64,000 nt of DNA from Bradyrhizobium sp. Its GTDB lineage: Bacteria > Pseudomonadota > Alphaproteobacteria > Rhizobiales > Xanthobacteraceae. The notes below the pieces were generated by a model that saw only the letters and a list, made by a program, of their open reading frames with translations, was not told where the DNA came from and searched no databases. Where the stretch lies: assembly GCF_027451485.1 (NCBI RefSeq), contig NZ_DAIDJE010000114.1, positions 1-64,000 on the forward strand, given 5' to 3'. Position 1 is the stretch's first letter. Every line of letters begins with the position of its first letter. This document shows, piece by piece, positions 1-64,000 of the stretch. Made by a program: the position numbers and the translations under genes.

Positions 1-1643
1 GATGTGGCCGTGAAAAAGAAGTTCGGCGATGCGCAGGACTGAAGGCTGGGTGGAATATTGGGAATATTCGCGTTCGCGACGTTATCCTCGTTATTGTAGA
101 TCGTCGTTGGATTCTGAATCGGCTCGTAGGGAATATAGAGCACGGCAACGGTGATGCCGCGGTTCTTGAGCGGTTGGCAGGGAGACGATGTCCCCGAAGC
201 CATCACGGTGGCGCTGTTGCTTCCCGAGAAACCGCAGCAAGTTTGAAAGTTCTGCGCGCCGTCAGTCACGAGAAAAACGAATGGCTTCGTATTCGTGGGT
301 GAGCTGCCGTCTCCGACTTGGCCGCCACCGGAGGGTGGGATCGTCGTATTCATGGAGGGAAAGGCGTTTTCAAAATGCGTCCCGCCGGAGCCGAGGCCGA
401 GGTTCGGGCTGTTTCCGGTATCAAGCAGCGTGGCAAGGTTGGCCGCCGCATAGTTGATCGTGCCCGGAGTGGTGGGCGAGGCATTGATGGCGGAAGTGAG
501 CGGAGAATAGGCGTAGAGATATCGAATGAACGGGTAGAGCCCGATGCGGAATTGATCGGGGACAACCTCGTTCTTGTTGGCCGTCGCGAACAATCCGTCT
601 ACGCCTTGCGTAGCCATTGTGGCGTTCAAGGCGGTGCCGACCGCGTCGGCGCGCAACTGGATGCAGGCGTCCGTGCCTTCCGTGGGGCAGGATGTAACTG
701 CCGTCAGACTATTCGACATGCTCTTGGAATTGCCAGTCAGGAGCGAATTCGGGCCAGTAAGCGACGAGGTCACGTTCGGAAGCATCGCAGACGGCAATAC
801 CTGGCCGCCCTTCATGGGATATTGGGTTTTTGTCTGGGAAGTAATTGATGAGTTGAGAAGAGCTTGGTACCCGGACTGACTGACGCGCGTGATGAGATAG
901 CCCAGACAATAGCCGTTCGTTGGATACGCTGAATATGCGGGGAGGACGCCAGAACTGGCCGTTTGGCCAACAGGCGGAGCGGTGCACGATCCTTGCGACT
1001 GGAAATGGCACGCGAAGGTACAGCCATTGGGGTAGGAGCGGAAGTTGTCCGGGTTGATCGCGGCCAGCCGGGTTTGTTCAGCATTGGTCGACGGCAACCC
1101 CATCGACCCCGAAACATCCAGCATGACGTAGAAATCCAGATACATGGGCAGCGACGAGCTTGCGCTCGAGCTGCCCGATACCGTCAGCGACTTGAACCCA
1201 ACCACGTTCATGAAGATGGTTGGCACCGTGGCGTTGAAGGTAACCGTCGAGGTCAGGTTCACACCCGTCTTTGTGACGACGGCTGTGGTCGGCGGCATGT
1301 TCAAGGTGAACAAATTTGCGCCGGGATTGGGATTGCCGGGATTGTAGACGTTGTTGATGTTGCCTAAAAAGATATTCATGGCGTCCGTCTGAGCGGTAGC
1401 GACGGTGCCGTTGCCGCTCATCTGCGATGCGGCTAGCCAGCCTTGCGAGTTCTTCGAGATCGATGCGACCGCCGCAGCGTCCGCCGCTGATTGCAGCTTG
1501 GCCCTCATTCGTGACGCTTCCGAATAGTCGACGCCGCAGCCGACGGCCGCGAGAACCGGTAGGCAGGCGATCCCGAAGATCACGGCGATATTGCCGCGCT
1601 TGTCCTTGCAGAAGCGGTTGATCAAGGCCGAGAGGGTGCGCAT
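1..1643 (-). CDS. TadG-like pilus-assembly protein with a von Willebrand factor A domain (3' end outside the window)
   Basis: No stop codon occurs before the left edge, so the C-terminus is missing. The start ATG at 1643 gives MRTLSALINRFCKDKRGNIA, followed by the TadE/TadG hydrophobic segment (about residues 14-40) and an AADAAA-type helix. A VWA domain begins near residue 170 with a MIDAS motif DVSGS at about residue 176, and FLVTDGAQ lies near residue 457. TadG proteins are envelope-anchored accessory components of Flp/Tad pili, which serve in adhesion and biofilm formation. Two TadE-like genes lie just beyond mutT on the same strand, so all three probably belong to one minor-pilin group. 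The Tad secretion ATPase and prepilin peptidase are not in the window. Family assignment is confident; the exact role is inferred. Confidence 0.85.
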   Translation of the reverse strand, partial: MRTLSALINRFCKDKRGNIAVIFGIACLPVLAAVGCGVDYSEASRMRAKLQSAADAAAVASISKNSQGWLAASQMSGNGTVATAQTDAMNIFLGNINNVYNPGNPNPGANLFTLNMPPTTAVVTKTGVNLTSTVTFNATVPTIFMNVVGFKSLTVSGSSSASSSLPMYLDFYVMLDVSGSMGLPSTNAEQTRLAAINPDNFRSYPNGCTFACHFQSQGSCTAPPVGQTASSGVLPAYSAYPTNGYCLGYLITRVSQSGYQALLNSSITSQTKTQYPMKGGQVLPSAMLPNVTSSLTGPNSLLTGNSKSMSNSLTAVTSCPTEGTDACIQLRADAVGTALNATMATQGVDGLFATANKNEVVPDQFRIGLYPFIRYLYAYSPLTSAINASPTTPGTINYAAANLATLLDTGNSPNLGLGSGGTHFENAFPSMNTTIPPSGGGQVGDGSSPTNTKPFVFLVTDGAQNFQTCCGFSGSNSATVMASGTSSPCQPLKNRGITVAVLYIPYEPIQNPTTIYNNEDNVANANIPNIPPSLQSCASPNFFFTAT

Positions 1644-1814
1644 GGGTCATGCCTGTGTCGATTGACTCCCGTACTGATCTATTGGCGGAGAATTAAATTC
1701 GGCTTATTGCGATTGAAGAATCGCGCGCCTAATAGAGTTAACAAACCCTTCCCGCGCTCATCGAGCCAGCGGGCTCGGCTCTTCTCAATCAATGGCCAGT
1801 GAACGCCGGCAATC

Positions 1815-2225
1815 ATGAGCGACATCAAACTGACCCTGGTCGTGGCTTGCGCCTTGATCGACACCGACAACCGCGTGCTGATCGCGCAGCGGCCGGAAGG
1901 CAAGGCAATGGCGGGCCTGTGGGAATTTCCCGGCGGCAAGATCGAGCCCGGCGAACGGCCGGAAGCCACGCTCATTCGCGAACTTCACGAGGAACTCGGC
2001 ATCACCGTGAAGGAAGCTTGCCTCGCGCCGCTGACCTTCGCGAGCCACGCCTATGAGGCGTTCCATCTCCTGATGCCACTTTACATCTGCCGGCGCTGGG
2101 AAGGTGACGCGATCGCGCGCGAGGGACAGAAGCTTGCATGGGTCCGCGTCAACAAGCTGCGCGACTATCCGATGCCGCCTGCGGATATTCCCCTGATCCC
2201 GCATTTGGTCGATCTCTTGATGTGA
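1815..2225 (+). CDS. mutT: MutT-type Nudix hydrolase (8-oxo-dGTP diphosphatase)
   Basis: This 136-residue protein carries a perfect Nudix box: G41, E47, R55-E56, E59-E60 and G62 match GX5EX7REUXEEXGU. Its size and the N-terminal strand followed by LIAQRPEGKAMAGLWEFPGG are typical of bacterial MutT. The family hydrolyses 8-oxo-dGTP to the monophosphate and so prevents A:T to C:G transversions. It is a single plus-strand gene between minus-strand Tad genes, so it is probably transcribed alone. Substrate preference is inferred from family resemblance; other Nudix substrates remain possible. Confidence 0.9.
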   Translation: MSDIKLTLVVACALIDTDNRVLIAQRPEGKAMAGLWEFPGGKIEPGERPEATLIRELHEELGITVKEACLAPLTFASHAYEAFHLLMPLYICRRWEGDAIAREGQKLAWVRVNKLRDYPMPPADIPLIPHLVDLLM

Positions 2226-2352
2226 CCGACGCTGCAGGCTTGAGCCGCGCAGACATCATGTTCGAAAAGGGCTCTTGCGAAGAGAACGGATTGCCGGGTC
2301 AAGCAGGCAACAAAGCTTGTCTTGCCTTGACGGGGTTCAATTCAGGCCGCAG

Positions 2353-2991
2353 TCAGGATGTCGGGCAGGTCGCAGGCGATGGCGTCGAAGGATAGAACAC
2401 GCAGGTCGACTGCCGCGGCAAGGCATAGGCGACATCGCTCAGCGTTATGGCCGCAGTCATGGTCCCAAAACTGCCAAGTGACGGCGTGTAAACGGTGTTG
2501 ACCTCGCTGAAAATGATATATTGGTTCGCTATGATCGCGTGCGTCGTCGGATCCGTTGCGATCATGCTCTGCGGAATCGGAACCTGGGAGCTGATGGAAC
2601 GCGGTGCAGATCCCACGCTCCATTGAACCCGTGCGATGCCCGACGAGGGATCAATGTACAACTCCGAAATCGTCATGTTCGGCGCGGGATAGGCGGGTTG
2701 CACATAGGGCACCATGATCAGGTTGGCCGCGCCAAAGAAATTCGTCAAATCGGTATCGGAAGCGCTCGCCCCCTGCGACGTCAGGTTCGCGATGGTACGT
2801 GCCACCAGTGAAACCTTGCGATCTACCGCCAGGCCAGAACAAACTTCCACCGTGCTGAACAACAGCACCAGCATGATCGGGACAATCACGGCGAACTCGG
2901 TCGCTGCGATGCCGCGGCAATCACGAAAGAATGCGGCGATCACAGAGCACCCGCGAATACGGCGTTTCATCGGTCCTTTGGCAAGGCTCAT
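2353..2991 (-). CDS. TadE-like pseudopilin-family protein
   Basis: The start at 2991 overlaps the stop of the upstream TadE-like gene as ATGA, which favours it over an in-frame ATG at 3108. The 212-residue product has a short basic N-terminus, then RGIAATEFAVIVPIMLVLLF (about residues 26-45), the TadE signature of a conserved Glu inside a single hydrophobic segment. The remainder is a periplasmic domain rich in Ser, Thr and Pro. TadE-like proteins are pseudopilins of the Tad/Flp system. The tight overlap implies translational coupling with its neighbour. Confidence 0.8.
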   Translation of the reverse strand: MSLAKGPMKRRIRGCSVIAAFFRDCRGIAATEFAVIVPIMLVLLFSTVEVCSGLAVDRKVSLVARTIANLTSQGASASDTDLTNFFGAANLIMVPYVQPAYPAPNMTISELYIDPSSGIARVQWSVGSAPRSISSQVPIPQSMIATDPTTHAIIANQYIIFSEVNTVYTPSLGSFGTMTAAITLSDVAYALPRQSTCVFYPSTPSPATCPTS

Positions 2992-3590
2992 GTCGAGCAG
3001 GCCCCCGCGTAAGGCTCGTTGCGGAACGCCGCCGTTGCACTGAGCAAGCGGATATTGCCCTTCAGATTTGAGATGTTGTAGCCGAGCCCGGTGACGAACA
3101 TCTGCCATGGATAGTACAAAGTGAGCGTGACGACGCTGCAGGATCCGCCAGGATTGAATTTAAGCTTGGTGGGATCGAAACTTCCGTTGGTCACCGGGTA
3201 GGCGATATTCAGATTGGAGAATTGGGAGGGATCGCTCTCGACATCGACACCTATGCTGTTGCAGTTAAGCACTGGCTGGGACTGGTTGCAGACGACGTTA
3301 GTTATGAACGTTGCCGCAGTGTTCCCGGCGGCCTGGGATTGCCCGGTCATAATCTGGCGAGCCGACTCCTGCGCAACGGTCTCGAGGATTTGACTCGCAA
3401 AGAACATCAATCCCGTCTCGATGATCGCAAACAACAATGCGAAAAAGACCGGCGCGACCAGCGCAAATTCGACAGCTGCCGAACCGCGGCGGTTGCGGCC
3501 AAATCGGCGAAGCATATCTCTGGCAAAGGCTGTTCGTGCAGCGCGTGACGACATCAAGAGAACTCGCACAGGTGACGGTTGGCCGGTCAT
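2988..3590 (-). CDS. TadE-like pseudopilin-family protein
   Basis: The product is 200 residues, with RRGSAAVEFALVAPVFFALL at about residues 34-53, the TadE/TadG transmembrane signature with its conserved Glu. An extracytoplasmic domain follows with several cysteines (NVVCNQ, VLNCN, GGSCSV, GACST), so disulphides are likely. A shorter start at 3554 (MSSRAART) is also possible. Its stop overlaps the start of the next TadE-like gene by 4 bases. Together with the TadG-like gene it forms a Tad minor-component cluster without visible assembly machinery. Confidence 0.8.
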   Translation of the reverse strand: MTGQPSPVRVLLMSSRAARTAFARDMLRRFGRNRRGSAAVEFALVAPVFFALLFAIIETGLMFFASQILETVAQESARQIMTGQSQAAGNTAATFITNVVCNQSQPVLNCNSIGVDVESDPSQFSNLNIAYPVTNGSFDPTKLKFNPGGSCSVVTLTLYYPWQMFVTGLGYNISNLKGNIRLLSATAAFRNEPYAGACST

Positions 3591-3714
3591 CCAACAGTAG
3601 TGAAGAGTTATTGTCGAAATGTTTGCGGCAATGACGCGGGGCCGAAAGTCCCGTTAACGGCGCGTTAATCTTTTGCGCCGCGTAGCGTGGGCGGCCAGCC
3701 TTGATGCGCTCGTC

Positions 3715-3758
3715 ACATGCGGGCATAGCCCTTTGAAGAACCGCCTCGCTTCCGCGAT
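3715..3758. repeat. Degenerate copy of a GGGCATAGCC palindromic intergenic repeat
   Basis: The stretch GGGCATAGCC followed by an imperfect arm (CTTTGAAGAACCG) resembles the better copy at 28358-28400. It sits immediately downstream of the methyltransferase gene that ends at 3765. Only two copies were seen in this window. I recognise the motif as common between Bradyrhizobium genes, which is recall and not a search result. Confidence 0.45.
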
Positions 3759-3764
3759 CCGGAG

Positions 3765-4634
3765 TCAGGTCCTGGTCGCGTTCCTCACCGCCTCTTCCAA
3801 GCTGACTTTGGCCGATCCCGGCTTGAGCGGCTTGGGCTGGCTTTCATGCGGCGCCCAGCCTGACAGCCAGACGATATCGAAGGTGGCGCGAATGCGGCCA
3901 TCGGGATCGGCAAAGCGTTCGCGGTAGATTTCCGCCATTCGCAACATCGTGGCCCGGCGGGTCGGCGTTCGCCGGCGTTCCACCAGGACGTTGGTCGCGC
4001 CCATCCTCCGCAGGTCCTGCATCAGGTCGAATGCGCTGTCGTAGCGCACGACGATGCGGTCGACATCGGCGACGGGAAGAGCGAATCCTGCGCGCTGCAA
4101 CAGCGCGCCGACATCGCGCAGGTCGGCAAACGGCGCGACGCGCGGCGAGACGCCGCTCTCCAATTCGGATTCCGCTGCCGCGAAAGACTGCCGCAACTCG
4201 ACGAGCGTATCGCCGCCCATCATGGCCGCCATCAGCAATCCGTCCGGGCGCAACGCGCGGCGGATCTGCACCAGAGCGCCGGGCAGATCATTGACGAACT
4301 GAAGGGCGAGCGCGGAAACCGCAAGGTCGAGCGATCCCGCATCAAGAGACAGCGGCTCGGACTCGCGCTCCGGCAGATCAATGCGCGCATAATGATCGAA
4401 GCGGTGGGCGAGCGCGCGACCGACCTGCTCACCTTGCGTTCCGACCTCGGCGACGTCTCTGAAATCCCGCAACACCGCACTCAGCCGCTCCGCCATGTCG
4501 CCGGCGACGCGGTCGAGCAGAAAGGTTGCCGGCCCCAGCCGCTCTGCCCGGTCAAGTCGGGCACGCAGCAAGGCGCGGTCGAACAGGACAGGGGAAGCCG
4601 GGGCGGAAACCATACCGGTAGGTACGCGCACCAT
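3765..4634 (-). CDS. SAM-dependent methyltransferase-fold protein, NDUFAF5/BioC-like
   Basis: The 289-residue protein opens with a segment typical of alphaproteobacterial NDUFAF5 homologues (LFDRALLRARLDRAERLG), continues through a weak SAM motif I (VAEVGTQGE) and SLDLAVSALALQFVNDLPGA, and ends with SGWAPHESQPKPLKPGSAKV. Human NDUFAF5 hydroxylates an arginine of a complex I subunit, and bacterial relatives are usually annotated only as methyltransferases. The acidic SAM-binding loop is not the classical DxGxGxG. Function is therefore inferred: complex I maturation or methyl transfer. It is a single gene on the minus strand. Confidence 0.75.
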   Translation of the reverse strand: MVRVPTGMVSAPASPVLFDRALLRARLDRAERLGPATFLLDRVAGDMAERLSAVLRDFRDVAEVGTQGEQVGRALAHRFDHYARIDLPERESEPLSLDAGSLDLAVSALALQFVNDLPGALVQIRRALRPDGLLMAAMMGGDTLVELRQSFAAAESELESGVSPRVAPFADLRDVGALLQRAGFALPVADVDRIVVRYDSAFDLMQDLRRMGATNVLVERRRTPTRRATMLRMAEIYRERFADPDGRIRATFDIVWLSGWAPHESQPKPLKPGSAKVSLEEAVRNATRT

Positions 4635-4720
4635 CCCGGGCTGACAAGCGGCCCCTTTTTGGTGTAAATAGACTCTTAATAGATACTTTTCAGTACCCGC
4701 GTGAGAGGCTAGCGTTTTGC

Positions 4721-4921
4721 ATGGCCACAGAAAAAGCCGAAACCGACCGCGTTCCAGTCACGTTGGCCCTTTCGACCATCGCGTATCTTGAAAAGCTGGT
4801 CAGACAGGGAACCCACGGAACAAGTGTACCTGGCGTAGCGAGGACCCTGATCGAGGAAGGCATCCGTCTCGCCATCAAGGACGGGCTGCTTTCGATCCGC
4901 GACAACGGCAAGACCCCGTAA
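4721..4921 (+). CDS. Small ribbon-helix-helix-like protein
   Basis: The 66-residue product reads VPVTLALSTIAYLEKLVRQG in its first half, followed by SVPGVARTLIEEGIRLAIKD. A short N-terminal strand and two helices with this spacing resemble a ribbon-helix-helix DNA-binding fold of MetJ/Arc type. A GAGAGG sequence about 12 bases upstream is a weak ribosome-binding site. It lies just upstream of the GcrA gene on the same strand (81-base gap). I cannot assign a target; it may be a small transcription factor or an antitoxin-like protein without a visible toxin partner. Confidence 0.6.
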   Translation: MATEKAETDRVPVTLALSTIAYLEKLVRQGTHGTSVPGVARTLIEEGIRLAIKDGLLSIRDNGKTP

Positions 4922-5002
4922 GAAGCGGCATTCGGGACGGTTTGGCGACTGGGAGGCCTATGGGGAAGCCGGCGTGACCGGCTCATAGTTTGGGACTTTC
5001 AA

Positions 5003-5470
5003 ATGCCCGCCAACGAACCGACCTGGACCACGGAACGCATCGAACTTCTGAAAATTCATTTCTCGGCCGGCCTGTCCTGCCGTGAAATCGCCGGCGAAAT
5101 CGGGGTGAGCCGCAATGCCGTGATCGGCAAGCTCTCGCGCCTCAACCTGACCCGGGAAAAGAAACCCGAGATACGACGGGCGAGCAGCAAGACAAATCGC
5201 CCGCGCTCGGTACCGCGGCTGCAATACCGGATCCTGCGCAAATTGTTTGCCGAACCGGTGCCGGCGGAAGACGGCGAGGCGATCCACAGCGAACGGCACT
5301 GCTCGTTGCTTGAACTGAGCGAGGAAAGGTGCCGCTGGCCCATTAACAGTCCCGGCGAAGAGGACTTCTGCTTCTGCGGCAACCGGCCGCTCGGCGGATT
5401 GCCCTATTGCGCCGGCCATAGCCGGCTTGCCTATCAGGCCAGCTCCCGCCAGCGTGTCGCGCGGGGATAA
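5003..5470 (+). CDS. gcrA: GcrA family cell-cycle regulator
   Basis: The 155-residue protein begins WTTERIELLKIHFSAGLSCR and continues EIAGEIGVSRNAVIGKLSRL, which is the GcrA helix-turn-helix signature. A C-terminal domain with Cys and Trp residues follows (CRWP, FCFCG, LPYCAGHSRLAY). In Caulobacter GcrA binds sigma70 and stimulates promoters containing CcrM-methylated GANTC sites. The length is slightly below Caulobacter GcrA, as is common in Rhizobiales, which often carry several paralogues. Whether this is the master regulator or a paralogue cannot be told from one window. Confidence 0.85.
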   Translation: MPANEPTWTTERIELLKIHFSAGLSCREIAGEIGVSRNAVIGKLSRLNLTREKKPEIRRASSKTNRPRSVPRLQYRILRKLFAEPVPAEDGEAIHSERHCSLLELSEERCRWPINSPGEEDFCFCGNRPLGGLPYCAGHSRLAYQASSRQRVARG

Positions 5471-5475
5471 TCGTC

Positions 5476-5754
5476 CTAAATTGACGAGACGCCCCAGGCG
5501 AGAAATACCCGGGTGGCCCGCCAGAACCACGTCTTGCCGTCGCGGGCCGCTTGCAGGCTGAGGACTCGCGTATTCCAGGCGGGGTCATGGCGGAAGCGGA
5601 TGTTTTCAATCCTGAAATCATCCTGCCTTCGCTTCCACTCCGTCACCCAGGCCAGGTGCACCTCATCGAGGTGCCGGCGAAGCTTGACGAATTCGGTCTG
5701 ACGAAGACTGGAGACTTCGATCTGGTAGGGGCGAGGAAAAATAACCCTGAGCAT
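5476..5754 (-). CDS. Conserved-looking hypothetical protein (92 aa)
   Basis: I do not recognise this family. The reading frame is open over 92 codons and has a protein-like composition, with charged and aromatic clusters (AWVTEWKRRQDDFRIENIRF) and a C-terminal segment KTWFWRATRVFLAWGVSSI that could be a short amphipathic or membrane helix. No clear ribosome-binding site precedes the ATG. It converges with the GcrA gene, leaving 5 bases between the stop codons. A competing plus-strand frame at 5551-5898 looks less protein-like because it runs into a palindromic repeat. Confidence 0.4.
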   Translation of the reverse strand: MLRVIFPRPYQIEVSSLRQTEFVKLRRHLDEVHLAWVTEWKRRQDDFRIENIRFRHDPAWNTRVLSLQAARDGKTWFWRATRVFLAWGVSSI

Positions 5755-5839
5755 GGCGATCCGGCTTCACGGCAGATCATTCACGACCCCAGTTCAGCTA
5801 ACGGCAGACAATGGGTTCAGCAAGGCCGCCCGATGTCTT

Positions 5840-5915
5840 CTAGTGGTCCGATTCTAACATTCGCTTTCCTTCTCAGCGGCCACTTTTGCGAATGTTAGAA
5901 TCGCAGGACCACTAG
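5840..5915. repeat. Palindromic intergenic repeat, family A copy 1
   Basis: The left arm 5840-5864 (CTAGTGGTCC then GATTCTAACATTCGC) pairs with the right arm 5888-5915. Pairing is perfect apart from a 3-base bulge (TGC) in the right arm, and the loop is about 23 bases. The element lies between the hypothetical gene and comF. Related copies occur at 5930, 40537, 45472 and 51637. Confidence 0.85.
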
Positions 5916-5929
5916 CAAATATACGTTTC

Positions 5930-6007
5930 TAGTGGAGTTCAGGATTTGACATTCGCTTTTTTGAACTCGCGGCCAGGTGGGTAGCGAATGTCAAATCCAC
6001 TCCACTA
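5930..6007. repeat. Palindromic intergenic repeat, family A copy 2
   Basis: The left arm 5930-5957 (TAGTGGAGT, TCA, GGATTTGACATTCGCT) pairs perfectly with the right arm 5983-6007 except for a 3-base bulge (TCA). It shares the TAGTGG end and the ACATTCGC core with copy 1 only 15 bases away, so the two form a tandem pair of large potential hairpins just upstream of comF. Confidence 0.85.
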
Positions 6008-6048
6008 TCCGCTTGAGCCTTCGCCGGGTCGACGATAGCGTTTGGTCC

Positions 6049-6852
6049 ATGGACGCTGAGCCCTCCCGTTCCATCGCCTCGCATTTCCTCGGCGCGTTCT
6101 CGGCATGCCGGGGGGCACTGGCGCATGCGGCCAAGCTCGCACTCGACATCGCATTGCCAACCCTGTGCGTGGCCTGCCGCGAGCCGGTCGAAGGCGAAGG
6201 CGTCTGCGCCACTTGCTGGGCCAAGCTGTCGTTCATCGCGCCGCCGTTTTGCCCGCGCCTCGGCATTCCCTTTGTCTACGATCCCGGGCCCGACATGCTC
6301 TCGATGGAGGCGATCGCCAATCCGCCAGCCTATACACGGGCCCGCGCCGCCGTGCGCTATGACGACGTCGCGCGAAAGCTGGTGCACGCGTTGAAATACC
6401 AGGACCGCACGGACCTGGCGCCGCCGATGGGCCGCTGGATGGCGCGGGCTGGGCGGGAACTGCTGGACGGCGCCGACGCACTCGTGCCTGTCCCGCTGCA
6501 TTGGCGACGCGGCTGGAGCCGCCGCTACAATCAATCGGGGGCGCTGGCCCGCATCATCGCACGGCAGTCTGGCGTTACGGTCGCTACCGAGGCGCTGCGC
6601 CGGATCCGTCCCACCGAGCAGCAGATCGGCCTGTCGCGGCCGCAGCGCGCCAGCAATGTGCAGGGCGCATTCAAAGTGGCACCCGATCGGGAGCACCTGA
6701 TCGCCGGCCGCCGGGTGGTGCTGATCGATGACGTGCTGACGTCAGGCGCAACGGTGGATGCCTGCGCGCGGGCGCTCCTGCGCGCGAAAGCAGCCGCTGT
6801 CGACGTGCTGGTCTTTGCCCGGGTTGTGGATAGCCACCGAACTCCCATATAA
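6049..6852 (+). CDS. comF: ComF family phosphoribosyltransferase-like protein
   Basis: I chose the ATG at 6049 (MDAEPSRS) because an in-frame upstream ATG at 5977 would place coding sequence inside a palindromic repeat. The 267-residue product has an N-terminal zinc-finger-like part (LCVACREPVEGEGVCATCW, then PPFCPR) and a C-terminal PRPP-binding motif RRVVLIDDVLTSGATVDACA. ComF proteins support DNA uptake in competent bacteria and are also found widely in species not known to be competent. It is followed by grxC, a nitrilase gene and a DUF1178 gene on the same strand. Confidence 0.85.
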   Translation: MDAEPSRSIASHFLGAFSACRGALAHAAKLALDIALPTLCVACREPVEGEGVCATCWAKLSFIAPPFCPRLGIPFVYDPGPDMLSMEAIANPPAYTRARAAVRYDDVARKLVHALKYQDRTDLAPPMGRWMARAGRELLDGADALVPVPLHWRRGWSRRYNQSGALARIIARQSGVTVATEALRRIRPTEQQIGLSRPQRASNVQGAFKVAPDREHLIAGRRVVLIDDVLTSGATVDACARALLRAKAAAVDVLVFARVVDSHRTPI

Positions 6853-6893
6853 TCCATCATTCTGGTCACCTTTTGCATCGGTCCCAACGCGAC

Positions 6894-7169
6894 ATGCCTG
6901 CTGCGATCGAAATCTACACCCGTCCCGGCTGCGGATATTGTACCGCGGCCAAAAGCCTGCTGGCGCGGAAGAATGCCGCCTTCAAGGAGCTGAGCACCGC
7001 GTCCGACCCGGACGTTCGCCAGCAGATGTACGACCGCGTCGGAAATGGCGCGACCTTCCCGCAGATTTTCATCGGCAAAACCCATGTCGGTGGCTGCGAC
7101 GAATTGTATGCGCTCGATCGCGCCGGCAAGCTTGACGCGTTGCTCGCTGGCGAAGGGGCCAGCTTATGA
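6894..7169 (+). CDS. grxC: Glutaredoxin 3
   Basis: The 91-residue product starts MPAAIEIYTRPGCGYCTAAK with the redox pair C13-GY-C16. TFPQIFIGKTHVGGCDEL carries the cis-proline and glutathione-binding GG. This is the dithiol Grx3 class, which reduces disulphides with glutathione. The start at 6894 is preferred over 6873 because it begins directly at the fold. The stop codon overlaps the next gene's start (ATGA, 7166-7169), so the two are translationally coupled. Confidence 0.92.
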   Translation: MPAAIEIYTRPGCGYCTAAKSLLARKNAAFKELSTASDPDVRQQMYDRVGNGATFPQIFIGKTHVGGCDELYALDRAGKLDALLAGEGASL

Positions 7170-8044
7170 GCGCCGATCGCTCCTTTACCGCCGCCATGGT
7201 GCAGATGCGGACGGGCCTGTTGCCTGAGCCGAGCCTTGAGCAGGGCATTAAATTGATCAGGCAGGCCGCGTCCCAGGGCGCCGATTATGTGCTCACCCCG
7301 GAAGTGAGCAATATGATGCAGCTGAACCGAAAGGCGCTGTTCGATCATCTTGCGGAGGAGGCCGACGATCTTTCCCTGAAGGCTTATCGTGCCCTCGCCG
7401 CCGAACTGAAAATCCATCTGCACATCGGATCGCTGGCGCTACGCGCCTCCCCAGAGCGCGCGGTCAATCGTTCGTTCCTGATCGGTCCGGACGGCGGCGT
7501 GATCGCCAGCTACGACAAGATCCACATGTTCGACATCGATCTGCCGGGCGGCGAAAGCTACCGCGAATCCGCCAACTACCAGCCTGGCGAGACCGCCGTG
7601 ATTGCCGACCTGCCCTGGGGGCGCATCGGCTTGACGATCTGTTACGACGTGCGTTTTCCCGCCCTTTATCGCGCGCTCGCCGAAAGCGGCGCCTCGTTCC
7701 TCAGCGTGCCGTCCGCCTTCACGCGAAAAACCGGAGAGGCGCATTGGCACACGCTGCTGCGCGCCCGCGCCATCGAGAATGGATGCTTCGTGTTTGCGGC
7801 CGCCCAATGTGGTCTGCACGAGAACAAGCGCGAGACGTACGGCCATTCGCTGATCATCGCGCCCTGGGGCGAGGTGCTGGCCGAGGGCGGCGGCGAGCCC
7901 GGCGTCTTCATGGCGAAGATCGATCCTTCGCTGGTCGAGACTGCACGCAAGGCGGTGCCGTCGCTGCAACACGGGCGGCGCTTTTCGGTCGCCGACCCGA
8001 AATCCGGCCCGGATTATCTGCACCTGGTGCGGGGATCGGCATGA
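7166..8044 (+). CDS. Carbon-nitrogen hydrolase of the nitrilase superfamily (Nit1-like)
   Basis: The 292-residue protein has the full catalytic triad: E46 in LTPEVSN, K118 in SYDKIHMFD and C159 in LTICYDVRFP. IHMFDIDLPGGESYRES is typical of the Nit branch, whose characterised members hydrolyse deaminated glutathione. The position directly after grxC, with a 4-base overlap, fits a role in glutathione metabolite repair. It also overlaps the DUF1178 gene by 4 bases. Substrate is inferred from subfamily and context; omega-amidase activity is the main alternative. Confidence 0.85.
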   Translation: MSADRSFTAAMVQMRTGLLPEPSLEQGIKLIRQAASQGADYVLTPEVSNMMQLNRKALFDHLAEEADDLSLKAYRALAAELKIHLHIGSLALRASPERAVNRSFLIGPDGGVIASYDKIHMFDIDLPGGESYRESANYQPGETAVIADLPWGRIGLTICYDVRFPALYRALAESGASFLSVPSAFTRKTGEAHWHTLLRARAIENGCFVFAAAQCGLHENKRETYGHSLIIAPWGEVLAEGGGEPGVFMAKIDPSLVETARKAVPSLQHGRRFSVADPKSGPDYLHLVRGSA

Positions 8045-8526
8045 TCCATTACAATTTGTGCTGCAAGAAGGGCCACGCCTTCGAGAGTTGGTTCCAGAGT
8101 TCGTCTGCCTACGAGTCTCAGGAGAAACGGAAGCTCGTGAGTTGCCCGGTTTGCGGCTCGACAGACGTCGAGCGCGCGATCATGGCGCCGCGCATCGCCC
8201 GCAAGAAGGGCCGCGAGAAAACGGCTTCCGAATCCTTGCCGGTGCCGGCGCCGGCCGCTGAAGTGATCCCGCCTTCCTCGCCGACGCCGCTTTTGATGGC
8301 GCAGGAGCGTGAGCTCCGAGCCAAGCTCAAGGAGTTGCGCGACCATATCGTCAGCAATGCCGACAATGTGGGCGAGCGTTTTCCGAACGAAGCGCGCAAG
8401 ATGCATTACGGCGACATCGAGCATCGCCCGATCTATGGCGAAGCTTCTCCTGATGAAGCAAGGGCCCTGCTCGAAGAAGGCGTCGAGGTCATGCCGCTTC
8501 CGACGCTGCCGGACGACCGGAATTAA
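8041..8526 (+). CDS. DUF1178 family protein
   Basis: The 161-residue protein begins MIHYNLCCKKGHAFESWFQS and continues with SCPVCGSTDVERAIMAPRIA, so it has two Cys pairs that probably bind zinc like a rubrerythrin or FmdB-type knuckle. The C-terminal part (ADNVGERFPNEARKMHYGDI, then IYGEASPDEARALLEEGVEV) is the DUF1178 signature. Its function is unknown. The ATGA overlap with the nitrilase gene puts it in the comF-grxC-nit transcript. Confidence 0.88.
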   Translation: MIHYNLCCKKGHAFESWFQSSSAYESQEKRKLVSCPVCGSTDVERAIMAPRIARKKGREKTASESLPVPAPAAEVIPPSSPTPLLMAQERELRAKLKELRDHIVSNADNVGERFPNEARKMHYGDIEHRPIYGEASPDEARALLEEGVEVMPLPTLPDDRN

Positions 8527-8543
8527 CGCGCAGGAAAACGTCC

Positions 8544-8984
8544 TTGCCGCCCGTTTCGCTTTCATCCTGGCAAATCTGGGCGCTGCTATCGGCGGTATTT
8601 GCGGCACTCACCGCGATCTTTGCCAAAGTCGGGGTCGAGGGCATCAACTCCGATCTCGCGACGTTGATCCGCACCGCTGTCGTGCTGATGACTCTGTCGC
8701 TCATCCTCTTCGCCACCGGACAACTCACCAACGCCGGGCCGATATCGGGGAAAAGCTGGCTCTTTCTGGTGCTCTCGGCGCTTGGCACGGGAGCATCCTG
8801 GCTCTGCTACTTCCGCGCCCTGAAACTCGGACCGGCCACGTTGGTCGCCCCGATCGACAAATTGAGCGTCGTGCTGGTCGCGCTGTTCGGCGTGACCTTT
8901 CTCGGCGAGCGGCCATCGATCCAGGGTTGGCTCGGCATCGCCATGATCGCTGCCGGGGCCGTTCTGATTGCCTTCAAGGGTTAG
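8544..8984 (+). CDS. Half-size EamA-domain (DMT superfamily) membrane protein
   Basis: The 146-residue product contains about five hydrophobic segments and a single EamA repeat, with the end pattern LGERPSIQGWLGIAMIAAGA. Full-length DMT transporters carry two such repeats, so this one would have to dimerise. The substrate is unknown. It starts 17 bases after the DUF1178 gene, so it is probably cotranscribed. Its stop codon overlaps by 4 bases the stop of an oppositely oriented full-length DMT gene. Confidence 0.8.
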   Translation: MPPVSLSSWQIWALLSAVFAALTAIFAKVGVEGINSDLATLIRTAVVLMTLSLILFATGQLTNAGPISGKSWLFLVLSALGTGASWLCYFRALKLGPATLVAPIDKLSVVLVALFGVTFLGERPSIQGWLGIAMIAAGAVLIAFKG

Positions 8985-9880
8985 GCGGCTACGAGCAGTC
9001 CAACCCCGATCACGATCAGCACAATCCCGAAGAGTTCTCGCGCCGAAAACGGCTGCTTGAACGAGTAATAGGCCACGCCCTGCGCGAACAGCACCTCCAC
9101 GAGCGCCAGTGTGCGCACATTGGCGGCCGCCGTCAGCGCAAATGACAGGAACCAGAACTGCGAGGCGAACGCCCCCATGAAGCCCGCGAGCAGCGAAGGC
9201 TTCCACATGCGCAGGATCGATTTCAGAACGTCCGGCGCGCGCACCAACAGATAGATGGTCAGGACCAGCGTTTGCACGAACAGCCCGAACACCAGCGTGT
9301 ACGTCGCGGCTGTCACGAACGAGGCGCCGTGGATCGTGATGATCGCCCCGCGGTAGCCGTTGGCCGATAGCGCGAACGCCGCGGCGGAGACCAGCCCGAT
9401 CAGTGTCGGCCGGAGATCTGTAAAGCTCTTATCGCCGCCCGGACGCAATGCCGTGATGACGACGCCAACGGTCGCGATCAGGATCGCGAGCACCTTCAGG
9501 GCCGTCAGATCGTCGCCGAGGAAGACGAAGCCGAAGATCGCGGTCTGGATCGCCTCGGTCTTGAGATAGGCCGTCGTCACGACGAAGGAACGCTCGTTCA
9601 TCGCCACCAGCATCAGTCCGGTCGCAACGATCTGGCAGATCGCACCTAGCAAAAGCCACGGCCAGAAGGCGGTGGTCGGGCGCGGCAAGGCATCCCCAGT
9701 GCCGGCCAGCACGGCGGCGAAGAACAGGATGGCGAAGGGAAAGCCGAACAGGAAGCGGATGTTGGTCGCGCCCCAGGTCCCGAGCGGCCCGGTCAGTTGC
9801 CGCTGCATGGCATTGCGCGCGACCTGGCCCGCGGCGGCGGTGAAGGTGAAAGGAATCCAGAGCGAGGCGACGGTGAACAT
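8981..9880 (-). CDS. EamA family transporter (DMT superfamily)
   Basis: This 299-residue integral membrane protein has about ten hydrophobic segments in two EamA repeats (for example IFGFVFLGDDLTALKVLAIL in the first half and FSARELFGIVLIVIGVGLLV at the end). The family exports metabolites such as amino acids, or drugs; the substrate cannot be told from sequence. It converges on the half-size DMT gene with overlapping stop codons. Confidence 0.85.
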   Translation of the reverse strand: MFTVASLWIPFTFTAAAGQVARNAMQRQLTGPLGTWGATNIRFLFGFPFAILFFAAVLAGTGDALPRPTTAFWPWLLLGAICQIVATGLMLVAMNERSFVVTTAYLKTEAIQTAIFGFVFLGDDLTALKVLAILIATVGVVITALRPGGDKSFTDLRPTLIGLVSAAAFALSANGYRGAIITIHGASFVTAATYTLVFGLFVQTLVLTIYLLVRAPDVLKSILRMWKPSLLAGFMGAFASQFWFLSFALTAAANVRTLALVEVLFAQGVAYYSFKQPFSARELFGIVLIVIGVGLLVAA

Positions 9881-10008
9881 TTGGAGGGAATGGAGCCTTG
9901 AAGGACGTGTGGCACCGTGCCGGGCGCACTACGTGTGGTCAACCCACGCCGTGCATGACAGAGCTGCGCCCCGATAGCGTGCGTCCGTGCGGAAACAGCG
10001 CGATGCGA

Positions 10009-10764
10009 TCACACCATGCCTTCCGCCACCACCATGTAGTTAACATCCATGTCGGGCGACAAACTCCAGCGGTCGGCGAAGGGACTGTACACCACGCCGG
10101 TCTGCTCGGTGATCGTCAAACGATTGTCGAGCAAATGACGTGCAAGCTCGTCGGGCGTGACAAATTTTTCCCATTGATGGGTGCCGCGCGGCAGCCAGCG
10201 CAGGATGTATTCGGCCCCGACAATCGCCAGCGCAAAACTCTTCCAGTTACGATTGAGGGTGGAAACCACCATCAACCCCCCGGGCTTGAGCATGGCGGCG
10301 CAGCGGCCGAGAAACAGGCCGATATCGCTGACATGCTCGACCACCTCCATCGCCAATACGACGTCGAAGCGCTCGCGCACGTCCATTTCCTCGACCGTGG
10401 TGCAGCGGTAGTCGATCGACAGATGACCTCTGTCAGCGTGCAATTTGGCTGCCGCGATATTGCTGGGGGAAGGATCGAGGCCGATCACCTGGGCCCCGAG
10501 CCGCGTCAACGGCTCGCAAAGCAGACCGGCGCCGCAGCCGATATCGAGGATGCGCAGACCCGACAGGCAGTTCAAGCTTTTCGCATTGCGCTCGAATTTC
10601 CGGCAGGCGGCATCGCGAATATAAGTGAGCCGCAGCGGATTGATCTTGTGCAGCGGCGCCATCTTGCCCTTCGGATCCCACCACTGCTCGGACAGTTTGG
10701 AAAATTTGGCGATCTCGGTCGGATCGACGGTCGAGGCGGCGGGAGGATTTGGCTGCACAACCAT
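10009..10764 (-). CDS. ubiG: Bifunctional 3-demethylubiquinone-9 3-methyltransferase / 2-polyprenyl-6-hydroxyphenol methylase
   Basis: The 251-residue protein starts with the UbiG-specific region FSKLSEQWWDPKGKMAPLHK and INPLRLTYI, then SAM motif I ILDIGCGAG (residues 72-80) and motif VLAMEVVEHV. The GTHQWEKFVTPDEL segment is also characteristic. UbiG performs both O-methylations of ubiquinone biosynthesis at the inner membrane. Only 9 bases separate it from the upstream PH-domain gene on the same strand, so they are likely cotranscribed. Confidence 0.95.
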   Translation of the reverse strand: MVVQPNPPAASTVDPTEIAKFSKLSEQWWDPKGKMAPLHKINPLRLTYIRDAACRKFERNAKSLNCLSGLRILDIGCGAGLLCEPLTRLGAQVIGLDPSPSNIAAAKLHADRGHLSIDYRCTTVEEMDVRERFDVVLAMEVVEHVSDIGLFLGRCAAMLKPGGLMVVSTLNRNWKSFALAIVGAEYILRWLPRGTHQWEKFVTPDELARHLLDNRLTITEQTGVVYSPFADRWSLSPDMDVNYMVVAEGMV

Positions 10765-10773
10765 CTGCTGCTC

Positions 10774-11241
10774 CTAGCGCGCCGTGATGGCGCTGCGAAA
10801 CGCCAGCGGGGACGCAATGGTTGAAATCGTTTGCCTGCCCTCGCCGACGCCCATGATGGTGACGTCGCCGTAATTGAAGATGCGGCCTGCAATGCTCTGT
10901 TCCACGTCGACGCTCTCGATTTTATCGAGCGCAATCTCGAACGTATGGCGGTTGATAAAGCCGGTCTTGTGTACCACCCGGCGATTGGTGACGTCGGTTT
11001 CGGTGGTGAGCCGGTGGAACCAGCCCCTTATCGCCCAGTAAAGCCCTGCCAGGGCGGCGATGGCGGAGGCGGACAGGCACAGGAGCACGATGCCGTCTGT
11101 CGTGGTCGCCCGCGACAGGATCAGGAGTGCCAGTGCCACGATCCAGGACACGATCGCCGGCAGGTAGAAGATCCAGTGCGCATTGGTCGAATACAGCACG
11201 TTTTCCCCCGGCTGCAGGATCTGGTCGATATAGCGCCCCAT
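10774..11241 (-). CDS. Bacterial PH-domain membrane protein (bPH2 type)
   Basis: The 155-residue product has two transmembrane segments (about residues 23-45 and 50-70) followed by a bacterial PH-like domain: TDVTNRRVVHKTGFINRHTF, then KIESVDVEQSIAGRIFNYGD. This is the YdbS/YdbT-like arrangement seen in many alphaproteobacteria. Function is unknown. It precedes ubiG with a 9-base gap, and its start faces lysC across a 150-base divergent region. Confidence 0.82.
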   Translation of the reverse strand: MGRYIDQILQPGENVLYSTNAHWIFYLPAIVSWIVALALLILSRATTTDGIVLLCLSASAIAALAGLYWAIRGWFHRLTTETDVTNRRVVHKTGFINRHTFEIALDKIESVDVEQSIAGRIFNYGDVTIMGVGEGRQTISTIASPLAFRSAITAR

Positions 11242-11391
11242 ACAAACAGCCTCAATTAACTCAATTAGACGACGCGGAACCGGTTGCTTGCCCCCAACCG
11301 CGTCGCTATGTATACGCGCCTTTCAGGATAGGCGCCTGCGAACGTTTGCGCGGGCTACATTAATAATCCGCAGGGGAATAAACCAGTCGTC

Positions 11392-12648
11392 ATGGGTCGC
11401 CTCGTGATGAAATTCGGCGGCACGTCCGTCGCCAATATCGAACGCATCCGCAACGTCGCCCGTCACGTCAAGCGCGAGGTCGATGCCGGCCACGACGTCG
11501 CCGTCATCGTCTCGGCGATGGCCGGCAAGACCAATGAACTGGTCGACTGGTGCCGCGAAGCCTCTCCGATGCACGACGCCCGCGAATATGACGCGGTGGT
11601 GGCCTCCGGCGAGCAGGTCACCGCGGGACTCCTGGCAATTGCCCTGCAGGCGATCGGCATTCAGGCCCGCTCCTGGCAGGGCTGGCAAATCCCGATCAAG
11701 ACCAGCGATGCCCATGCCTCGGCGCGAATTCTTGACATCGATGGCACTGAACTGCTCAACCGCTTCAAGGAGCGCAAGGAGGTCGCCGTCATCGCCGGCT
11801 TCCAGGGCATCAATCCGCAAACCAACCGGATCACCACGCTGGGTCGGGGCGGCTCCGACACGTCGGCGGTTGCGGTCGCGGCCGCCATCCACGCCGATCG
11901 CTGCGACATCTACACCGATGTCGACGGTGTCTACACCACCGACCCGCGGGTGGTTCCGAAGGCCCGCCGGCTCGACCGGATTGCATTCGAAGACATGCTC
12001 GAACTGGCTTCGCTGGGCGCGAAGGTGCTTCAGGTCCGTTCCGTGGAACTCGGCATGGTCCACAACATGCCAATCTTCGTGCGTTCCAGTTTCGACAAGC
12101 CCGAGGATATCGACCCGCATGCCAACCAGCCGCCGGGAACGCTGATCTGCAGCGAGGAGGAGATCATGGAAAGCCACGTCGTCACCGGCATCGCCTTTTC
12201 CAAAGACGAGGCGCAGATTTCGATTCGCCAGATCGAGGACAAGCCGGGGGTGGCTGCTTCGATCTTCGGTCCGCTGGCGGATGCCAATATCAATGTCGAC
12301 ATGATCGTGCAAAACGTCTCCCAGGACGGCAAGACCACCGACCTGACCTTCACGGTGCCGGCCTCCGACTACGCCCGCGCCCGCGACACCATCACCTCGG
12401 CGAAGGACAGGATCGGCTACGCCCGGCTCGACACGGCCACCGATGTCGCGAAGGTTTCGGTGATCGGCAGCGGCATGCGCAGCCATGCCGGCGTCGCCGC
12501 CAAGGCGTTTGCGGCCCTGGCTGCGCGCAGCATCAATATCCGCGCCATCACCACCTCCGAAATCAAGTTTTCGGTGCTGATCGACACAGCCTATACCGAA
12601 CTCGCGGTCCGGACCCTGCACACGCTCTACGGCCTCGATCAAGCTTAG
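11392..12648 (+). CDS. lysC: Aspartate kinase
   Basis: The 418-residue protein has the kinase signature VMKFGGTSVANIERIRNVA at residues 5-23, GRGGSDTSAVAVAAA, and two C-terminal ACT repeats (VAASIFGPLADANINVDMIV and VAAKAFAALAARSINIRAIT). This is the monofunctional, ACT-regulated class that phosphorylates aspartate for lysine, threonine and methionine synthesis, usually with feedback inhibition through the ACT domains. An alternative ATG at 11407 begins at MKFGGTS. No lysine riboswitch-like leader was evident upstream. Confidence 0.95.
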   Translation: MGRLVMKFGGTSVANIERIRNVARHVKREVDAGHDVAVIVSAMAGKTNELVDWCREASPMHDAREYDAVVASGEQVTAGLLAIALQAIGIQARSWQGWQIPIKTSDAHASARILDIDGTELLNRFKERKEVAVIAGFQGINPQTNRITTLGRGGSDTSAVAVAAAIHADRCDIYTDVDGVYTTDPRVVPKARRLDRIAFEDMLELASLGAKVLQVRSVELGMVHNMPIFVRSSFDKPEDIDPHANQPPGTLICSEEEIMESHVVTGIAFSKDEAQISIRQIEDKPGVAASIFGPLADANINVDMIVQNVSQDGKTTDLTFTVPASDYARARDTITSAKDRIGYARLDTATDVAKVSVIGSGMRSHAGVAAKAFAALAARSINIRAITTSEIKFSVLIDTAYTELAVRTLHTLYGLDQA

Positions 12649-12926
12649 AAGAGAGCAGCTTCTCTTAGCGGCCGCAACATGAGTTGGCCTAGCGCTACCG
12701 GCTGCGGTGTGCGGGTCTGTTGGCCATCTCGGCTGGCAGGCCTTTTGCTTGGCAAAATAAAGCCCAATTCGGTATACGGCCTGAACGCGAGCCCGATTGT
12801 GAACTGTGCCACTGATTTAGTGGCGCGATTCGCGCCATTAGCTCAGGGTCGGGATGCCGTAGAATAAATAAAATTGTTGCGTTTTAAGTCTAACGCCAGC
12901 CCCCGCCCTCACGGGTAGGCCGGCCT

Positions 12927-12932
12927 GGAGGA
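12927..12932 (+). promoter_or_regulatory. Shine-Dalgarno sequence that fixes a TTG start for ptsP
   Basis: GGAGGA stands 7 bases before TTG at 12940, and no in-frame ATG has a comparable site. The next in-frame Met (residue 22 of the TTG-initiated product) would remove residues preceding the GAF domain. Confidence 0.7.
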
Positions 12933-12939
12933 ACAGGAT

Positions 12940-15216
12940 TTGAACCCACTGCGAAGCGCATCGGGAGGCCCCCGCGTCCTGTTGAGACGGCTTCGCGAAA
13001 CAATGGCGGAGCAGGTTTCAGCACAGGAGCGATTGGACAAGATCGTCGTGCTGATCGCCGCCAACATGGTGGCGGAGGTGTGCTCCGTCTACGTGCTGCG
13101 CGTTGACAACACCTTGGAGCTATACGCCACCGAAGGTCTCAATCGCGATGCGGTGCACCGCACCGTCTTGAGCGCGCATGAAGGTCTGGTCGGCCTCGTC
13201 GCGAGCGAGGCGACGCCGCTCAATCTCAACGACGCGCAAAGCCATCCGGCGTTCTCGTTCCGGCCCGAGACTGGCGAAGAGATCTACCACTCCTTCCTCG
13301 GCGTGCCGATCCTTCGCGCCGGCAACACGCTCGGCGTCCTGGTGGTGCAGAACCGCGCCAAGCGCACCTATGTCGAGGAGGAGGTCGAGGCGCTCCAGAC
13401 CACCGCGATGGTGCTCGCGGAAATGATCGCCTCCGGCGAATTGTCGGCGCTTGCCGAACCGGGCGCCGAGCCGGCCGCTCGGCATTCCCAGCACAAGACC
13501 GGCGCGATCCTGTCTGACGGCATCGCGCTCGGCCATGTCGTGCTGCACGAGCCCCGCGTCGTTATCACCAACTACATTGCCGAGGACCTGCCGAAGGAAA
13601 TCAAGCGGCTGGACGCGGCCTTGGCCAAATTGCGTGCCGACCTCGACCGCATGCTGGAACGCGGCGATGTTGCCGACGGCGGCGAGCACCGCGACGTGCT
13701 TGAGGCCTACCGGATGTTCGCCAACGATCACGGCTGGTCGCACAAGCTACACGAAGCCGTGGCCACCGGCCTGACGGCGGAGGCTGCCGTCGAGCGCGTC
13801 CAATCCGACACTCGCGCACGCATGCTGCGCTCAACCGATCCTTATTTGCGCGACCGCCTGCACGATCTCGAGGACCTCGGTTACCGGCTGATGCGGCAAC
13901 TGGTCGGACAGGACCATGCGCCCTCGCGCGAGCAATTGCCCGACAACGCCATCCTGATCGCGCGCGCAATGGGCCCGGCGGCGCTGCTCGACTACGACCG
14001 CAAGCGCCTTCGAGGCCTGGTGCTGGAGGAAGGCACCGCCAACTCGCACGTCTCGATCGTGGCACGCGCGCTCGGCATCCCGGCGGTCGGCGAAGTTCCG
14101 AACGCGCCGGGTATCGCCGATCCCGGCGATGCCATCATAGTCGACGGCACGTCCGGCTCGATCTACGTCCGTCCATCGGCCGAGATCGAGTCGGCCTACG
14201 CCGAGCGCGTGCGCTTTCGCGCCCGGCGTCAAGCCCAATATCTGGCGTTGCGTGAAAAGCCCTGCGTGACAAGGGATGGCCAGCCGATCGAACTCTTGAT
14301 CAATGCGGGGCTTGCGATTGACCTGCCGCATATCGACGACACCGGTTCGGCCGGTATCGGCCTGTTTCGCACCGAATTGCAGTTCATGGTCGGCCAGAGT
14401 CTGCCGCGCACCAGCGACCAACTCGCTTTGTACCGCACCGTACTCGACGCCGCCGGCTCCAAACCGGTGACGTTCCGAACGCTCGATATCGGCGGAGACA
14501 AGGCGCTGCCCTATATGGAGAGCGTGGTCGAGGAAAATCCTGCGCTCGGCTGGCGGGCGATCCGGCTGGGACTCGACCGCCCGGGGCTTCTGCGCGGCCA
14601 GATTCGTGCGTTGCTGCGCGCCGGCGGCGGCCGCTCCTTGCGCATCATGTTTCCGATGATCACCGAAGTTGCCGAATTCGATGCCGCCAAGAGCATCGTC
14701 GAGCGCGAACTGACCTATCTGCGCCAGCACGGGCATTCGCTGCCCGAACGAATCGACATCGGAACCATGCTGGAAGTACCTGCCCTGCTCTACCAGCTCG
14801 ACGAACTCCTGAAGAAAGTCGATTTCATCTCGGTCGGATCCAACGACCTGTTCCAGTTCCTGTTTGCGGTCGATCGCGGCAATGCCAAGGTTTCGGAACG
14901 CTTCGATACCTTGTCGGCCCCGATCCTGCGGGTCCTGCGCGAGATCGTGCAGAAGGCCAACGCAGCAAAGAAATCCGCGTCGCTTTGCGGAGAGATGGCG
15001 TCAAAGCCGATCGGCGCGCTCGCCCTGATCGCGCTTGGCTACCGCTCGCTCTCGCTATCGGCAACCGCGCATGGTCCTGTCAAGGCCATGATCCTCGATC
15101 TGGATGCCAAAAAGGCCGAAGCCATGATGAACGCGCTGCTCGATGCACCCTCGGGCAGCGTGTCTATCCGCCAAAAACTGACCGAGTTCGCCGAGGCCGA
15201 AGGATTGGCGTTGTAG
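12940..15216 (+). CDS. ptsP: Phosphoenolpyruvate-protein phosphotransferase, nitrogen PTS enzyme I (GAF domain)
   Basis: The 758-residue protein starts at TTG. An N-terminal GAF domain (about residues 20-160) is followed by enzyme I: the phosphorylated His is in [16 protein letters not shown] (H370), the PEP-binding domain contains [10 protein letters not shown] and [10 protein letters not shown], and the catalytic Cys is in SLCGEMAS (C683). This is EI-Ntr, which passes phosphate to NPr and EIIA-Ntr and links nitrogen status to metabolism, potassium balance and PHB accumulation. GAF in EI-Ntr senses glutamine. It is followed by prfA after 65 bases. Confidence 0.93.
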
Positions 15217-15281
15217 CGGGCCTGCTGCCCGACTCCGCCACCCCGTTTCGCCGAAAAGCACCTACATTCGAGATTCATCCG

Positions 15282-16367
15282 ATGTCGACGCTCCCCGAAG
15301 CCAAATTGGATATTTTGCTGGCCCATCACGCCTCGCTCGAGGCGGCGCTGCTCGGCCAGGTGAATTCGGAAGACTATGTGCGCATCACGCGCGAGCTTGC
15401 CGAACTCAACCCGCTGATCGACGCCGTCAAGACATACCGCGCGGCACGCACCGAACTCGCCGATACCGAAAGTCTGATTGCCGATTCGGCGACCGATCCG
15501 GAAATGCGCAGCATGGCGGAAGCCGAGCGCGAAACCTTGCAGGCCCGCATCGGCGAACTGGAGCAGAAGATCCGCGTCGCGCTGTTGCCGAAGGACGCCA
15601 TGGACGACCGCAACGTGGTGCTGGAAATTCGTGCCGGCACCGGCGGCGACGAAGCCTCGTTGTTCGCCGGCGATCTGTTCCGGATGTACGAGCGCTTCGC
15701 CAGCTTGCAGGGCTGGAAGGTCGAGGTGATTTCCGCAAGCGAAGGCACCGTGGGCGGTTACAAGGAAATCATCGCCGAGGTACAGGGCCGCGGAGCCTTC
15801 GCCAAACTGAAGTTCGAATCCGGCGTGCACCGGGTACAGCGCGTTCCTGATACGGAGACGCAGGGGCGGATTCATACGTCGGCGGCGACGGTCGCGGTGT
15901 TGCCCGAAGTCGAGGATGTCGACGTCGACATCAAGAACGAGGATTTGCGGATCGAGACCATGCGCGCGCAGGGAGCGGGCGGCCAGCACGTCAACAAGAC
16001 CGAATCCGCGATCCGCATCACCCACATTCCGACCGGGATCGTGGTGATGATGCAGGACAGCCGATCGCAGCACAAGAACCGCGCCTCCGCGATGAACATC
16101 CTGCGCTCGCGCATCTACGATGCCGAACGCCAGCGCATCGATACGGCACGCTCGGCGGATCGCAAGGAAAAAGTCGGCTCCGGCGACCGCAGCGAACGCA
16201 TCCGCACCTACAATTTCCCGCAAGGACGCGTCACCGACCACCGCATCAACCTGACGCTCTACAAACTGCCGCAGGTGATCTCGGGAGAAAGCTTGGGCGA
16301 ATTGATCGACGCGCTGACCACCGAGCACCAGGCCGCACAACTGGCGGCGCAGGGCGCCTCGGCGTGA
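15282..16367 (+). CDS. prfA: Peptide chain release factor 1
   Basis: The 361-residue protein has the GGQ motif at residues 233-235 ([12 protein letters not shown]) and the RF1 domains in the expected order. It ends translation at UAA and UAG. An in-frame extension upstream to 14985 would lie within ptsP, so I start at ATG 15282. In related genomes prmC, which methylates the GGQ glutamine, commonly follows at once; here a transporter block intervenes and prmC begins near 23.2 kb. Confidence 0.95.
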
Positions 16368-16392
16368 GCCATGGCGCGCCGATGGAACGGTA

Positions 16393-16878
16393 TTAACGCT
16401 GCCTTTGCGCGCTCCTGAATTGACGCAGGATGCCGACCAGGGTGGGTCCAATCGCGCTGAGCTCTTCCAGGTGAATTGCCGAAAGCGCTTGCAGTCTGCG
16501 CTCGCCGCGCGCCGTCAACTGCAGGAGAACGCGCCGGCCATCCCGGGCATCGACGCTTCGCTTGATCAGGCCGAGCCTTTTCATGCGGGTGGCCAGTTCG
16601 ACCGCAGTGTGATGCCGGATCAGCAGCGCCTGCGCGAGGTCGCCAACCGACGTGAGTTCGGATCCGGCAAACCCTTTGATCGCGAGCAGGGCCTGATGCT
16701 GTTGCGGCGTCAATCCCTGCCGCATCGCAGCCGTCGCGCTGAAGGCGAGAAACACCCGCAGCTGGTAGCGGAATCTGGCCAGCGCCTGGTAGTCCACTGC
16801 GCGAGCCTTTCCGTTGCGTCTCGTCTTGGTCCCGCCTGACCGTGCCGGCGCCTTGGCTCGCCGCCTGGATTTGGCCAT
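16393..16878 (-). CDS. MarR family transcriptional regulator
   Basis: The 161-residue protein has a Lys/Arg-rich N-terminal tail, then a MarR winged helix: LTPQQHQALLAIKG, VGDLAQALLIRHHTAVELAT and the wing KRSVDARDGRRVLLQLTARG. MarR proteins usually repress adjacent genes and release DNA on binding a small ligand. It lies convergent to prfA and upstream of, but opposite to, the ABC importer genes, which makes that importer one candidate target. This is inference. Confidence 0.85.
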   Translation of the reverse strand: MAKSRRRAKAPARSGGTKTRRNGKARAVDYQALARFRYQLRVFLAFSATAAMRQGLTPQQHQALLAIKGFAGSELTSVGDLAQALLIRHHTAVELATRMKRLGLIKRSVDARDGRRVLLQLTARGERRLQALSAIHLEELSAIGPTLVGILRQFRSAQRQR

Positions 16879-16984
16879 GCCACCACCATCCCCACCATTT
16901 TCGACCTACCGGATCACGCGAACCGGCAATCAACGGTATCAGGGCTGAGGCAGCGGAACTATCCCGTTCACGCAGCTGGTTGCG

Positions 16985-17485
16985 TCAGGGGAACGGCGGA
17001 GGGTCGTAGGTCGAGCTCAATATCTCCAGAAGAATGATCTGGAAGGCAACCGGGATCCGGACGCTCTTGCGGCGAATCGACTTTTCCAAGGCTTCGGTGA
17101 TTTCGGCCCGCGTGAGTTTTCCGGCCGACGCACGCGCCGCCAGGCTGCGCCAGACCTCGGATAGCGGCTTGCCACGATGGAGCGGTGACTGGATCGCGAC
17201 TCCCCTGGCGAGAGCCCAGTCGATGATTTCCCGAGCCGTCTGCGGTCCGCAGTTGCGGGCGGTCGCCAGATGCCGGCCTGTCAGCTGTCGAAGAAGGTCA
17301 TCAGGAGGCACCCAGGTGCCCTTTGGCGGCTCTTCGCCGATCAGTTCGGGCGCCAGTTCCTTCAGCACGTTGAGCGCACGAACGCTCAAACTCCCAGACG
17401 GCGAGGCGGAGGCCTTCTCGCCGCAGGGCGTGGTCGCTTCTTCCAAAGCGCTGTTTCGACTATCGGCCTGCCGGTTTCGGTCCAT
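16985..17485 (-). CDS. Stand-alone RNA polymerase alpha C-terminal-domain-like protein
   Basis: Residues 33-97 of this 166-residue protein resemble the alpha subunit C-terminal domain. LSVRALNVLKEL parallels the LSVRTLNCLK segment of RpoA, and NCGPQTAREIIDWALARGV parallels the helix-hairpin-helix NFGRKSLNEI. The alpha N-terminal dimerisation domain is absent. A C-terminal extension (about residues 105-166) carries ASAGKLTRAEITEALEKSIR and a hydrophobic stretch, with no family I recognise. It ends 106 bases from the MarR start, on the same strand. Role unknown; it could bind DNA or a transcription factor in the way alpha-CTD does. Confidence 0.6.
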   Translation of the reverse strand: MDRNRQADSRNSALEEATTPCGEKASASPSGSLSVRALNVLKELAPELIGEEPPKGTWVPPDDLLRQLTGRHLATARNCGPQTAREIIDWALARGVAIQSPLHRGKPLSEVWRSLAARASAGKLTRAEITEALEKSIRRKSVRIPVAFQIILLEILSSTYDPPPFP

Positions 17486-17722
17486 AGGCTCGCATTTGCG
17501 ACGTGGGGGTGAGCATCGTTCAGCGGTGGAGTCGAGATATACCGAATGTTGATCTTATCGCAACGTCCTTCGACCAAAGTGACATTGACAGAACAGCTGG
17601 GAGCGCAATTCTAACGGCAACACAGCTGCGCCATGCAGCTCAGGATGCGAAAGCCGATCGCCGATACGGGCGGTGGGCTCGTATGCGCAACGATAATCAC
17701 CAATCACGGAGGAGACCGAACA

Positions 17723-19078
17723 ATGAATACGAAGGAGTTGCGCCAGCAAATGAGACGGGGCGTGTCGCGTCGGAGCTTGCTTCAGGCCGGAGCCGGTCTG
17801 GCGGGCGGCGCCCTGTTGCCGACTTCAATGGTCATGCCGGTCTATGCCGAGGACCATGCGGCGATCGGCACCTATCCAGCCGGCTCGTCGGGCTCTTCCG
17901 TATTCATCGGAATCTCCGTCCCCCGCACCGGGACGTATGCAGTGCAAGGAGAGGATGAGCTCAAGGGCTATCAGCTCGCGATCGAACACATCAACAGCGG
18001 CAACGAACTGATCAAGAAGATCTCGCCGAAAACCACCAAGGGCGTGCTCGGCAAGGAACTGAAGTTTGGTGTCGCCGACTCCGCCGCCAAGCCGAACGAA
18101 GCGGTGCAAGCGCAACAGCGCTTCATCAGCGAGAACAAGGCGATCATGATCACCGGCGGCACGTCCAGCGCGGTGGCGGTAGCGCTGAACAAGCTGGCGC
18201 AGCGCGAGAAGGTCCTCTTTGTCTGCGGCATCTCCGGCTCCAACGACACGACCGGCAAGGATTGCGTGCGCTACGGCTTCCGCCAGAATTTCTTCGGTCA
18301 GACCGCCGCGGCGGCGATTGCGCCGGTGCTGGTCAAGCAGTTCGGAAAGAACAAGAAGGCAGCCTATCTGACGCCGGACTACACCTACGGCCACACCGTC
18401 ACCAAGTCGATGCAGGATCACCTCTCGGAGGCGGGCTGGACTACGGTTACCAACCAGGTTTCACCTTTGGGCGCGCCGGATTACTCGTCCTATCTCCTCA
18501 ACGTCGCGAACTCCGGCGCCGACGTGCTGATCAACGTCAACTGGGGCCATGACGCAGTTCTCTCGATCCAGCAGGCGAAGCAGTTCGGCGTGCTCGACAA
18601 GATGAAGCTGGTCGTTCCCTATCAGGTGCCGTTCGTCGCGCGCGAAACCGGGGGCCTTATGCAGGGCGTCTATGCAGCAACTGACTATTGGTGGACGATC
18701 GAGGACAAATACCCGCTCGCCAAGATGTTCAACGATGAGTTCAGCAAGAAGTACGGCTACAAACCGGAATGGGGCGCCGAGAATGCCTACATCAGCTTTG
18801 CGCACTGGGCGCGGATGGTCGAGGAAGCCGGCACCTTCTACCCGCCGGATGTAATCAAGACCTATGAGAAGGGCGAAACTCTCCCCTCCTTCGTCGGCGA
18901 CGTCCACTATCGCGCCGAAGATCACCAATGCATACGCCCTGTGATCATCGTCAGGGGCAAGATGGACAAGGACATGAAGAACAAGGAAGACTATTACGAC
19001 ATCATAGAGATCGTCCCCGGCGAGGGACTGATGCAGAAGCCCGACGCCTTCGGCTGCCATCTCGGCGATTATACTTGA
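17723..19078 (+). CDS. ABC transporter substrate-binding protein, branched-chain amino-acid/amide type, Tat-exported
   Basis: The start at 17723 has a strong GGAGGAGA ribosome-binding site. The 451-residue precursor carries a twin-arginine signal: SRRSLLQAGAGLAGGALL follows R16-R17, with cleavage expected near VYAED. The mature part is a Peripla_BP_6-type fold with IGISVPRTGTYAVQGEDELK, ITGGTSSAVAVALNK and YLTPDYTYGHTVTKSM. Such proteins deliver branched-chain amino acids, amides or aromatic compounds to LivHMGF-type importers. The permeases and ATPases follow directly. The substrate is not determinable by eye. Confidence 0.9.
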   Translation: MNTKELRQQMRRGVSRRSLLQAGAGLAGGALLPTSMVMPVYAEDHAAIGTYPAGSSGSSVFIGISVPRTGTYAVQGEDELKGYQLAIEHINSGNELIKKISPKTTKGVLGKELKFGVADSAAKPNEAVQAQQRFISENKAIMITGGTSSAVAVALNKLAQREKVLFVCGISGSNDTTGKDCVRYGFRQNFFGQTAAAAIAPVLVKQFGKNKKAAYLTPDYTYGHTVTKSMQDHLSEAGWTTVTNQVSPLGAPDYSSYLLNVANSGADVLINVNWGHDAVLSIQQAKQFGVLDKMKLVVPYQVPFVARETGGLMQGVYAATDYWWTIEDKYPLAKMFNDEFSKKYGYKPEWGAENAYISFAHWARMVEEAGTFYPPDVIKTYEKGETLPSFVGDVHYRAEDHQCIRPVIIVRGKMDKDMKNKEDYYDIIEIVPGEGLMQKPDAFGCHLGDYT

Positions 19079-19094
19079 GTTCGTTATCACAGCG

Positions 19095-19127
19095 ACGCCG
19101 TGGGCAGATCGACACTGCCCACGGCGT
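19095..19127 (+). terminator. Strong intergenic hairpin after the substrate-binding protein gene
   Basis: A perfect 13-bp stem (ACGCCGTGGGCAG, 19095-19107, with 19115-19127) with a 7-base loop lies 17 bases after the stop codon and 41 bases before the permease gene. It is followed by TGCTTTGTG, a weak T tract. Such hairpins after binding-protein genes commonly stabilise that part of the message and reduce read-through to the permeases. Confidence 0.7.
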
Positions 19128-19167
19128 TGCTTTGTGTCTGACGATCCGCGAAAGCGTGGATTGATTT

Positions 19168-20043
19168 ATGATTAACTGGCCAAATTTCGTCTCGCAGCTT
19201 TTCAACGGGCTGGCGCTCGGCGCGCTGCTCGCGCTCATCAGCTCCGGCTTGACGATCATCTATGGCACGCTCGGCGTTCTTAACCTCGCGCATGGCGCGA
19301 TGTTCATGCTTGGCGGCTACGCCGGGTACGTCGCTTTTGGATATACGCATTCCTTCATCATTGCCGTCATCGCCGGCTCCCTTTTCGTGATGGTGGTTGG
19401 CATCGTGATGGAGCGCGTCATCATCCGGCACTTCTATCAGCGCCCGCACGAAGATCAGCTGCTGGTGACCTTTGGTCTCGGCATCTGCTTCGTCGAGATC
19501 GTGCGCCTCCTGTTCGGCAGCCAGTCGCAGATGGTGCCTCCGCCATCCATGTTGCAGGGCATCACCTCGCTCGGCTTCATGTTTTATCCGACCTACCGCC
19601 TCGCGGTTGTCGGCATCGTTGCCGTCGCTCTCAGCGTCCTGTTCATCGTGCTGTACCGCACCAGACTGGGGATGATCGTCCGCGCCGGGATCGAAGATTC
19701 AGTCATGGTCGATTCGCTCGGCATCAACGTCTTCCGCGTTTTCATGATCGTGTTCGGGATTGGCGCGATGGCGGCGGGCTTTGCCGGCATCATCAACGCG
19801 CCCGTGGTGTCGCTGACGCCGGGCGTCGGCGACGACATCCTGGTGGAGACCTTCGTTGTGGTGGTGATCGGCGGTGTCGGCTCATTCCCCGGCGCGATTC
19901 TCGGCGGCCTGATCGCAGGCGAAATCATCAGTATCACCTCCATGTTCAACCCGAGCTATGCCTACGTCATGTTGTTTGCTGCAATGACGCTTGTGCTGGT
20001 GCTACGGCCGCACGGCCTGCTTGGTACACAGGGCCGCGAATGA
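19168..20043 (+). CDS. Branched-chain amino-acid type ABC transporter permease (LivH family)
   Basis: The 291-residue membrane protein has about eight hydrophobic segments and the LivH hallmarks LALGALLALISSGLTIIYGT, LNLAHGAMFMLGGY and GGVGSFPGAILGGLIAGEI. It forms half of the transmembrane channel of the importer with the LivM-like part of the next gene. The gene ends 13 bases before the fused permease-ATPase start. Confidence 0.92.
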   Translation: MINWPNFVSQLFNGLALGALLALISSGLTIIYGTLGVLNLAHGAMFMLGGYAGYVAFGYTHSFIIAVIAGSLFVMVVGIVMERVIIRHFYQRPHEDQLLVTFGLGICFVEIVRLLFGSQSQMVPPPSMLQGITSLGFMFYPTYRLAVVGIVAVALSVLFIVLYRTRLGMIVRAGIEDSVMVDSLGINVFRVFMIVFGIGAMAAGFAGIINAPVVSLTPGVGDDILVETFVVVVIGGVGSFPGAILGGLIAGEIISITSMFNPSYAYVMLFAAMTLVLVLRPHGLLGTQGRE

Positions 20044-20056
20044 GAGCGCTTTTGTC

Positions 20057-21925
20057 ATGCTGAAACAGCGACCCTTCCTGATCGAAGCCCTGACGGCAGC
20101 CGGACTGATCGCCGCGCCGTTTCTGTTGCCGCTGATCGGCTTTGCGCCCAATACCGCCAACCGGATTCTGGTCTGGGGCCTGTTCGGGCTCGGCTTCGAT
20201 ATTCTCTTCGGTTTCACTGGCCTGTTGTCGTTCGGCCAGTCGGCATTTTACGGCACGGGCGGCTTTGTCGCCGCGTACCTCCTGACCCAGGCTGGATTTC
20301 CCAATGTCGTGCTGGCGCTCATCATCGGCATGATTGCAGCGGCGGCTGTCGGCTACCTGGTCGGCCTGATCGCGTTGCGCCGCACCGGCATCTACTTCGC
20401 CATGATCACCGTTGCCATCGCGGAGGTGTTCTTCTTCGTCGAATTCAATCCCCTGGCGGACTGGACGGGTGGTGAGAACGGATTGCCGGGCGTGCCGACA
20501 CCGAGCTTCAATCTCGGCTTCACCACGATTCATTTCACGAGCGGCTGGTCGCTCTACCCATTCCTGGCGTTCTGCTACTTCGTTGGAATCGTCGTCGCGC
20601 TGCGTATTGTGCGTTCTCCGGTTGGCGCCGTCTTCCGCGCCATCCGCGACAATCCGCTGCGCGCGACCGCGGTCGGCCATAACATCCACGGCTATAAGCT
20701 GACGGCCTTCGTGATTGCCGCGGCCTATGCCGGATTTGCCGGCGGCCTGCTTGGCGTCCTGCAGGCGTTCATGCCGCCTGATGCCTTTACGTTCGATACC
20801 TCCGGACAACTCGTGATGCAGACGGCGATCGGCGGCCGCGCAACGCTGTTTGGCCCCCTGGTCGGCGCGGCCGTGTGGCTTTCCTTGCAGGATTTCCTGC
20901 AAGCTACTCTCGGGCTGGGTGCTGCCTGGAAGCTCGTGCTCGGCATCGTGTTCGTGCTGCTGGTCTGCTTTCTCCGGAATGGGATCATCGGCGGCATCGC
21001 GACCCTCTACGACGTTGCAACCGGCAAGCGTTCTGCTTCGCTGTCGAAGGAGGCGCTCCCCGCCACGAGCGAACCTGCCCGAGAAGAGCCTGTCGCCGAG
21101 GCGCGTCCTGCGCCGCAGCCGGATACGCCGCCGTTGCATCTTGAGGATCGAAACCCAGCCGAGCCCATCCTGCAAGCGAAGGGTCTGACCAAGCGTTACG
21201 GCGGCCTGGTCGCCAATAGCGATATCGACTTTACGGTCAACCGGGGCGAGTTGCGCGGCATCATCGGCCCAAACGGCGCCGGCAAGTCGACTTTCTTCAA
21301 GATGCTGACCTGTGAAGTTCCTCCGAGCTCCGGCACCATCCTGTTCGAGGGCCGCGATATCACCGGGATGACGGTCACCGATGTCTGCCAGCTGGGCTTG
21401 ACCAAGAGCTATCAGGTCAATCAACTGTTCGCAGGCCTTACCGTCCGCGAAAACCTAACCATCGCAGCGCTTTCCGCGTTGCGGGGCAAATTTCGCCTCG
21501 ACCTGTTCCGGACGATCCAGAACATCCCCGGGCTCCCCGAACGCGTGGAGCAAACGCTCGATCTGGTCAATTTGACGTCACGGCCGGATACTCCGGTTTC
21601 AGAGCTCGCCTATGGCGAAAAGCGGCGCCTGGAAATCGGGCTCGCGCTCGCCACCTCGCCGAGCCTGCTGCTGCTGGATGAGCCGCTTGCCGGCATGAGC
21701 CCGCGCGAGCGGGTGGAAACGGTGAAGCTGCTCAAATCGATCAGCCAGGGCCGCACCATGATCATCATCGACCACGACATGGACGCGCTGTTCGAACTCG
21801 CCGAGCGCGTAACGGTGCTGCAAGAGGGCCGCGTGCTGGTGGAGGGAACGCCCCAGGAGATCAAGAACAACACGACCGTCCAGGAGGCTTATCTGGGCGG
21901 GGTGCACGGAGTGCTCGCCGCATGA
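20057..21925 (+). CDS. Fused ABC transporter permease (LivM) and ATP-binding protein (LivG)
   Basis: The start at ATG 20057 (MLKQRPFLIEALTAAG) gives 622 residues; an upstream in-frame ATG lies inside the LivH gene. Residues 1 to about 330 are a LivM-like permease (GFTGLLSFGQSAFYGTGGF). An Ala/Pro/Glu-rich linker covers about 330-370, and the rest is a LivG-type ATPase with Walker A GPNGAGKS near residue 403, an atypical signature loop LAYGEKRRLEIGLA and Walker B LLLLDEP. The fusion fixes a 1:1 ratio of LivM and LivG. It overlaps the following ATPase gene by 4 bases. Confidence 0.92.
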   Translation: MLKQRPFLIEALTAAGLIAAPFLLPLIGFAPNTANRILVWGLFGLGFDILFGFTGLLSFGQSAFYGTGGFVAAYLLTQAGFPNVVLALIIGMIAAAAVGYLVGLIALRRTGIYFAMITVAIAEVFFFVEFNPLADWTGGENGLPGVPTPSFNLGFTTIHFTSGWSLYPFLAFCYFVGIVVALRIVRSPVGAVFRAIRDNPLRATAVGHNIHGYKLTAFVIAAAYAGFAGGLLGVLQAFMPPDAFTFDTSGQLVMQTAIGGRATLFGPLVGAAVWLSLQDFLQATLGLGAAWKLVLGIVFVLLVCFLRNGIIGGIATLYDVATGKRSASLSKEALPATSEPAREEPVAEARPAPQPDTPPLHLEDRNPAEPILQAKGLTKRYGGLVANSDIDFTVNRGELRGIIGPNGAGKSTFFKMLTCEVPPSSGTILFEGRDITGMTVTDVCQLGLTKSYQVNQLFAGLTVRENLTIAALSALRGKFRLDLFRTIQNIPGLPERVEQTLDLVNLTSRPDTPVSELAYGEKRRLEIGLALATSPSLLLLDEPLAGMSPRERVETVKLLKSISQGRTMIIIDHDMDALFELAERVTVLQEGRVLVEGTPQEIKNNTTVQEAYLGGVHGVLAA

Positions 21926-22620
21926 GCTTGCTCGAAGTCAATGGCTTGAACAGCTATTATGGGGATTCCCATATCCTCTTCGATGTCTCCATGCGGGTCG
22001 AGCGCAACGAGGTGGTGGCGTTATTGGGCCGCAACGGCGCCGGCAAGAGCACGACGCTGAAAAGCCTGATGGGCGTGGTGACGCCGAGGGCCGGTTCGAT
22101 TGTCTTTGATGGCGCCGATGTGGCGGGCCGAAAGAGCCACAAGATCGCCCAGGCCGGTATGCAGCTCGTCCACGAGGAACGCCGCATCTTCGGCAGCCTG
22201 AGCGTCGAGGAAAATCTCGTGCTCGCCGGAATTACCGCTTCCAAGCGTTGGCCGCTGGAGCGGATCTACGAGATGTTTCCTCGCCTGAAGGAGCGCCGGG
22301 CCAATCGCGGCACCGACCTTTCGGGCGGCGAGCAGCAGATGCTCGCCATCGCCCGCGCCCTGATCCGCGATCCAAAGATCATTCTGCTCGATGAGCCGTT
22401 CGAGGGCCTGGCACCGGTCATCGTGCGGGATCTCATGACCGCATGCCGCAATCTGGCCGCCGCCGGTCAGACCATCGTTCTGGTTGAACAGAACCTTGCC
22501 GCGACCCTTGCGCTCGCCCAGCGCATCTACATCATCAACAATGGACATATCGTTCACGAGGGGCCAGCGCAGGAGATCAAGGCGCAGCCTGAGGTTCTGC
22601 AACGATATCTCGGAGTTTAG
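21922..22620 (+). CDS. Branched-chain amino-acid type ABC transporter ATP-binding protein (LivF family)
   Basis: The 232-residue ATPase has Walker A GRNGAGKS near residue 36, signature LSGGEQQMLAIARAL and Walker B IILLDEPFEGLAP. It is the second nucleotide-binding subunit of the importer. The ATGA-type overlap (21922-21925) couples it to the fused permease-ATPase. The gene ends 25 bases from the convergent HIT gene. Confidence 0.93.
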   Translation: MSLLEVNGLNSYYGDSHILFDVSMRVERNEVVALLGRNGAGKSTTLKSLMGVVTPRAGSIVFDGADVAGRKSHKIAQAGMQLVHEERRIFGSLSVEENLVLAGITASKRWPLERIYEMFPRLKERRANRGTDLSGGEQQMLAIARALIRDPKIILLDEPFEGLAPVIVRDLMTACRNLAAAGQTIVLVEQNLAATLALAQRIYIINNGHIVHEGPAQEIKAQPEVLQRYLGV

Positions 22621-22645
22621 GCCCGGTCGGGTTGATTGCCTGAGC

Positions 22646-23071
22646 TCAGCTCCCTAGTACGGTGGTCAGGCGCGTCGCGTGTTCCTGCAGCGCCGCGGCT
22701 TCCGCTTTGTGGGTTTGAGCCGGCAACAGCGCGACCCCCGCCCTGACCGGCATCACATGCATATGCAGGTGAAAGACGACCTGGCCGCTGGCCGGCTCGC
22801 TGAATTGCTGGATGATGATCCCGTCGGCTCCAAACGCCTGCATTGCCGCTGCCGCTATCCGTTTCGCCGACCGGGCGACTTCCGCAAAATCCTCCTCGGA
22901 AACATCAAGGATACCGCGCGCCGGTGCTTTTGGAATGACCAGCGTATGCCCCGGCGATCGCGGCATAATGTCGAGAAAAGCAAAGGTGCGATCGGTCTCA
23001 TAGACCTTGAAACAGGGAATTTCGCCGCGCAGGATCCTTGCGAAGATGTTCCGATCGTCATAGGCCGTCAT
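22646..23071 (-). CDS. HIT family protein
   Basis: The 141-residue protein contains the histidine-triad motif HLHMHVMPV, with H101, H103 and H105. MPRSPGHTLVIPKAPARGIL is typical of the Hint branch. HIT proteins hydrolyse nucleoside phosphoramidates or adenylates. The gene lies convergent to the LivF gene and divergent from prmC, so it is outside the transporter operon. Confidence 0.9.
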   Translation of the reverse strand: MTAYDDRNIFARILRGEIPCFKVYETDRTFAFLDIMPRSPGHTLVIPKAPARGILDVSEEDFAEVARSAKRIAAAAMQAFGADGIIIQQFSEPASGQVVFHLHMHVMPVRAGVALLPAQTHKAEAAALQEHATRLTTVLGS

Positions 23072-23191
23072 TTGTCATTCCCGGCTGGAATCTAGCGGAA
23101 TTTTACGAAGAGCATTCGCTGTGCCTCCATGCAAGCAATATCGACGCTGCAGGCCCTATCGGCCAACAACTGCCCCGGCGGCCGCCAAAGG

Positions 23192-24079
23192 ATGCACGTG
23201 ACAAGCCGGTTTGATGGACAGACTGTCGAAGATGCACGGCGTTCGCTGGCGTCCCATCTGAAATCCGCCAGCATCGCTTCGGCCGAGCTCGACGCCCGCT
23301 TATTGGTTGGGGAGGCGCTTGGGCTGGATCTGACGGGCATGATCGCCAGGGCAAGCCGCCGGCTCACGCCGGATGAGGCACGTCGCATCGAACAATTCGC
23401 GGCGCGGCGCCTGGCCGGGGAGCCGGTCGCCCGCATTCTCGGCGTCAAGGAATTTTGGGGACTTTCCTTGCAGCTTTCTCCGGCAACTCTGGTGCCGCGG
23501 CCCGATACCGAAACTGTTGTCGAACTCGCCCTCGAACTGGGGCGCAGCGAACTTGGTATCCAGCCACGCCGCATCCTCGATGTCGGCACCGGATCCGGCG
23601 CAATCCTGCTGGCGCTCTTGTCCGAATGGCGCGAGGCGACCGGTGTCGGCACCGACATCAGCCCGGCGGCGTTGCAGACCGCACAAGCTAACGCCGGGCG
23701 CCTCGGTTTTGCGTCGCGGGCGGTGTTCGTCGCCTGCGACTACACGGCAGCGCTGTCGGGAACATTCGACCTGATCGTGTCCAACCCGCCGTATATCCGC
23801 TCGACGGACATCGAGGAACTTGAGCCCGAAGTACGCGACTATGACCCGCGTGCCGCGCTGGACGGCGGAGCAGACGGCCTTGATGCCTATCGCAGGATCG
23901 TTGCCGACTCGGCCCGTCTGCTCGCGCCGGGAGGGGCCCTGATCGTGGAAGCCGGATGCGGCCAAAGCGGCCCTATTTCGCAATTGATCGCGGCATCAGG
24001 GTTAATGCCGGTAAGCCCGCCGAAGGCCGATTTGGCGGGAATCCCCCGGGCCGTTGCAAGCCGGAAACCGTCCCGATAA
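23192..24079 (+). CDS. prmC: Peptide chain release factor N5-glutamine methyltransferase
   Basis: The 295-residue product carries the catalytic NPPY motif in FDLIVSNPPYIRSTDIEELE, SAM motif ILDVGTGSGAILLALL, and the N-terminal PrmC region ASIASAELDARLLVGEALGL. PrmC methylates the GGQ glutamine of release factors. ATG 23192 has AAAGGA just upstream; GTG 23198 and ATG 23129 are alternatives. It is separated from prfA by about 6.8 kb of unrelated genes. Confidence 0.92.
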   Translation: MHVTSRFDGQTVEDARRSLASHLKSASIASAELDARLLVGEALGLDLTGMIARASRRLTPDEARRIEQFAARRLAGEPVARILGVKEFWGLSLQLSPATLVPRPDTETVVELALELGRSELGIQPRRILDVGTGSGAILLALLSEWREATGVGTDISPAALQTAQANAGRLGFASRAVFVACDYTAALSGTFDLIVSNPPYIRSTDIEELEPEVRDYDPRAALDGGADGLDAYRRIVADSARLLAPGGALIVEAGCGQSGPISQLIAASGLMPVSPPKADLAGIPRAVASRKPSR

Positions 24080-24599
24080 AGCCTGATGGGAATGCAAAAA
24101 AACCTCTTGGAATATTGCCCCGGAGCGACTACGTTCCGGTCAACATCAGTCCAGGGTTACTGGCCCCGTAGACGGATACGGGTTGAGGCCAGAGTTCTCG
24201 AAACGAGAGCCAGCCCCGGGTAAAAGGTTCCAAAACGCAGGTCCTTTTGAGCGCGATGGCTCGGCAAGCTGCGCTGCTCCCGACCGCAAAGTGAACGAAA
24301 GCCTGATATTGCGCTTGAATAATCACGCTCGAAACCGGTGCTTGTTTTGGCAGGCGGACTGACTTGATGCGGCCGGCGGTGCATGCCGGGCTGATGGGGA
24401 ACGCGTCTTTTGTTGACTGCGACGTACAGCAAATCTGTAGGGAAATAGGCGGCTTCGGTACGGTGCGCGATCAAGACACGCGGGCTGGGATCAGGCGGCG
24501 CGTCAGAAGTGGAAGAAAACGTGAATGCTCCCGAGCCCGCCGATAGCGGCGCGAGGGGGGCGAGACAGGGCAATTTTAGGGCTGGATTAAAGGCACGAT
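24080..24599 (+). other. 520-base non-coding stretch upstream of the DUF4167 gene, possible long leader
   Basis: No convincing gene is present; a 60-codon frame at 24364-24546 has no ribosome-binding site and no protein-like composition. Small inverted repeats are visible, including TCTCGAAACGAGA (stem TCTCG/CGAGA, loop AAA, near 24196-24208). The stretch ends directly at the DUF4167 start. It could hold a promoter and a long 5' leader, or a small RNA. I cannot match it to a known RNA family. Confidence 0.4.
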
Positions 24600-25334
24600 A
24601 TGAGAAACGGTCAAAACAACAAGCGGATGCGTAACCGGAACAATAATAACAATAATAACCGGCGCGGCCAAAACCCGATGACGCGGGTGTTCGAATCTAA
24701 CGGGCCGGATATCAAGATCCGCGGTACTGCGTCCCATGTTGCCGAGAAATATCTGCAACTGGCGCGTGATGCGCGCTCCTCCGGCGACCCTGTCGCCGCG
24801 GAAAATTATTATCAGCACGCCGAACATTACTTCCGCCTGATTGCCGCGGCCCAGGAACAATTCCGCCAGAATCAGCCGCAGCCTCGGCCGGATGCCGAGG
24901 TGATCTCGGAGGAAAGTGACGAGGAGGATGGGTTCTCGAGCTTCGGCCAGGAGCCGGGATTCGTCCCACAGCAACAGCAGCCGTTCGTGCCGCGCGATCG
25001 TGACAATGCCGGCCAGCGCGATCACCAGCAATCCTATCAACCGCGCGATCGCGAGCAGCACCAGCCGCGCGAACATCGCGAGCAGCGCAGCCAGCCGCAA
25101 TATCAGGCGCAGCCGCAACCTTCCGTGCCGGATGGTGGCGGCGTCGATCGCCTGCCCTCCTTCATCACCGGACCTCAGCCTCAGATGAATGGCGGCCACG
25201 GCGGCTTCGAAGGCAATGGCGGCGAACGCGAGCGGTTTCCGCGCCGTCGCCGCCGCCCGCATGGGCCGCGTCCGGAAGCCGTTGCCGCTGCACCGGCCGC
25301 GCCTAGTGACGATTTCAATTCGGGCAGCGAGTAG
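24600..25334 (+). CDS. DUF4167 domain protein, N/Q-rich
   Basis: The 244-residue protein begins with an Arg/Asn-rich tail including a run of seven Asn, encoded by an AAT/AAC microsatellite near 24642-24660. The DUF4167 core follows: SHVAEKYLQLARDARSSGDP, then AAENYYQHAEHYFRLIAAAQ. The rest is Gln/Pro/Arg-rich and disordered, ending with RFPRRRRRPHGPRPE. Composition suggests nucleic-acid binding, but the function is not established. Genes of this family are commonly found next to prmC in alphaproteobacteria, as here. Confidence 0.88.
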   Translation: MRNGQNNKRMRNRNNNNNNNRRGQNPMTRVFESNGPDIKIRGTASHVAEKYLQLARDARSSGDPVAAENYYQHAEHYFRLIAAAQEQFRQNQPQPRPDAEVISEESDEEDGFSSFGQEPGFVPQQQQPFVPRDRDNAGQRDHQQSYQPRDREQHQPREHREQRSQPQYQAQPQPSVPDGGGVDRLPSFITGPQPQMNGGHGGFEGNGGERERFPRRRRRPHGPRPEAVAAAPAAPSDDFNSGSE

Positions 25335-25377
25335 CTGAGTCCCCGAGTTTTCTTGCGCCGGACTTAGGGTAAGGCTT

Positions 25378-26121
25378 CTATCTGTCATCCCGCTGGAATG
25401 ACGACGGCACCAATACCGGCGGCAGCGCCGGTATGAGGCGCGTTCGCTCCCGGTGCGCCGGGATCGCGCGATACACCTGCTTGGTCGCTTCAACGATATG
25501 AACGCCCGCAAACGGCATCGATATAGCCGCTCCGATGCGCTCCCACGCCATCGCCGAGCGTAAAAACCAGCCGGCTCCGACTGGCGGCACAAACAAGGCC
25601 TCGCCCCAGCCAATTGGCGTGAACCAAGTCTGGCGCAATAACTGCGTGATCTGCGAGCGTGAATAGGGCCGGCCGTGGCCGAACGGCGTGTTGTCGGTGC
25701 GCGTCCACACTCCCCGCCGGTTCGGAATCACCGCCATCATCCGGCCCGAAGGCGCGAGCACCCGCCATACCTCGCGCAACAGCCCCTCGGGGTCGTCACA
25801 CATTTCCAGCGCATGAACCAGCAGGATACGGTCGACGGCGGAGTCCGGCAGCGGCAGCGAAAATTCGTCAACGAGCGCCGCGAGCGTCGGCCGCGATGTC
25901 GGCCATTTCAGCACGCCCTGCGCAGCCGGCATGAAGGCAATGCAGCGTTCTGACGAATCGCGAAACAGGCCGAGATAGGGCGTGGGGTAACCGATCCCGA
26001 GCACGCGCTGGCCTTCGGCATCCGGCCAACGGGCGCGAATGCCGCGGTTGATCAGTCGGCGCGCCACGATGCCGAGGCGCTGCGAATAGAAATCCCTCAA
26101 ATCGATGACATCGATCGACAT
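25378..26121 (-). CDS. SAM-dependent methyltransferase domain protein
   Basis: The 247-residue protein begins MSIDVIDLRDFYSQRLGIVA, has a weak SAM-binding loop VLGIGYPTPYLGLF, then the class I core AVDRILLVHALEMCDDPEGL and LREVWRVLAPSGRMMAVIPN. A family of this type lies divergent from gloB in many rhizobia, and the arrangement is the same here. The substrate is unknown. The usual GxGxG is reduced to GIGYPTPY, so catalytic competence is not certain. Confidence 0.78.
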   Translation of the reverse strand: MSIDVIDLRDFYSQRLGIVARRLINRGIRARWPDAEGQRVLGIGYPTPYLGLFRDSSERCIAFMPAAQGVLKWPTSRPTLAALVDEFSLPLPDSAVDRILLVHALEMCDDPEGLLREVWRVLAPSGRMMAVIPNRRGVWTRTDNTPFGHGRPYSRSQITQLLRQTWFTPIGWGEALFVPPVGAGWFLRSAMAWERIGAAISMPFAGVHIVEATKQVYRAIPAHRERTRLIPALPPVLVPSSFQRDDR

Positions 26122-26238
26122 AAGGGCAACCTACCACGGCAAGCCCGGCAATTGGGCCCGCAATCGCGCATTGCTCATTCGGCGTTAACGCCCTATTTCA
26201 GGGCTAAAGGAAGCGCCTGTCAGAAAACCGGAGGTATC

Positions 26239-27006
26239 ATGGCCGCCGAAATTCGCCTGTTCCCCTGCCTGTCCGATAATTTCGGCTACCTGATCCACGA
26301 TCCCGCGACCAAGGCCACCGCCTCGATCGATGCCCCAGAAGCCCAACCCATTATCGCGGCGCTGGAGCGTGAAGGCTGGCAGCTCACCGATATTCTGATC
26401 ACCCATCACCACCACGATCACGTTGGAGGCGTCGCCGAACTCAAGCAGAAATACAACTGCCGCGTCGTCGCGCCTCACGACAAGTCGGCCAAGATTGCCA
26501 ACGTCGACCTTCGCACCGGACAAGGCGACGTTCTCAAGGTCGGCAGCCTGCTCGTGCGGGTACTGGAAACGCCCGGCCACACGCTCGACCACGTGGCTTA
26601 CGTCTTCGACAACGAAAAGGCGCTGTTCGCGGCCGACACGCTGTTCTCGATCGGCTGCGGACGGGTATTCGAAGGCACCTATCCAATGATGTGGGAATCG
26701 CTGCTCAAGCTGCGCGCGCTGCCCGACGATTTCAAACTTTATTGCGGCCATGAATACACCTCAGCCAACATTAAATTCGCGCTGACGATCGAGCCGGAGA
26801 ATTCCGTGCTGAAGGCGCGCGCCGAGGAAGTGAAGCGGCTTCGAGCCGAGAACAAGCCGACCATCCCGACGCTGCTTGGCGAGGAAAAGAAGGCCAACGT
26901 CTTCCTGCGAGCGGACGAACCGGCTGTCGCCGCCAGCGTGCGGATGAAGGACCGCAGCGCGGCCGAAGTGTTCGGCGAGTTGCGCGAACGCAAGAACAAG
27001 TCCTGA
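26239..27006 (+). CDS. gloB: Hydroxyacylglutathione hydrolase (glyoxalase II)
   Basis: The start at 26239 has the ribosome-binding site GGAGG 6 bases upstream. The 255-residue product carries the metallo-beta-lactamase motif THHHHDHVGG with H56 and H58 plus D60 and H61, later TPGHTLDHVAYVF and the substrate region LYCGHEYTSANIKFAL. Glyoxalase II converts S-lactoylglutathione to lactate and glutathione. A cupin gene follows after 17 bases. Confidence 0.94.
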   Translation: MAAEIRLFPCLSDNFGYLIHDPATKATASIDAPEAQPIIAALEREGWQLTDILITHHHHDHVGGVAELKQKYNCRVVAPHDKSAKIANVDLRTGQGDVLKVGSLLVRVLETPGHTLDHVAYVFDNEKALFAADTLFSIGCGRVFEGTYPMMWESLLKLRALPDDFKLYCGHEYTSANIKFALTIEPENSVLKARAEEVKRLRAENKPTIPTLLGEEKKANVFLRADEPAVAASVRMKDRSAAEVFGELRERKNKS

Positions 27007-27023
27007 TTCCGGGGATTCGCTCG

Positions 27024-27455
27024 ATGGCCGTGGCGCCTTCCGCTGCCGACATCATCGCCGAGCTCGATCTGAAACCGCATCCGGAAGGCGGTCACTATCG
27101 CGAGACGTTCCGCGATTCGGCTTGTGATGGCGATGGCCGCTCGCGCTCGACCGCGATCTACTTTCTGCTCGCTCGCGGCGAGCGTTCGCACTGGCACCGG
27201 ACAGATGCTGTGGAGACTTGGCATTACTATGCCGGCGACGCACTGACCTTGCGGATCGCCGACGGTCAAGGCAGGCGCTGTGTCACGCTTGGCCAGGACA
27301 TCGTTGCCGGCCATAGGCCCCAAGCCGTCGTGCCGGCGCATGCCTGGCAATCCGCCGAGAGCACAGGCGACTGGACGTTGGTCGGCTGCACCGTCGCGCC
27401 GGGATTCACGTTTGCGCATTTCGAACTTGCGCCAAACGACTGGGAGCCGAATTAG
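27024..27455 (+). CDS. DUF985 cupin protein
   Basis: The 143-residue protein is a single-domain cupin of the YML079w-like DUF985 family: LKPHPEGGHYRETFRDS, STAIYFLLARGERSHWHR and DAVETWHYYAGDALTL, ending GCTVAPGFTFAHFELA. Related structures bind small ligands, but no reaction is established. The close spacing to gloB suggests cotranscription. It converges with a DMT transporter gene 6 bases away. Confidence 0.88.
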   Translation: MAVAPSAADIIAELDLKPHPEGGHYRETFRDSACDGDGRSRSTAIYFLLARGERSHWHRTDAVETWHYYAGDALTLRIADGQGRRCVTLGQDIVAGHRPQAVVPAHAWQSAESTGDWTLVGCTVAPGFTFAHFELAPNDWEPN

Positions 27456-27461
27456 CATCCT

Positions 27462-28331
27462 TCAACGCCTGCGAAACATGTCCTTTGCCGCCATCAATCC
27501 GCCGCCGGCGATCAGCACCGCGGCGAGTGCGATGTTGGCGCTGGCCTTGGCAAAACCTGCCAGGATCAGGAATGCCGTCGACAGCAGCGGCGTCGCGTAG
27601 GACGCGGCACCCAGCACGCGGATGTCGCCGCGCTTCATGCCGATGTCCCAGGTATAAAACGCCGCCCCCACCGGCCCTACCCCGAGCGCGATGACGGCGA
27701 GCCACTGCCCTGGCGTCGCCGGCCAAACCGTGCGCTCGATCAGCGCATGCATCAGCGTGGCAAGCAGCGCCGTGACCAGGCAAAAGCCGGCGACCACGTC
27801 GGTCGGCACGGCCTTGAGCCGGCGCGACATCACCGAGTAAGTCGCCCAGACGAAGGCGGCGACGAAGGCGGCAAACAAGCCGGGAAGCTCGCCGGGCGCA
27901 AAACCAGACAGGCCGTTGCCGGCCAGCAGCAACACCGTGCCCGCGAGACCTGCCAGAGCGCCGATCAAATGGTGCGGCGCCAGCCGCTCGCCGGGCGGTA
28001 ACGATGAGAACAGCACGATCAACAGCGGCCACAGGTAATTCAAAAGTCCGGCTTCTGCCGGCGGCGCGAAACGTAGCGCCAAAAAATACAGCGCGTGATA
28101 GCCGAACAGGCCGCCGACACCAACGGCCCATACCAGTGGCGGCTGCCGCAGTGCCGACAACGCTTGCGGCCGCCGGACAAACGTGGACAGCCCGACCAGC
28201 CCGCCGATCGCAAAGGTGATCGCCGCCAGTTGGAACGCCGGCATCGTGCCCGATGCAACCGTCAGCACGGCGAGCAGCGACCACATCAGGATCGCGGAGA
28301 GTCCGATCAGGGTCGCAGTGCGGGAAGTCAT
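27462..28331 (-). CDS. EamA family transporter (DMT superfamily), YddG-like
   Basis: The 289-residue membrane protein has ten predicted hydrophobic segments in two EamA repeats (LNYLWPLLIVLFSSLPPGER in the first and GAASYATPLLSTAFLILAGF in the second). The latter resembles YddG-type aromatic amino-acid exporters. Substrate assignment is inferred. It is transcribed away from the PHB genes. Confidence 0.83.
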   Translation of the reverse strand: MTSRTATLIGLSAILMWSLLAVLTVASGTMPAFQLAAITFAIGGLVGLSTFVRRPQALSALRQPPLVWAVGVGGLFGYHALYFLALRFAPPAEAGLLNYLWPLLIVLFSSLPPGERLAPHHLIGALAGLAGTVLLLAGNGLSGFAPGELPGLFAAFVAAFVWATYSVMSRRLKAVPTDVVAGFCLVTALLATLMHALIERTVWPATPGQWLAVIALGVGPVGAAFYTWDIGMKRGDIRVLGAASYATPLLSTAFLILAGFAKASANIALAAVLIAGGGLMAAKDMFRRR

Positions 28332-28357
28332 GGCGGCCGCATTATTTCTCCGTCAGG

Positions 28358-28400
28358 GCCGGGCATAGCCGTTCGAAGAACGGCCTCACCTTCCGCTCGC
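28358..28400. repeat. GGGCATAGCC palindromic intergenic repeat
   Basis: GGGCATAGCC begins at 28361, followed by a perfect 7-bp hairpin GCCGTTC-GAA-GAACGGC (28368-28384) and TTCCGCTCGCCTATG. A degenerate copy lies at 3715. It occupies the upstream side of the DMT transporter gene. Confidence 0.6.
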
Positions 28401-28447
28401 CTATGACCCCGACCATTACGCCTCACGTCTACCACCAAAGACATGGA

Positions 28448-28468
28448 TGCCCGGCACAAGGCCGGGCA
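28448..28468 (-). terminator. Hairpin downstream of phaB
   Basis: An 8-bp stem TGCCCGGC/GCCGGGCA with a 5-base loop lies 49 bases past the phaB stop. There is no T tract on the minus strand, so it may be an mRNA-stabilising hairpin or a repeat fragment instead of a true terminator. Confidence 0.4.
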
Positions 28469-28516
28469 CGAGGAGATGTTTTCCACGATTGGCGCGGCTG
28501 CGCAACGCAGGCGTCA

Positions 28517-29242
28517 TCAAACCATATATTGCCCGCCGTTGATCGTCAGCGTCGAACCGGTGATGGCGCCGGCGTCGTCCGCCGCGAGAAATACCACCGC
28601 GCGCGCGATCTCTTCCGGTTCGCCAAGCCGGTTGATCGGGATCTGCGGCAGGATGCTTTTTTCAAGAACGTCCTTCGGTACCGCCTGCACCATTTCGGTA
28701 TTGATGTAGCCCGGGCAGATAGCATTCACGGTGATGCCGCCCTTGGCGTTTTCCAGCGCAAGCGCTTTGGTGAATCCGATATCGCCAGCCTTGGCGGCGG
28801 AATAATTGACCTGACCGAACTGTCCCTTCTGGCCGTTGATCGAGGAGATATTGATGATGCGGCCGAACTTTCTCGATCGCATACCCTCGATCACCTGCCG
28901 AGTGACATTGAACAGCGACCCGAGATTGGTGTTGATGACCGCGTTCCACTGCTCGATGGTCATCTTGTGGAAGGCACCGTCGCGGGTGATGCCGGCATTG
29001 TTGACCAGCACTTCGACAGGACCGAGATCGGCCTCGACCTGCTTGACGCCGGCGGTCGACGCTTCGAAAGAGCTCACGTCCCATTTGTAAACGGGAATGC
29101 CGGTCTCGGCCTTGAACTTCCCGGCAGCCGCATCGTTGCCGCCGTAATTTGCAGCAACCTTGTAACCGGCGGCCTTCAAAGCCTTGCTGATCGCAGCACC
29201 AATGCCTCGCGTTCCCCCCGTCACCAATGCAACACGTGCCAT
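28517..29242 (-). CDS. phaB: Acetoacetyl-CoA reductase (NADPH-dependent)
   Basis: The 241-residue short-chain dehydrogenase has the cofactor motif TGGTRGIG (residues 8-15), NNAGITRDGAFHKMT, and the catalytic S134, Y147 and K151. VNYSAAKAGDIGFTKALA and CPGYINTEMV are typical of PhaB. It reduces acetoacetyl-CoA to (R)-3-hydroxybutyryl-CoA, the monomer for polyhydroxybutyrate. phaA lies upstream on the same strand with a terminator-like hairpin between. No PHB synthase is in the window. Confidence 0.95.
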   Translation of the reverse strand: MARVALVTGGTRGIGAAISKALKAAGYKVAANYGGNDAAAGKFKAETGIPVYKWDVSSFEASTAGVKQVEADLGPVEVLVNNAGITRDGAFHKMTIEQWNAVINTNLGSLFNVTRQVIEGMRSRKFGRIINISSINGQKGQFGQVNYSAAKAGDIGFTKALALENAKGGITVNAICPGYINTEMVQAVPKDVLEKSILPQIPINRLGEPEEIARAVVFLAADDAGAITGSTLTINGGQYMV

Positions 29243-29323
29243 CTCGGAACCTCCCTTGGACTCTTGAAGATGCTTTTTATGTAGCTTCGAATTATGCGAG
29301 CCAATTGACGAACATCAAGAACA

Positions 29324-29349
29324 AAACGCCCGGCGTGAGCCGGGCGTTT
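29324..29349 (-). terminator. Rho-independent terminator between phaA and phaB
   Basis: A perfect 11-bp stem AAACGCCCGGC/GCCGGGCGTTT with a GTGA loop is followed on the minus strand by TTTTGTTCTTG. It lies 115 bases after the phaA stop and 82 bases before the phaB start, so it should reduce read-through from phaA into phaB. Confidence 0.75.
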
Positions 29350-29463
29350 CCACTAGATAAGTCCTGTGCGCTTGCGAAGGAAATATAAGTGGCAGGGGCT
29401 GAACCTCTTTTAGACGCGTGCAACGCACATGCCTGCGATTCAATCACCCGCGATTTCTGCGCT

Positions 29464-30735
<1,272 letters not shown>

Positions 30736-30926
30736 TCAACGGCACTGCACTCAAAATGGTGATCCCTGTCCTTTCCTCAAGCCGCCTCCGTGCCTTGGAA
30801 TTAACCGTGCCGCACAAAACGGTAGCGGAACCGCATTGAAAATGCTTACCTTTGCTGCGATGCGCTGCCTTTAGCCCTCGGGCACCCGCAGGGTTCCCTT
30901 TTTTTCGCTCTTTCCGTGTGAGCCCC

Positions 30927-31508
30927 ATGGCGAAATCAGACCAGCCCACCACCATCAAGAAATATGCAAATCGACGGCTCTATAATACCGGCACGAGCAC
31001 CTATGTGACGCTCGAGGACCTGGCTGCCATGGTCAAGCAGGGCGAGGACTTCCTTGTCTACGACGCCAAGACCGGCGACGACATTACGCGATCGGTGCTC
31101 GCGCAGATCATCTTCGAGCAAGAGAACAAGGCCGGGCAAAACCTGTTGCCGACCACCTTCCTGCGGCAGCTGATTCGCTTCTACGGCGACAGCATGCAGA
31201 TGGTGGTTCCGAAATACCTCGAGCAGTCGATCGACACGCTGACGCGCGAGCAGGAAAAATTCCGCAAGCAGATCACCGACGCATTCAGCGGAACTCCGCT
31301 CGCGCCGCTGGAGGAACAGGTCCGCCGCAACATGGAGCTGTTCCAGCAGACCTTCTCGATGTTCAAACCGTTCGTGCCGCCGCGGGCCAGCGAATCGGAA
31401 AAAACGGAGCCCGCCGCGGACGACAACATCGACGATCTTCGCAAGCAGATGAAGGACATGCAGGATCGCCTCGACCGCATGTCGAAAGAACCGAAGAGCG
31501 ACGAGTAG
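30927..31508 (+). CDS. phaR: Polyhydroxyalkanoate synthesis repressor PhaR
   Basis: The 193-residue product carries the PHB accumulation regulatory domain: IKKYANRRLYNTGTSTYVTL (from residue 10), then MVKQGEDFLVYDAKTGDDIT and RSVLAQIIFEQENKAGQNLL. A C-terminal coiled-coil-like tail ends LRKQMKDMQDRLDRMSKEPK. PhaR represses phasin genes and its own gene until it is titrated by nascent PHB. TGC-rich sequence just upstream (TTGCTGCGATGCGCTGCC near 30852) could be an operator; this is inference. Confidence 0.93.
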   Translation: MAKSDQPTTIKKYANRRLYNTGTSTYVTLEDLAAMVKQGEDFLVYDAKTGDDITRSVLAQIIFEQENKAGQNLLPTTFLRQLIRFYGDSMQMVVPKYLEQSIDTLTREQEKFRKQITDAFSGTPLAPLEEQVRRNMELFQQTFSMFKPFVPPRASESEKTEPAADDNIDDLRKQMKDMQDRLDRMSKEPKSDE

Positions 31509-32289
31509 GTCTCCTTCCCCGGATGTTGCGCAGCATGATCGGGCCTGCGCATCGCGCGGCCCGATCGGATGATGCGCTGCTGATCCGGGACCCATCATTC
31601 GATTTTCCATAAATTCCTGCGTCCCGGCTCTGCGGCGCAGCGCTGTCCCGCGTTCGGGACACGCCGCTTCCTTCCCGCCGCACGATCCGCGCCCGAGCTG
31701 TTGCGATCAGGTGCTCCCTCCAAACTGAGGGCGCAGGGAATGCCGGGCGCCGATGCACCCGCAGCCTCGTATGCATGTAAAAAGCATACGAGTTAGTCAC
31801 CACAGGTTCACCGGAAAACACCGGCATTCCCTGCGCGAATGGTTGAACGGCTTACTCCGCGCTCTCCCTGGCGAACCGGGCTTTCTTGCCACCATCATCA
31901 GCGCGGATACCCGAAAGCATCCTCGCCGACTTGACACCAGCGTCGGGGTGTCAGGACCACACGGCTTGGCCGTCCGCCCGTCCTTCGCACGCCTTGTGAA
32001 GAAACCGGCGGCCATCGCCTCCTGCCCCGCGTTCGTGGCGATCGCGAGCCGCCCCTCAGTGATGGGGCAGGATGCGCGAGGGTCTACAAATGATTTGCCC
32101 GACGGCACAAGGGCGAAGTTTGCGCCACGATCGGCGCATGCCGTTGCAGATTCGAGCGCGATGCGGTCGGAAGATGTCGCTCTTGAGAGCGGACAGGCCT
32201 GACGTTCGAACGCTGTTAATCCCGTCTTGCGCCTGGGGCTACCATGCCGGACTACAATTCAGAACCGATGCCCAGCGTCCATCGGGTTC
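31509..32289. repeat. Structured non-coding stretch, likely dispersed Bradyrhizobium-type repeat
   Basis: No supported gene in about 780 bases. A perfect 16-bp inverted repeat (GCGCAGGGAATGCCGG, 31731-31746, with 31821-31836) encloses a perfect 9-bp hairpin (CTCGTATGC/GCATACGAG, 31766-31774 with 31784-31792) and lies beside CCGGAAAACACCGG. The wording of 31730-32080 matches a sequence I remember recurring between Bradyrhizobium genes, often mis-annotated as a protein; that is recall and not a search. The 149-codon frame inside it looks spurious. Confidence 0.6.
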
Positions 32290-32550
32290 TCACTTTCCTT
32301 CCCGCTCGATCTTGTCTCTTTCCTTTGCGTTCATGTCCTTGACCGTCGGGTCCTGATCGGTTCGCCCCGTGGTCTGCGTCCGCGAGGCCGGGGGCGCGCT
32401 GTTCGGGACAGAACTCTGCTCCGGGCCATTTGGAGAAGGACGAGTCGCTGTCGCCGGCGGGGTGTTGTTCTGGGCGCTCGCATTTTGGACGACAAGCAGG
32501 GCGCCGCCCGCCAGAAGAAATAATGCGAACGTCCCGGACTTCATGCACAT
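32290..32550 (-). CDS. Small secreted hypothetical protein
   Basis: The 86-residue product has a Sec signal peptide (MKSGTFALFLLAGGALLVVQ, cleavage expected near ASAQN) and a Pro/Ser/Thr-rich mature part ending VKDMNAKERDKIEREGK. GAGGAG lies 8 bases before the ATG at 32550. It is probably periplasmic. I do not recognise a defined family or function. Confidence 0.6.
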   Translation of the reverse strand: MCMKSGTFALFLLAGGALLVVQNASAQNNTPPATATRPSPNGPEQSSVPNSAPPASRTQTTGRTDQDPTVKDMNAKERDKIEREGK

Positions 32551-32804
32551 GACCTGTACTCCTCGCTCGCAGCAGTGAAGCGGGCGAATATTGCGTTCCG
32601 CTCATACTGCTCGCTGTTCGTTCACCGCAAAGCGAGGACATAACCCGGCAGCACGTTTGATGTTTCCATCAGCAGCCGATGGTCCGCTGAAACCTTCTCC
32701 TACCCGGCAATTTCTGGATCCAGAATGCGCCGCCGGTGGTCGGCTATGGCTGACCGAAAACCGTCAGGCGGCGTTCAACGCAGCGCTCCTGCGGCGGACA
32801 GCCA

Positions 32805-33230
32805 CTACTCGGCGATCTGCTCGCCTGATCCGCCGAACTCCGCCGGAAAATCCCTGAACTTCGGAAGTCCATCTTTGATGGGAAGGACAGTCTCGGCATA
32901 GTTCACGTGAACGCCAGGTGCGAATTTGAGCGTCGGCAGTGTAGCCGAGAATACGTCCACCAGTCCCAACGGAGGGTGATTGGTCATCAAATGGCCGCCG
33001 CACTTCTTGCAGTATTGCCGCTCACTGACCGGCGTCTTTTGGTACACCCCGACGTGTTCGGCCCCCTCGGTGATCTTCACAGCCTCCGGCTTCCAGAGGG
33101 TGAAGGCATTGACCGGCCCGCCCGACCACGAACGGCATGATCGGCAATGGCAATAACCCATCCCTTCGGGCTCTCCGGAGACCTCGACGCGCACGGCGCC
33201 ACAAAAACACTCTCCGGAATATCCCGCCAT
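32805..33230 (-). CDS. GFA family protein (glutathione-dependent formaldehyde-activating enzyme fold)
   Basis: The start at 33230 is preferred because GGGAGG sits 9 bases upstream, whereas an ATG at 33239 directly abuts it. The 141-residue protein has the zinc ligands of the family: GECFCGAVR, YCHCRSCRSW and QYCKKCGGHLM. GFA-fold proteins bind glutathione, but most are not true formaldehyde-activating enzymes. Function is therefore unassigned beyond the fold. Confidence 0.87.
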   Translation of the reverse strand: MAGYSGECFCGAVRVEVSGEPEGMGYCHCRSCRSWSGGPVNAFTLWKPEAVKITEGAEHVGVYQKTPVSERQYCKKCGGHLMTNHPPLGLVDVFSATLPTLKFAPGVHVNYAETVLPIKDGLPKFRDFPAEFGGSGEQIAE

Positions 33231-33408
33231 GGCCGTCATCCTCCCTTTGCCGAGCTTGTGTTCGTTTGTTGGATGATCGCATGGAGCCACCCCTTTGCGT
33301 CAAGGGCGTGAGAGCGACATGTCCAAACTTTGGCACAAACCGGAGGTCCGTGCGACTTCGACCTGACCTGTCGCGCGGCTTCGCTGCTGCGCAACAGGTC
33401 GCCTCAGG

Positions 33409-33621
33409 CTACGCCGCGCGTTCCTTCTCCAACTGTGCCTCGGCGGTCGCCTCGCTTTCCTGCAAGCCCTTTTCGTAGCTGCCCGCGAACCTCTCGATGC
33501 TGTCGGCCCACATTCTCAGCATTGTGGCCTGAAAGTGCATCATGGGCTTCAAACTGTTGAAGCCGATTGCTGTTGCTGCGCTGATGTTTCCTTGTGGGTT
33601 GAAGATCGTCTTCTCTGCCAT
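33409..33621 (-). CDS. Small phasin-like helical protein
   Basis: The 70-residue product (MAEKTIFNPQGNISAATAIG onwards) contains an amphipathic helix FNSLKPMMHFQATMLRMWADSIERFAGSYEKG and a charged Glu-rich tail (the helix is at about residues 21-52). Composition and the neighbourhood of phaR suggest a phasin-like granule protein, but the match is weak. The start at 33621 is preferred over 33693. The next small gene lies 49 bases upstream on the same strand. Confidence 0.5.
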   Translation of the reverse strand: MAEKTIFNPQGNISAATAIGFNSLKPMMHFQATMLRMWADSIERFAGSYEKGLQESEATAEAQLEKERAA

Positions 33622-33670
33622 GCTTTTCGCTCCTTCCGCTCTGGATTGTAGTCGAAAGCCGGGCGCCGGG

Positions 33671-33955
33671 TTACGCGCCGGGCGATTGCGCATTCTGTGA
33701 TTGCAGACAGTCGGCTAAAGTCTGATCAGCCGCGAGTCTTGCACCGCGGTCGTCGTGCAATTCATCCAGCTTTTTCAGATAAGTGACCGCCGCAATTTGC
33801 AGGAGATCGAAATCATACCCGCCGGCGTCACGGACGTTGCTGACATAGCGATGAAGGGCGGAACGCCTGTTGTCGTTCTCACTGATGCCGCTGTGGAGCA
33901 GCAAGTAATTCCGCCAAGCGAATGCGCACGCGCTGTCTACTGCCTGAGTGGTCAT
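33671..33955 (-). CDS. Hypothetical protein (94 aa)
   Basis: The start at 33955 (MTTQAVDSACAFAWRNYLLL) has GGGGAGG six bases upstream. The 94-residue, probably soluble, helical protein shows SNVRDAGGYDFDLLQIAAVT and LKKLDELHDDRGARLAADQT. I do not recognise the family. It is followed on the same strand by the phasin-like gene, so they may be cotranscribed. An in-frame extension to 34159 runs into the gene for the EAL protein and is not favoured. Confidence 0.55.
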   Translation of the reverse strand: MTTQAVDSACAFAWRNYLLLHSGISENDNRRSALHRYVSNVRDAGGYDFDLLQIAAVTYLKKLDELHDDRGARLAADQTLADCLQSQNAQSPGA

Positions 33956-34116
33956 GGGCACCTCCCCAAAGCCAGAGAAAGGCTGAGGAGCCAATTCGTT
34001 CCGCGACATTCGCAGCTGTAATAATGTTCCGTATGTGCGCTGCCGCGAGCGCCCTGCCGCTTGATCGCCCGGCGCGCCGATATTGGTTATCTGCTTTGCA
34101 TCCGCTTGTCGGGACT

Positions 34117-35808
34117 CTATCCCGCCGCCGGCACCACGGCCTCCGCCGGCCGCTGCCATGGCCGCCGCAACGAGGCCAGCCCGATCAGCCGGCCCTGGAT
34201 GTAGTCGCAGCCCCAGTCGCGCAGCATCCCCGCAGCTTCTTCATCCTGCACCCATTCGGCGACGGTCTTGATGTCGAGCCGTCGCGCCAGATCGATCAGC
34301 GTCTGCACGAAGGCGCGGTCGTCGGCGGAGCGCGCGATGTTCTGCACGAAGGCGCCATCGATCTTCACAATGTCGACCCCAAGCTTGCGCAGGTTCCGGA
34401 ACGAGGTGTAGCCCGCGCCGAAATCGTCGATCGCAATCCGGCTGCCGAAATTTTTCAGTCGCGTGACGAAGCCGCGGACGTCCTCGACATTCTGGATCGC
34501 CACCGTCTCGGTAATTTCGACGATCAGCCGCTCGCCGACGCCCGGATGGGCGCGCATCAGCGTTTCGATCGACGTCCACCAGTCCGGATCCATGGTGGTG
34601 TCCGGCGAAATATTGAGGCTGAGCTCGACCTGAGGCGATCCCGCGAGCTCGGCGACCACCAGCTCGAGCACGCGGTGATCGACCAGGCGGATCAGCCCGA
34701 GGCGTTCGGCGACGGGAACGATGTCGGGTGCAAGCAGCACCTGGCCGTCATCCTGCTCCATGCGGACCAGGCATTCATAGAAAGCGGCATCGCGCGCCTT
34801 CGCGCTGACCACCGGCTCGAAGGCCATGGTGATGCGGCGCTCGTTGAGCGCAGTGACGATCTCGTCGGTGACGCGAATATTGACCCGGCGCTGCGCGTCG
34901 CGCTCGACATTCGGCCGCCACAGCGCAAACGAGCCGGCGCGGCGGCTCTTGCAGGCTTCCAGCGTTTCCTGCGCCCGGTTGATCGCTTCATCGGCGCTGC
35001 GCGCATAGCGCGGCACGGTGACGCCGCCGATGGAGGCGGTAACCGAAACCGGACCGGATCTGGTCGGCACCACCTCGTCGCGGATCGCGGCAAGAAAGCG
35101 CTCGGCGGCGACGCTCATGTCGTCGATGGTGCAGTTCTTCAACACCAGTCCGAACTTGTTGCCGGAAAAGCGTCCCAACACGTCGCCGCCGCGCAGGCGC
35201 GCGCGAATCCGCCCCGCCACTTCGCAAATCACCGCGTCCGCGACGTCGAAGCCGAAGGCGTCGTTGATACGCGCCAGATGATCGATGCCGATCAGCATGA
35301 AGGCGCAATTGGTGCGGAAGCGCATGGCTTCCTCGATCACTTCCGCGAGCGAGGCGATCAGATGCGTGCGGTTGAGCTCGCCGGTCAATGGATCGTTTTG
35401 CGACAGCTTGAGGAGTTGCTCGTCGCGGGCATGGCGCTCGTTATTGACGCGGACAATGCCGTGGGCGCGCGCCGGCCTGCCGTCGGGCCCGGCAAACCAG
35501 CAACCGGTCTCCTCGATCCATTGCACTTGTGCCGACGTATTCGCCCGCACGCCATATTCGATCCGGTAGGGCGCGCCGTCCGGCGACTGCGCGGCGGGCG
35601 AGGCGAGCGCGTCTGATCGAACCGACGGCTGCGGCTCGATCAGCTTGGAGAACTCCGCAGCCGTGGCGAGCCTTTCGCGCGGGATATCGGGAAACACGGC
35701 GGCGACATGCTCGCTCCAGATTATTTTATCTGCCGCGATATCCCAGACGAAGGCGGCCTGGCCGAGCGAGGCGAGGATTTGATCGGCCGGGGGAAGAATG
35801 TCGTTCAC
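34117..35808 (-). CDS. Degenerate-GGDEF and EAL domain protein (probable cyclic-di-GMP phosphodiesterase)
   Basis: I prefer the GTG at 35808, giving 563 residues, because the upstream in-frame ATG at 35919 would put codons through a palindromic repeat (35841-35890). A PAS-like segment is followed by a GGDEF domain whose motif is SGNKF (near residue 215), so cyclase activity is unlikely. The EAL domain starts with YECLVRM and keeps the key residues: NIS, EITET, DDFGAGYTSF, VKIDGAFV and AEWV, then QGRLIG. It should therefore hydrolyse c-di-GMP, perhaps with the GGDEF domain as a regulator. Confidence 0.8.
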   Translation of the reverse strand: MNDILPPADQILASLGQAAFVWDIAADKIIWSEHVAAVFPDIPRERLATAAEFSKLIEPQPSVRSDALASPAAQSPDGAPYRIEYGVRANTSAQVQWIEETGCWFAGPDGRPARAHGIVRVNNERHARDEQLLKLSQNDPLTGELNRTHLIASLAEVIEEAMRFRTNCAFMLIGIDHLARINDAFGFDVADAVICEVAGRIRARLRGGDVLGRFSGNKFGLVLKNCTIDDMSVAAERFLAAIRDEVVPTRSGPVSVTASIGGVTVPRYARSADEAINRAQETLEACKSRRAGSFALWRPNVERDAQRRVNIRVTDEIVTALNERRITMAFEPVVSAKARDAAFYECLVRMEQDDGQVLLAPDIVPVAERLGLIRLVDHRVLELVVAELAGSPQVELSLNISPDTTMDPDWWTSIETLMRAHPGVGERLIVEITETVAIQNVEDVRGFVTRLKNFGSRIAIDDFGAGYTSFRNLRKLGVDIVKIDGAFVQNIARSADDRAFVQTLIDLARRLDIKTVAEWVQDEEAAGMLRDWGCDYIQGRLIGLASLRRPWQRPAEAVVPAAG

Positions 35809-35840
35809 GGTCGCCTCGTTTCGGGACAGTTCTTTGCTTT

Positions 35841-35890
35841 GCGCCTGATCGGTTCGGAAAACCGGTTCCCGCTTTTTCCGGATCAGGCGC
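35841..35890. repeat. Palindromic intergenic repeat, family B copy 1
   Basis: GCGCCTGATC at 35841 pairs with GATCAGGCGC at 35881-35890. The interior contains CGGAAAACCGG and TTTTTCCGGATC. A second member, with the same GATCCGGAAAA and TTTTCCGA words, lies at 39973. Confidence 0.75.
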
Positions 35891-36090
35891 GGATGAGCGG
35901 ACTGACTCTTCGGCCACAAAGACTGGCCAATCGAGCTTCAACCTTATGTAAGCTTCATAAATATTCCGGAAACCACGTCGGTTTCCGAAAACAGGAGCGA
36001 AACATCTCGGGCCGGCATGACCCTTGCGAGGACGACTGTAACAGAGGACCGCGCTGTCCCAAAATGTAACAGTCCAGCAGAGAAGCCGTT

Positions 36091-36369
36091 GTGCCGATGC
36101 CCGCCGATCGAACCGAAACGACCACGCGAGAAAGGCCCACAAGCCGCGCGTTGGTGCCGCTGTCAGGCTTCGTTGAACGACGAGCCCGCCGGCGCTGGTA
36201 CCGCTGGGCGCCCGACCCGATCTTTGTCACGCATCTGATTGCCCAGGCCGAACAGGTGCCGCAGACGCGCCAGTCGCGGCGCGCCAGCACGGCGGACGCC
36301 CAGGCCGCCTATCGGCCGCGCCAGAGCGCACCGCAGAGCGCGGGCAGTCGGATGCGGCAGGTGGTATAG
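36091..36369 (+). CDS. Hypothetical protein (92 aa), rhizobial type
   Basis: The product has the central segment FVERRARRRWYRWAPDPIFV followed by THLIAQAEQVPQTR and RRASTADAQAAYR. I recall this pattern in small proteins of unknown function in Bradyrhizobium and other rhizobia, which is the main reason to call it; recall is not a search. It is strongly basic and has no signal peptide or membrane segment. An ATG at 36097 is an alternative start. Confidence 0.5.
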   Translation: MPMPADRTETTTRERPTSRALVPLSGFVERRARRRWYRWAPDPIFVTHLIAQAEQVPQTRQSRRASTADAQAAYRPRQSAPQSAGSRMRQVV

Positions 36370-36383
36370 CCTGCGAAGGGGAA

Positions 36384-37001
36384 TTAATGCGCCTCAGGCG
36401 GCAACGGCGCGCCGGCGGGTTTCGCCTCCGCATGATGCTCAGGCGCCGGTGCGACAGCGGGGGTCTCGGGATGGGTGAAGGCCGGCGCGGAAGGCGCCGC
36501 TGCAGGGCTCACGCTTTCGTTGGCCGACGGCACTGCGCCGGCGCGAGAATCACGAGAATCAACAGGCTCGTAGATGACTTCGGGCGCAGCGCGACGCGTC
36601 GCCCGTGATACGCCTGCCACGGCCGGCGTACGCCGCACGCGCAGCGCCACGCTGGTGAGGAAATCGACCAGCGCCAGCAGCGTGAGCAGGAAGTAGGTCG
36701 AATTGGCGAACCTCGGCCACAGCAGAAATTCGGCCGCGGCCGCGCCAAACACGATCAGCGACAGCAAATGATCGGTGAGGAATTTTGCGCCCGGGCGCGC
36801 GCCCTTGATGACCTCGAGCAGCAGCATCAGGATGGCGAGCGCGAGCAGGATATCGCTCAGCGCGACCGGCCATTCCGCCCCCGACGTCACCAGCGGCACC
36901 TTCACCAGCGTCTCGGTGAGCGAGACGGTGGGCATCAGGAACACGATGATGTTATAGACCGCGAGCGGGATCAGAAGCAGCGGGAAACCGACCATCGGCA
37001 A
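36384..37001 (-). CDS. Membrane protein of unknown function with disordered C-terminal tail
   Basis: The 205-residue protein has about four hydrophobic segments in residues 1-120 (start MPMVGFPLLLIPLAVYNIIV, later LSDILLALAILMLLLEVIKG and STYFLLTLLALVDFLTSVAL). A Pro/Ala-rich tail of about 70 residues follows (AAPSAPAFTHPETPAVAPAP). The family is not recognised. It is likely an inner-membrane protein with a cytoplasmic or periplasmic disordered tail. Confidence 0.7.
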   Translation of the reverse strand: MPMVGFPLLLIPLAVYNIIVFLMPTVSLTETLVKVPLVTSGAEWPVALSDILLALAILMLLLEVIKGARPGAKFLTDHLLSLIVFGAAAAEFLLWPRFANSTYFLLTLLALVDFLTSVALRVRRTPAVAGVSRATRRAAPEVIYEPVDSRDSRAGAVPSANESVSPAAAPSAPAFTHPETPAVAPAPEHHAEAKPAGAPLPPEAH

Positions 37002-37099
37002 GGCCTCTCAAGTGTTGCCGGGGCCCAACGACCAAGCGCTTCGCCGCAACAACCATCTTGCCCCGCCTGCTGACCTTGACCGGTCAACAGGCTTTCGGA

Positions 37100-37282
37100 T
37101 CAGGATTCCTTCTTCTTCAGCACCTGCCGGCCCTTGTACATGCCGGTCTTCAGGTCGAGGTGATGCGGACGGCGCAGTTCGCCCGAATCCTTGTCCTCGG
37201 CATATGCGGAGCGCTTCAATGCGTCCGCCGAGCGGCGCATGCCACGCCGTGACGGCGAGGTTTTCCTTCTGGGAACAGCCAT
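37100..37282 (-). CDS. rpmF: 50S ribosomal protein L32
   Basis: The 60-residue product begins [20 protein letters not shown] and contains [17 protein letters not shown], both diagnostic of L32. It lacks the Cys zinc knuckle found in some lineages, which is the usual alphaproteobacterial form. An in-frame extension to 37408 is not supported by composition. mtgA lies upstream on the same strand (144-base gap). Confidence 0.95.
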
Positions 37283-37426
37283 ATCGGTGTCCTTCCAATT
37301 GTCCCAATTCCGAAAAGTGGCATCGTCCCGCAACGGGCGGCAGAAGCGTCTGGGGCGCAAGCTCAAAATGCCGATGAGGCCGCGCTTATAGAGGATGCTG
37401 CCGTGCAAAGCTAGGTTGAAAATGGC

Positions 37427-38128
37427 TTAAAAGCGCCGATTTTCGCTCCAACAGCGCTGCAAATCCACCCCTTGGGCTCGTCTCACGTAAATCCCGGCCA
37501 GACGCCGCAAGCCAGGTCCGGGGTTGCGGGCGCTGCGGACATGCGGATTCGGCAGGATGGCCGCCAGCAGCGCCGCCTCCCGCGGCGTCAGGTTGGAGGC
37601 GCCATGGCCGAAGGCATAGAGGCTGCCCGTCTGGGCGCCGAACTGCCCGCTGGGGCCAAGCTCGGCGACATTGAGGTAAATTTCGAGAATCCGGGTCTTC
37701 GGCAGGACGAAGTCGATCCACAAGGCCAGCGGCAGTTCCAGCGCCTTGCGGACCACGCTGCGGCCTGGCCACAGGAACAGGTTCTTGGCGACCTGCTGGG
37801 TGATCGTCGAACCGCCGCGGGCAGGCTCGCCCTCTTCCGCATCATCGATCACCTCGCGCAAGGCGCCCCAGTCGACGCCGCGGTGGGTGCAGAACCTCGC
37901 ATCTTCCGAGGCAACCACCGAGCGCGGCAGGGCCGTGGCCATGGCGGGAAGGTCAACCCACTGTCGCGATACCGGGGCACCCGTCAGATAGCGCCAGGCC
38001 ATCAGTGTCGAGGCGGGATGACCGGTACGGTAGAACGGCGCCACCAGATAGGGCAGCAAAAGCACGGCCAAGAGGATCAAAAACAGGGTTCGGGCAATGC
38101 GCAAAATCGACCGTTTCTGGCTGAACAA
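37427..38128 (-). CDS. mtgA: Monofunctional biosynthetic peptidoglycan transglycosylase
   Basis: The 233-residue protein has one N-terminal membrane anchor ([20 protein letters not shown]) and a glycosyltransferase 51 domain: [17 protein letters not shown] with the catalytic Glu, [32 protein letters not shown], and a C-terminal [16 protein letters not shown]. It polymerises lipid II into glycan strands without crosslinking. Usual MtgA length. Confidence 0.94.
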
Positions 38129-38356
38129 AATCGACCGTATCTGGCTCGATGTCTTGGCTTGCCCTATCTGGCGGGCAATCCTTCATTTTTTCAACGGTTT
38201 TAAGGCATGCCCTTGACTGACCGGGCGCAATTGACGCGGGCTCGCTCATCAACGATTGTCCGGCCCATTCGGCAGGCACCGCCGATCTGAAGACCCCGCA
38301 CCACAAGCGGGGTGCTGCGATCGAGACGAACTTCGGAAGTGGGCACGAGGAGCTAT

Positions 38357-39283
38357 ATGACGACAACGACGCCACCACAGGATTTTGCGAAGCGGCTGGA
38401 CCAAACCGCCGAGGACACCGAAGCGCTGCTCGCAAAGCTTCTTGCCGATACGCTGCTCGCGGACGAGATCGCGCGGCCGAAGCGGCTGATGGATGCCATG
38501 CGCTATTCGACGCTGGGCGGCGGCAAGCGGCTGCGGCCGTTCCTGGTGGTGGAGAGCGCGGCAATCTTCGGCGTGGCGCGAGAGGCTGCCCTGCTCGCCG
38601 GCGCGGCGCTGGAATGCATCCACTGCTACTCGCTGATCCACGACGATCTGCCGGCCATGGACAACAGCGATCTTCGCCGCGGACGGCCGACGCTGCACAA
38701 GAAGACCGACGACGCGACTGCGATCCTGGCCGGTGACGGCCTGTTGACGCTCGCCTTCGACATCATCACCCGCGACGAGATCCACCAGGACCCTGCGGTG
38801 CGCCTTTTGCTGACGCGCGCCCTGGCGCGTTGCGCCGGCATCGGCGGCATGGTCGGCGGCCAGATGCTGGACCTCGCCGGCGAAGGCCGCTTCGGCGACC
38901 GCGAACCGGTCGACGTCGCGCGGTTGCAGCAGATGAAGACCGGTGCGCTGCTGCGCTTCGGCTGCATTGCCGGCGCCCTGCTCGGCCAGTCCTCGCAAAA
39001 GGAATACCAGGCGCTCGACGATTACGGCCGCGCGCTCGGCGAAGCTTTCCAGATTGCCGACGACCTGCTCGACGTGGAGGGCGACGCCGCCGCGCTCGGA
39101 AAGCAGACCGGCCAGGACGCTGCCCTCGGCAAGACCACTTTCGTCACCCAGCTCGGGATCGACGGCGCCAAGCAGCGCGTCCGCGATCTTCTGGCGCGCG
39201 CAGACCAGGCACTGTCGATCTTCGGACCGCGCGGCGACGTCTTGCGCGCGGCCGCGCGCTTCGTCGCGGAGCGGAAGAATTAG
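38357..39283 (+). CDS. ispA: Polyprenyl synthetase, farnesyl diphosphate synthase type
   Basis: The start at 38357 has GAGGAG upstream. The 308-residue product has the first aspartate-rich motif in LIHDDLPAMDNSDLRRGRPT and the second in FQIADDLLDVEGDAAALGK. Two residues separate the Asp pairs of the first motif (DDxxxxD), typical of the bacterial FPP/GPP synthases. It condenses IPP with DMAPP and GPP. A DUF1345 gene follows after 6 bases. Confidence 0.9.
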   Translation: MTTTTPPQDFAKRLDQTAEDTEALLAKLLADTLLADEIARPKRLMDAMRYSTLGGGKRLRPFLVVESAAIFGVAREAALLAGAALECIHCYSLIHDDLPAMDNSDLRRGRPTLHKKTDDATAILAGDGLLTLAFDIITRDEIHQDPAVRLLLTRALARCAGIGGMVGGQMLDLAGEGRFGDREPVDVARLQQMKTGALLRFGCIAGALLGQSSQKEYQALDDYGRALGEAFQIADDLLDVEGDAAALGKQTGQDAALGKTTFVTQLGIDGAKQRVRDLLARADQALSIFGPRGDVLRAAARFVAERKN

Positions 39284-39289
39284 CGCGGA

Positions 39290-39973
39290 ATGGCGAACGG
39301 AGATTTCGAAGAAAGACTCGTTCGCTTCCGGAAGCTGCCGAGGGCTGTCCGCCTCGTTTACGCGCGCCCGCGCACCTCGTTCTCGATTGCGTGCGCCATC
39401 GCCGCGTTCTTCCTGCTGCCTCCATCGCTCCGGCTGGTGACCCGCCTGCTGATCGGCTGGGATACGTTCGTCGCGTTCTACATCGTTCTGGTCTACGCGA
39501 TGATGCTGCGAAGTTCGCTCGCAACCATCCGCCGCATGGCCGCGCTCCAGGACGACGGCCGTTTTCTGATTCCGCTTTTGACCGCGCTCGGCGCGTTCGC
39601 CAGCCTGGCGGCGATCGTGTTCGAGCTGGGACAGGGCCAGCACAAGCCGGCCGAGCTGATCTTTGCGACGGCAACCGTCGCGCTGTCCTGGGCAGCGGTG
39701 CATACCGGCTTCGCGCTGCACTATGCCCACGAATTCTATCGCGGCGACAAACCAGGCGGCCTTCAGTTCCCGAGCGGCGGCAAGGAGGATCACGCCGACT
39801 ATTGGGACTTCGTCTATTTTTCGTTCGTCATCGGCATGACCGCTCAGGTCTCCGACGTCGGCATCACCGACAAGACGATCCGCCGGATCGCCACCGCACA
39901 CGGAATCATCTCATTCGTGTTCAATACTGCGCTGCTCGCGCTGATGGTCAATATCGCCGCCAGCGTGATCTAG
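39290..39973 (+). CDS. DUF1345 membrane protein
   Basis: The 227-residue protein has about five hydrophobic segments and DUF1345 hallmarks: ATVALSWAAVHTGFALHYAH and DYWDFVYFSFVIGMTAQVSD. The function of the family is unknown. It starts 6 bases after the farnesyl diphosphate synthase gene and is likely cotranscribed. The stop codon touches a palindromic repeat at 39973. Confidence 0.87.
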   Translation: MANGDFEERLVRFRKLPRAVRLVYARPRTSFSIACAIAAFFLLPPSLRLVTRLLIGWDTFVAFYIVLVYAMMLRSSLATIRRMAALQDDGRFLIPLLTALGAFASLAAIVFELGQGQHKPAELIFATATVALSWAAVHTGFALHYAHEFYRGDKPGGLQFPSGGKEDHADYWDFVYFSFVIGMTAQVSDVGITDKTIRRIATAHGIISFVFNTALLALMVNIAASVI

Positions 39974-40021
39974 CGCATGATCCGGAAAAGTGTGCATCGG
40001 TTTTCCGATAAGATCATGCGC
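39973..40021. repeat. Palindromic intergenic repeat, family B copy 2
   Basis: GCGCATGATC at one end pairs with GATCATGCGC at the other, with CCGGAAAAG and CGGTTTTCCG pairing inside. The last base of the DUF1345 stop codon is the first base of the repeat. It is the better conserved of two family B copies in the window. Confidence 0.8.
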
Positions 40022-40054
40022 AAATCATAAAACAGTCAAACCGGGAGCAAGGCC

Positions 40055-40429
40055 ATGAGCTACGATCGTTCCAGCGTCGAAGCCGTCGTGCAGAACTATT
40101 TTGACGGCCTCTATGAATGCGACACCGAAAAGCTCGGTGCGATGTTTCATCCCTCCGCCGACCTGCGCTGGCTGGAGAAGGGCGAGCTCAAGGTCGTCAG
40201 CGTGCCCAATTGGCTGGAGCGCCTCAAAAAGCTGCCCTCGGCCAAGTCGGAAGGCAAGGCGCGCGAGGATTTCATCGTGACGATCGACCGTTCCGACGAG
40301 AACACCGCGTTCGTCAAGGTGCGATGCCAATGGCCGCCGCGCTATTTCACCGATTATCTGGTGGCGATGAAACTGCCCGACGGCTGGCAGATCGTGTCCA
40401 AATCGTACCGATACGATCTGAAGGAATGA
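40055..40429 (+). CDS. NTF2-like (lumazine-binding-type) protein
   Basis: The 124-residue protein starts SYDRSSVEAVVQNYFDGLYE, followed by KLGAMFHPSADLRWLEKGEL and AFVKVRCQWPPRYFTDYLVA and ends WQIVSKSYRYD. This is the putative lumazine-binding branch of the NTF2 superfamily, a cone-shaped fold that binds small ligands or acts as an enzyme. No substrate can be assigned. The preceding 50 bases hold a family B repeat. Confidence 0.8.
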   Translation: MSYDRSSVEAVVQNYFDGLYECDTEKLGAMFHPSADLRWLEKGELKVVSVPNWLERLKKLPSAKSEGKAREDFIVTIDRSDENTAFVKVRCQWPPRYFTDYLVAMKLPDGWQIVSKSYRYDLKE

Positions 40430-40536
40430 GCGCGGCTCAGGCGCCCGTACCTGACGGAAGCACCTTTCCGCCCGGTGACCGGCGCCGGCCAAGGTTCTCC
40501 CGGAGAGCGCGCTCGCCTGTTGGCAAACTGACCATT

Positions 40537-40604
40537 GTCCGATTGCAGCATTCGCTTTTCCGCCTCGCGCGGCCGCTTGGTCAGAGAATGTCAAATCCAC
40601 TCCA
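40537..40604. repeat. Palindromic intergenic repeat, family A, degenerate copy 3
   Basis: GTCCGATTGCAGCATTCGCT on the left resembles copy 1 (GTCCGATTCTAACATTCGC), while GAATGTCAAATCCACTCCA on the right is close to the right arm of copy 2. It looks like a degenerate hybrid of the two, lying upstream of the antiporter gene. Confidence 0.6.
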
Positions 40605-40626
40605 ACGAGCGTGAATTGAGGCGAGC

Positions 40627-42231
40627 GTGGAAGCGAATTTTCAGCTGTTTCTGATTCTGCTGGCGGTGCTCGCCGGAACGGCGTTGCTCGCGCGGCGCCT
40701 CGAGGTCGCGCCGGCCATCCTGTTGCTGCTCGCCGGCATCACACTGGCCTTCGTGCCGGGCATGCCTTCACCCGAGCTGCCGCCAGAACTGATCCTGTTG
40801 CTGGTGCTGCCGCCGCTGATCTATTCGGCCGCCGTCGCCATGAGCTGGCGCGAGTTCAAGTTCAATCTGCGTCCGATCGTTCTGCTCTCGGTCGGGTGCG
40901 TGATCTTTACCGCCTTCGCAGTGGCGGCTGCGACGCACTACCTGCTCGGGCTGCCCTGGAACGTCGGCTTTCTGTTGGGCGCGATCGTCGCGCCGCCTGA
41001 TGTCGTGGCGCCTCTGGCGGTGGCCCGCAAGCTCGCCATTCCGCGACGGATCATGGTGGTGCTGGAGGGCGAAGGACTGGCGAACGATGCCACCGCGCTC
41101 ATTCTCTATCGTTTCGCGGTCGTCGCCATTTCGACCGGCGCATTCTCGCTGCCGAAGGCCGTGGGCGAATTTTCTGCGATCGTGGTCGCCGAGACGCTGT
41201 TCGGCGTCGCCGTGGGATGGCTGTTTCTGCGGGCCAGGCACTGGGCGCGCGATCCGCAGGTCGAGATCACCCTGTCCCTGCTCACGCCCTACGTCGCCTA
41301 CTGGCTGCCGGAACACTTCGGCGGCTCCGGCGTGATCGCGACCGTCGCCTGCGGTCTGTACATGAGCTGGAACGGGCCGCTCTGGATCTCGGCCGCGACC
41401 CGCCTGCAAGGCGTCTTCTTCTGGAATTTGGTGATCTATCTCATCGAAGGGATGCTGTTTCTGCTGACGGGCTTCCAGATGCGGCTGCTCTACGAGCATT
41501 CCAAGCAGTTTCCGCTAAGCGGAATCCTGATCGCAACGGCGCTCGTCACCGCGATGATCGTCATTGCCCGCTTCGCCTGGACATTTCCAGCTATCTACCT
41601 GCCACGCATGATCAGGCGCGTACGCCTGCGCGATCCGGCTCCGCCATGGCAGTGGGCATTCGTGCTCTCCTTCACCGGCGTCCGCGGCGCGGTTTCGCTG
41701 GCAGCGGCGCTGGCGCTGCCCTATGCGCTGCCCGACGGCGGCTCTTTCCCGGAGCGCGACCAGATCCTGTTCGTCACTTTCGGGGTCATTTTTATCACGC
41801 TGGTGGGATTTGGCTTGAGCCTGGCGCCGGTGGTGCGCTGGCTCGGGGTCGCGCAGACCGGCCGCAGCGAGCGCTTTGCCGAACTTGAGTCCGAGGTCAG
41901 CGCGCGGCGCGAGGCGCTCGATGCCGCGCTCAAATCGCTTGAGACGATCACCGAGGACCGGGACCTGTCGGAGGAAGTGATACGCCTGCTGCGCGCGCGG
42001 CACGATACCCGCGTCAGCCAGCTGCCGAGTTCGCTCGATCCGGATGCGCGGCTGCTGTCGGCGACGGGCACCGATCTGACCCGTGAGTTGATCGCGGCTG
42101 AACGGAAATTCATCCACGTCCTGCTGCGGGACGGGAAGATCACCGACGAGACGCGGCGGCACATCGAGCGCGATCTGGACCTGGAGGAAGCGAGCCTTGC
42201 GAACCGCGAGTTTCGCAGCGACTTGCCGTGA
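40627..42231 (+). CDS. CPA1 family Na+/H+ antiporter
   Basis: The 534-residue protein starts with GTG. About twelve membrane segments include GAIVAPPDVVAPLAVARKLA, GEGLANDATALILYRFAVVA (with the conserved Asp of the ion site) and LSFTGVRGAVSLAAALALP. A cytosolic helical tail follows (about residues 410-534) rich in charged residues. The antiporter exchanges sodium or other monovalent cations for protons. The upstream ribosome-binding site (GAGG) is weak. Confidence 0.92.
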   Translation: MEANFQLFLILLAVLAGTALLARRLEVAPAILLLLAGITLAFVPGMPSPELPPELILLLVLPPLIYSAAVAMSWREFKFNLRPIVLLSVGCVIFTAFAVAAATHYLLGLPWNVGFLLGAIVAPPDVVAPLAVARKLAIPRRIMVVLEGEGLANDATALILYRFAVVAISTGAFSLPKAVGEFSAIVVAETLFGVAVGWLFLRARHWARDPQVEITLSLLTPYVAYWLPEHFGGSGVIATVACGLYMSWNGPLWISAATRLQGVFFWNLVIYLIEGMLFLLTGFQMRLLYEHSKQFPLSGILIATALVTAMIVIARFAWTFPAIYLPRMIRRVRLRDPAPPWQWAFVLSFTGVRGAVSLAAALALPYALPDGGSFPERDQILFVTFGVIFITLVGFGLSLAPVVRWLGVAQTGRSERFAELESEVSARREALDAALKSLETITEDRDLSEEVIRLLRARHDTRVSQLPSSLDPDARLLSATGTDLTRELIAAERKFIHVLLRDGKITDETRRHIERDLDLEEASLANREFRSDLP

Positions 42232-42260
42232 GAGTGGCAAAGCGCCCATGAGAACGGCAA

Positions 42261-42290
42261 AAGGCCCGCATGGCGAACCATGCGGGCCTT
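42261..42290. terminator. Bidirectional-looking terminator after the antiporter gene
   Basis: A perfect 13-bp stem AAGGCCCGCATGG/CCATGCGGGCCTT with a CGAA tetraloop lies between the stop of the antiporter gene (42231) and the stop of the convergent 37-codon gene (42323). Adenines to the left and TTGCTTT to the right allow termination on both strands. Confidence 0.75.
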
Positions 42291-42322
42291 GCTTTCGCGC
42301 GTATCGGTCCGATTGCGGCGCC

Positions 42323-42436
42323 CTACCAGGCCACAATCCCGGTGACCACCGCCAGACCCACGGCAGTCACGACGGGAAGGGCTGCAAGCGTGCTCAATGA
42401 GAGCACCACAATCTCGCGCTTTGTTTCCTGATCCAT
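42323..42436 (-). CDS. 37-residue single-span membrane protein
   Basis: The frame begins ATG at 42436 and encodes MDQETKREIVVLSLSTLAAL then PVVTAVGLAVVTGIVAW. A charged N-terminal nine residues precede one hydrophobic helix. GGAG lies 7 bases before the start. The codon third positions are C/G-rich like true genes nearby. It is too short for ordinary gene finders. It is convergent with the CPA1 antiporter gene across a shared terminator. A single helix of this kind could be a regulatory subunit of a membrane complex; function unknown. Confidence 0.65.
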   Translation of the reverse strand: MDQETKREIVVLSLSTLAALPVVTAVGLAVVTGIVAW

Positions 42437-42501
42437 CTCAAGCTCCGTTCGCAGGTCGTATAACGCCCGACCCGCCTGGTGGTTGCGATGGAACCTGGTG
42501 C

Positions 42502-43245
42502 TTACCTGCTCAATTCAGAGATGCTGATCAACATGCCGGCCAATTCATCCGGCGCCGACACCATGGCGTCATGGCCGGTTGCGATTTCGGCCCAACGCCA
42601 GCCCGCTTGCGCCTTGACCCAGTCGCGTGAGGCCTGCAGCGCAGCGTAGGAGGGATTGGTGCAGTGGATGTAGGTGCGCGGCAGGTTGTTGCCGACCGGA
42701 CCCTTGATATTCAGCTTGCTGGTATAGGTCGAGAGCGGATGCGGCGTCAGCCGGCGCCTGACCCATTCGGCATCAGCGGGCTCCAGAACGCCGAAGGCCG
42801 ACGGTGCCGGCGTCGGAAAGCTCAAGCCGCCACTCGATTCCTCGGCCGCCTTGCGGCGCGATGCCGCAACATCGGCCGACAGATTGCCGAACGGAGCCCT
42901 GCCGCCCTCGACTATCAGGGAATCCAGATAGACGAGATGGCGAATTCGCTCCGGCATCCTGTCGGCCACGCCGCTGATCGCGTTCCCTCCGAAGGAATGC
43001 CCGACGAGCACAATGTCGTTCAGTTCCTCGGCCTCGACGACATTGGCGATGTCGGCAATGAACGTGTCGAGCGTGATGTCTTTCGAGAGCAGATGTCTGC
43101 GCTCGCCCAGCCCGGTCTGCGTCGGCGTGAAGACCCGCTTGTCCGCCGCGCGCAAGCGATCGGCCACCCGGCTCCAGCACCAGCCGCCGTGCCAGGCGCC
43201 GTGAACAAGCACAAAAGTTTGTCCCGATATCCGCGCTGCTGTCAT
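42502..43245 (-). CDS. Alpha/beta hydrolase
   Basis: The start at 43245 begins MTAARISGQTFVLVHGAWHG. The 247-residue protein has the oxyanion motif HGAWHGGWCW and the nucleophile elbow VGHSFGGNAI (Ser), and a His near the end in EIATGHDAMVSAPDELA. This EstC/MenH-like small esterase family includes plant hydroxynitrile-lyase relatives (salicylic-acid esterase type). The physiological substrate is unknown. A longer in-frame start to 43488 lacks protein-like sequence. Confidence 0.88.
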   Translation of the reverse strand: MTAARISGQTFVLVHGAWHGGWCWSRVADRLRAADKRVFTPTQTGLGERRHLLSKDITLDTFIADIANVVEAEELNDIVLVGHSFGGNAISGVADRMPERIRHLVYLDSLIVEGGRAPFGNLSADVAASRRKAAEESSGGLSFPTPAPSAFGVLEPADAEWVRRRLTPHPLSTYTSKLNIKGPVGNNLPRTYIHCTNPSYAALQASRDWVKAQAGWRWAEIATGHDAMVSAPDELAGMLISISELSR

Positions 43246-43417
43246 TTGCCGCTGCCCGCCATTCCCACAGCCGCTATTGTCCTTCGCTCTCGTGTCCCGG
43301 ACGCGGTGCGGCGAGAGAGTGCCGCTCCGCAGAGCCGGAACATATGTTGCAAAATGGACCCGGCTCAGCAGCGGATCACGCAAGCGGCGCGCCGCGCAGC
43401 GTCGGGGGAACGCCGCC

Positions 43418-44788
43418 TTACTGCCGTCCCAGATGCGTCGCCTGATCGATGCGTTCAAATCGTTCCAGCGAAAGGATCGCATCGGCAAGCTGATCGGCTC
43501 GCCCGTTGAGCACGGGACGCGCGAGGGTCAGGAACTTCTGCGCCATCGCCTGTGAATCCGGAAATGAATTCGGCTCGCCGGAGGGATCGTCATGGATCCG
43601 CTCGTGGATGCCATCGTCGGTGGTGATGCTGACGCGGGCGCCGAACGGATGCTTGCGGCCGGTCTCAAGGCGGTCATCCTGCACGACATCGAACTTGTCG
43701 GCCAGGGCATCGATGGCGGCATCGCCGAGCCGGTCGTAGTCGTCCCAGCCGAAGCGACCCTGGTCGAGCGCGACCGCGCCGGTGAAAAACATCGAGAACT
43801 GGCCGCCGACCACCGAGGTCGGATGCCGCTTGGTCGCGGCATCGCCCGTCAGCGTGATGCCGTTGCGGTGCAGCCCGATCTCGACGCGCTTGATCTGGTC
43901 CGGTGTCAGGTTGTGCTCCCGGCGCATCGCGATCAAGGCATCGAGCGCCGCGTGGGTGTAGCGGCAGCTCGGATAGGGTTTGACGCCGATCTTCATCGTC
44001 TCATAGACCTTGCCGAGATCGGCAACTGCCTTTTCGGGATGCGCATTGTCGCTGTAGCCGACCAGCAGGCCATGCTTGCCTTCGATCGACTCTGTCGCAC
44101 CGACAAAATCGTTGCGCGCGAGCGTCGCGGCAATCACGCCGTTCATCGCCGCGGCGCCGACCTGGTAACGCTTGTTCCAGGCACCGTTGACCAGAAATTG
44201 CAGCGAACCCGCAGCCTGGCTGCCGGCGACGCCAAAGGCGGCGATGATCCGGTCCTGCGGCAGCTTGAACAGCTTGGCCGCAGCTGCCGCCGCGCCAAAA
44301 GTCCCCGCGGTCGCGGTGGGGTGAAAGCCGCGGGCATAATGCGAGGTCGGATCGAGCGCGTTGCCGAGCCGGCAGCAGACTTCGTAGCCGGCGACGATCG
44401 CCGTCAGCACCTCGCGCCCCGAGGCGCCGACGAGTTCGCCGACGGCAAACGCAGCCGGCACCACCGGCGCGCTCGGATGCAACGAGGAATCCGCATGCGT
44501 GTCGTCGAAGTCGAGCGAATGGCCGAGCGCACCATTGAGCAGCGCCGCAATCGCGGGGCTCCAGGCTCTCGTATCGCCGAACACCGTGGATTCGCCGCGG
44601 GCATCGAGCGCCAGTGCTTCAAGTGTCTTGAACAGCGTCGGGGTGGATTCCGCGTCGCGCCGCGCCCGGATCGCGCTGCCGAGAAAATCCAGCGTCAATG
44701 CCTTGGCGCGCTCGCGCACCTCCGGCGGGATGTCCTTGAATTCCAGCGCGGCGACATAGCCGGCAAGTCTGGCGGTTTCCTCAGCCAT
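43418..44788 (-). CDS. MmgE/PrpD family protein
   Basis: The 456-residue protein shows the family pattern ALTLDFLGSAIRARRDAEST, ALGHSLDFDDTHADSSLHPS, KPYPSCRYTHAALDALIAMR and NGVIAATLARNDFVGATESI. Family members include 2-methylcitrate dehydratase (PrpD) and cis-aconitate decarboxylase. No prpB or prpC gene is adjacent, so the exact substrate is open. It is preceded on the same strand by a DUF2867 gene 100 bases upstream. Confidence 0.9.
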   Translation of the reverse strand: MAEETARLAGYVAALEFKDIPPEVRERAKALTLDFLGSAIRARRDAESTPTLFKTLEALALDARGESTVFGDTRAWSPAIAALLNGALGHSLDFDDTHADSSLHPSAPVVPAAFAVGELVGASGREVLTAIVAGYEVCCRLGNALDPTSHYARGFHPTATAGTFGAAAAAAKLFKLPQDRIIAAFGVAGSQAAGSLQFLVNGAWNKRYQVGAAAMNGVIAATLARNDFVGATESIEGKHGLLVGYSDNAHPEKAVADLGKVYETMKIGVKPYPSCRYTHAALDALIAMRREHNLTPDQIKRVEIGLHRNGITLTGDAATKRHPTSVVGGQFSMFFTGAVALDQGRFGWDDYDRLGDAAIDALADKFDVVQDDRLETGRKHPFGARVSITTDDGIHERIHDDPSGEPNSFPDSQAMAQKFLTLARPVLNGRADQLADAILSLERFERIDQATHLGRQ

Positions 44789-44888
44789 GGTTAGTCCCTT
44801 ACCCTGATGGTTCGCGATTTGCCTTGAGCCTAAGTCGACGGCAGGTCTTCTTCAATGGCCGCCATCGCATGGCCGCGCGGCAGCATCG

Positions 44889-45377
44889 CTATTGCGGCGC
44901 CGGCAGCCGGCAGACCTGCCTGAGCAGGGTTTTAACGACCCTGCGATGGAACGGCATGATGGCGGCGAGATAGGCGCGCCCGAGCCAGTTATGGGTGAGC
45001 ACCAGGGTGGTCGCGGTCACTTCCCGGCCGCTTCCGGCGGGAAGGACATCGATAACGACCCGGAAATCCAGGTGATGGTCATTAAAACCCGCGACCAGCC
45101 GCTCCGGCGTTTCACTGAGGACGGGGAACATTCCGACCAAGCCGCCGGACTTCGCTTCGCGCTCGGCGGAGGTCTTCAGGCCCAATGGCGCAACGATCTT
45201 GTTGCGGAGGTCGAGCAGCGCTTTGACCCAGCGCGGGCTCTCGGAAAATATCCGCATCGCAGCCGTCCGCGCATCGAGTCCCGCGTCCGGAACCGTGACG
45301 CGGAAAGCGTCGGCGAACTGCGCTCCGGCCAGCAGGGTATCGCGATCGACCTCGGGCCTGATTTCGCGGATCATCAT
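44889..45377 (-). CDS. DUF2867 protein
   Basis: The 162-residue protein has LLAGAQFADAFRVTVPDAGL, SPRWVKALLDLRNKIVAPLG, and a C-terminal half with NDHHLDFRVVIDVLPAGSGR and THNWLGRAYLAAIMPFHRRV. These are the hallmarks of DUF2867, a SRPBCC-like helix-grip fold of unknown function. The gene lies upstream of the MmgE/PrpD gene on the same strand, so it may be cotranscribed with it. Confidence 0.85.
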   Translation of the reverse strand: MMIREIRPEVDRDTLLAGAQFADAFRVTVPDAGLDARTAAMRIFSESPRWVKALLDLRNKIVAPLGLKTSAEREAKSGGLVGMFPVLSETPERLVAGFNDHHLDFRVVIDVLPAGSGREVTATTLVLTHNWLGRAYLAAIMPFHRRVVKTLLRQVCRLPAPQ

Positions 45378-45722
45378 GGCAGGGCCGGATCTTGCGCACC
45401 TGATGGGACGAAGGCAAGAGACCAGACTGCGAACATATCGCGCGGTTCAGGGAATAAAATTCGGTGCGCTGCCAGTGGTCCGATTCCAACATTTGCATCC
45501 CGATGCGGCGGGCACCATTGCGAACGTCGGAACCACAGGACCGCCAAGGCTTACAGACAATAGAGTGTGTCCGCTTTGCCCTCAACAGGAGACCAGGTGC
45601 GCGGCGCCTTCGGGCCAAAAAGCGATGTTTGACGCTACTCAGACATTTTGAGCCCGCCCGCAAAGACAGGCGCGCATAGATGGGGCATTGTTCGATCAGC
45701 CCGACGGCACAAGCTATCGCCT
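45378..45722. other. 345-base intergenic stretch with one palindromic repeat
   Basis: It separates the DUF2867 gene (minus strand, starts at 45377) from the receptor gene end at 45723. No coding frame here is convincing. A family A repeat occupies 45472-45546. It should contain the DUF2867 promoter. Confidence 0.5.
45472..45546. repeat. Palindromic intergenic repeat, family A, degenerate copy 4
   Basis: CCAGTGGTCCGATTCCAACA (from 45472) differs from copy 1's TAGTGGTCCGATTCTAACAT at only a few positions. The right side GCGAACGTCGGAACCACAGG then ACCGCCA is a decayed complement. Confidence 0.65.
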
Positions 45723-48278
45723 CTATATCTTTTTCGATATGCCGAGATAGATGCCGAGCCGCGGCCCGAATTGTGGTGCGAATACGCCGATGCCGGTCCC
45801 ATCCCTGATTTCGTAGATGCGGTCGAACAGATTGACGACATCCAGGCGGATGGTCATCGGCTTGGGGTCGTTCGGGAGCAGGAATTCACGCTGGATGCCG
45901 AAATTGACCTGCGTGTAGGGCGGCACCGTCGAGATATTGGCGTCACCGTTGCGAAGGCCGCTGCCGTAAATCGCGTCGGCGCTCAGCTTGATACCGCACC
46001 ACGAGAAGCCGTGGTCGCCGGACATTTCCGCTGCGGTCGCTGGCCGGCCGCAGAACTGATAGAGCGCGCCGGCCGACGCGGTGACGAACTGGTTATGGTC
46101 GGTATAGATAAAGTGCGTCTGAAGGTATTGAAGTTCGGTCATGCCACCGAGGTCGGCCAGCGGCGTGGTGTTATCGAATAAATACTGGTTCGAGACCGGA
46201 TCGTTCGCGCGCTGTTGCGCGATGGCGAGGTTGCCGTAGGCCTGGAAGTTGCCGCTGGTAAACTTGGCCTTGAATTCGATGCCCTCATTGTAGCCGCGCG
46301 CATAGTTGAAGGCGTCGAGCACCAGCGCCTGGCCGAACAGGCCGTTGTCGATGAGGTCCTGCGCAATCTTGTAATAGGCGTCGACACCGAGATCGAGGCT
46401 GGAGCAGCCTTTCCCGTCCGAGCCGCATCCGAATTTGAATGTCTGGTCGGCGCCGGCATCGAAATAATGCGAGCGCTCCGGCAGGACGGGACTACTCTGG
46501 CCGGACACCGCACCTGTAGTGTTGTTGAACAGCGCGAGATTCGTGGGCGCCGCCTCCACCAGCACCGGCGGGGTGAAGTAGCGCGCATAACCGGCGTGAA
46601 ACGTAGTGTTCTCGAACGGCTTATAGGCGAAGCTGAGACGCGGACTGAACTGGTTGGCGCTGACGAACTGATCCATCTGATCGAAGCGCAGGCCGGTATT
46701 GATGGTGAACTTGTCCGTCACCTTCCATTCGTCCTGCACGTAGATGCCGGCGAGCCATCCGAGCTTGGAGACGTTGTCGGTGATGTTGAAGGGAGCGTCT
46801 ATAGGGTTGCCGGCGAAGTCGACGGGCTCGACCAGCGACGTGTTTCCGACGAAGGCCTGCTCGCCGCTAAAAGAGAAGCCTGCCCGCAGCGTGTGCGCAT
46901 TGCTGAGCTTGTAGGAGCCGTCGCCCTGGAGACCGTTGGTGAGGGAGGTGCGGGTGACGTCCGAGGCGACGCCGTTGATCAGAAGATCGCCGATCGGATC
47001 CGGTGAGAAATGAAGAGTGTTGTAGCGGCTGAAATAGGAGAGTTGTCCGTCAAAGCCGTCATAAGACTTTTGCACGGTCAGCACACTAAATTGCGTGTTC
47101 TCGACCTGGTTCTCATTGAGCAGCAATGAATTGAAATCGGTGACGCCGAAGGCGCTCATCACCGGCGGACTTCCCATCATGCCGACCGGTTGGCCGGGAC
47201 GGTCAGGAATCTGGAAATTGTTGGTCGCCGTGCCGGCGATCAGGCTGACGCGCGTCGTTGGGTCGACGAAGGCGGACATGTAGGCAAAACCCCTGTCCTG
47301 CTGCGAGAAGTCGTGAAACGCATTGTAAGTCGGGGTTGCACTTTCGATGCCCACCGTGTTCTGAAGATAGCGCCCGGTGAAGTAATATTGGACGCCTGAA
47401 AAGCAGTCGGTGGCGGAAGCAGGCGCCTTGTAGGCCCCGGGCGTAGTGGTCGCAGGGCAGTTGTTGCCGAAAGTGCCGCCATATTCGAAGCTCGGCTGCA
47501 CCGTCCCAAAGCTGCCGCCGTACATACCGACGCTGCCGCTGTTGTTGAACAGGTCTGTGCGCGTCGTGATGTCGACAAGGCCGACGGTGCGCAAGCCATA
47601 CTCGGCCGGCAGCGCCCCGGTGACGAGCGACATGCTGCCGATAAAGCTGGTATCGAAAATGCTGCCGAAACCGGTGACGCCGTCCGGTAACAGCACGCCG
47701 TTGATCCGGTACTGGAGGTTGGCGTGATCGTTGCGGACATGCAATGAGCCGTTGGCGGCCGAATCCTGTGTGACCCCTGGCGCCTGCAACAACACTTTCT
47801 CAATCGTGGCGTTATCGCCTTGCGGCAGATCCTGGATTGCGCCGTGGCTGATCGTGTCGGAGGTCGTGCCGGCGGTCGTAAAGATGTTGCTGCGTGCTTG
47901 ATCGAAGATCGCATTCTTTGCAGCGATCCGGGCCTCTGCCTGCGCCTCGGGTGAAAGCGGCGCTTGCGGGGGCGGCCCGGCCTCGCGGGCGACCGCGCGC
48001 GGCTTCTGCTTCGGACGCCTCGCCGCCTGCTTCGGCGCCTGAACGCTGGTTTCCGGCAGGACCGTGGCCGGTGCAGTTTCATCGGGTGCCGCTTGTGAAG
48101 GTTGATTTTCGACAGGTCCCGTTGGCGCATCCTGCGGTGCTGCTGCCGGATTTTGCGTGGGCGCAGGTGGCTGGGCTGGCGTCTCCGATTGGGCTGTCTC
48201 AGCGAGCCCACAAATCATGAGCGCGGCAAACCCCGAGGCCAGGATATGTTTGCTCGATACTGCTTGTACGATTGGCAT
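45723..48278 (-). CDS. TonB-dependent outer-membrane receptor
   Basis: The start at 48278 gives 851 residues with a signal peptide (ASGFAALMICGLAETAQSET). A Pro/Ala/Gln-rich stretch follows (about residues 30-100), then the plug domain (SHGAIQDLPQGDNATIEKVL to RTVGLVDITTRTD) and a beta barrel. The last residues are YLGISKKI, so it lacks the common terminal Phe. The upstream in-frame ATG at 48440 overlaps tonB. It should take up a large or scarce solute using energy from TonB-ExbB-ExbD encoded just upstream. Substrate unknown. Confidence 0.88.
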   Translation of the reverse strand: MPIVQAVSSKHILASGFAALMICGLAETAQSETPAQPPAPTQNPAAAPQDAPTGPVENQPSQAAPDETAPATVLPETSVQAPKQAARRPKQKPRAVAREAGPPPQAPLSPEAQAEARIAAKNAIFDQARSNIFTTAGTTSDTISHGAIQDLPQGDNATIEKVLLQAPGVTQDSAANGSLHVRNDHANLQYRINGVLLPDGVTGFGSIFDTSFIGSMSLVTGALPAEYGLRTVGLVDITTRTDLFNNSGSVGMYGGSFGTVQPSFEYGGTFGNNCPATTTPGAYKAPASATDCFSGVQYYFTGRYLQNTVGIESATPTYNAFHDFSQQDRGFAYMSAFVDPTTRVSLIAGTATNNFQIPDRPGQPVGMMGSPPVMSAFGVTDFNSLLLNENQVENTQFSVLTVQKSYDGFDGQLSYFSRYNTLHFSPDPIGDLLINGVASDVTRTSLTNGLQGDGSYKLSNAHTLRAGFSFSGEQAFVGNTSLVEPVDFAGNPIDAPFNITDNVSKLGWLAGIYVQDEWKVTDKFTINTGLRFDQMDQFVSANQFSPRLSFAYKPFENTTFHAGYARYFTPPVLVEAAPTNLALFNNTTGAVSGQSSPVLPERSHYFDAGADQTFKFGCGSDGKGCSSLDLGVDAYYKIAQDLIDNGLFGQALVLDAFNYARGYNEGIEFKAKFTSGNFQAYGNLAIAQQRANDPVSNQYLFDNTTPLADLGGMTELQYLQTHFIYTDHNQFVTASAGALYQFCGRPATAAEMSGDHGFSWCGIKLSADAIYGSGLRNGDANISTVPPYTQVNFGIQREFLLPNDPKPMTIRLDVVNLFDRIYEIRDGTGIGVFAPQFGPRLGIYLGISKKI

Positions 48279-48294
48279 TGTCCCACCCGCCTGA

Positions 48295-49017
48295 TCAGCG
48301 CGAGAAGTGCATCGGCCAGAGATAGCTCGCTTGCGTACCCGGTTTAGCAGCAGGAAATGGCGGGAAGGGGCTGGCGCGGCGCAGGATAGCCAGCGCCTCG
48401 CGATCGAGCACGCTGTTGCCTGAAGATTTCGAAATGTCACTCGAAATGACCTCCCCGGCGCGGTTCAACGCGAACCGCACCATCACGGTGCCGGAAGAGC
48501 CGTGCGCAGCGGCCGGATAGCGCTTGAACTTCTCGAGGTGACCAACCACCAGCGCGTTGTAGGCGTTGGAGCCGGCCTCGGTGAACTCGCCGATGCGCGA
48601 ATTCTTCGGCAGCGCGCGCGTCTCCGGCGCAGGAGCCACGGGCTGCGGCTCCGGCTTCTCGACCTTTTGCTCCTCGCGCGGTAGCGTGACGTCCGCCTGT
48701 TGCTGCGGCGGTGGCGGCTGCACCACCTGTTCCAGCGGCTTTTCCTCGACCTTGCGTTCCTCCTTCGGTACGGCTTCCGCCTGTTGCATGGTTGGACCGA
48801 CCGCAATGTCCTGATCCTGGATCGTCGGCGCGGAGGCCTCCACCGGCGCCATCGTGACGGCGATCGCCGGGACTATGTTTGGCTCGACAGGTTGGTGCGT
48901 ATGCCAAAACCCTATCGCGCCGATCAGGGCCCCGTGCGCCGCGAGAATAATCGCGGCGGCGAGCATCCATCGGGAGAATCCATGCCTTTCCGGCAAATAG
49001 AGCGCGAACGCAGTCAT
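48295..49017 (-). CDS. tonB: TonB family energy transducer
   Basis: The 240-residue protein has one N-terminal membrane span (SRWMLAAAIILAAHGALIGA), a long Pro/Glu/Val linker with EERKVEEKPLEQVVQPPPPQ, and a C-terminal TonB domain YPAAAHGSSGTVMVRFALNR. It transmits proton-motive energy from ExbBD to the receptor. The start overlaps the exbD stop as ATGA, showing coupling. Confidence 0.92.
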   Translation of the reverse strand: MTAFALYLPERHGFSRWMLAAAIILAAHGALIGAIGFWHTHQPVEPNIVPAIAVTMAPVEASAPTIQDQDIAVGPTMQQAEAVPKEERKVEEKPLEQVVQPPPPQQQADVTLPREEQKVEKPEPQPVAPAPETRALPKNSRIGEFTEAGSNAYNALVVGHLEKFKRYPAAAHGSSGTVMVRFALNRAGEVISSDISKSSGNSVLDREALAILRRASPFPPFPAAKPGTQASYLWPMHFSR

Positions 49018-49448
49018 CGTTTTGTCGTCGGGCTCTCGAGACCGACCAGCGCGAGCTTGAGATAGCCGGCGTCGCGCAAGACGTTCATCACTTCCATCAG
49101 CTGGCCATAGCTAATTGACTTGTCGCCGCGGACGAAGATCGTCTCGTCCTTGTGAGCGTTCGTGGCTGCCTCGAGGGCGCTTGCAAGCTCCCCGCGCGGT
49201 ACGATCGTCTCCCCGATCGCAATCGTCGCGTCCGGCTTGATCGTGACGAACACCGGCTTGTCCGGCCGCGGCTGCTCGGGTGCGCTCGATGCCGGCAGAT
49301 TGACGCCGATATCGACGGTCGCGAGCGGCGCCGCGACCATGAAGATGATCAAGAGAACCAGGATCACGTCGATGAACGGCGTGACGTTGATCTCGTGCAG
49401 TACGTCGAGATCATCGCTATTCGAACCTGAGGAGAGACGCATGCCCAT
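49014..49448 (-). CDS. exbD: Biopolymer transport protein ExbD
   Basis: The 144-residue product has the ExbD N-terminal pattern LHEINVTPFIDVILVLLIIF, with the functionally important Asp in the membrane span, and a periplasmic part ending GYLKLALVGLES. It forms the proton channel with ExbB. Only 3 bases separate it from the exbB stop, and it overlaps tonB by 4 bases. Confidence 0.93.
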   Translation of the reverse strand: MGMRLSSGSNSDDLDVLHEINVTPFIDVILVLLIIFMVAAPLATVDIGVNLPASSAPEQPRPDKPVFVTIKPDATIAIGETIVPRGELASALEAATNAHKDETIFVRGDKSISYGQLMEVMNVLRDAGYLKLALVGLESPTTKR

Positions 49449-49451
49449 GAA

Positions 49452-50270
49452 TTACTCCGCAGCATCTGATAACGCCGGAGGGCGGCGCAATTGCCCGCGG
49501 CTGATGATGAGGAGCAGTTGTGCGGATGCGTCGCCGAGCAATGTTCGGTAGCCGCTGATCACCCGCGCCAGATGATTGTAGATCACGACTGCCGGGATCG
49601 CGGCGACGAGACCAAACGCGGTCGCGAGCAAAGCTTCCGCAATACCCGGTGCCACCACCGCGAGGTTGGTGGTGTGGGATTCGGAAATGCCGATGAACGA
49701 GTTCATGATGCCCCACACCGTGCCGAACAGGCCGACGAATGGTGCGGTCGCGCCGATGGTGGCAAGGATGCCGACGCCGCGCGACAAGTTCCGCGCCATG
49801 GCGGCCTCGACGCGCTCCAGCCGCAGGCTCACGCGCTCCTTGAAGCCGTCGTCGATGATGCCATTGGACAAGTCGGCTTCGCGCGCGGTGGAGAGGATCA
49901 ATTGCGCGACGGCGTCCCTTTTCTTCGCGCAAGCCTGCGTGGCCTCTGACAGGCTGCTCCCACGCTCCAGCATGGCCAGACGGCGGCGCGCCAGCCTTTT
50001 TGCGACCTGGAGTTCAAAGGTTTTGGCCAGCCAGACCGTCCAGGTCACGAGCGAGGCGAACGCGAGCCCGACCATCACCGTCTTCACCACAATGTCGGCG
50101 TGAAGGAACATGCCCCATGGCGACAAGTTGTGGGGCAGCAGCGGATTTGGTTGCTGCGCAAGCGCGGCCTGCGGGAACAGGGCGAGAACTGCGATTGGAC
50201 TGATAACGACTGCCGACATTCGCAAACGCCGGATTTTGCCATGCTGATGGCTCGTCTGACTGGATTGCAT
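49452..50270 (-). CDS. exbB: Biopolymer transport protein ExbB
   Basis: The start at 50270 (MQSSQTSHQHGKIRRLRMSA) is preferred; ATG 50309 is an alternative. The 272-residue protein has an N-terminal cleavable or anchoring segment (LALFPQAALAQQ) and the MotA/TolQ/ExbB core: NLSRGVGILATIGATAPFVG, LFGTVWGIMNSFIGIS and APGIAEALLATAFGLVAAIP. ExbB forms the pentameric motor around ExbD. First of the three energiser genes. Confidence 0.92.
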   Translation of the reverse strand: MQSSQTSHQHGKIRRLRMSAVVISPIAVLALFPQAALAQQPNPLLPHNLSPWGMFLHADIVVKTVMVGLAFASLVTWTVWLAKTFELQVAKRLARRRLAMLERGSSLSEATQACAKKRDAVAQLILSTAREADLSNGIIDDGFKERVSLRLERVEAAMARNLSRGVGILATIGATAPFVGLFGTVWGIMNSFIGISESHTTNLAVVAPGIAEALLATAFGLVAAIPAVVIYNHLARVISGYRTLLGDASAQLLLIISRGQLRRPPALSDAAE

Positions 50271-50439
50271 CCTGATCTCTTTTCGCTGCATTGATTGCGC
50301 CGCGCGCATGGGTTGCGTTGACGCGGAACGAATTCCGTCAAGCCAAGGCTACGGGTATATTCGGTGGTGAATGACCTCTCTCCGTCCGTGCGTCAGCGTT
50401 GCTCAGCAAGCTGCGCGGGGTGGAGACAAGGGATCGATG

Positions 50440-50814
50440 TCAGGAAATCGGCGGTCCGCGCGATTGAAACGCCGCAGTCGGCGGCCCAGCGAAGAGTTGA
50501 GAAACTTCGGTCGGCTGGTCAAGGCTGACGACGGCAAATTCCACCGGGAGCGAGGGCGGTGCGGAAATGACCGCATTTGCAATCGCCGAGACGGCGGTAC
50601 AGATAGGACAGAGATAGTCAGGCTGGCTCTCGTCGCGATGACCTTGCGTTCGATCGCTATGAGAGAACGCGGCTCCGATCAGCGAGACCAGGCCGCTCTC
50701 GGCGTGCTTGCCGTCGATTGCGTGAACGTGACCAAAAGACAAGGCAAGATTGACGACGAGCGCGAACAGCGCAAGCCATGATCCACGCCTTTTGTTGCCC
50801 CGGATCCAGCGCAT
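50440..50814 (-). CDS. DUF2946 family protein
   Basis: The 124-residue product has a hydrophobic N-terminus (SWLALFALVVNLALSFGHVH) that may be a signal or anchor, then HVHAIDGKH, HSDRTQGHRDE and YLCPICTAVSAIANAV. The His-rich stretch plus CPIC motif points to metal binding. DUF2946 genes are known beside TonB-receptor or copper genes in proteobacteria. Here it is the first gene upstream of exbB on the same strand (170-base gap), so it may belong to the same uptake operon. Confidence 0.75.
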   Translation of the reverse strand: MRWIRGNKRRGSWLALFALVVNLALSFGHVHAIDGKHAESGLVSLIGAAFSHSDRTQGHRDESQPDYLCPICTAVSAIANAVISAPPSLPVEFAVVSLDQPTEVSQLFAGPPTAAFQSRGPPIS

Positions 50815-51227
50815 CGATCTTTAGCCGCAACTCTCCAACCGTTTCAGCAACTCGCCCTATCTTATCCGGGCCTGCCACAACGTCAAACATGAACGTGGCC
50901 TCATTGCGTCCTGATCCGGCAATATCACGGAGGTGTCCGCAACCAAGGCGAACACCGTTTCGTTTCGATCCATTGGGACGAGACCTTCTTGCTTTTGCTC
51001 AAAAAGCGCGCGATTGAGCCTGGCATTGGCAATCGCTGCTGCAGCCGGATCAGATGGCACTATTTCGCGCCGAAGTGGCCATCGGTTCGGGCCAGAACTG
51101 GACCGGCGAAGGCCGCGGCAGATTGTCATGCCTGCCGCTTCGTCGATCTTTGACAAGTGTTGCGCAGACGTAACAGTTCTACCGTCCAGCATGCGCTAAC
51201 GTATCTGCCTGATTTGGAGCAACGTCC
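50815..51227. other. 413-base intergenic stretch without a supported gene
   Basis: A minus-strand frame at 50857-51192 (111 codons) has poor protein character and no ribosome-binding site; I do not call it. The stretch must hold the promoter of the TonB operon (minus strand) and that of the small secreted gene (plus strand). Confidence 0.45.
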
Positions 51228-51506
51228 ATGCGCCTTGTCTTCGTTACGGCCGCGATGGCGGTCATGCTGCTTTGTATGCATCATGCATCTGCCTTCTCCA
51301 CGGATTCCTCATTCGGCACGGCCGCCGACGGCTCATCGAACTATGCCGATCCCGATGAGCAAATCCGTTCCATGTGGGGCGGCAAAGACGATGACAACCA
51401 TGATCTTGGCTACGATGCCAAATCGCACCGCATGAAGCAGCCGGCGCAGGAGATCATAAACGGTCAGGGTGTGCTGATTCCCTTGACGGTTCCCTCCAGC
51501 CGCTGA
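51228..51506 (+). CDS. Small secreted hypothetical protein
   Basis: The 92-residue product has a Sec signal peptide (MRLVFVTAAMAVMLLCMHHA with cleavage near SAFST) and a polar mature part with DEQIRSMWGGKDDDNHDLGY. It is likely periplasmic. The family is not recognised. The gene is divergent from the TonB operon. Confidence 0.6.
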   Translation: MRLVFVTAAMAVMLLCMHHASAFSTDSSFGTAADGSSNYADPDEQIRSMWGGKDDDNHDLGYDAKSHRMKQPAQEIINGQGVLIPLTVPSSR

Positions 51507-51636
51507 AATCCTCCGAGAGGAACAGCCACCCGACACGCTTAAACCGCGCCGGATCACCATCTATCCGAAAGGCGTGCTTTGGCTCCAAAAGCCATCAATA
51601 ACCACCAAACCAGGCGTCTTCCGCTTCGCCACGAGT

Positions 51637-51719
51637 AGCGGACCTCGACTGGCGTTCAGGATCGACATTCGGTGGCCGGCTTTGCGGCCCGGTTGGGACT
51701 CTCAGGTCCGCTCCACTAG
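51637..51719. repeat. Palindromic intergenic repeat, family A, degenerate copy 5
   Basis: AGCGGACCT (51637-51645) pairs with AGGTCCGCT (51704-51712), and the inner GTTCAGGATCGACATTCG is close to copy 2's GTTCAGGATTTGACATTCG. The right end CTCCACTAG overlaps the murA-like stop codon (51716-51718). Confidence 0.65.
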
Positions 51720-53011
51720 CCGCCGCGCTCGGGCACGCGGGTGATCCTGGCGCCGAGCGCGTTCAGCCGCTCGTCGATCCGCTCATAACCGCGCTCGATC
51801 TGGTCGGCATTGTTGATGGTGGAGACGCCCTCGGCGCAGGCCGCCGCGAGCAGCATTGCCATGCCGGCGCGAATGTCCGGCGATGTCATCGGCGCGCCCT
51901 TCAGGCGGCTTGGGCCGGCCACAATCGCGCGGTGCGGATCGCACAGCACGATACGGCCGCCCATCGCGATCAGCTTGTCGACAAAGAACATCCGCGATTC
52001 GAACATCTTTTCGAACATCAGGATGACGCCGGCGCATTGCGTGGCCGTCACGATCGCGATCGACATCAGGTCGGCGGGAAACGCCGGCCAGGGCTGATCC
52101 TCCAGCTTCGGCACATGGCCGCCGAAATCGTCCTGTATTTTCAACGTCTGGGAATCGGACACGATGAGATCGTCGCCTGCGATTTCGCAGACGATGCCGA
52201 GCCGTTCAAAGCCCATCCGGATCGAGCGCAAATGTTCGACGCCGGCCCGCGCGATGCGAAGCTTTGAGCGCGTTACTGCAGCAAGCCCGATCAGCGAGCC
52301 GACCTCGATATGGTCGGGGCCGATCGCGTAGGTGACGGAGCCCAGCCTGGCGGGCCCGTACACGGCCATGGTGTTAGTGCCGATGCCCTCGATGTTCGCG
52401 CCGAGCGCGACCAGAAAATTCGCGAGGTCCTGCACATGCGGCTCGGACGCCGCATTGCGCAAGTAGGTGGTGCCGTGGGCCGCGACCGCCGCCATCAGAG
52501 CGTTCTCGGTCGCGGTGACGCTTGGCTCGTCGAGAAAGACGTCTGCGCCCTTGAGGCGCGGACAGCGCAATTCCAGCCTCGCCGAGGCCGTCACCGTGGC
52601 GCCCAACTGCTCGAACGCCAGGAAATGCGTATCGAGCCGGCGGCGGCCGATGACATCGCCGCCGGGCGGCGGCAACACCACCTCGCCGCAGCGCGCCAAC
52701 AGCGGACCGGCGAGCAGGATCGAGGCGCGAATGCGCGCGCATAACTCCGGATCAAGATCGGCGGCGCGAATACTCTTGGCGTGAATGGCCAGCGTGTTCG
52801 GCTTCTGCCACTCCGCCGAAGCACCGACCGAGCGAATCAACTCGACCAGCGTTTCGGTGTCGCGGATACGTGGAACGTTCTCCAGCGTCACCGGGTGTTC
52901 GCTCAGCAGCGCCGCCGCGATGATCGGCAGCGCGGCGTTCTTGTTGCCGGACGGCTGGATCGTGCCACTGAGCCGATGGCCCCCCTCGACGGTGTACTGA
53001 ATCGGCGGCAC
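51716..53011 (-). CDS. murA: UDP-N-acetylglucosamine 1-carboxyvinyltransferase paralogue with Asp in place of the catalytic Cys
   Basis: The 431-residue EPSP-synthase-fold protein has the MurA motifs IQPSGNKNAALPIIAAALLS (K24, N25), LAGPLLARCGEV and PDHIEVGSLIGLAAVTRSKL. The active-site loop reads PGGDVIGRRRLD, so residue 119 is Asp where E. coli MurA has Cys115 in PGGCTIG. MurA transfers enolpyruvate from PEP to UDP-GlcNAc, the first step of peptidoglycan synthesis. The Asp form is active in other bacteria and resists fosfomycin. A canonical MurA elsewhere in the genome is likely. Confidence 0.88.
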   Translation of the reverse strand: MPPIQYTVEGGHRLSGTIQPSGNKNAALPIIAAALLSEHPVTLENVPRIRDTETLVELIRSVGASAEWQKPNTLAIHAKSIRAADLDPELCARIRASILLAGPLLARCGEVVLPPPGGDVIGRRRLDTHFLAFEQLGATVTASARLELRCPRLKGADVFLDEPSVTATENALMAAVAAHGTTYLRNAASEPHVQDLANFLVALGANIEGIGTNTMAVYGPARLGSVTYAIGPDHIEVGSLIGLAAVTRSKLRIARAGVEHLRSIRMGFERLGIVCEIAGDDLIVSDSQTLKIQDDFGGHVPKLEDQPWPAFPADLMSIAIVTATQCAGVILMFEKMFESRMFFVDKLIAMGGRIVLCDPHRAIVAGPSRLKGAPMTSPDIRAGMAMLLAAACAEGVSTINNADQIERGYERIDERLNALGARITRVPERGG

Positions 53012-53068
53012 TGAGCGTGTCCTCCCAACGAAAACGGCTTTCCAGCTACTCCGGTTGGTCAGGTGAAA

Positions 53069-54388
53069 TCAACCAAACCTGACGTCCGGACGCGACAACC
53101 CGAAATGCGAGCGCAGGGTTTCACCTTCGTAACACTCACGAAATAAATTGCGCCTGCGCAGGAGGGGCACGACTTCCGCGATGAAGAGATCGAGCTGATG
53201 CGGCAGCACCGGCGGCATCAGGTTGAAGCCGTCGGCGGCGGCGGTCTGGAACCAGTCCTGCATGACGTCAGCTATTTTTTCCGGCGGTCCGGTGACGGTG
53301 AAATGTCCGCGCGCGCCGGCAAGCTTGGCGAGCAGCTGCCGCAGCGTCGGCCGCTCGCGTGCCACCAGCGCAACCACGGCTTCGGTGCGGCTGCGGGACG
53401 CTTCATTCGTGCTCGGATCGGGAAAGTCTCCCACGGAAAGTGGCTGATCCAGCGCGAGATTGGAAAAGTCGTGTCCGCCGAAGCGCTGCGACAGGCGGTG
53501 GCGACCGACTTCGGGATCGGAGAGTTCGTCGAGCTCGGCCGCATATCGCTCGGCTTCCGCTTCCGTCGAACCGATGACCGGATTGATCCCCGGCAGAATG
53601 ACGACAGACCCGGGATCGCGGCCTTCGGCGGCGACGAGTTGCTTCAGGTCCGCATAGAACGCCTGTGCCGCCGCCTTCTCGAGATGCGCGGTGAACACCG
53701 CCTCGGCATGGCGAGCGGCAAACCGTCTTCCCGTGTCGGACGAGCCGGCCTGGACAAAGACCGGACGCCCCTGCGGCGAGCGCGGCATGTTGAGGGGACC
53801 GAGCACCGGATAATTCGGCCCCTTGTGGTCGATTGCCCTCACCCGCCGGCGATCGGCATAGCGTCCGCTTGCGCGGTCGTCGAGCACGGCGTCATCGGCC
53901 CAGCTGTCCCAGAGACCCTTCACGACGCTCATGAACTCCTCGGCCCGTTCGTAGCGATCGGCATGGGCGAATTGTCCGATATGGCCGAAATTGGCGCCGG
54001 CCTGCGGCGACCAGGTGGTGACGATGTTCCACCCCACGCGGCCGCGGCTGATGTGATCGAGAGAGGCAAACTGGCGGGCCAGATTGTAGGGCTCGGTATA
54101 GGTGGTCGAGCAGGTGGCTATCAGCCCGATGCGGCTGGTCGCCATGGCGACGGCAGCAAGCGAGGTGATCGGCTCCAGCCAGTTGAACGGCGTGCTCTCG
54201 ACGTCGTTCCAGAGGCCCAGAACATCGGCGAGAAAGATCGAATCGAACTGGCTGGCCTCTGCCTTTTGCGCCAGCTCTACCGTGTAGCGGATGTCGGTGA
54301 GCGGCAGGCGTGAGGATTTCGGATGGCGCCAAGCCGATTCATGGTGTCCGCGACCCTGGATGAAGAGATTGATATGCATGTGCGGCAT
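53069..54388 (-). CDS. LLM-class flavin-dependent monooxygenase (NtaA/SnaA/DszA family)
   Basis: The 439-residue protein begins MHINLFIQGRGHHESAWRHP within nine bases of its start. Luciferase-like motifs include GRVGWNIVTTWSPQAGANFG and SPQGRPVFVQAGSSDTGRRF. The family uses FMNH2 supplied by a separate reductase to oxidise substrates such as nitrilotriacetate or dibenzothiophene. GAGGGG 6 bases before 54388 supports that start. The substrate is unknown and no reductase is adjacent. Confidence 0.88.
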   Translation of the reverse strand: MPHMHINLFIQGRGHHESAWRHPKSSRLPLTDIRYTVELAQKAEASQFDSIFLADVLGLWNDVESTPFNWLEPITSLAAVAMATSRIGLIATCSTTYTEPYNLARQFASLDHISRGRVGWNIVTTWSPQAGANFGHIGQFAHADRYERAEEFMSVVKGLWDSWADDAVLDDRASGRYADRRRVRAIDHKGPNYPVLGPLNMPRSPQGRPVFVQAGSSDTGRRFAARHAEAVFTAHLEKAAAQAFYADLKQLVAAEGRDPGSVVILPGINPVIGSTEAEAERYAAELDELSDPEVGRHRLSQRFGGHDFSNLALDQPLSVGDFPDPSTNEASRSRTEAVVALVARERPTLRQLLAKLAGARGHFTVTGPPEKIADVMQDWFQTAAADGFNLMPPVLPHQLDLFIAEVVPLLRRRNLFRECYEGETLRSHFGLSRPDVRFG

Positions 54389-54610
54389 CGGACACCCCTC
54401 ACAGCGCGCAACGATACGTTTGAGAACAATTTACCGCAATCAGCAGCCGCCTCGAACAACATCCTCCAGAAGCCTTCAAACAATCCGCGCGACAGAGGGA
54501 ATGCGCAAGGCGAGCGCAGCGTCATAACGCACGACCGACAGCGTAACGGCGGCGCGCCGCGCATCGATGCCGCTCTTGCGTTCCACGCCTGATTGGTGAC
54601 CCGGGAAAGC

Positions 54611-54637
54611 ATGCGGCCGCCCTGACCTCGGCCGCAT
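54611..54637. repeat. Hairpin downstream of gyrB
   Basis: ATGCGGCC (54611-54618) pairs with GGCCGCAT (54630-54637) over an 11-base loop, 58 bases past the gyrB stop. There is no T tract, so terminator function is uncertain. Confidence 0.35.
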
Positions 54638-54694
54638 GGCGGCCTATCTCATCGAGCGATTCGAGGGACGATTCGCGCGATGAGGGGGCCATCA

Positions 54695-57214
<2,520 letters not shown>

Positions 57215-57357
57215 CTAGCGCAAAGTCTCGGCTCGCAAGGTGCTGAAAAGATAGGATTTTTTAAGGATTTTTCAAGCCCGCCAAGGGCCATTTCTGGGAG
57301 GCCGGGAAAGCGCGATTCGCTGGCCCCTTGGCGTCCTCTTCCAGCGCAGTCTTCGGC

Positions 57358-58494
57358 TCAGAGGGGCCGTCCAATCCGGCCGGAATCGACCCTGAAGATT
57401 TCGCCTTGCGAGCCGATGTCGGCAAATGCCGCTGGATCGGCGCCGGTCATCCAGACCTGCGCGCCGAGCTTGCCAAGCTCGGCAAATAGCGCGACGCGGC
57501 GGCCAGGATCGAGGTGCGCGACCACTTCGTCGAGCAACAATAGCGGCGTGATGCCGGTCATTTCCGCGACCAATTCTGCATGCGCCAGCACGAGGCCGAT
57601 GAGAAGCGCCTTCTGCTCGCCGGTCGAGGCCTCGCGCGCCGGCATGTTTTTCGGCGCATAGACCACCTGGAGGTCGGTGAGATGCGGACCATCCAGCGTA
57701 CGGCCGGCAATGGCGTCGCGCGGGCGATTGTCGCGCAATATCTGCCGGTAGCGATCCTCCACGGAGGTGGCGGGTTCCGACATCAGCGCGTTTTCCATCC
57801 AGCCGTCGAGCGCGATCCCGGCGGAAGGAAACGCCGAGGCCGCGCCGCGCGCCCGCAGCATCGCAGCCAGCCTGGCAGCGGTCTGGCCGCGCATCGCCGC
57901 GACCGCGACGGCCAGTTCGGCGGTTTCGCGCTCGATCGCGTCGCACCAGTGGTCGTCATAATTGCGCACCTCCAAAAGGCGGTTGCGCGAACGAAGCGAC
58001 CGGTCGAGCGCGGATACCCGCGCCGAGTGCTCGCTGTCGATGGCAAGCACCAGGCGGTCGAAAAAGCGCCGCCGCTCTGACGCCGGCCCCAAGAACAATC
58101 CATCCATCGTGGGCGTCAGCCACACCATGCGCAGGTGATCGCCGAAAGCGGTGGCGGAAGGCACCGGCTCGCGGTCGATGCGGCAGCGCCGGCTGACGGA
58201 AGAATCCGGCGCGGGTGGATCGATGCCAGTGCCGAGTGTCGCCAGTCCGAGCGCACCCTCGACCTCGGCGGAAACCGCCCACGAGCCGTCGCCCTGGTTA
58301 TCAGCTACGTCTTCCAGGTTGGCGCGGCGCAGGCCACGGCCGGGCGACAAGAACGAAATCGCCTCGATGCAGTTGGTTTTCCCGGCGCCGTTCGGTCCCG
58401 CCAGCACGACGACGTCGGCCTGCGTCGCCAGGCTCGCCGAGCGATAGTTACGGAAATGCGTCAGCGCGAGACGGTGGATGCGGGATGGGGTCAT
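57358..58494 (-). CDS. recF: DNA replication and repair protein RecF
   Basis: The 378-residue protein has Walker A GPNGAGKTNCIEAISFLSPG near residue 33, signature STGEQKALLIGLVLAHAELV and Walker B TPLLLLDEVVAHLD. It loads RecA at gaps and acts with RecO and RecR. The gene lies between dnaN (upstream) and gyrB. A hairpin separates it from dnaN. Confidence 0.95.
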   Translation of the reverse strand: MTPSRIHRLALTHFRNYRSASLATQADVVVLAGPNGAGKTNCIEAISFLSPGRGLRRANLEDVADNQGDGSWAVSAEVEGALGLATLGTGIDPPAPDSSVSRRCRIDREPVPSATAFGDHLRMVWLTPTMDGLFLGPASERRRFFDRLVLAIDSEHSARVSALDRSLRSRNRLLEVRNYDDHWCDAIERETAELAVAVAAMRGQTAARLAAMLRARGAASAFPSAGIALDGWMENALMSEPATSVEDRYRQILRDNRPRDAIAGRTLDGPHLTDLQVVYAPKNMPAREASTGEQKALLIGLVLAHAELVAEMTGITPLLLLDEVVAHLDPGRRVALFAELGKLGAQVWMTGADPAAFADIGSQGEIFRVDSGRIGRPL

Positions 58495-58504
58495 GGCGAG
58501 CTGT

Positions 58505-58538
58505 CATTGCCGGGCTGACCTGGTCGAGCCCGGCAATG
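58505..58538 (-). terminator. Perfect hairpin between dnaN and recF
   Basis: CATTGCCGGGCT (58505-58516) pairs perfectly with AGCCCGGCAATG (58527-58538) over a 10-base loop. It is in the 52-base spacer between the dnaN stop and the recF start. There is no T tract, so it is more likely an attenuating or mRNA-processing hairpin than a complete terminator. Confidence 0.5.
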
Positions 58539-58546
58539 GCAAGGTA

Positions 58547-59665
58547 TCACACCCGCATCGGCATCAGCACGTAAAGCGCGCCCTTGGAATCCTTGTCCTG
58601 CACGAGCGTGGGCGAACCGGGATCGGCGAGTTTCAACACCGCGACCTCGCCCTCGATCTGTGCGGCGATATCGAGCAGATAACGCGAGTTGAAGCCGATA
58701 TCGAGCGGATCGGAGGCGTATTCGACCTCGAGTTCTTCCGTCGCGCTGCCGGAGTCGGGATTGGTGACCGAGAGCACCAGCCGGCCCGCCGACAATGAGA
58801 GCTTCACGGCGCGGCCGCGCTCGCTCGAGATCGTGGAGACGCGGTCGACCGCGGCCTCGAAGTCCTTCTTGTCGACGATCAATTCCTTGTCGTTGTTCTG
58901 CGGAATGACGCGGCCGTAATCGGGGAAGGTGCCGTCGATCAGCTTCGAGGTCAGAACCACGTTGCCGATGCTGAAGCGGATCTTGCCGAGCGACAGTTCA
59001 ATCCTGATCTCAGCCTCGCTGTCCTCGATCAGCCGCTGCACCTCGCCGACCGTCTTGCGCGGGACGATGACACCCGGCATGCCCGCGGCGCCCTTCGGCT
59101 GCACCAGGTCGATCTGCGCCAGGCGATGGCCGTCGGTTGCGACCGCGCGCAAGGTGGCGGCCTTGGCGGTGCCGGCCGAATGCAGATAGATGCCGTTGAG
59201 ATAATAGCGGGTCTCCTCGGTCGAGATCGCAAACTGGGTGCGATCGATCAGCCGCTTGACGTCGGAGGCCGGAAGCGCGAACGAATGCGTCATCTCGCCG
59301 GCGGCAAGATCCGGAAAATCGTTTTCGGGAAGCGTTTGCAGCGTGAAGCGCGAACGACCGGCGCGGATCGCCAGCACCGAGCGGTCGCCGTCGCCTTCCA
59401 GCACGATTTGCGCGCCGTCCGGCAGCTTGCGCACGATGTCATAGAACATGTGCGCCGGAACCGTCGTGGAACCGGGAGTCGCCGTTTCGGCCGGCAACGT
59501 TTCGGTGATTTCCAGATCGAGGTCGGTGGCTTTCAGCGACAGCTGCGCACTCTCGGCCCGGACCAGCACGTTGCCGAGGATCGGAATAGTGTTGCGGCGC
59601 TCGACCACGCGATGGACGTGGCCCAGCGATTTCAGGAGTTGCGCGCGTTCGACGGTAACCTTCAT
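58547..59665 (-). CDS. dnaN: DNA polymerase III beta subunit (sliding clamp)
   Basis: The start at 59665 (MKVTVERAQLLKSLGHVHRV) is typical of rhizobial DnaN; the in-frame extension to 59872 lies in intergenic sequence. The 372-residue product has three clamp domains and ends with LVQDKDSKGALYVLMPMRV, the expected C-terminus. It tethers Pol III to DNA. It is 246 bases downstream of dnaA. Confidence 0.96.
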   Translation of the reverse strand: MKVTVERAQLLKSLGHVHRVVERRNTIPILGNVLVRAESAQLSLKATDLDLEITETLPAETATPGSTTVPAHMFYDIVRKLPDGAQIVLEGDGDRSVLAIRAGRSRFTLQTLPENDFPDLAAGEMTHSFALPASDVKRLIDRTQFAISTEETRYYLNGIYLHSAGTAKAATLRAVATDGHRLAQIDLVQPKGAAGMPGVIVPRKTVGEVQRLIEDSEAEIRIELSLGKIRFSIGNVVLTSKLIDGTFPDYGRVIPQNNDKELIVDKKDFEAAVDRVSTISSERGRAVKLSLSAGRLVLSVTNPDSGSATEELEVEYASDPLDIGFNSRYLLDIAAQIEGEVAVLKLADPGSPTLVQDKDSKGALYVLMPMRV

Positions 59666-59911
59666 TGTCCTAACCCGCCTGATCGAAGTTGGAAAAGCCC
59701 GGCGGTCTCGAAGGCGCGCCGCGGCGTTTGAACCCGAAGGCCGGTCAAGCTGGTTTCGATCGGCCCGCTCGGGGGGCCACAAAGTGGCGCGGATGGCGGC
59801 CGAGCGCAAGGGATGCGCGCCACCGTTCCCAACTTTTGAGGTTTTGCCCTGCCGCTGCTCTCGGAGCTCCATCCGCCCTCCCGACGCGGGGAAGGCAGAT
59901 GGATAATTGCC

Positions 59912-61351
59912 CTAGGATTCGTTTTGCAGCTGACGCTTGAGGGACTCGACCTCTTCGGACAGCGAGACGTCCTTGGTGACCAGTGCCTCGATCTTGCGCA
60001 CGGCGTGCAGGACGGTGGTGTGGTCACGCCCCCCGAAGCGCCTGCCGATTTCGGGCAGCGAGCGCAAGGTCAAGGTCTTGGCAAGATACATCGCCACCTG
60101 CCGGGGACGAACGACGTTCGCCGTACGCCGTGACGACAACAGGTCGGACCGGCTCACATTGTATTGCCGCGCCACCACCCGCTGAATGTCCTCGATCTTG
60201 ATCCGCTTGGGTTCCTGCGGCCGGATCAGATCGCGCACCTCGCGCTCGGCCATATCCAGCGTCACCGGCTGGTTGTTGAGCTTGGAGTGCGCGAGCAGGC
60301 GGTTCACGGCGCCTTCGAGGTCGCGGCCGTTATGGGTGATGGTGCGAGACAGATATTCCAGCACCTGTTCCGGAACGTCGAAGCTTGCATGATGAGCACG
60401 GGCAGAGGCGACGCGCGACTTGAGAATGCCGAGCCGCAATTCCTCGCCGAGCGAGCCCATTTCGACGACAAGGCCGCCGGCAAGCCGCGAGCGCACCCGG
60501 TCATCGAGGCTTTCGAGATCGGAAGGCGGGCGATCCGCCGCGATCACGACCTGGCGCCCGGCATCGATCAACGCGTTCAGCGTGTGACAGAACTCGGCCT
60601 GGGTGGATTTGCCTTGCAGGAATTGCAGGTCATCGATCACCAGCACGTCGATGCCGCGCAATGCTTCCTTGAAGGCGAGCGAGGTCTGCGTCTTCAGCGC
60701 GGCGACGAAGCCGTACATGAATTTTTCGGCCGTCAGATACAGCACCTTCCGCTCGCTGCCGGAATTGCCGGCCCAGGTCACGGCCTGAAGCAGATGGGTT
60801 TTGCCGAGACCCACGCCCGCATGAATGTAGAGCGGGTTGAACATCACGGGATCGCCGCGGCGCCCCTCGGCCACCTGACGGGCAGCCGCGTGCGCCAATG
60901 TGTTCGACCGGCCGATCACGAAGCTTGCAAAGGTCAGGCGCGGATCGAGCGGCGAGCCGCCAAGCGCGTCATGGCTGGCAGACACCGGCGCAGTCGCCAC
61001 CGCGCGCAACTCCGCGGTCGGGCGGCTGTCGGCACGTTCGACGCGGCGCGCATCGATCTGGGGCACCGACATATCCTTGACCGGCGCCGCGGAACGCATC
61101 GCGGTGCGTACGGAAAGATCGATGCGATGCACTTCGGGCATTTCGGCCTGCCAGCACGACAAAACGCGCTCGGCGTAATGCGCCTGGATCCAGCTCTTGA
61201 GGAAACGCGTCGGCACCGAAAGGTGGACGCTTTCATCATGCACGCTTTCCAGATCCATGCGCGCAAACCAGCTCGAGTAGACGTCTTCACCTACGCTCGA
61301 ACGCAACCGTCCTTTCACACGTGACCAACGATCCTGTTCCGTATTCGTCAT
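59912..61351 (-). CDS. dnaA: Chromosomal replication initiator protein DnaA
   Basis: The start at 61351 ([20 protein letters not shown]) gives 479 residues, the usual size. Domain I is followed by a short linker, the AAA+ domain ([20 protein letters not shown] with Walker [14 protein letters not shown] with Walker B) and the DNA-binding domain IV with signature [20 protein letters not shown]. DnaA binds oriC and opens it. The non-coding 1.2 kb upstream holds several GANTC sites. Confidence 0.96.
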
Positions 61352-62582
61352 TGCCTTAGACTTTTCTCTTGGGAGTTGAGAACTAATTCCGTGGTTGGTG
61401 GAACCACCGTGCGGTCGGAGCACGGGGGTGCCTCGTGTGAAGCTCGTTTTGGCCATGGCTCCGCCGTTCGGTGAAACGCCGTTGGGCAGTCCTGAAGGCT
61501 TTAAGGAAGCTTCGCGAGGCTAGCGCGTACTCGACGGTGTGTCCGGAGCTCGCGCCAGAGGCCGGCTATCGTCGGCCTCGGAAGCGTTGCCTGCTGCGGC
61601 CCAGTCTGATGCCGCGATGGCCAACGCCCTGTCGTCTAAAATCGAAACGGAATCAAAAATTCCAATGAATTTGCAAGTCATGCTACCTCCCCCTCTCGCC
61701 GCAACCAGGCGCAGCAAGTAGTCGCTCCAATTCATTTCAAACCGACCGGCTATAACTGAAACCGACAACAGCCCAGCTACGCCACTCGTTCCGCCCGTCT
61801 TCACTCACCTCTTGCACGCGCGCTTCGCTTTCCTTGCCGTCCAGGCTGCCGGTTCGACTGTCTCGTATTTCTCTATTTTCAGATGACGAAAACACGGATG
61901 CTTCGCCCTGAGAAATTTCGACACAGTTCTCCCTTGCCCATATTGCTATGGGCCTGAACCCGACGATCTCTTTGGAGAGCGTCGCTAACGCACACACCGC
62001 CGCCGATTTGCGCGTTCGCCCCCGTCTCAATCCGCGCTGGTCTCAAGGTCGTGGGCGCTGCGAACGCTCTTAGATGTACATCAAGCTTCGCTTCCCGCAA
62101 CGAAAATGATTCAGCGCAATTGCCTCGACAAGCGACTTGACGCTTGGCTCATTCAGCGCGCGACTTTTCTGCAAAGCCGCAACATTTTGAATCTGTGCAA
62201 AGATTCCAAGCTCGCCGTCGCCGTCACATTTCGCGCGGGCTGCCCAAAATAAATTCATAAATTGTTTACGTTTGGCCGCATCGGAGTCGAATTTTCCAAC
62301 AACTCATTTTCGCTATGCCGATAAGTGACTACGCAAACGTATTTTTTTTTGCTCGCCCTTGAAGGGTAACCCTCGGCGCTGCATCGCAAGCGATTGCGCG
62401 ACGATCCTTTCGAGCGTGCAATCTTGCAACACGCAAGCTGCACTTTCATTCCCCGTAATCGCACCGGCTTTTGCAACGGTCGCAGTCGGCGCGGACGAGT
62501 TTCTCGTGCGGGAAAAATGCAACGCGAAAAAAACAAAAGCCCGGCAAAGCCGGGCTTTTGCAGATCTTGTTTTCGATCAAAT
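61352..62582. other. 1.2-kb non-coding region between dnaA and rpsT, with clustered GANTC sites and an AT-rich patch
   Basis: No convincing gene: frames at 61737-62030, 62070-62258 and 62255-62671 lack protein character. Four GANTC sites lie within 181 bases (62108, 62189, 62202, 62284), and 62246-62272 is AT-rich (AAAATAAATTCATAAATTGTT). No canonical DnaA box (TTATCCACA) was seen; TTTTCCAAC near 62291 is the closest. It holds the dnaA promoter and leader, and possibly origin or regulatory elements. Confidence 0.5.
62534..62560 (-). terminator. Rho-independent terminator of rpsT
   Basis: A perfect 12-bp stem CAAAAGCCCGGC/GCCGGGCTTTTG with an AAA loop lies 23 bases past the rpsT stop, followed on the minus strand by seven T residues (AAAAAAA on the plus strand at 62527-62533). 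Confidence 0.9.
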
Positions 62583-62849
62583 TTATTTCGCCAGCTTGGC
62601 GATCTGATGCGCAAGGCGCGAGACCTTCCGGCTCGCGGCATTCTTGTGAATGATGTTGCGCTGCGCAGCACGCATCAGCTCCGGCTCGGCGCTTGCCATT
62701 GCCTTGAGCGCCGCGTTGCGGTCGCCGCGCTTGATCGCCTCTTCGACCGAGCGCACGGAAGTGCGCATTTCGGTCCGGCGCGATTTATTGATGACGGTGC
62801 GGCGGGCAATCTTGCGCGTCGCCTTCTTGGCGGAAGTCGTATTGGCCAT
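62583..62849 (-). CDS. rpsT: 30S ribosomal protein S20
   Basis: The 88-residue product begins [20 protein letters not shown] and is Lys/Arg/Ala-rich, ending [19 protein letters not shown]. The start at 62849 is the conserved MANT; the in-frame ATG at 62897 is not. S20 binds 16S rRNA early in assembly. It has its own strong terminator. rpsT next to dnaA is common in rhizobia. Confidence 0.96.
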
Positions 62850-63197
62850 GTTCTCAAATGTCCTTCGGCAGTGACCGATCGCAGGTGGGCGAAACAACGA
62901 CCCACGGTTTGCCTGATCGACGCTGATTGGTTTTCAACCTGCCCCGTCGAGAATGCCACTCCGGAAACGTAAGCTCGGGAAGCCATGCTCAAAAGAACAG
63001 CGGCGGCGAGATTGCGCCCGCCGCCAATTGGAGGGTGTTATAGAGGCCGCAAGGTGGAGCGTCAACGCCCTAACCCGGTCCGGGCGTGACGAAACCGAGG
63101 TCCGGGCGGCTCATAAGGCGCTGATGAGGTTGAATTTCCTGCAACCCGCCGTTAATGCCTGACTGCAATCGGACAACGCAAGACGAGTGGGTGACGC
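62850..63197. other. 348-base divergent intergenic region
   Basis: It separates rpsT (minus) from the small membrane protein gene (plus) and should contain both promoters. A 70-codon frame at 62953-63162 has no supporting features. Nothing else was recognised. Confidence 0.5.
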
Positions 63198-63515
63198 ATG
63201 ATCCGCGGCTTTTTCCGTCTGGTGGGACTGCTGCTGCTGGCCGGCGGGTTTGTCTTCATGGTTTACGACGGGGCGCGGTTCGTCGCCGATAACACCTTGC
63301 GCTTCACGCGGCTCGGCCAATTCTGGAATGACATCCATCAGTCGAGCCAGCAGGCCTTCCATGCCTGGATTGAACGGCTGTCGCCCTGGCTCTGGGACAA
63401 CGTGGTTCGCCTCATTCTCGACCAGCCGGTTTTCGCCGTCATGGCGGTGCTTGGCATTCTCCTGATGCTGCTGTTCCGGCCGAAGAAGCCGCTGATCGGC
63501 TACTCCAGGGACTGA
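63198..63515 (+). CDS. Small membrane protein of unknown function
   Basis: The 105-residue product has two hydrophobic segments (FFRLVGLLLLAGGFVFMVYD at the start and PVFAVMAVLGILLMLLF near the end) with a polar middle that includes RFTRLGQFWNDIHQSSQQAF. I recall similar proteins in Bradyrhizobium but know no function. It precedes msrA on the same strand by about 130 bases. Confidence 0.7.
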   Translation: MIRGFFRLVGLLLLAGGFVFMVYDGARFVADNTLRFTRLGQFWNDIHQSSQQAFHAWIERLSPWLWDNVVRLILDQPVFAVMAVLGILLMLLFRPKKPLIGYSRD

Positions 63516-63646
63516 TACGCCAAGGATCGAGACGGGCCGGCTGATCGCGGACTGCCGCCATGGCTCCGCGTAACGGCCCTGCCGGACTTTGCGTAACGAC
63601 CTATATAAAGGCCAGTTGCAGGCGTCCCGTTCCAAGGAGGAGATTC

Positions 63647-64000
63647 ATGCTGTTCATGCGCAAGTCCGCCACAATGCCGAGCGCCGCCGAGGCGCTGCCG
63701 GGCCGCTCCGAGCCGATACCGACTGCCGCGCGCCACTTCGTCAACGGCAATCCGCTGCTGCCACCTTATCCGGCCGGATTTGCGCAGGCCGTGTTCGGGC
63801 TCGGCTGCTTCTGGGGCGCGGAGCGCAAGTTCTGGGAGCTCGGCGATGGCGTCTTTGTCACCGCTGCCGGTTATGCCGGCGGCCACACTCCGAACCCGAC
63901 TTATGAAGAAGTCTGCTCGGGCCGTACCGGTCATACTGAAGTGGTCCTGGCGGTGTTTGATCCAGCGAAGATTTCCTACGATCGGCTCTTGAAGACATTC
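63647..64000 (+). CDS. msrA: Peptide-methionine (S)-S-oxide reductase MsrA (3' end outside the window)
   Basis: The gene runs off the right edge after 118 codons. AAGGAGGAG lies 5 bases before the ATG. The N-terminal extension (about 45 residues) precedes GCFWGAER with the catalytic Cys54, followed by [20 protein letters not shown] and [20 protein letters not shown]. MsrA reduces methionine-S-sulfoxide in oxidised proteins. The form with an N-terminal segment before GCFWG resembles the longer bacterial MsrA type. Confidence 0.9.

Follow-up and report, generated by a model that had tools for sequence, protein, structure and literature searches.

The window, that is, the whole 64,000-nt stretch of Bradyrhizobium DNA analysed here, contains a stand-alone gene, which we call CTDL, whose product resembles the C-terminal domain of the RNA polymerase alpha subunit (alpha-CTD). 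The features of the locus are listed in Table 1. The placement given in a preliminary description of this DNA is correct: CTDL is followed on its own strand by a marR gene, and the genes of an ABC importer are divergent on the plus strand. The importer binding protein matches solely Liv/Urt-type and similar binding proteins in the PDB, and its score against the UrtA model is far under the cut-off. On the plasmid, the counterpart of the fused permease-ATPase gene carries the annotation 'branched-chain amino acid ABC transporter ATP-binding protein/permease'. Elsewhere in the window, between 54695 and 61456, ORFs resemble gyrB, recF, dnaN, and dnaA by eye, which suggests that the window lies near a replication origin.

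Table 1. Positions of the genes, protein domains, and DNA sites at the CTDL locus, numbered from the first letter of the window.
Feature	Position	Strand	Remarks
MarR-family regulator	16393..16878	-	161 aa; PF12802, E 3e-13; 3' of CTDL, 106-bp gap
CTDL	16985..17485	-	166-aa stand-alone protein resembling alpha-CTD; starts with ATG, coordinates include the stop codon
C-terminal three-helix unit (predicted)	16988..17188	-	residues 100-166; no confident fold match
alpha-CTD-like domain	17189..17398	-	residues 30-99; AlphaFold model, Foldseek and VIA matches; PF03118 sub-threshold
Divergent intergenic region, CTDL/importer operon	17486..17722	.	
Palindrome position of other loci	17531..17561	-	ATATCG-N5-CGATAT; decayed in the window, none at <=2 mismatches
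Conserved box TTCGACCAAAGTGACATTGAC	17569..17589	+	runs into -35-like TTGACA of importer operon
Substrate-binding protein, Liv/Urt-type ABC importer	17723..19078	+	divergent from CTDL; PF13458, E 1.2e-68
LivH-like permease of importer	19168..20043	+	named by eye; conserved neighbour
Fused LivM/LivG-like permease-ATPase	20060..21925	+	named by eye
LivF-like ATPase	21922..22620	+	named by eye

The two motifs that had been noticed in the protein, LSVRALNVLKEL and NCGPQTAREII, are indeed present, at residues 33-44 and 78-88 of CTDL, and the reported lack of the alpha N-terminal dimerisation domain (alpha-NTD) holds, as 166 aa are too few to house it. The same genome has a separate frame of rpoA length (368 aa, contig C46; PF03118, E 6.7e-26). 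Homologues of CTDL were found in 12 of 60 genomes, counting its own (two of the 12 aligned stretches overrun a stop at the extreme end), and in 14 of 296 genomes of the family, its own again counted, where they fall into two genera. A wider search for relatives outside the family found CTDL in 5 of the 397 genomes sampled from the order and in 3 of the 398 from the phylum, and every carrier belongs to the genus of the window; these sets were sampled at one genome per species, and other carriers are possible. Named records contributed 49 CTDL loci, for the most part from Bradyrhizobium, plus Afipia and other MAGs; these loci overlap partly in organism with the 60-genome set, and most were retrieved by patterns on alpha-CTD-type motifs. 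One strain has two copies (L050 and L051).

CTDL is clearly a real gene under purifying selection. Its median dN/dS is 0.10 (range 0.025-0.154), calculated from the LSVRA motif onward in 18 hand-picked pairs, and the median for MarR in the same pairs is 0.17. Frameshifts interrupt two of the 49 copies (L028 and L065), which indicates that loss of CTDL is possible if they do not stem from sequencing errors. Longer frames precede the domain in other copies; the annotated plasmid copy has 204 aa and, as the sole annotated record examined, carries the label 'hypothetical protein'. A phage or viral origin of CTDL was rejected because a search of IMG/VR, made with one query and reaching close relatives only, returned no relative. 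CTDL relatives are also absent from 50,697 phage records, and PHROG gave a single weak match (E 0.18) from one of two CTDL queries. No description of a stand-alone alpha-CTD protein was found among the titles and abstract openings listed from the open-licence PMC literature.

We predicted the structure of CTDL with AlphaFold2 on alignment A2, which comprises 36 rows (the window CTDL and 35 homologues, with RpoA excluded); the predictor itself is trained on solved structures. The predicted helices of the domain span residues 35-49, 62-67, 70-75, and 81-93, and the block-mean pLDDT is 82-90 over residues 31-100, with an overall pLDDT of 69.9. When this model was searched with Foldseek, the first 28 PDB matches were all RNA polymerase alpha chains, going by their titles, lengths, and aligned ranges, with several coming from one entry; their E-values (0.26-2.7; probabilities 0.99-0.38) are not significant alone. 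The best VIA match, which alone would be middling, is to 1z3e_B (Z 7.1, rmsd 1.9 A over 56 residues), and E. coli alpha chains match mostly at Z 6-6.7 with 32% identity, residues 30-99 of the model lying on E. coli residues 259-315. Both halves of the alpha-CTD signature are aligned, in the correct order in hhalign and over matching ranges in the structure comparison. The argument for an alpha-CTD is carried by the uniform Foldseek list together with these ordered signature residues. Structure prediction, which had been proposed as a check against RpoA-CTD, returned an alpha-CTD-like fold and not another one, in a predicted model and not a solved structure.

The sequence comparisons give modest values. 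The window CTDL scores 16.2 bits (E 0.0085) against PF03118 (RNA_pol_A_CTD), below the curated Pfam cut-off of 23.8 bits. The likeness nevertheless extends past the two motifs, as the predicted fold also shows: across A2, PF03118 is matched at E <= 1 by 35 of the 36 members, the window included (best E 1.9e-4), and the next family by 14. Comparison of the CTDL and RpoA-CTD profiles gives P 0.034, with P 0.95 for the reversed control, and in HMMER the RpoA profile reaches E 0.013 at best among 36 CTDL sequences, the CTDL profile 0.032 among 30 RpoA sequences. The HH-suite probability between CTDL and RpoA-CTD is 0.8 of 100, with Neff below 2 on both sides. These direct comparisons are weak partly because the CTDL and RpoA profiles are both shallow. 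Searches of PDB sequences with CTDL retrieved no RpoA. CTDL is not a member of RpoA, because the alpha-NTD is absent; as a single sequence it stays under the Pfam cut-off, and it is alpha-CTD-like by its predicted fold and its residues. It is highly likely that the CTDL domain has an alpha-CTD-type fold, and residues 30-99 very probably represent an alpha-CTD-type domain of the RpoA kind.

We then compared the contact positions of the domain among the copies. CTDL positions are given in E. coli RpoA numbering. In alpha-CTD, N268, G296, S299, and E302 count among the DNA-contact positions, and E261 is the acidic sigma-contact residue. R265, N294, and K298 are named as DNA contacts of alpha-CTD in PMC5101437. 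Among the CTDL copies, 57 of 58 were readable (the frameshifted L028 was missed), corresponding to 46 distinct stretches. The counterparts of R265, N268, L270, K271, N294, G296, E302, and I303 are identical in 57/57 copies, the counterpart of S299 is T in 57/57, and that of C269 is V in 56/57. K is never kept at the K298 counterpart, which is H in 30 copies, Q in 21, and R in 6. The E261 counterpart is acidic in only 2/57 copies (L031 and L079) and is not acidic in the window copy, and the D259 counterpart is acidic in 1/57 (L078). The spacing between the counterparts of K271 and N294 is 36 in all 57 copies, compared to 23 in RpoA. This invariance is partly built in, because motif patterns found most of the loci and the counting script required the motifs. 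Eight copies from pattern-free whole-protein searches of the 60-genome and family sets show the same residues, and alignment A1, made from the 60-genome homologues alone, agrees on the conserved contact residues. Together with the motifs and the predicted fold, the conserved counterparts of DNA contacts support the earlier view of CTDL as an orphan alpha-CTD-like protein, a view qualified by the loss of K298 and by the window copy's score under the Pfam cut-off. In the preliminary description, such a domain could bind UP elements or compete for activators.

The C-terminal extension, previously described as unknown, does exist; it is conserved and is predicted with moderate confidence to form a three-helix unit. 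It has 11 invariant columns in 34 sequences, including W112, R138, R139, P145, and Q149. Fold searches with this unit (mean pLDDT 69) gave a best VIA Z of 5.6, to designed repeat proteins, and Foldseek E-values of 2.3 and worse.

The neighbourhood of CTDL is strongly conserved. The order binding protein-CTDL-marR, with the importer binding-protein gene divergent, is found in 49/49 CTDL loci. In 10 of the 49, prfA is not adjacent and the cassette is still intact. Ten proteins scanned next to displaced cassettes for hints to the substrate belong to mixed families with no common theme. The cassette of importer, CTDL, and marR also lies in the same order on a 641-kb conjugative plasmid of B. japonicum (L176; NZ_CP126014.1, 315307-331771). 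The 12 of 60 genomes with CTDL are exactly the 12 in which the importer binding protein is 83% or more identical, and two genomes of the 60 with a 50%-identity importer paralogue are without CTDL. In the family, 76 of 296 genomes match the importer protein at E <= 1e-100 and 14 have CTDL, which is present in every one of the 8 genomes from the window's genus whose importer protein is close (at least 87%) and in 6/11 of the second genus. A search of about 4.3 kb upstream at 20 CTDL-less importer loci detected marR (tblastn with the MarR of the window, E < 1e-3) and CTDL (best HMM E 0.52) at none of them. Because importer homologues occur without CTDL or MarR, CTDL is dispensable for the importer in general. 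In two genomes, G018 and G034, a MarR homologue (59% and 57%, respectively) adjoins prfA with no CTDL, and no importer protein was found at E <= 1e-100. These distributions indicate that CTDL tracks the importer within its own genus and that MarR can occur without both. The conserved linkage makes a role of CTDL in importer regulation likely, and we consider it fairly probable that CTDL takes part in controlling this Liv/Urt-type importer.

Two DNA sites in the divergent region were considered. The conserved box GTCAATGTCACTTTCGTCGAA is present within two edits in 16/50 CTDL loci and within four edits in 44/50. It was rejected as an operator of CTDL or MarR, since it also lies within two edits before 9/20 importer genes without CTDL and MarR; the same count assigns the box to the importer promoter and not to CTDL.

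The other site is a palindrome. Exact TATCG-N3-8-CGATA is found in 46/50 CTDL intergenic regions (the 49 loci and the window) compared to 0/20 CTDL-less regions, the motif having been picked after inspection of the sequences and the related loci not being independent. In mononucleotide shuffles of the CTDL regions, it occurs on average in 0.1 of 50 and at most in 2 of 50. With 300-base regions, the exact palindrome is found in 45/50 compared to 0/20, and the CTDL-less loci also give 0/20 at 600 bases. The form ATATCG-N5-CGATAT with up to two mismatches is found in 49/50 CTDL regions, with the window as the exception, and in 0/20 CTDL-less ones; the looser rule with N3-8 gives degenerate matches in 2/20 CTDL-less loci. 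The full 17-bp palindrome has 0-5 copies per genome in the 14 genomes scanned, some of them at other places, and lies at the CTDL locus in only 4/7 CTDL genomes (G002, G005, G015, where it occurs twice, and G027; not in G000, G009, and G010). At L043, the sole promoter-like match, GTGAAA-18-TATATT on the strand of CTDL, extends across the palindrome, where 0.2 are expected; a search of the window region for promoter-like matches gave none.

A gene for a ClC-type chloride channel (threshold E <= 1e-60) has a similar palindrome 114-181 bp before its aligned start in 8/8 genomes with this gene (L158-L165), of which five were known from the scan for the 17-bp form and three are new. In the genome of the window this copy has two mismatches. 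All eight genomes carry this MarR, which is present in 9 of the 12 genomes examined (G005 being without the ClC gene), and in G010 the gene of a second MarR (49-51% identity) is transcribed divergently to the ClC gene. The palindrome was rejected as a CTDL-only site because G018 and G034, two genomes with MarR and no CTDL, also have it before the ClC gene. Palindromes before the ClC gene in MarR-carrying genomes point to MarR as the candidate binder of the palindrome, and the ClC gene is possibly a second target of this MarR. In the window the palindrome is decayed, and control there may have shifted. It is also weakened in L017, the closest relative of the window among the named loci, and in the MarR of both, the likely recognition helix, assigned by eye, reads VELATRMKRL compared to VELVDRMAKL-like sequences in the others shown. 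The altered helix and the lost or weakened palindrome may together reflect a shift of the operator.

These observations can be assembled into a model. CTDL would have descended from, or be folded like, the alpha-CTD of RNA polymerase; it would retain most of the minor-groove DNA-binding surface, with the polymerase tether absent and the acidic sigma-touching residue mostly absent, and it has a 13-residue insertion and the predicted C-terminal three-helix unit. Its gene, just upstream of marR, would probably form one operon with it, and both proteins would act on the promoter region common with the divergent importer. A MarR dimer would occupy the palindrome, which belongs to the promoter of CTDL-marR and lies upstream of that of the importer. 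CTDL would bind the adjacent A/T-rich minor groove, with stabilisation from MarR or from self-association via its C-terminal unit, and would fill the landing place of the polymerase's own alpha-CTD. The importer promoter would then most likely be damped until a ligand of MarR, perhaps the imported compound, frees the CTDL-MarR pair. We consider the case evenly balanced for this reading as modelled, in which CTDL, as an alpha-CTD-like protein that binds DNA, partners MarR at the importer promoter and damps it by occlusion. Occlusion of the importer promoter by CTDL, taken as a claim of its own, is plausible but somewhat doubtful. A more far-reaching reading, which we rate as less likely than not, is that a part of the core transcription machinery was domesticated as a regulator of a single promoter: a free alpha-CTD, with no polymerase tether and mostly no sigma contact, would work alongside a MarR repressor as a 'decoy alpha-CTD' occupying the upstream landing site of polymerase at that importer promoter, and would move with the promoter as a cassette, in at least one case on a plasmid.

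Because CTDL has no alpha-NTD tether and its acidic sigma contact is mostly missing, it more likely blocks the upstream site than recruits polymerase. Activation of the importer by CTDL is accordingly unlikely in our estimate, as is the corresponding reading of CTDL as an activator or adaptor, a free alpha-CTD that recruits polymerase or MarR on upstream DNA, or contacts another regulator, and thereby raises importer expression. This reading draws on the same evidence of fold, residues, and linkage as occlusion does, and on the conserved upstream box in the importer promoter region; however, the usual routes by which alpha reaches polymerase and sigma are either absent or weak, and the box is also found within two edits at the CTDL-less loci described above.

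Alternatively, CTDL could act without binding DNA, as a protein ligand of MarR or RNA polymerase, for example a decoy that titrates an activator or a modulator of MarR. We regard this as improbable: the marR linkage in every one of the 49 loci and the invariant residues of the C-terminal unit, which could form an interaction surface, are consistent with it, but the counterparts of the DNA contacts, K298 aside, are among the most conserved positions, and MarR occurs without CTDL in G018 and G034. We give similarly little weight to CTDL as a convergent helix-hairpin-helix protein that binds DNA or RNA and is not descended from RpoA. The modest significance of the direct sequence comparisons would fit convergence, as would HHH_9, which is weakly matched by 2/36 A2 members, whereas the unbroken run of 28 alpha chains at the head of the fold matches and the ordered alignment of both signature halves argue against it.

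CTDL shares with the alpha-CTD of RpoA the order of helices and the signatures of LSVRxxNxLK and NxGxxTxxEI type. Unlike RpoA, it is without alpha-NTD or linker, has the extra C-terminal unit, a longer spacing between the signature halves, a lost K298, and a rarely acidic E261 counterpart, and it is encoded by an accessory gene alongside a separate rpoA. Palindromes in divergent promoter regions are usual for the MarR family, and the CTDL cassette resembles MarR systems with a divergent gene in having marR and such a palindrome; it differs from them in that CTDL, not marR, borders the divergent promoter. To our knowledge, no MarR system has an alpha-CTD-like partner. Spx and CAP complexes are among the PDB entries matched by the CTDL model, and DriD is another regulator contacting alpha-CTD (PMC12340889). 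Like Spx, CAP, and DriD, CTDL is proposed to act at the interface of alpha-CTD and upstream DNA; those three bind alpha-CTD, whereas CTDL resembles alpha-CTD itself.

The alpha-CTD is normally studied tethered to polymerase. If our preferred reading of CTDL as a DNA-binding partner of MarR is true, CTDL would be a natural untethered alpha-CTD acting in trans at one promoter and would show a core-enzyme domain turning into an ordinary regulator; it would also point to a role for a gene annotated 'hypothetical protein'. With a common promoter, clear mutable residues, and culturable rhizobia, CTDL is directly testable. Matches to RNA_pol_A_CTD near the cut-off were also seen in two other phylum genomes besides their rpoA, in frames of 1417 and 1457 aa (G362:C15:8556-8717 and G382:C118:10073-10237, respectively), as further non-RpoA homes of the domain.
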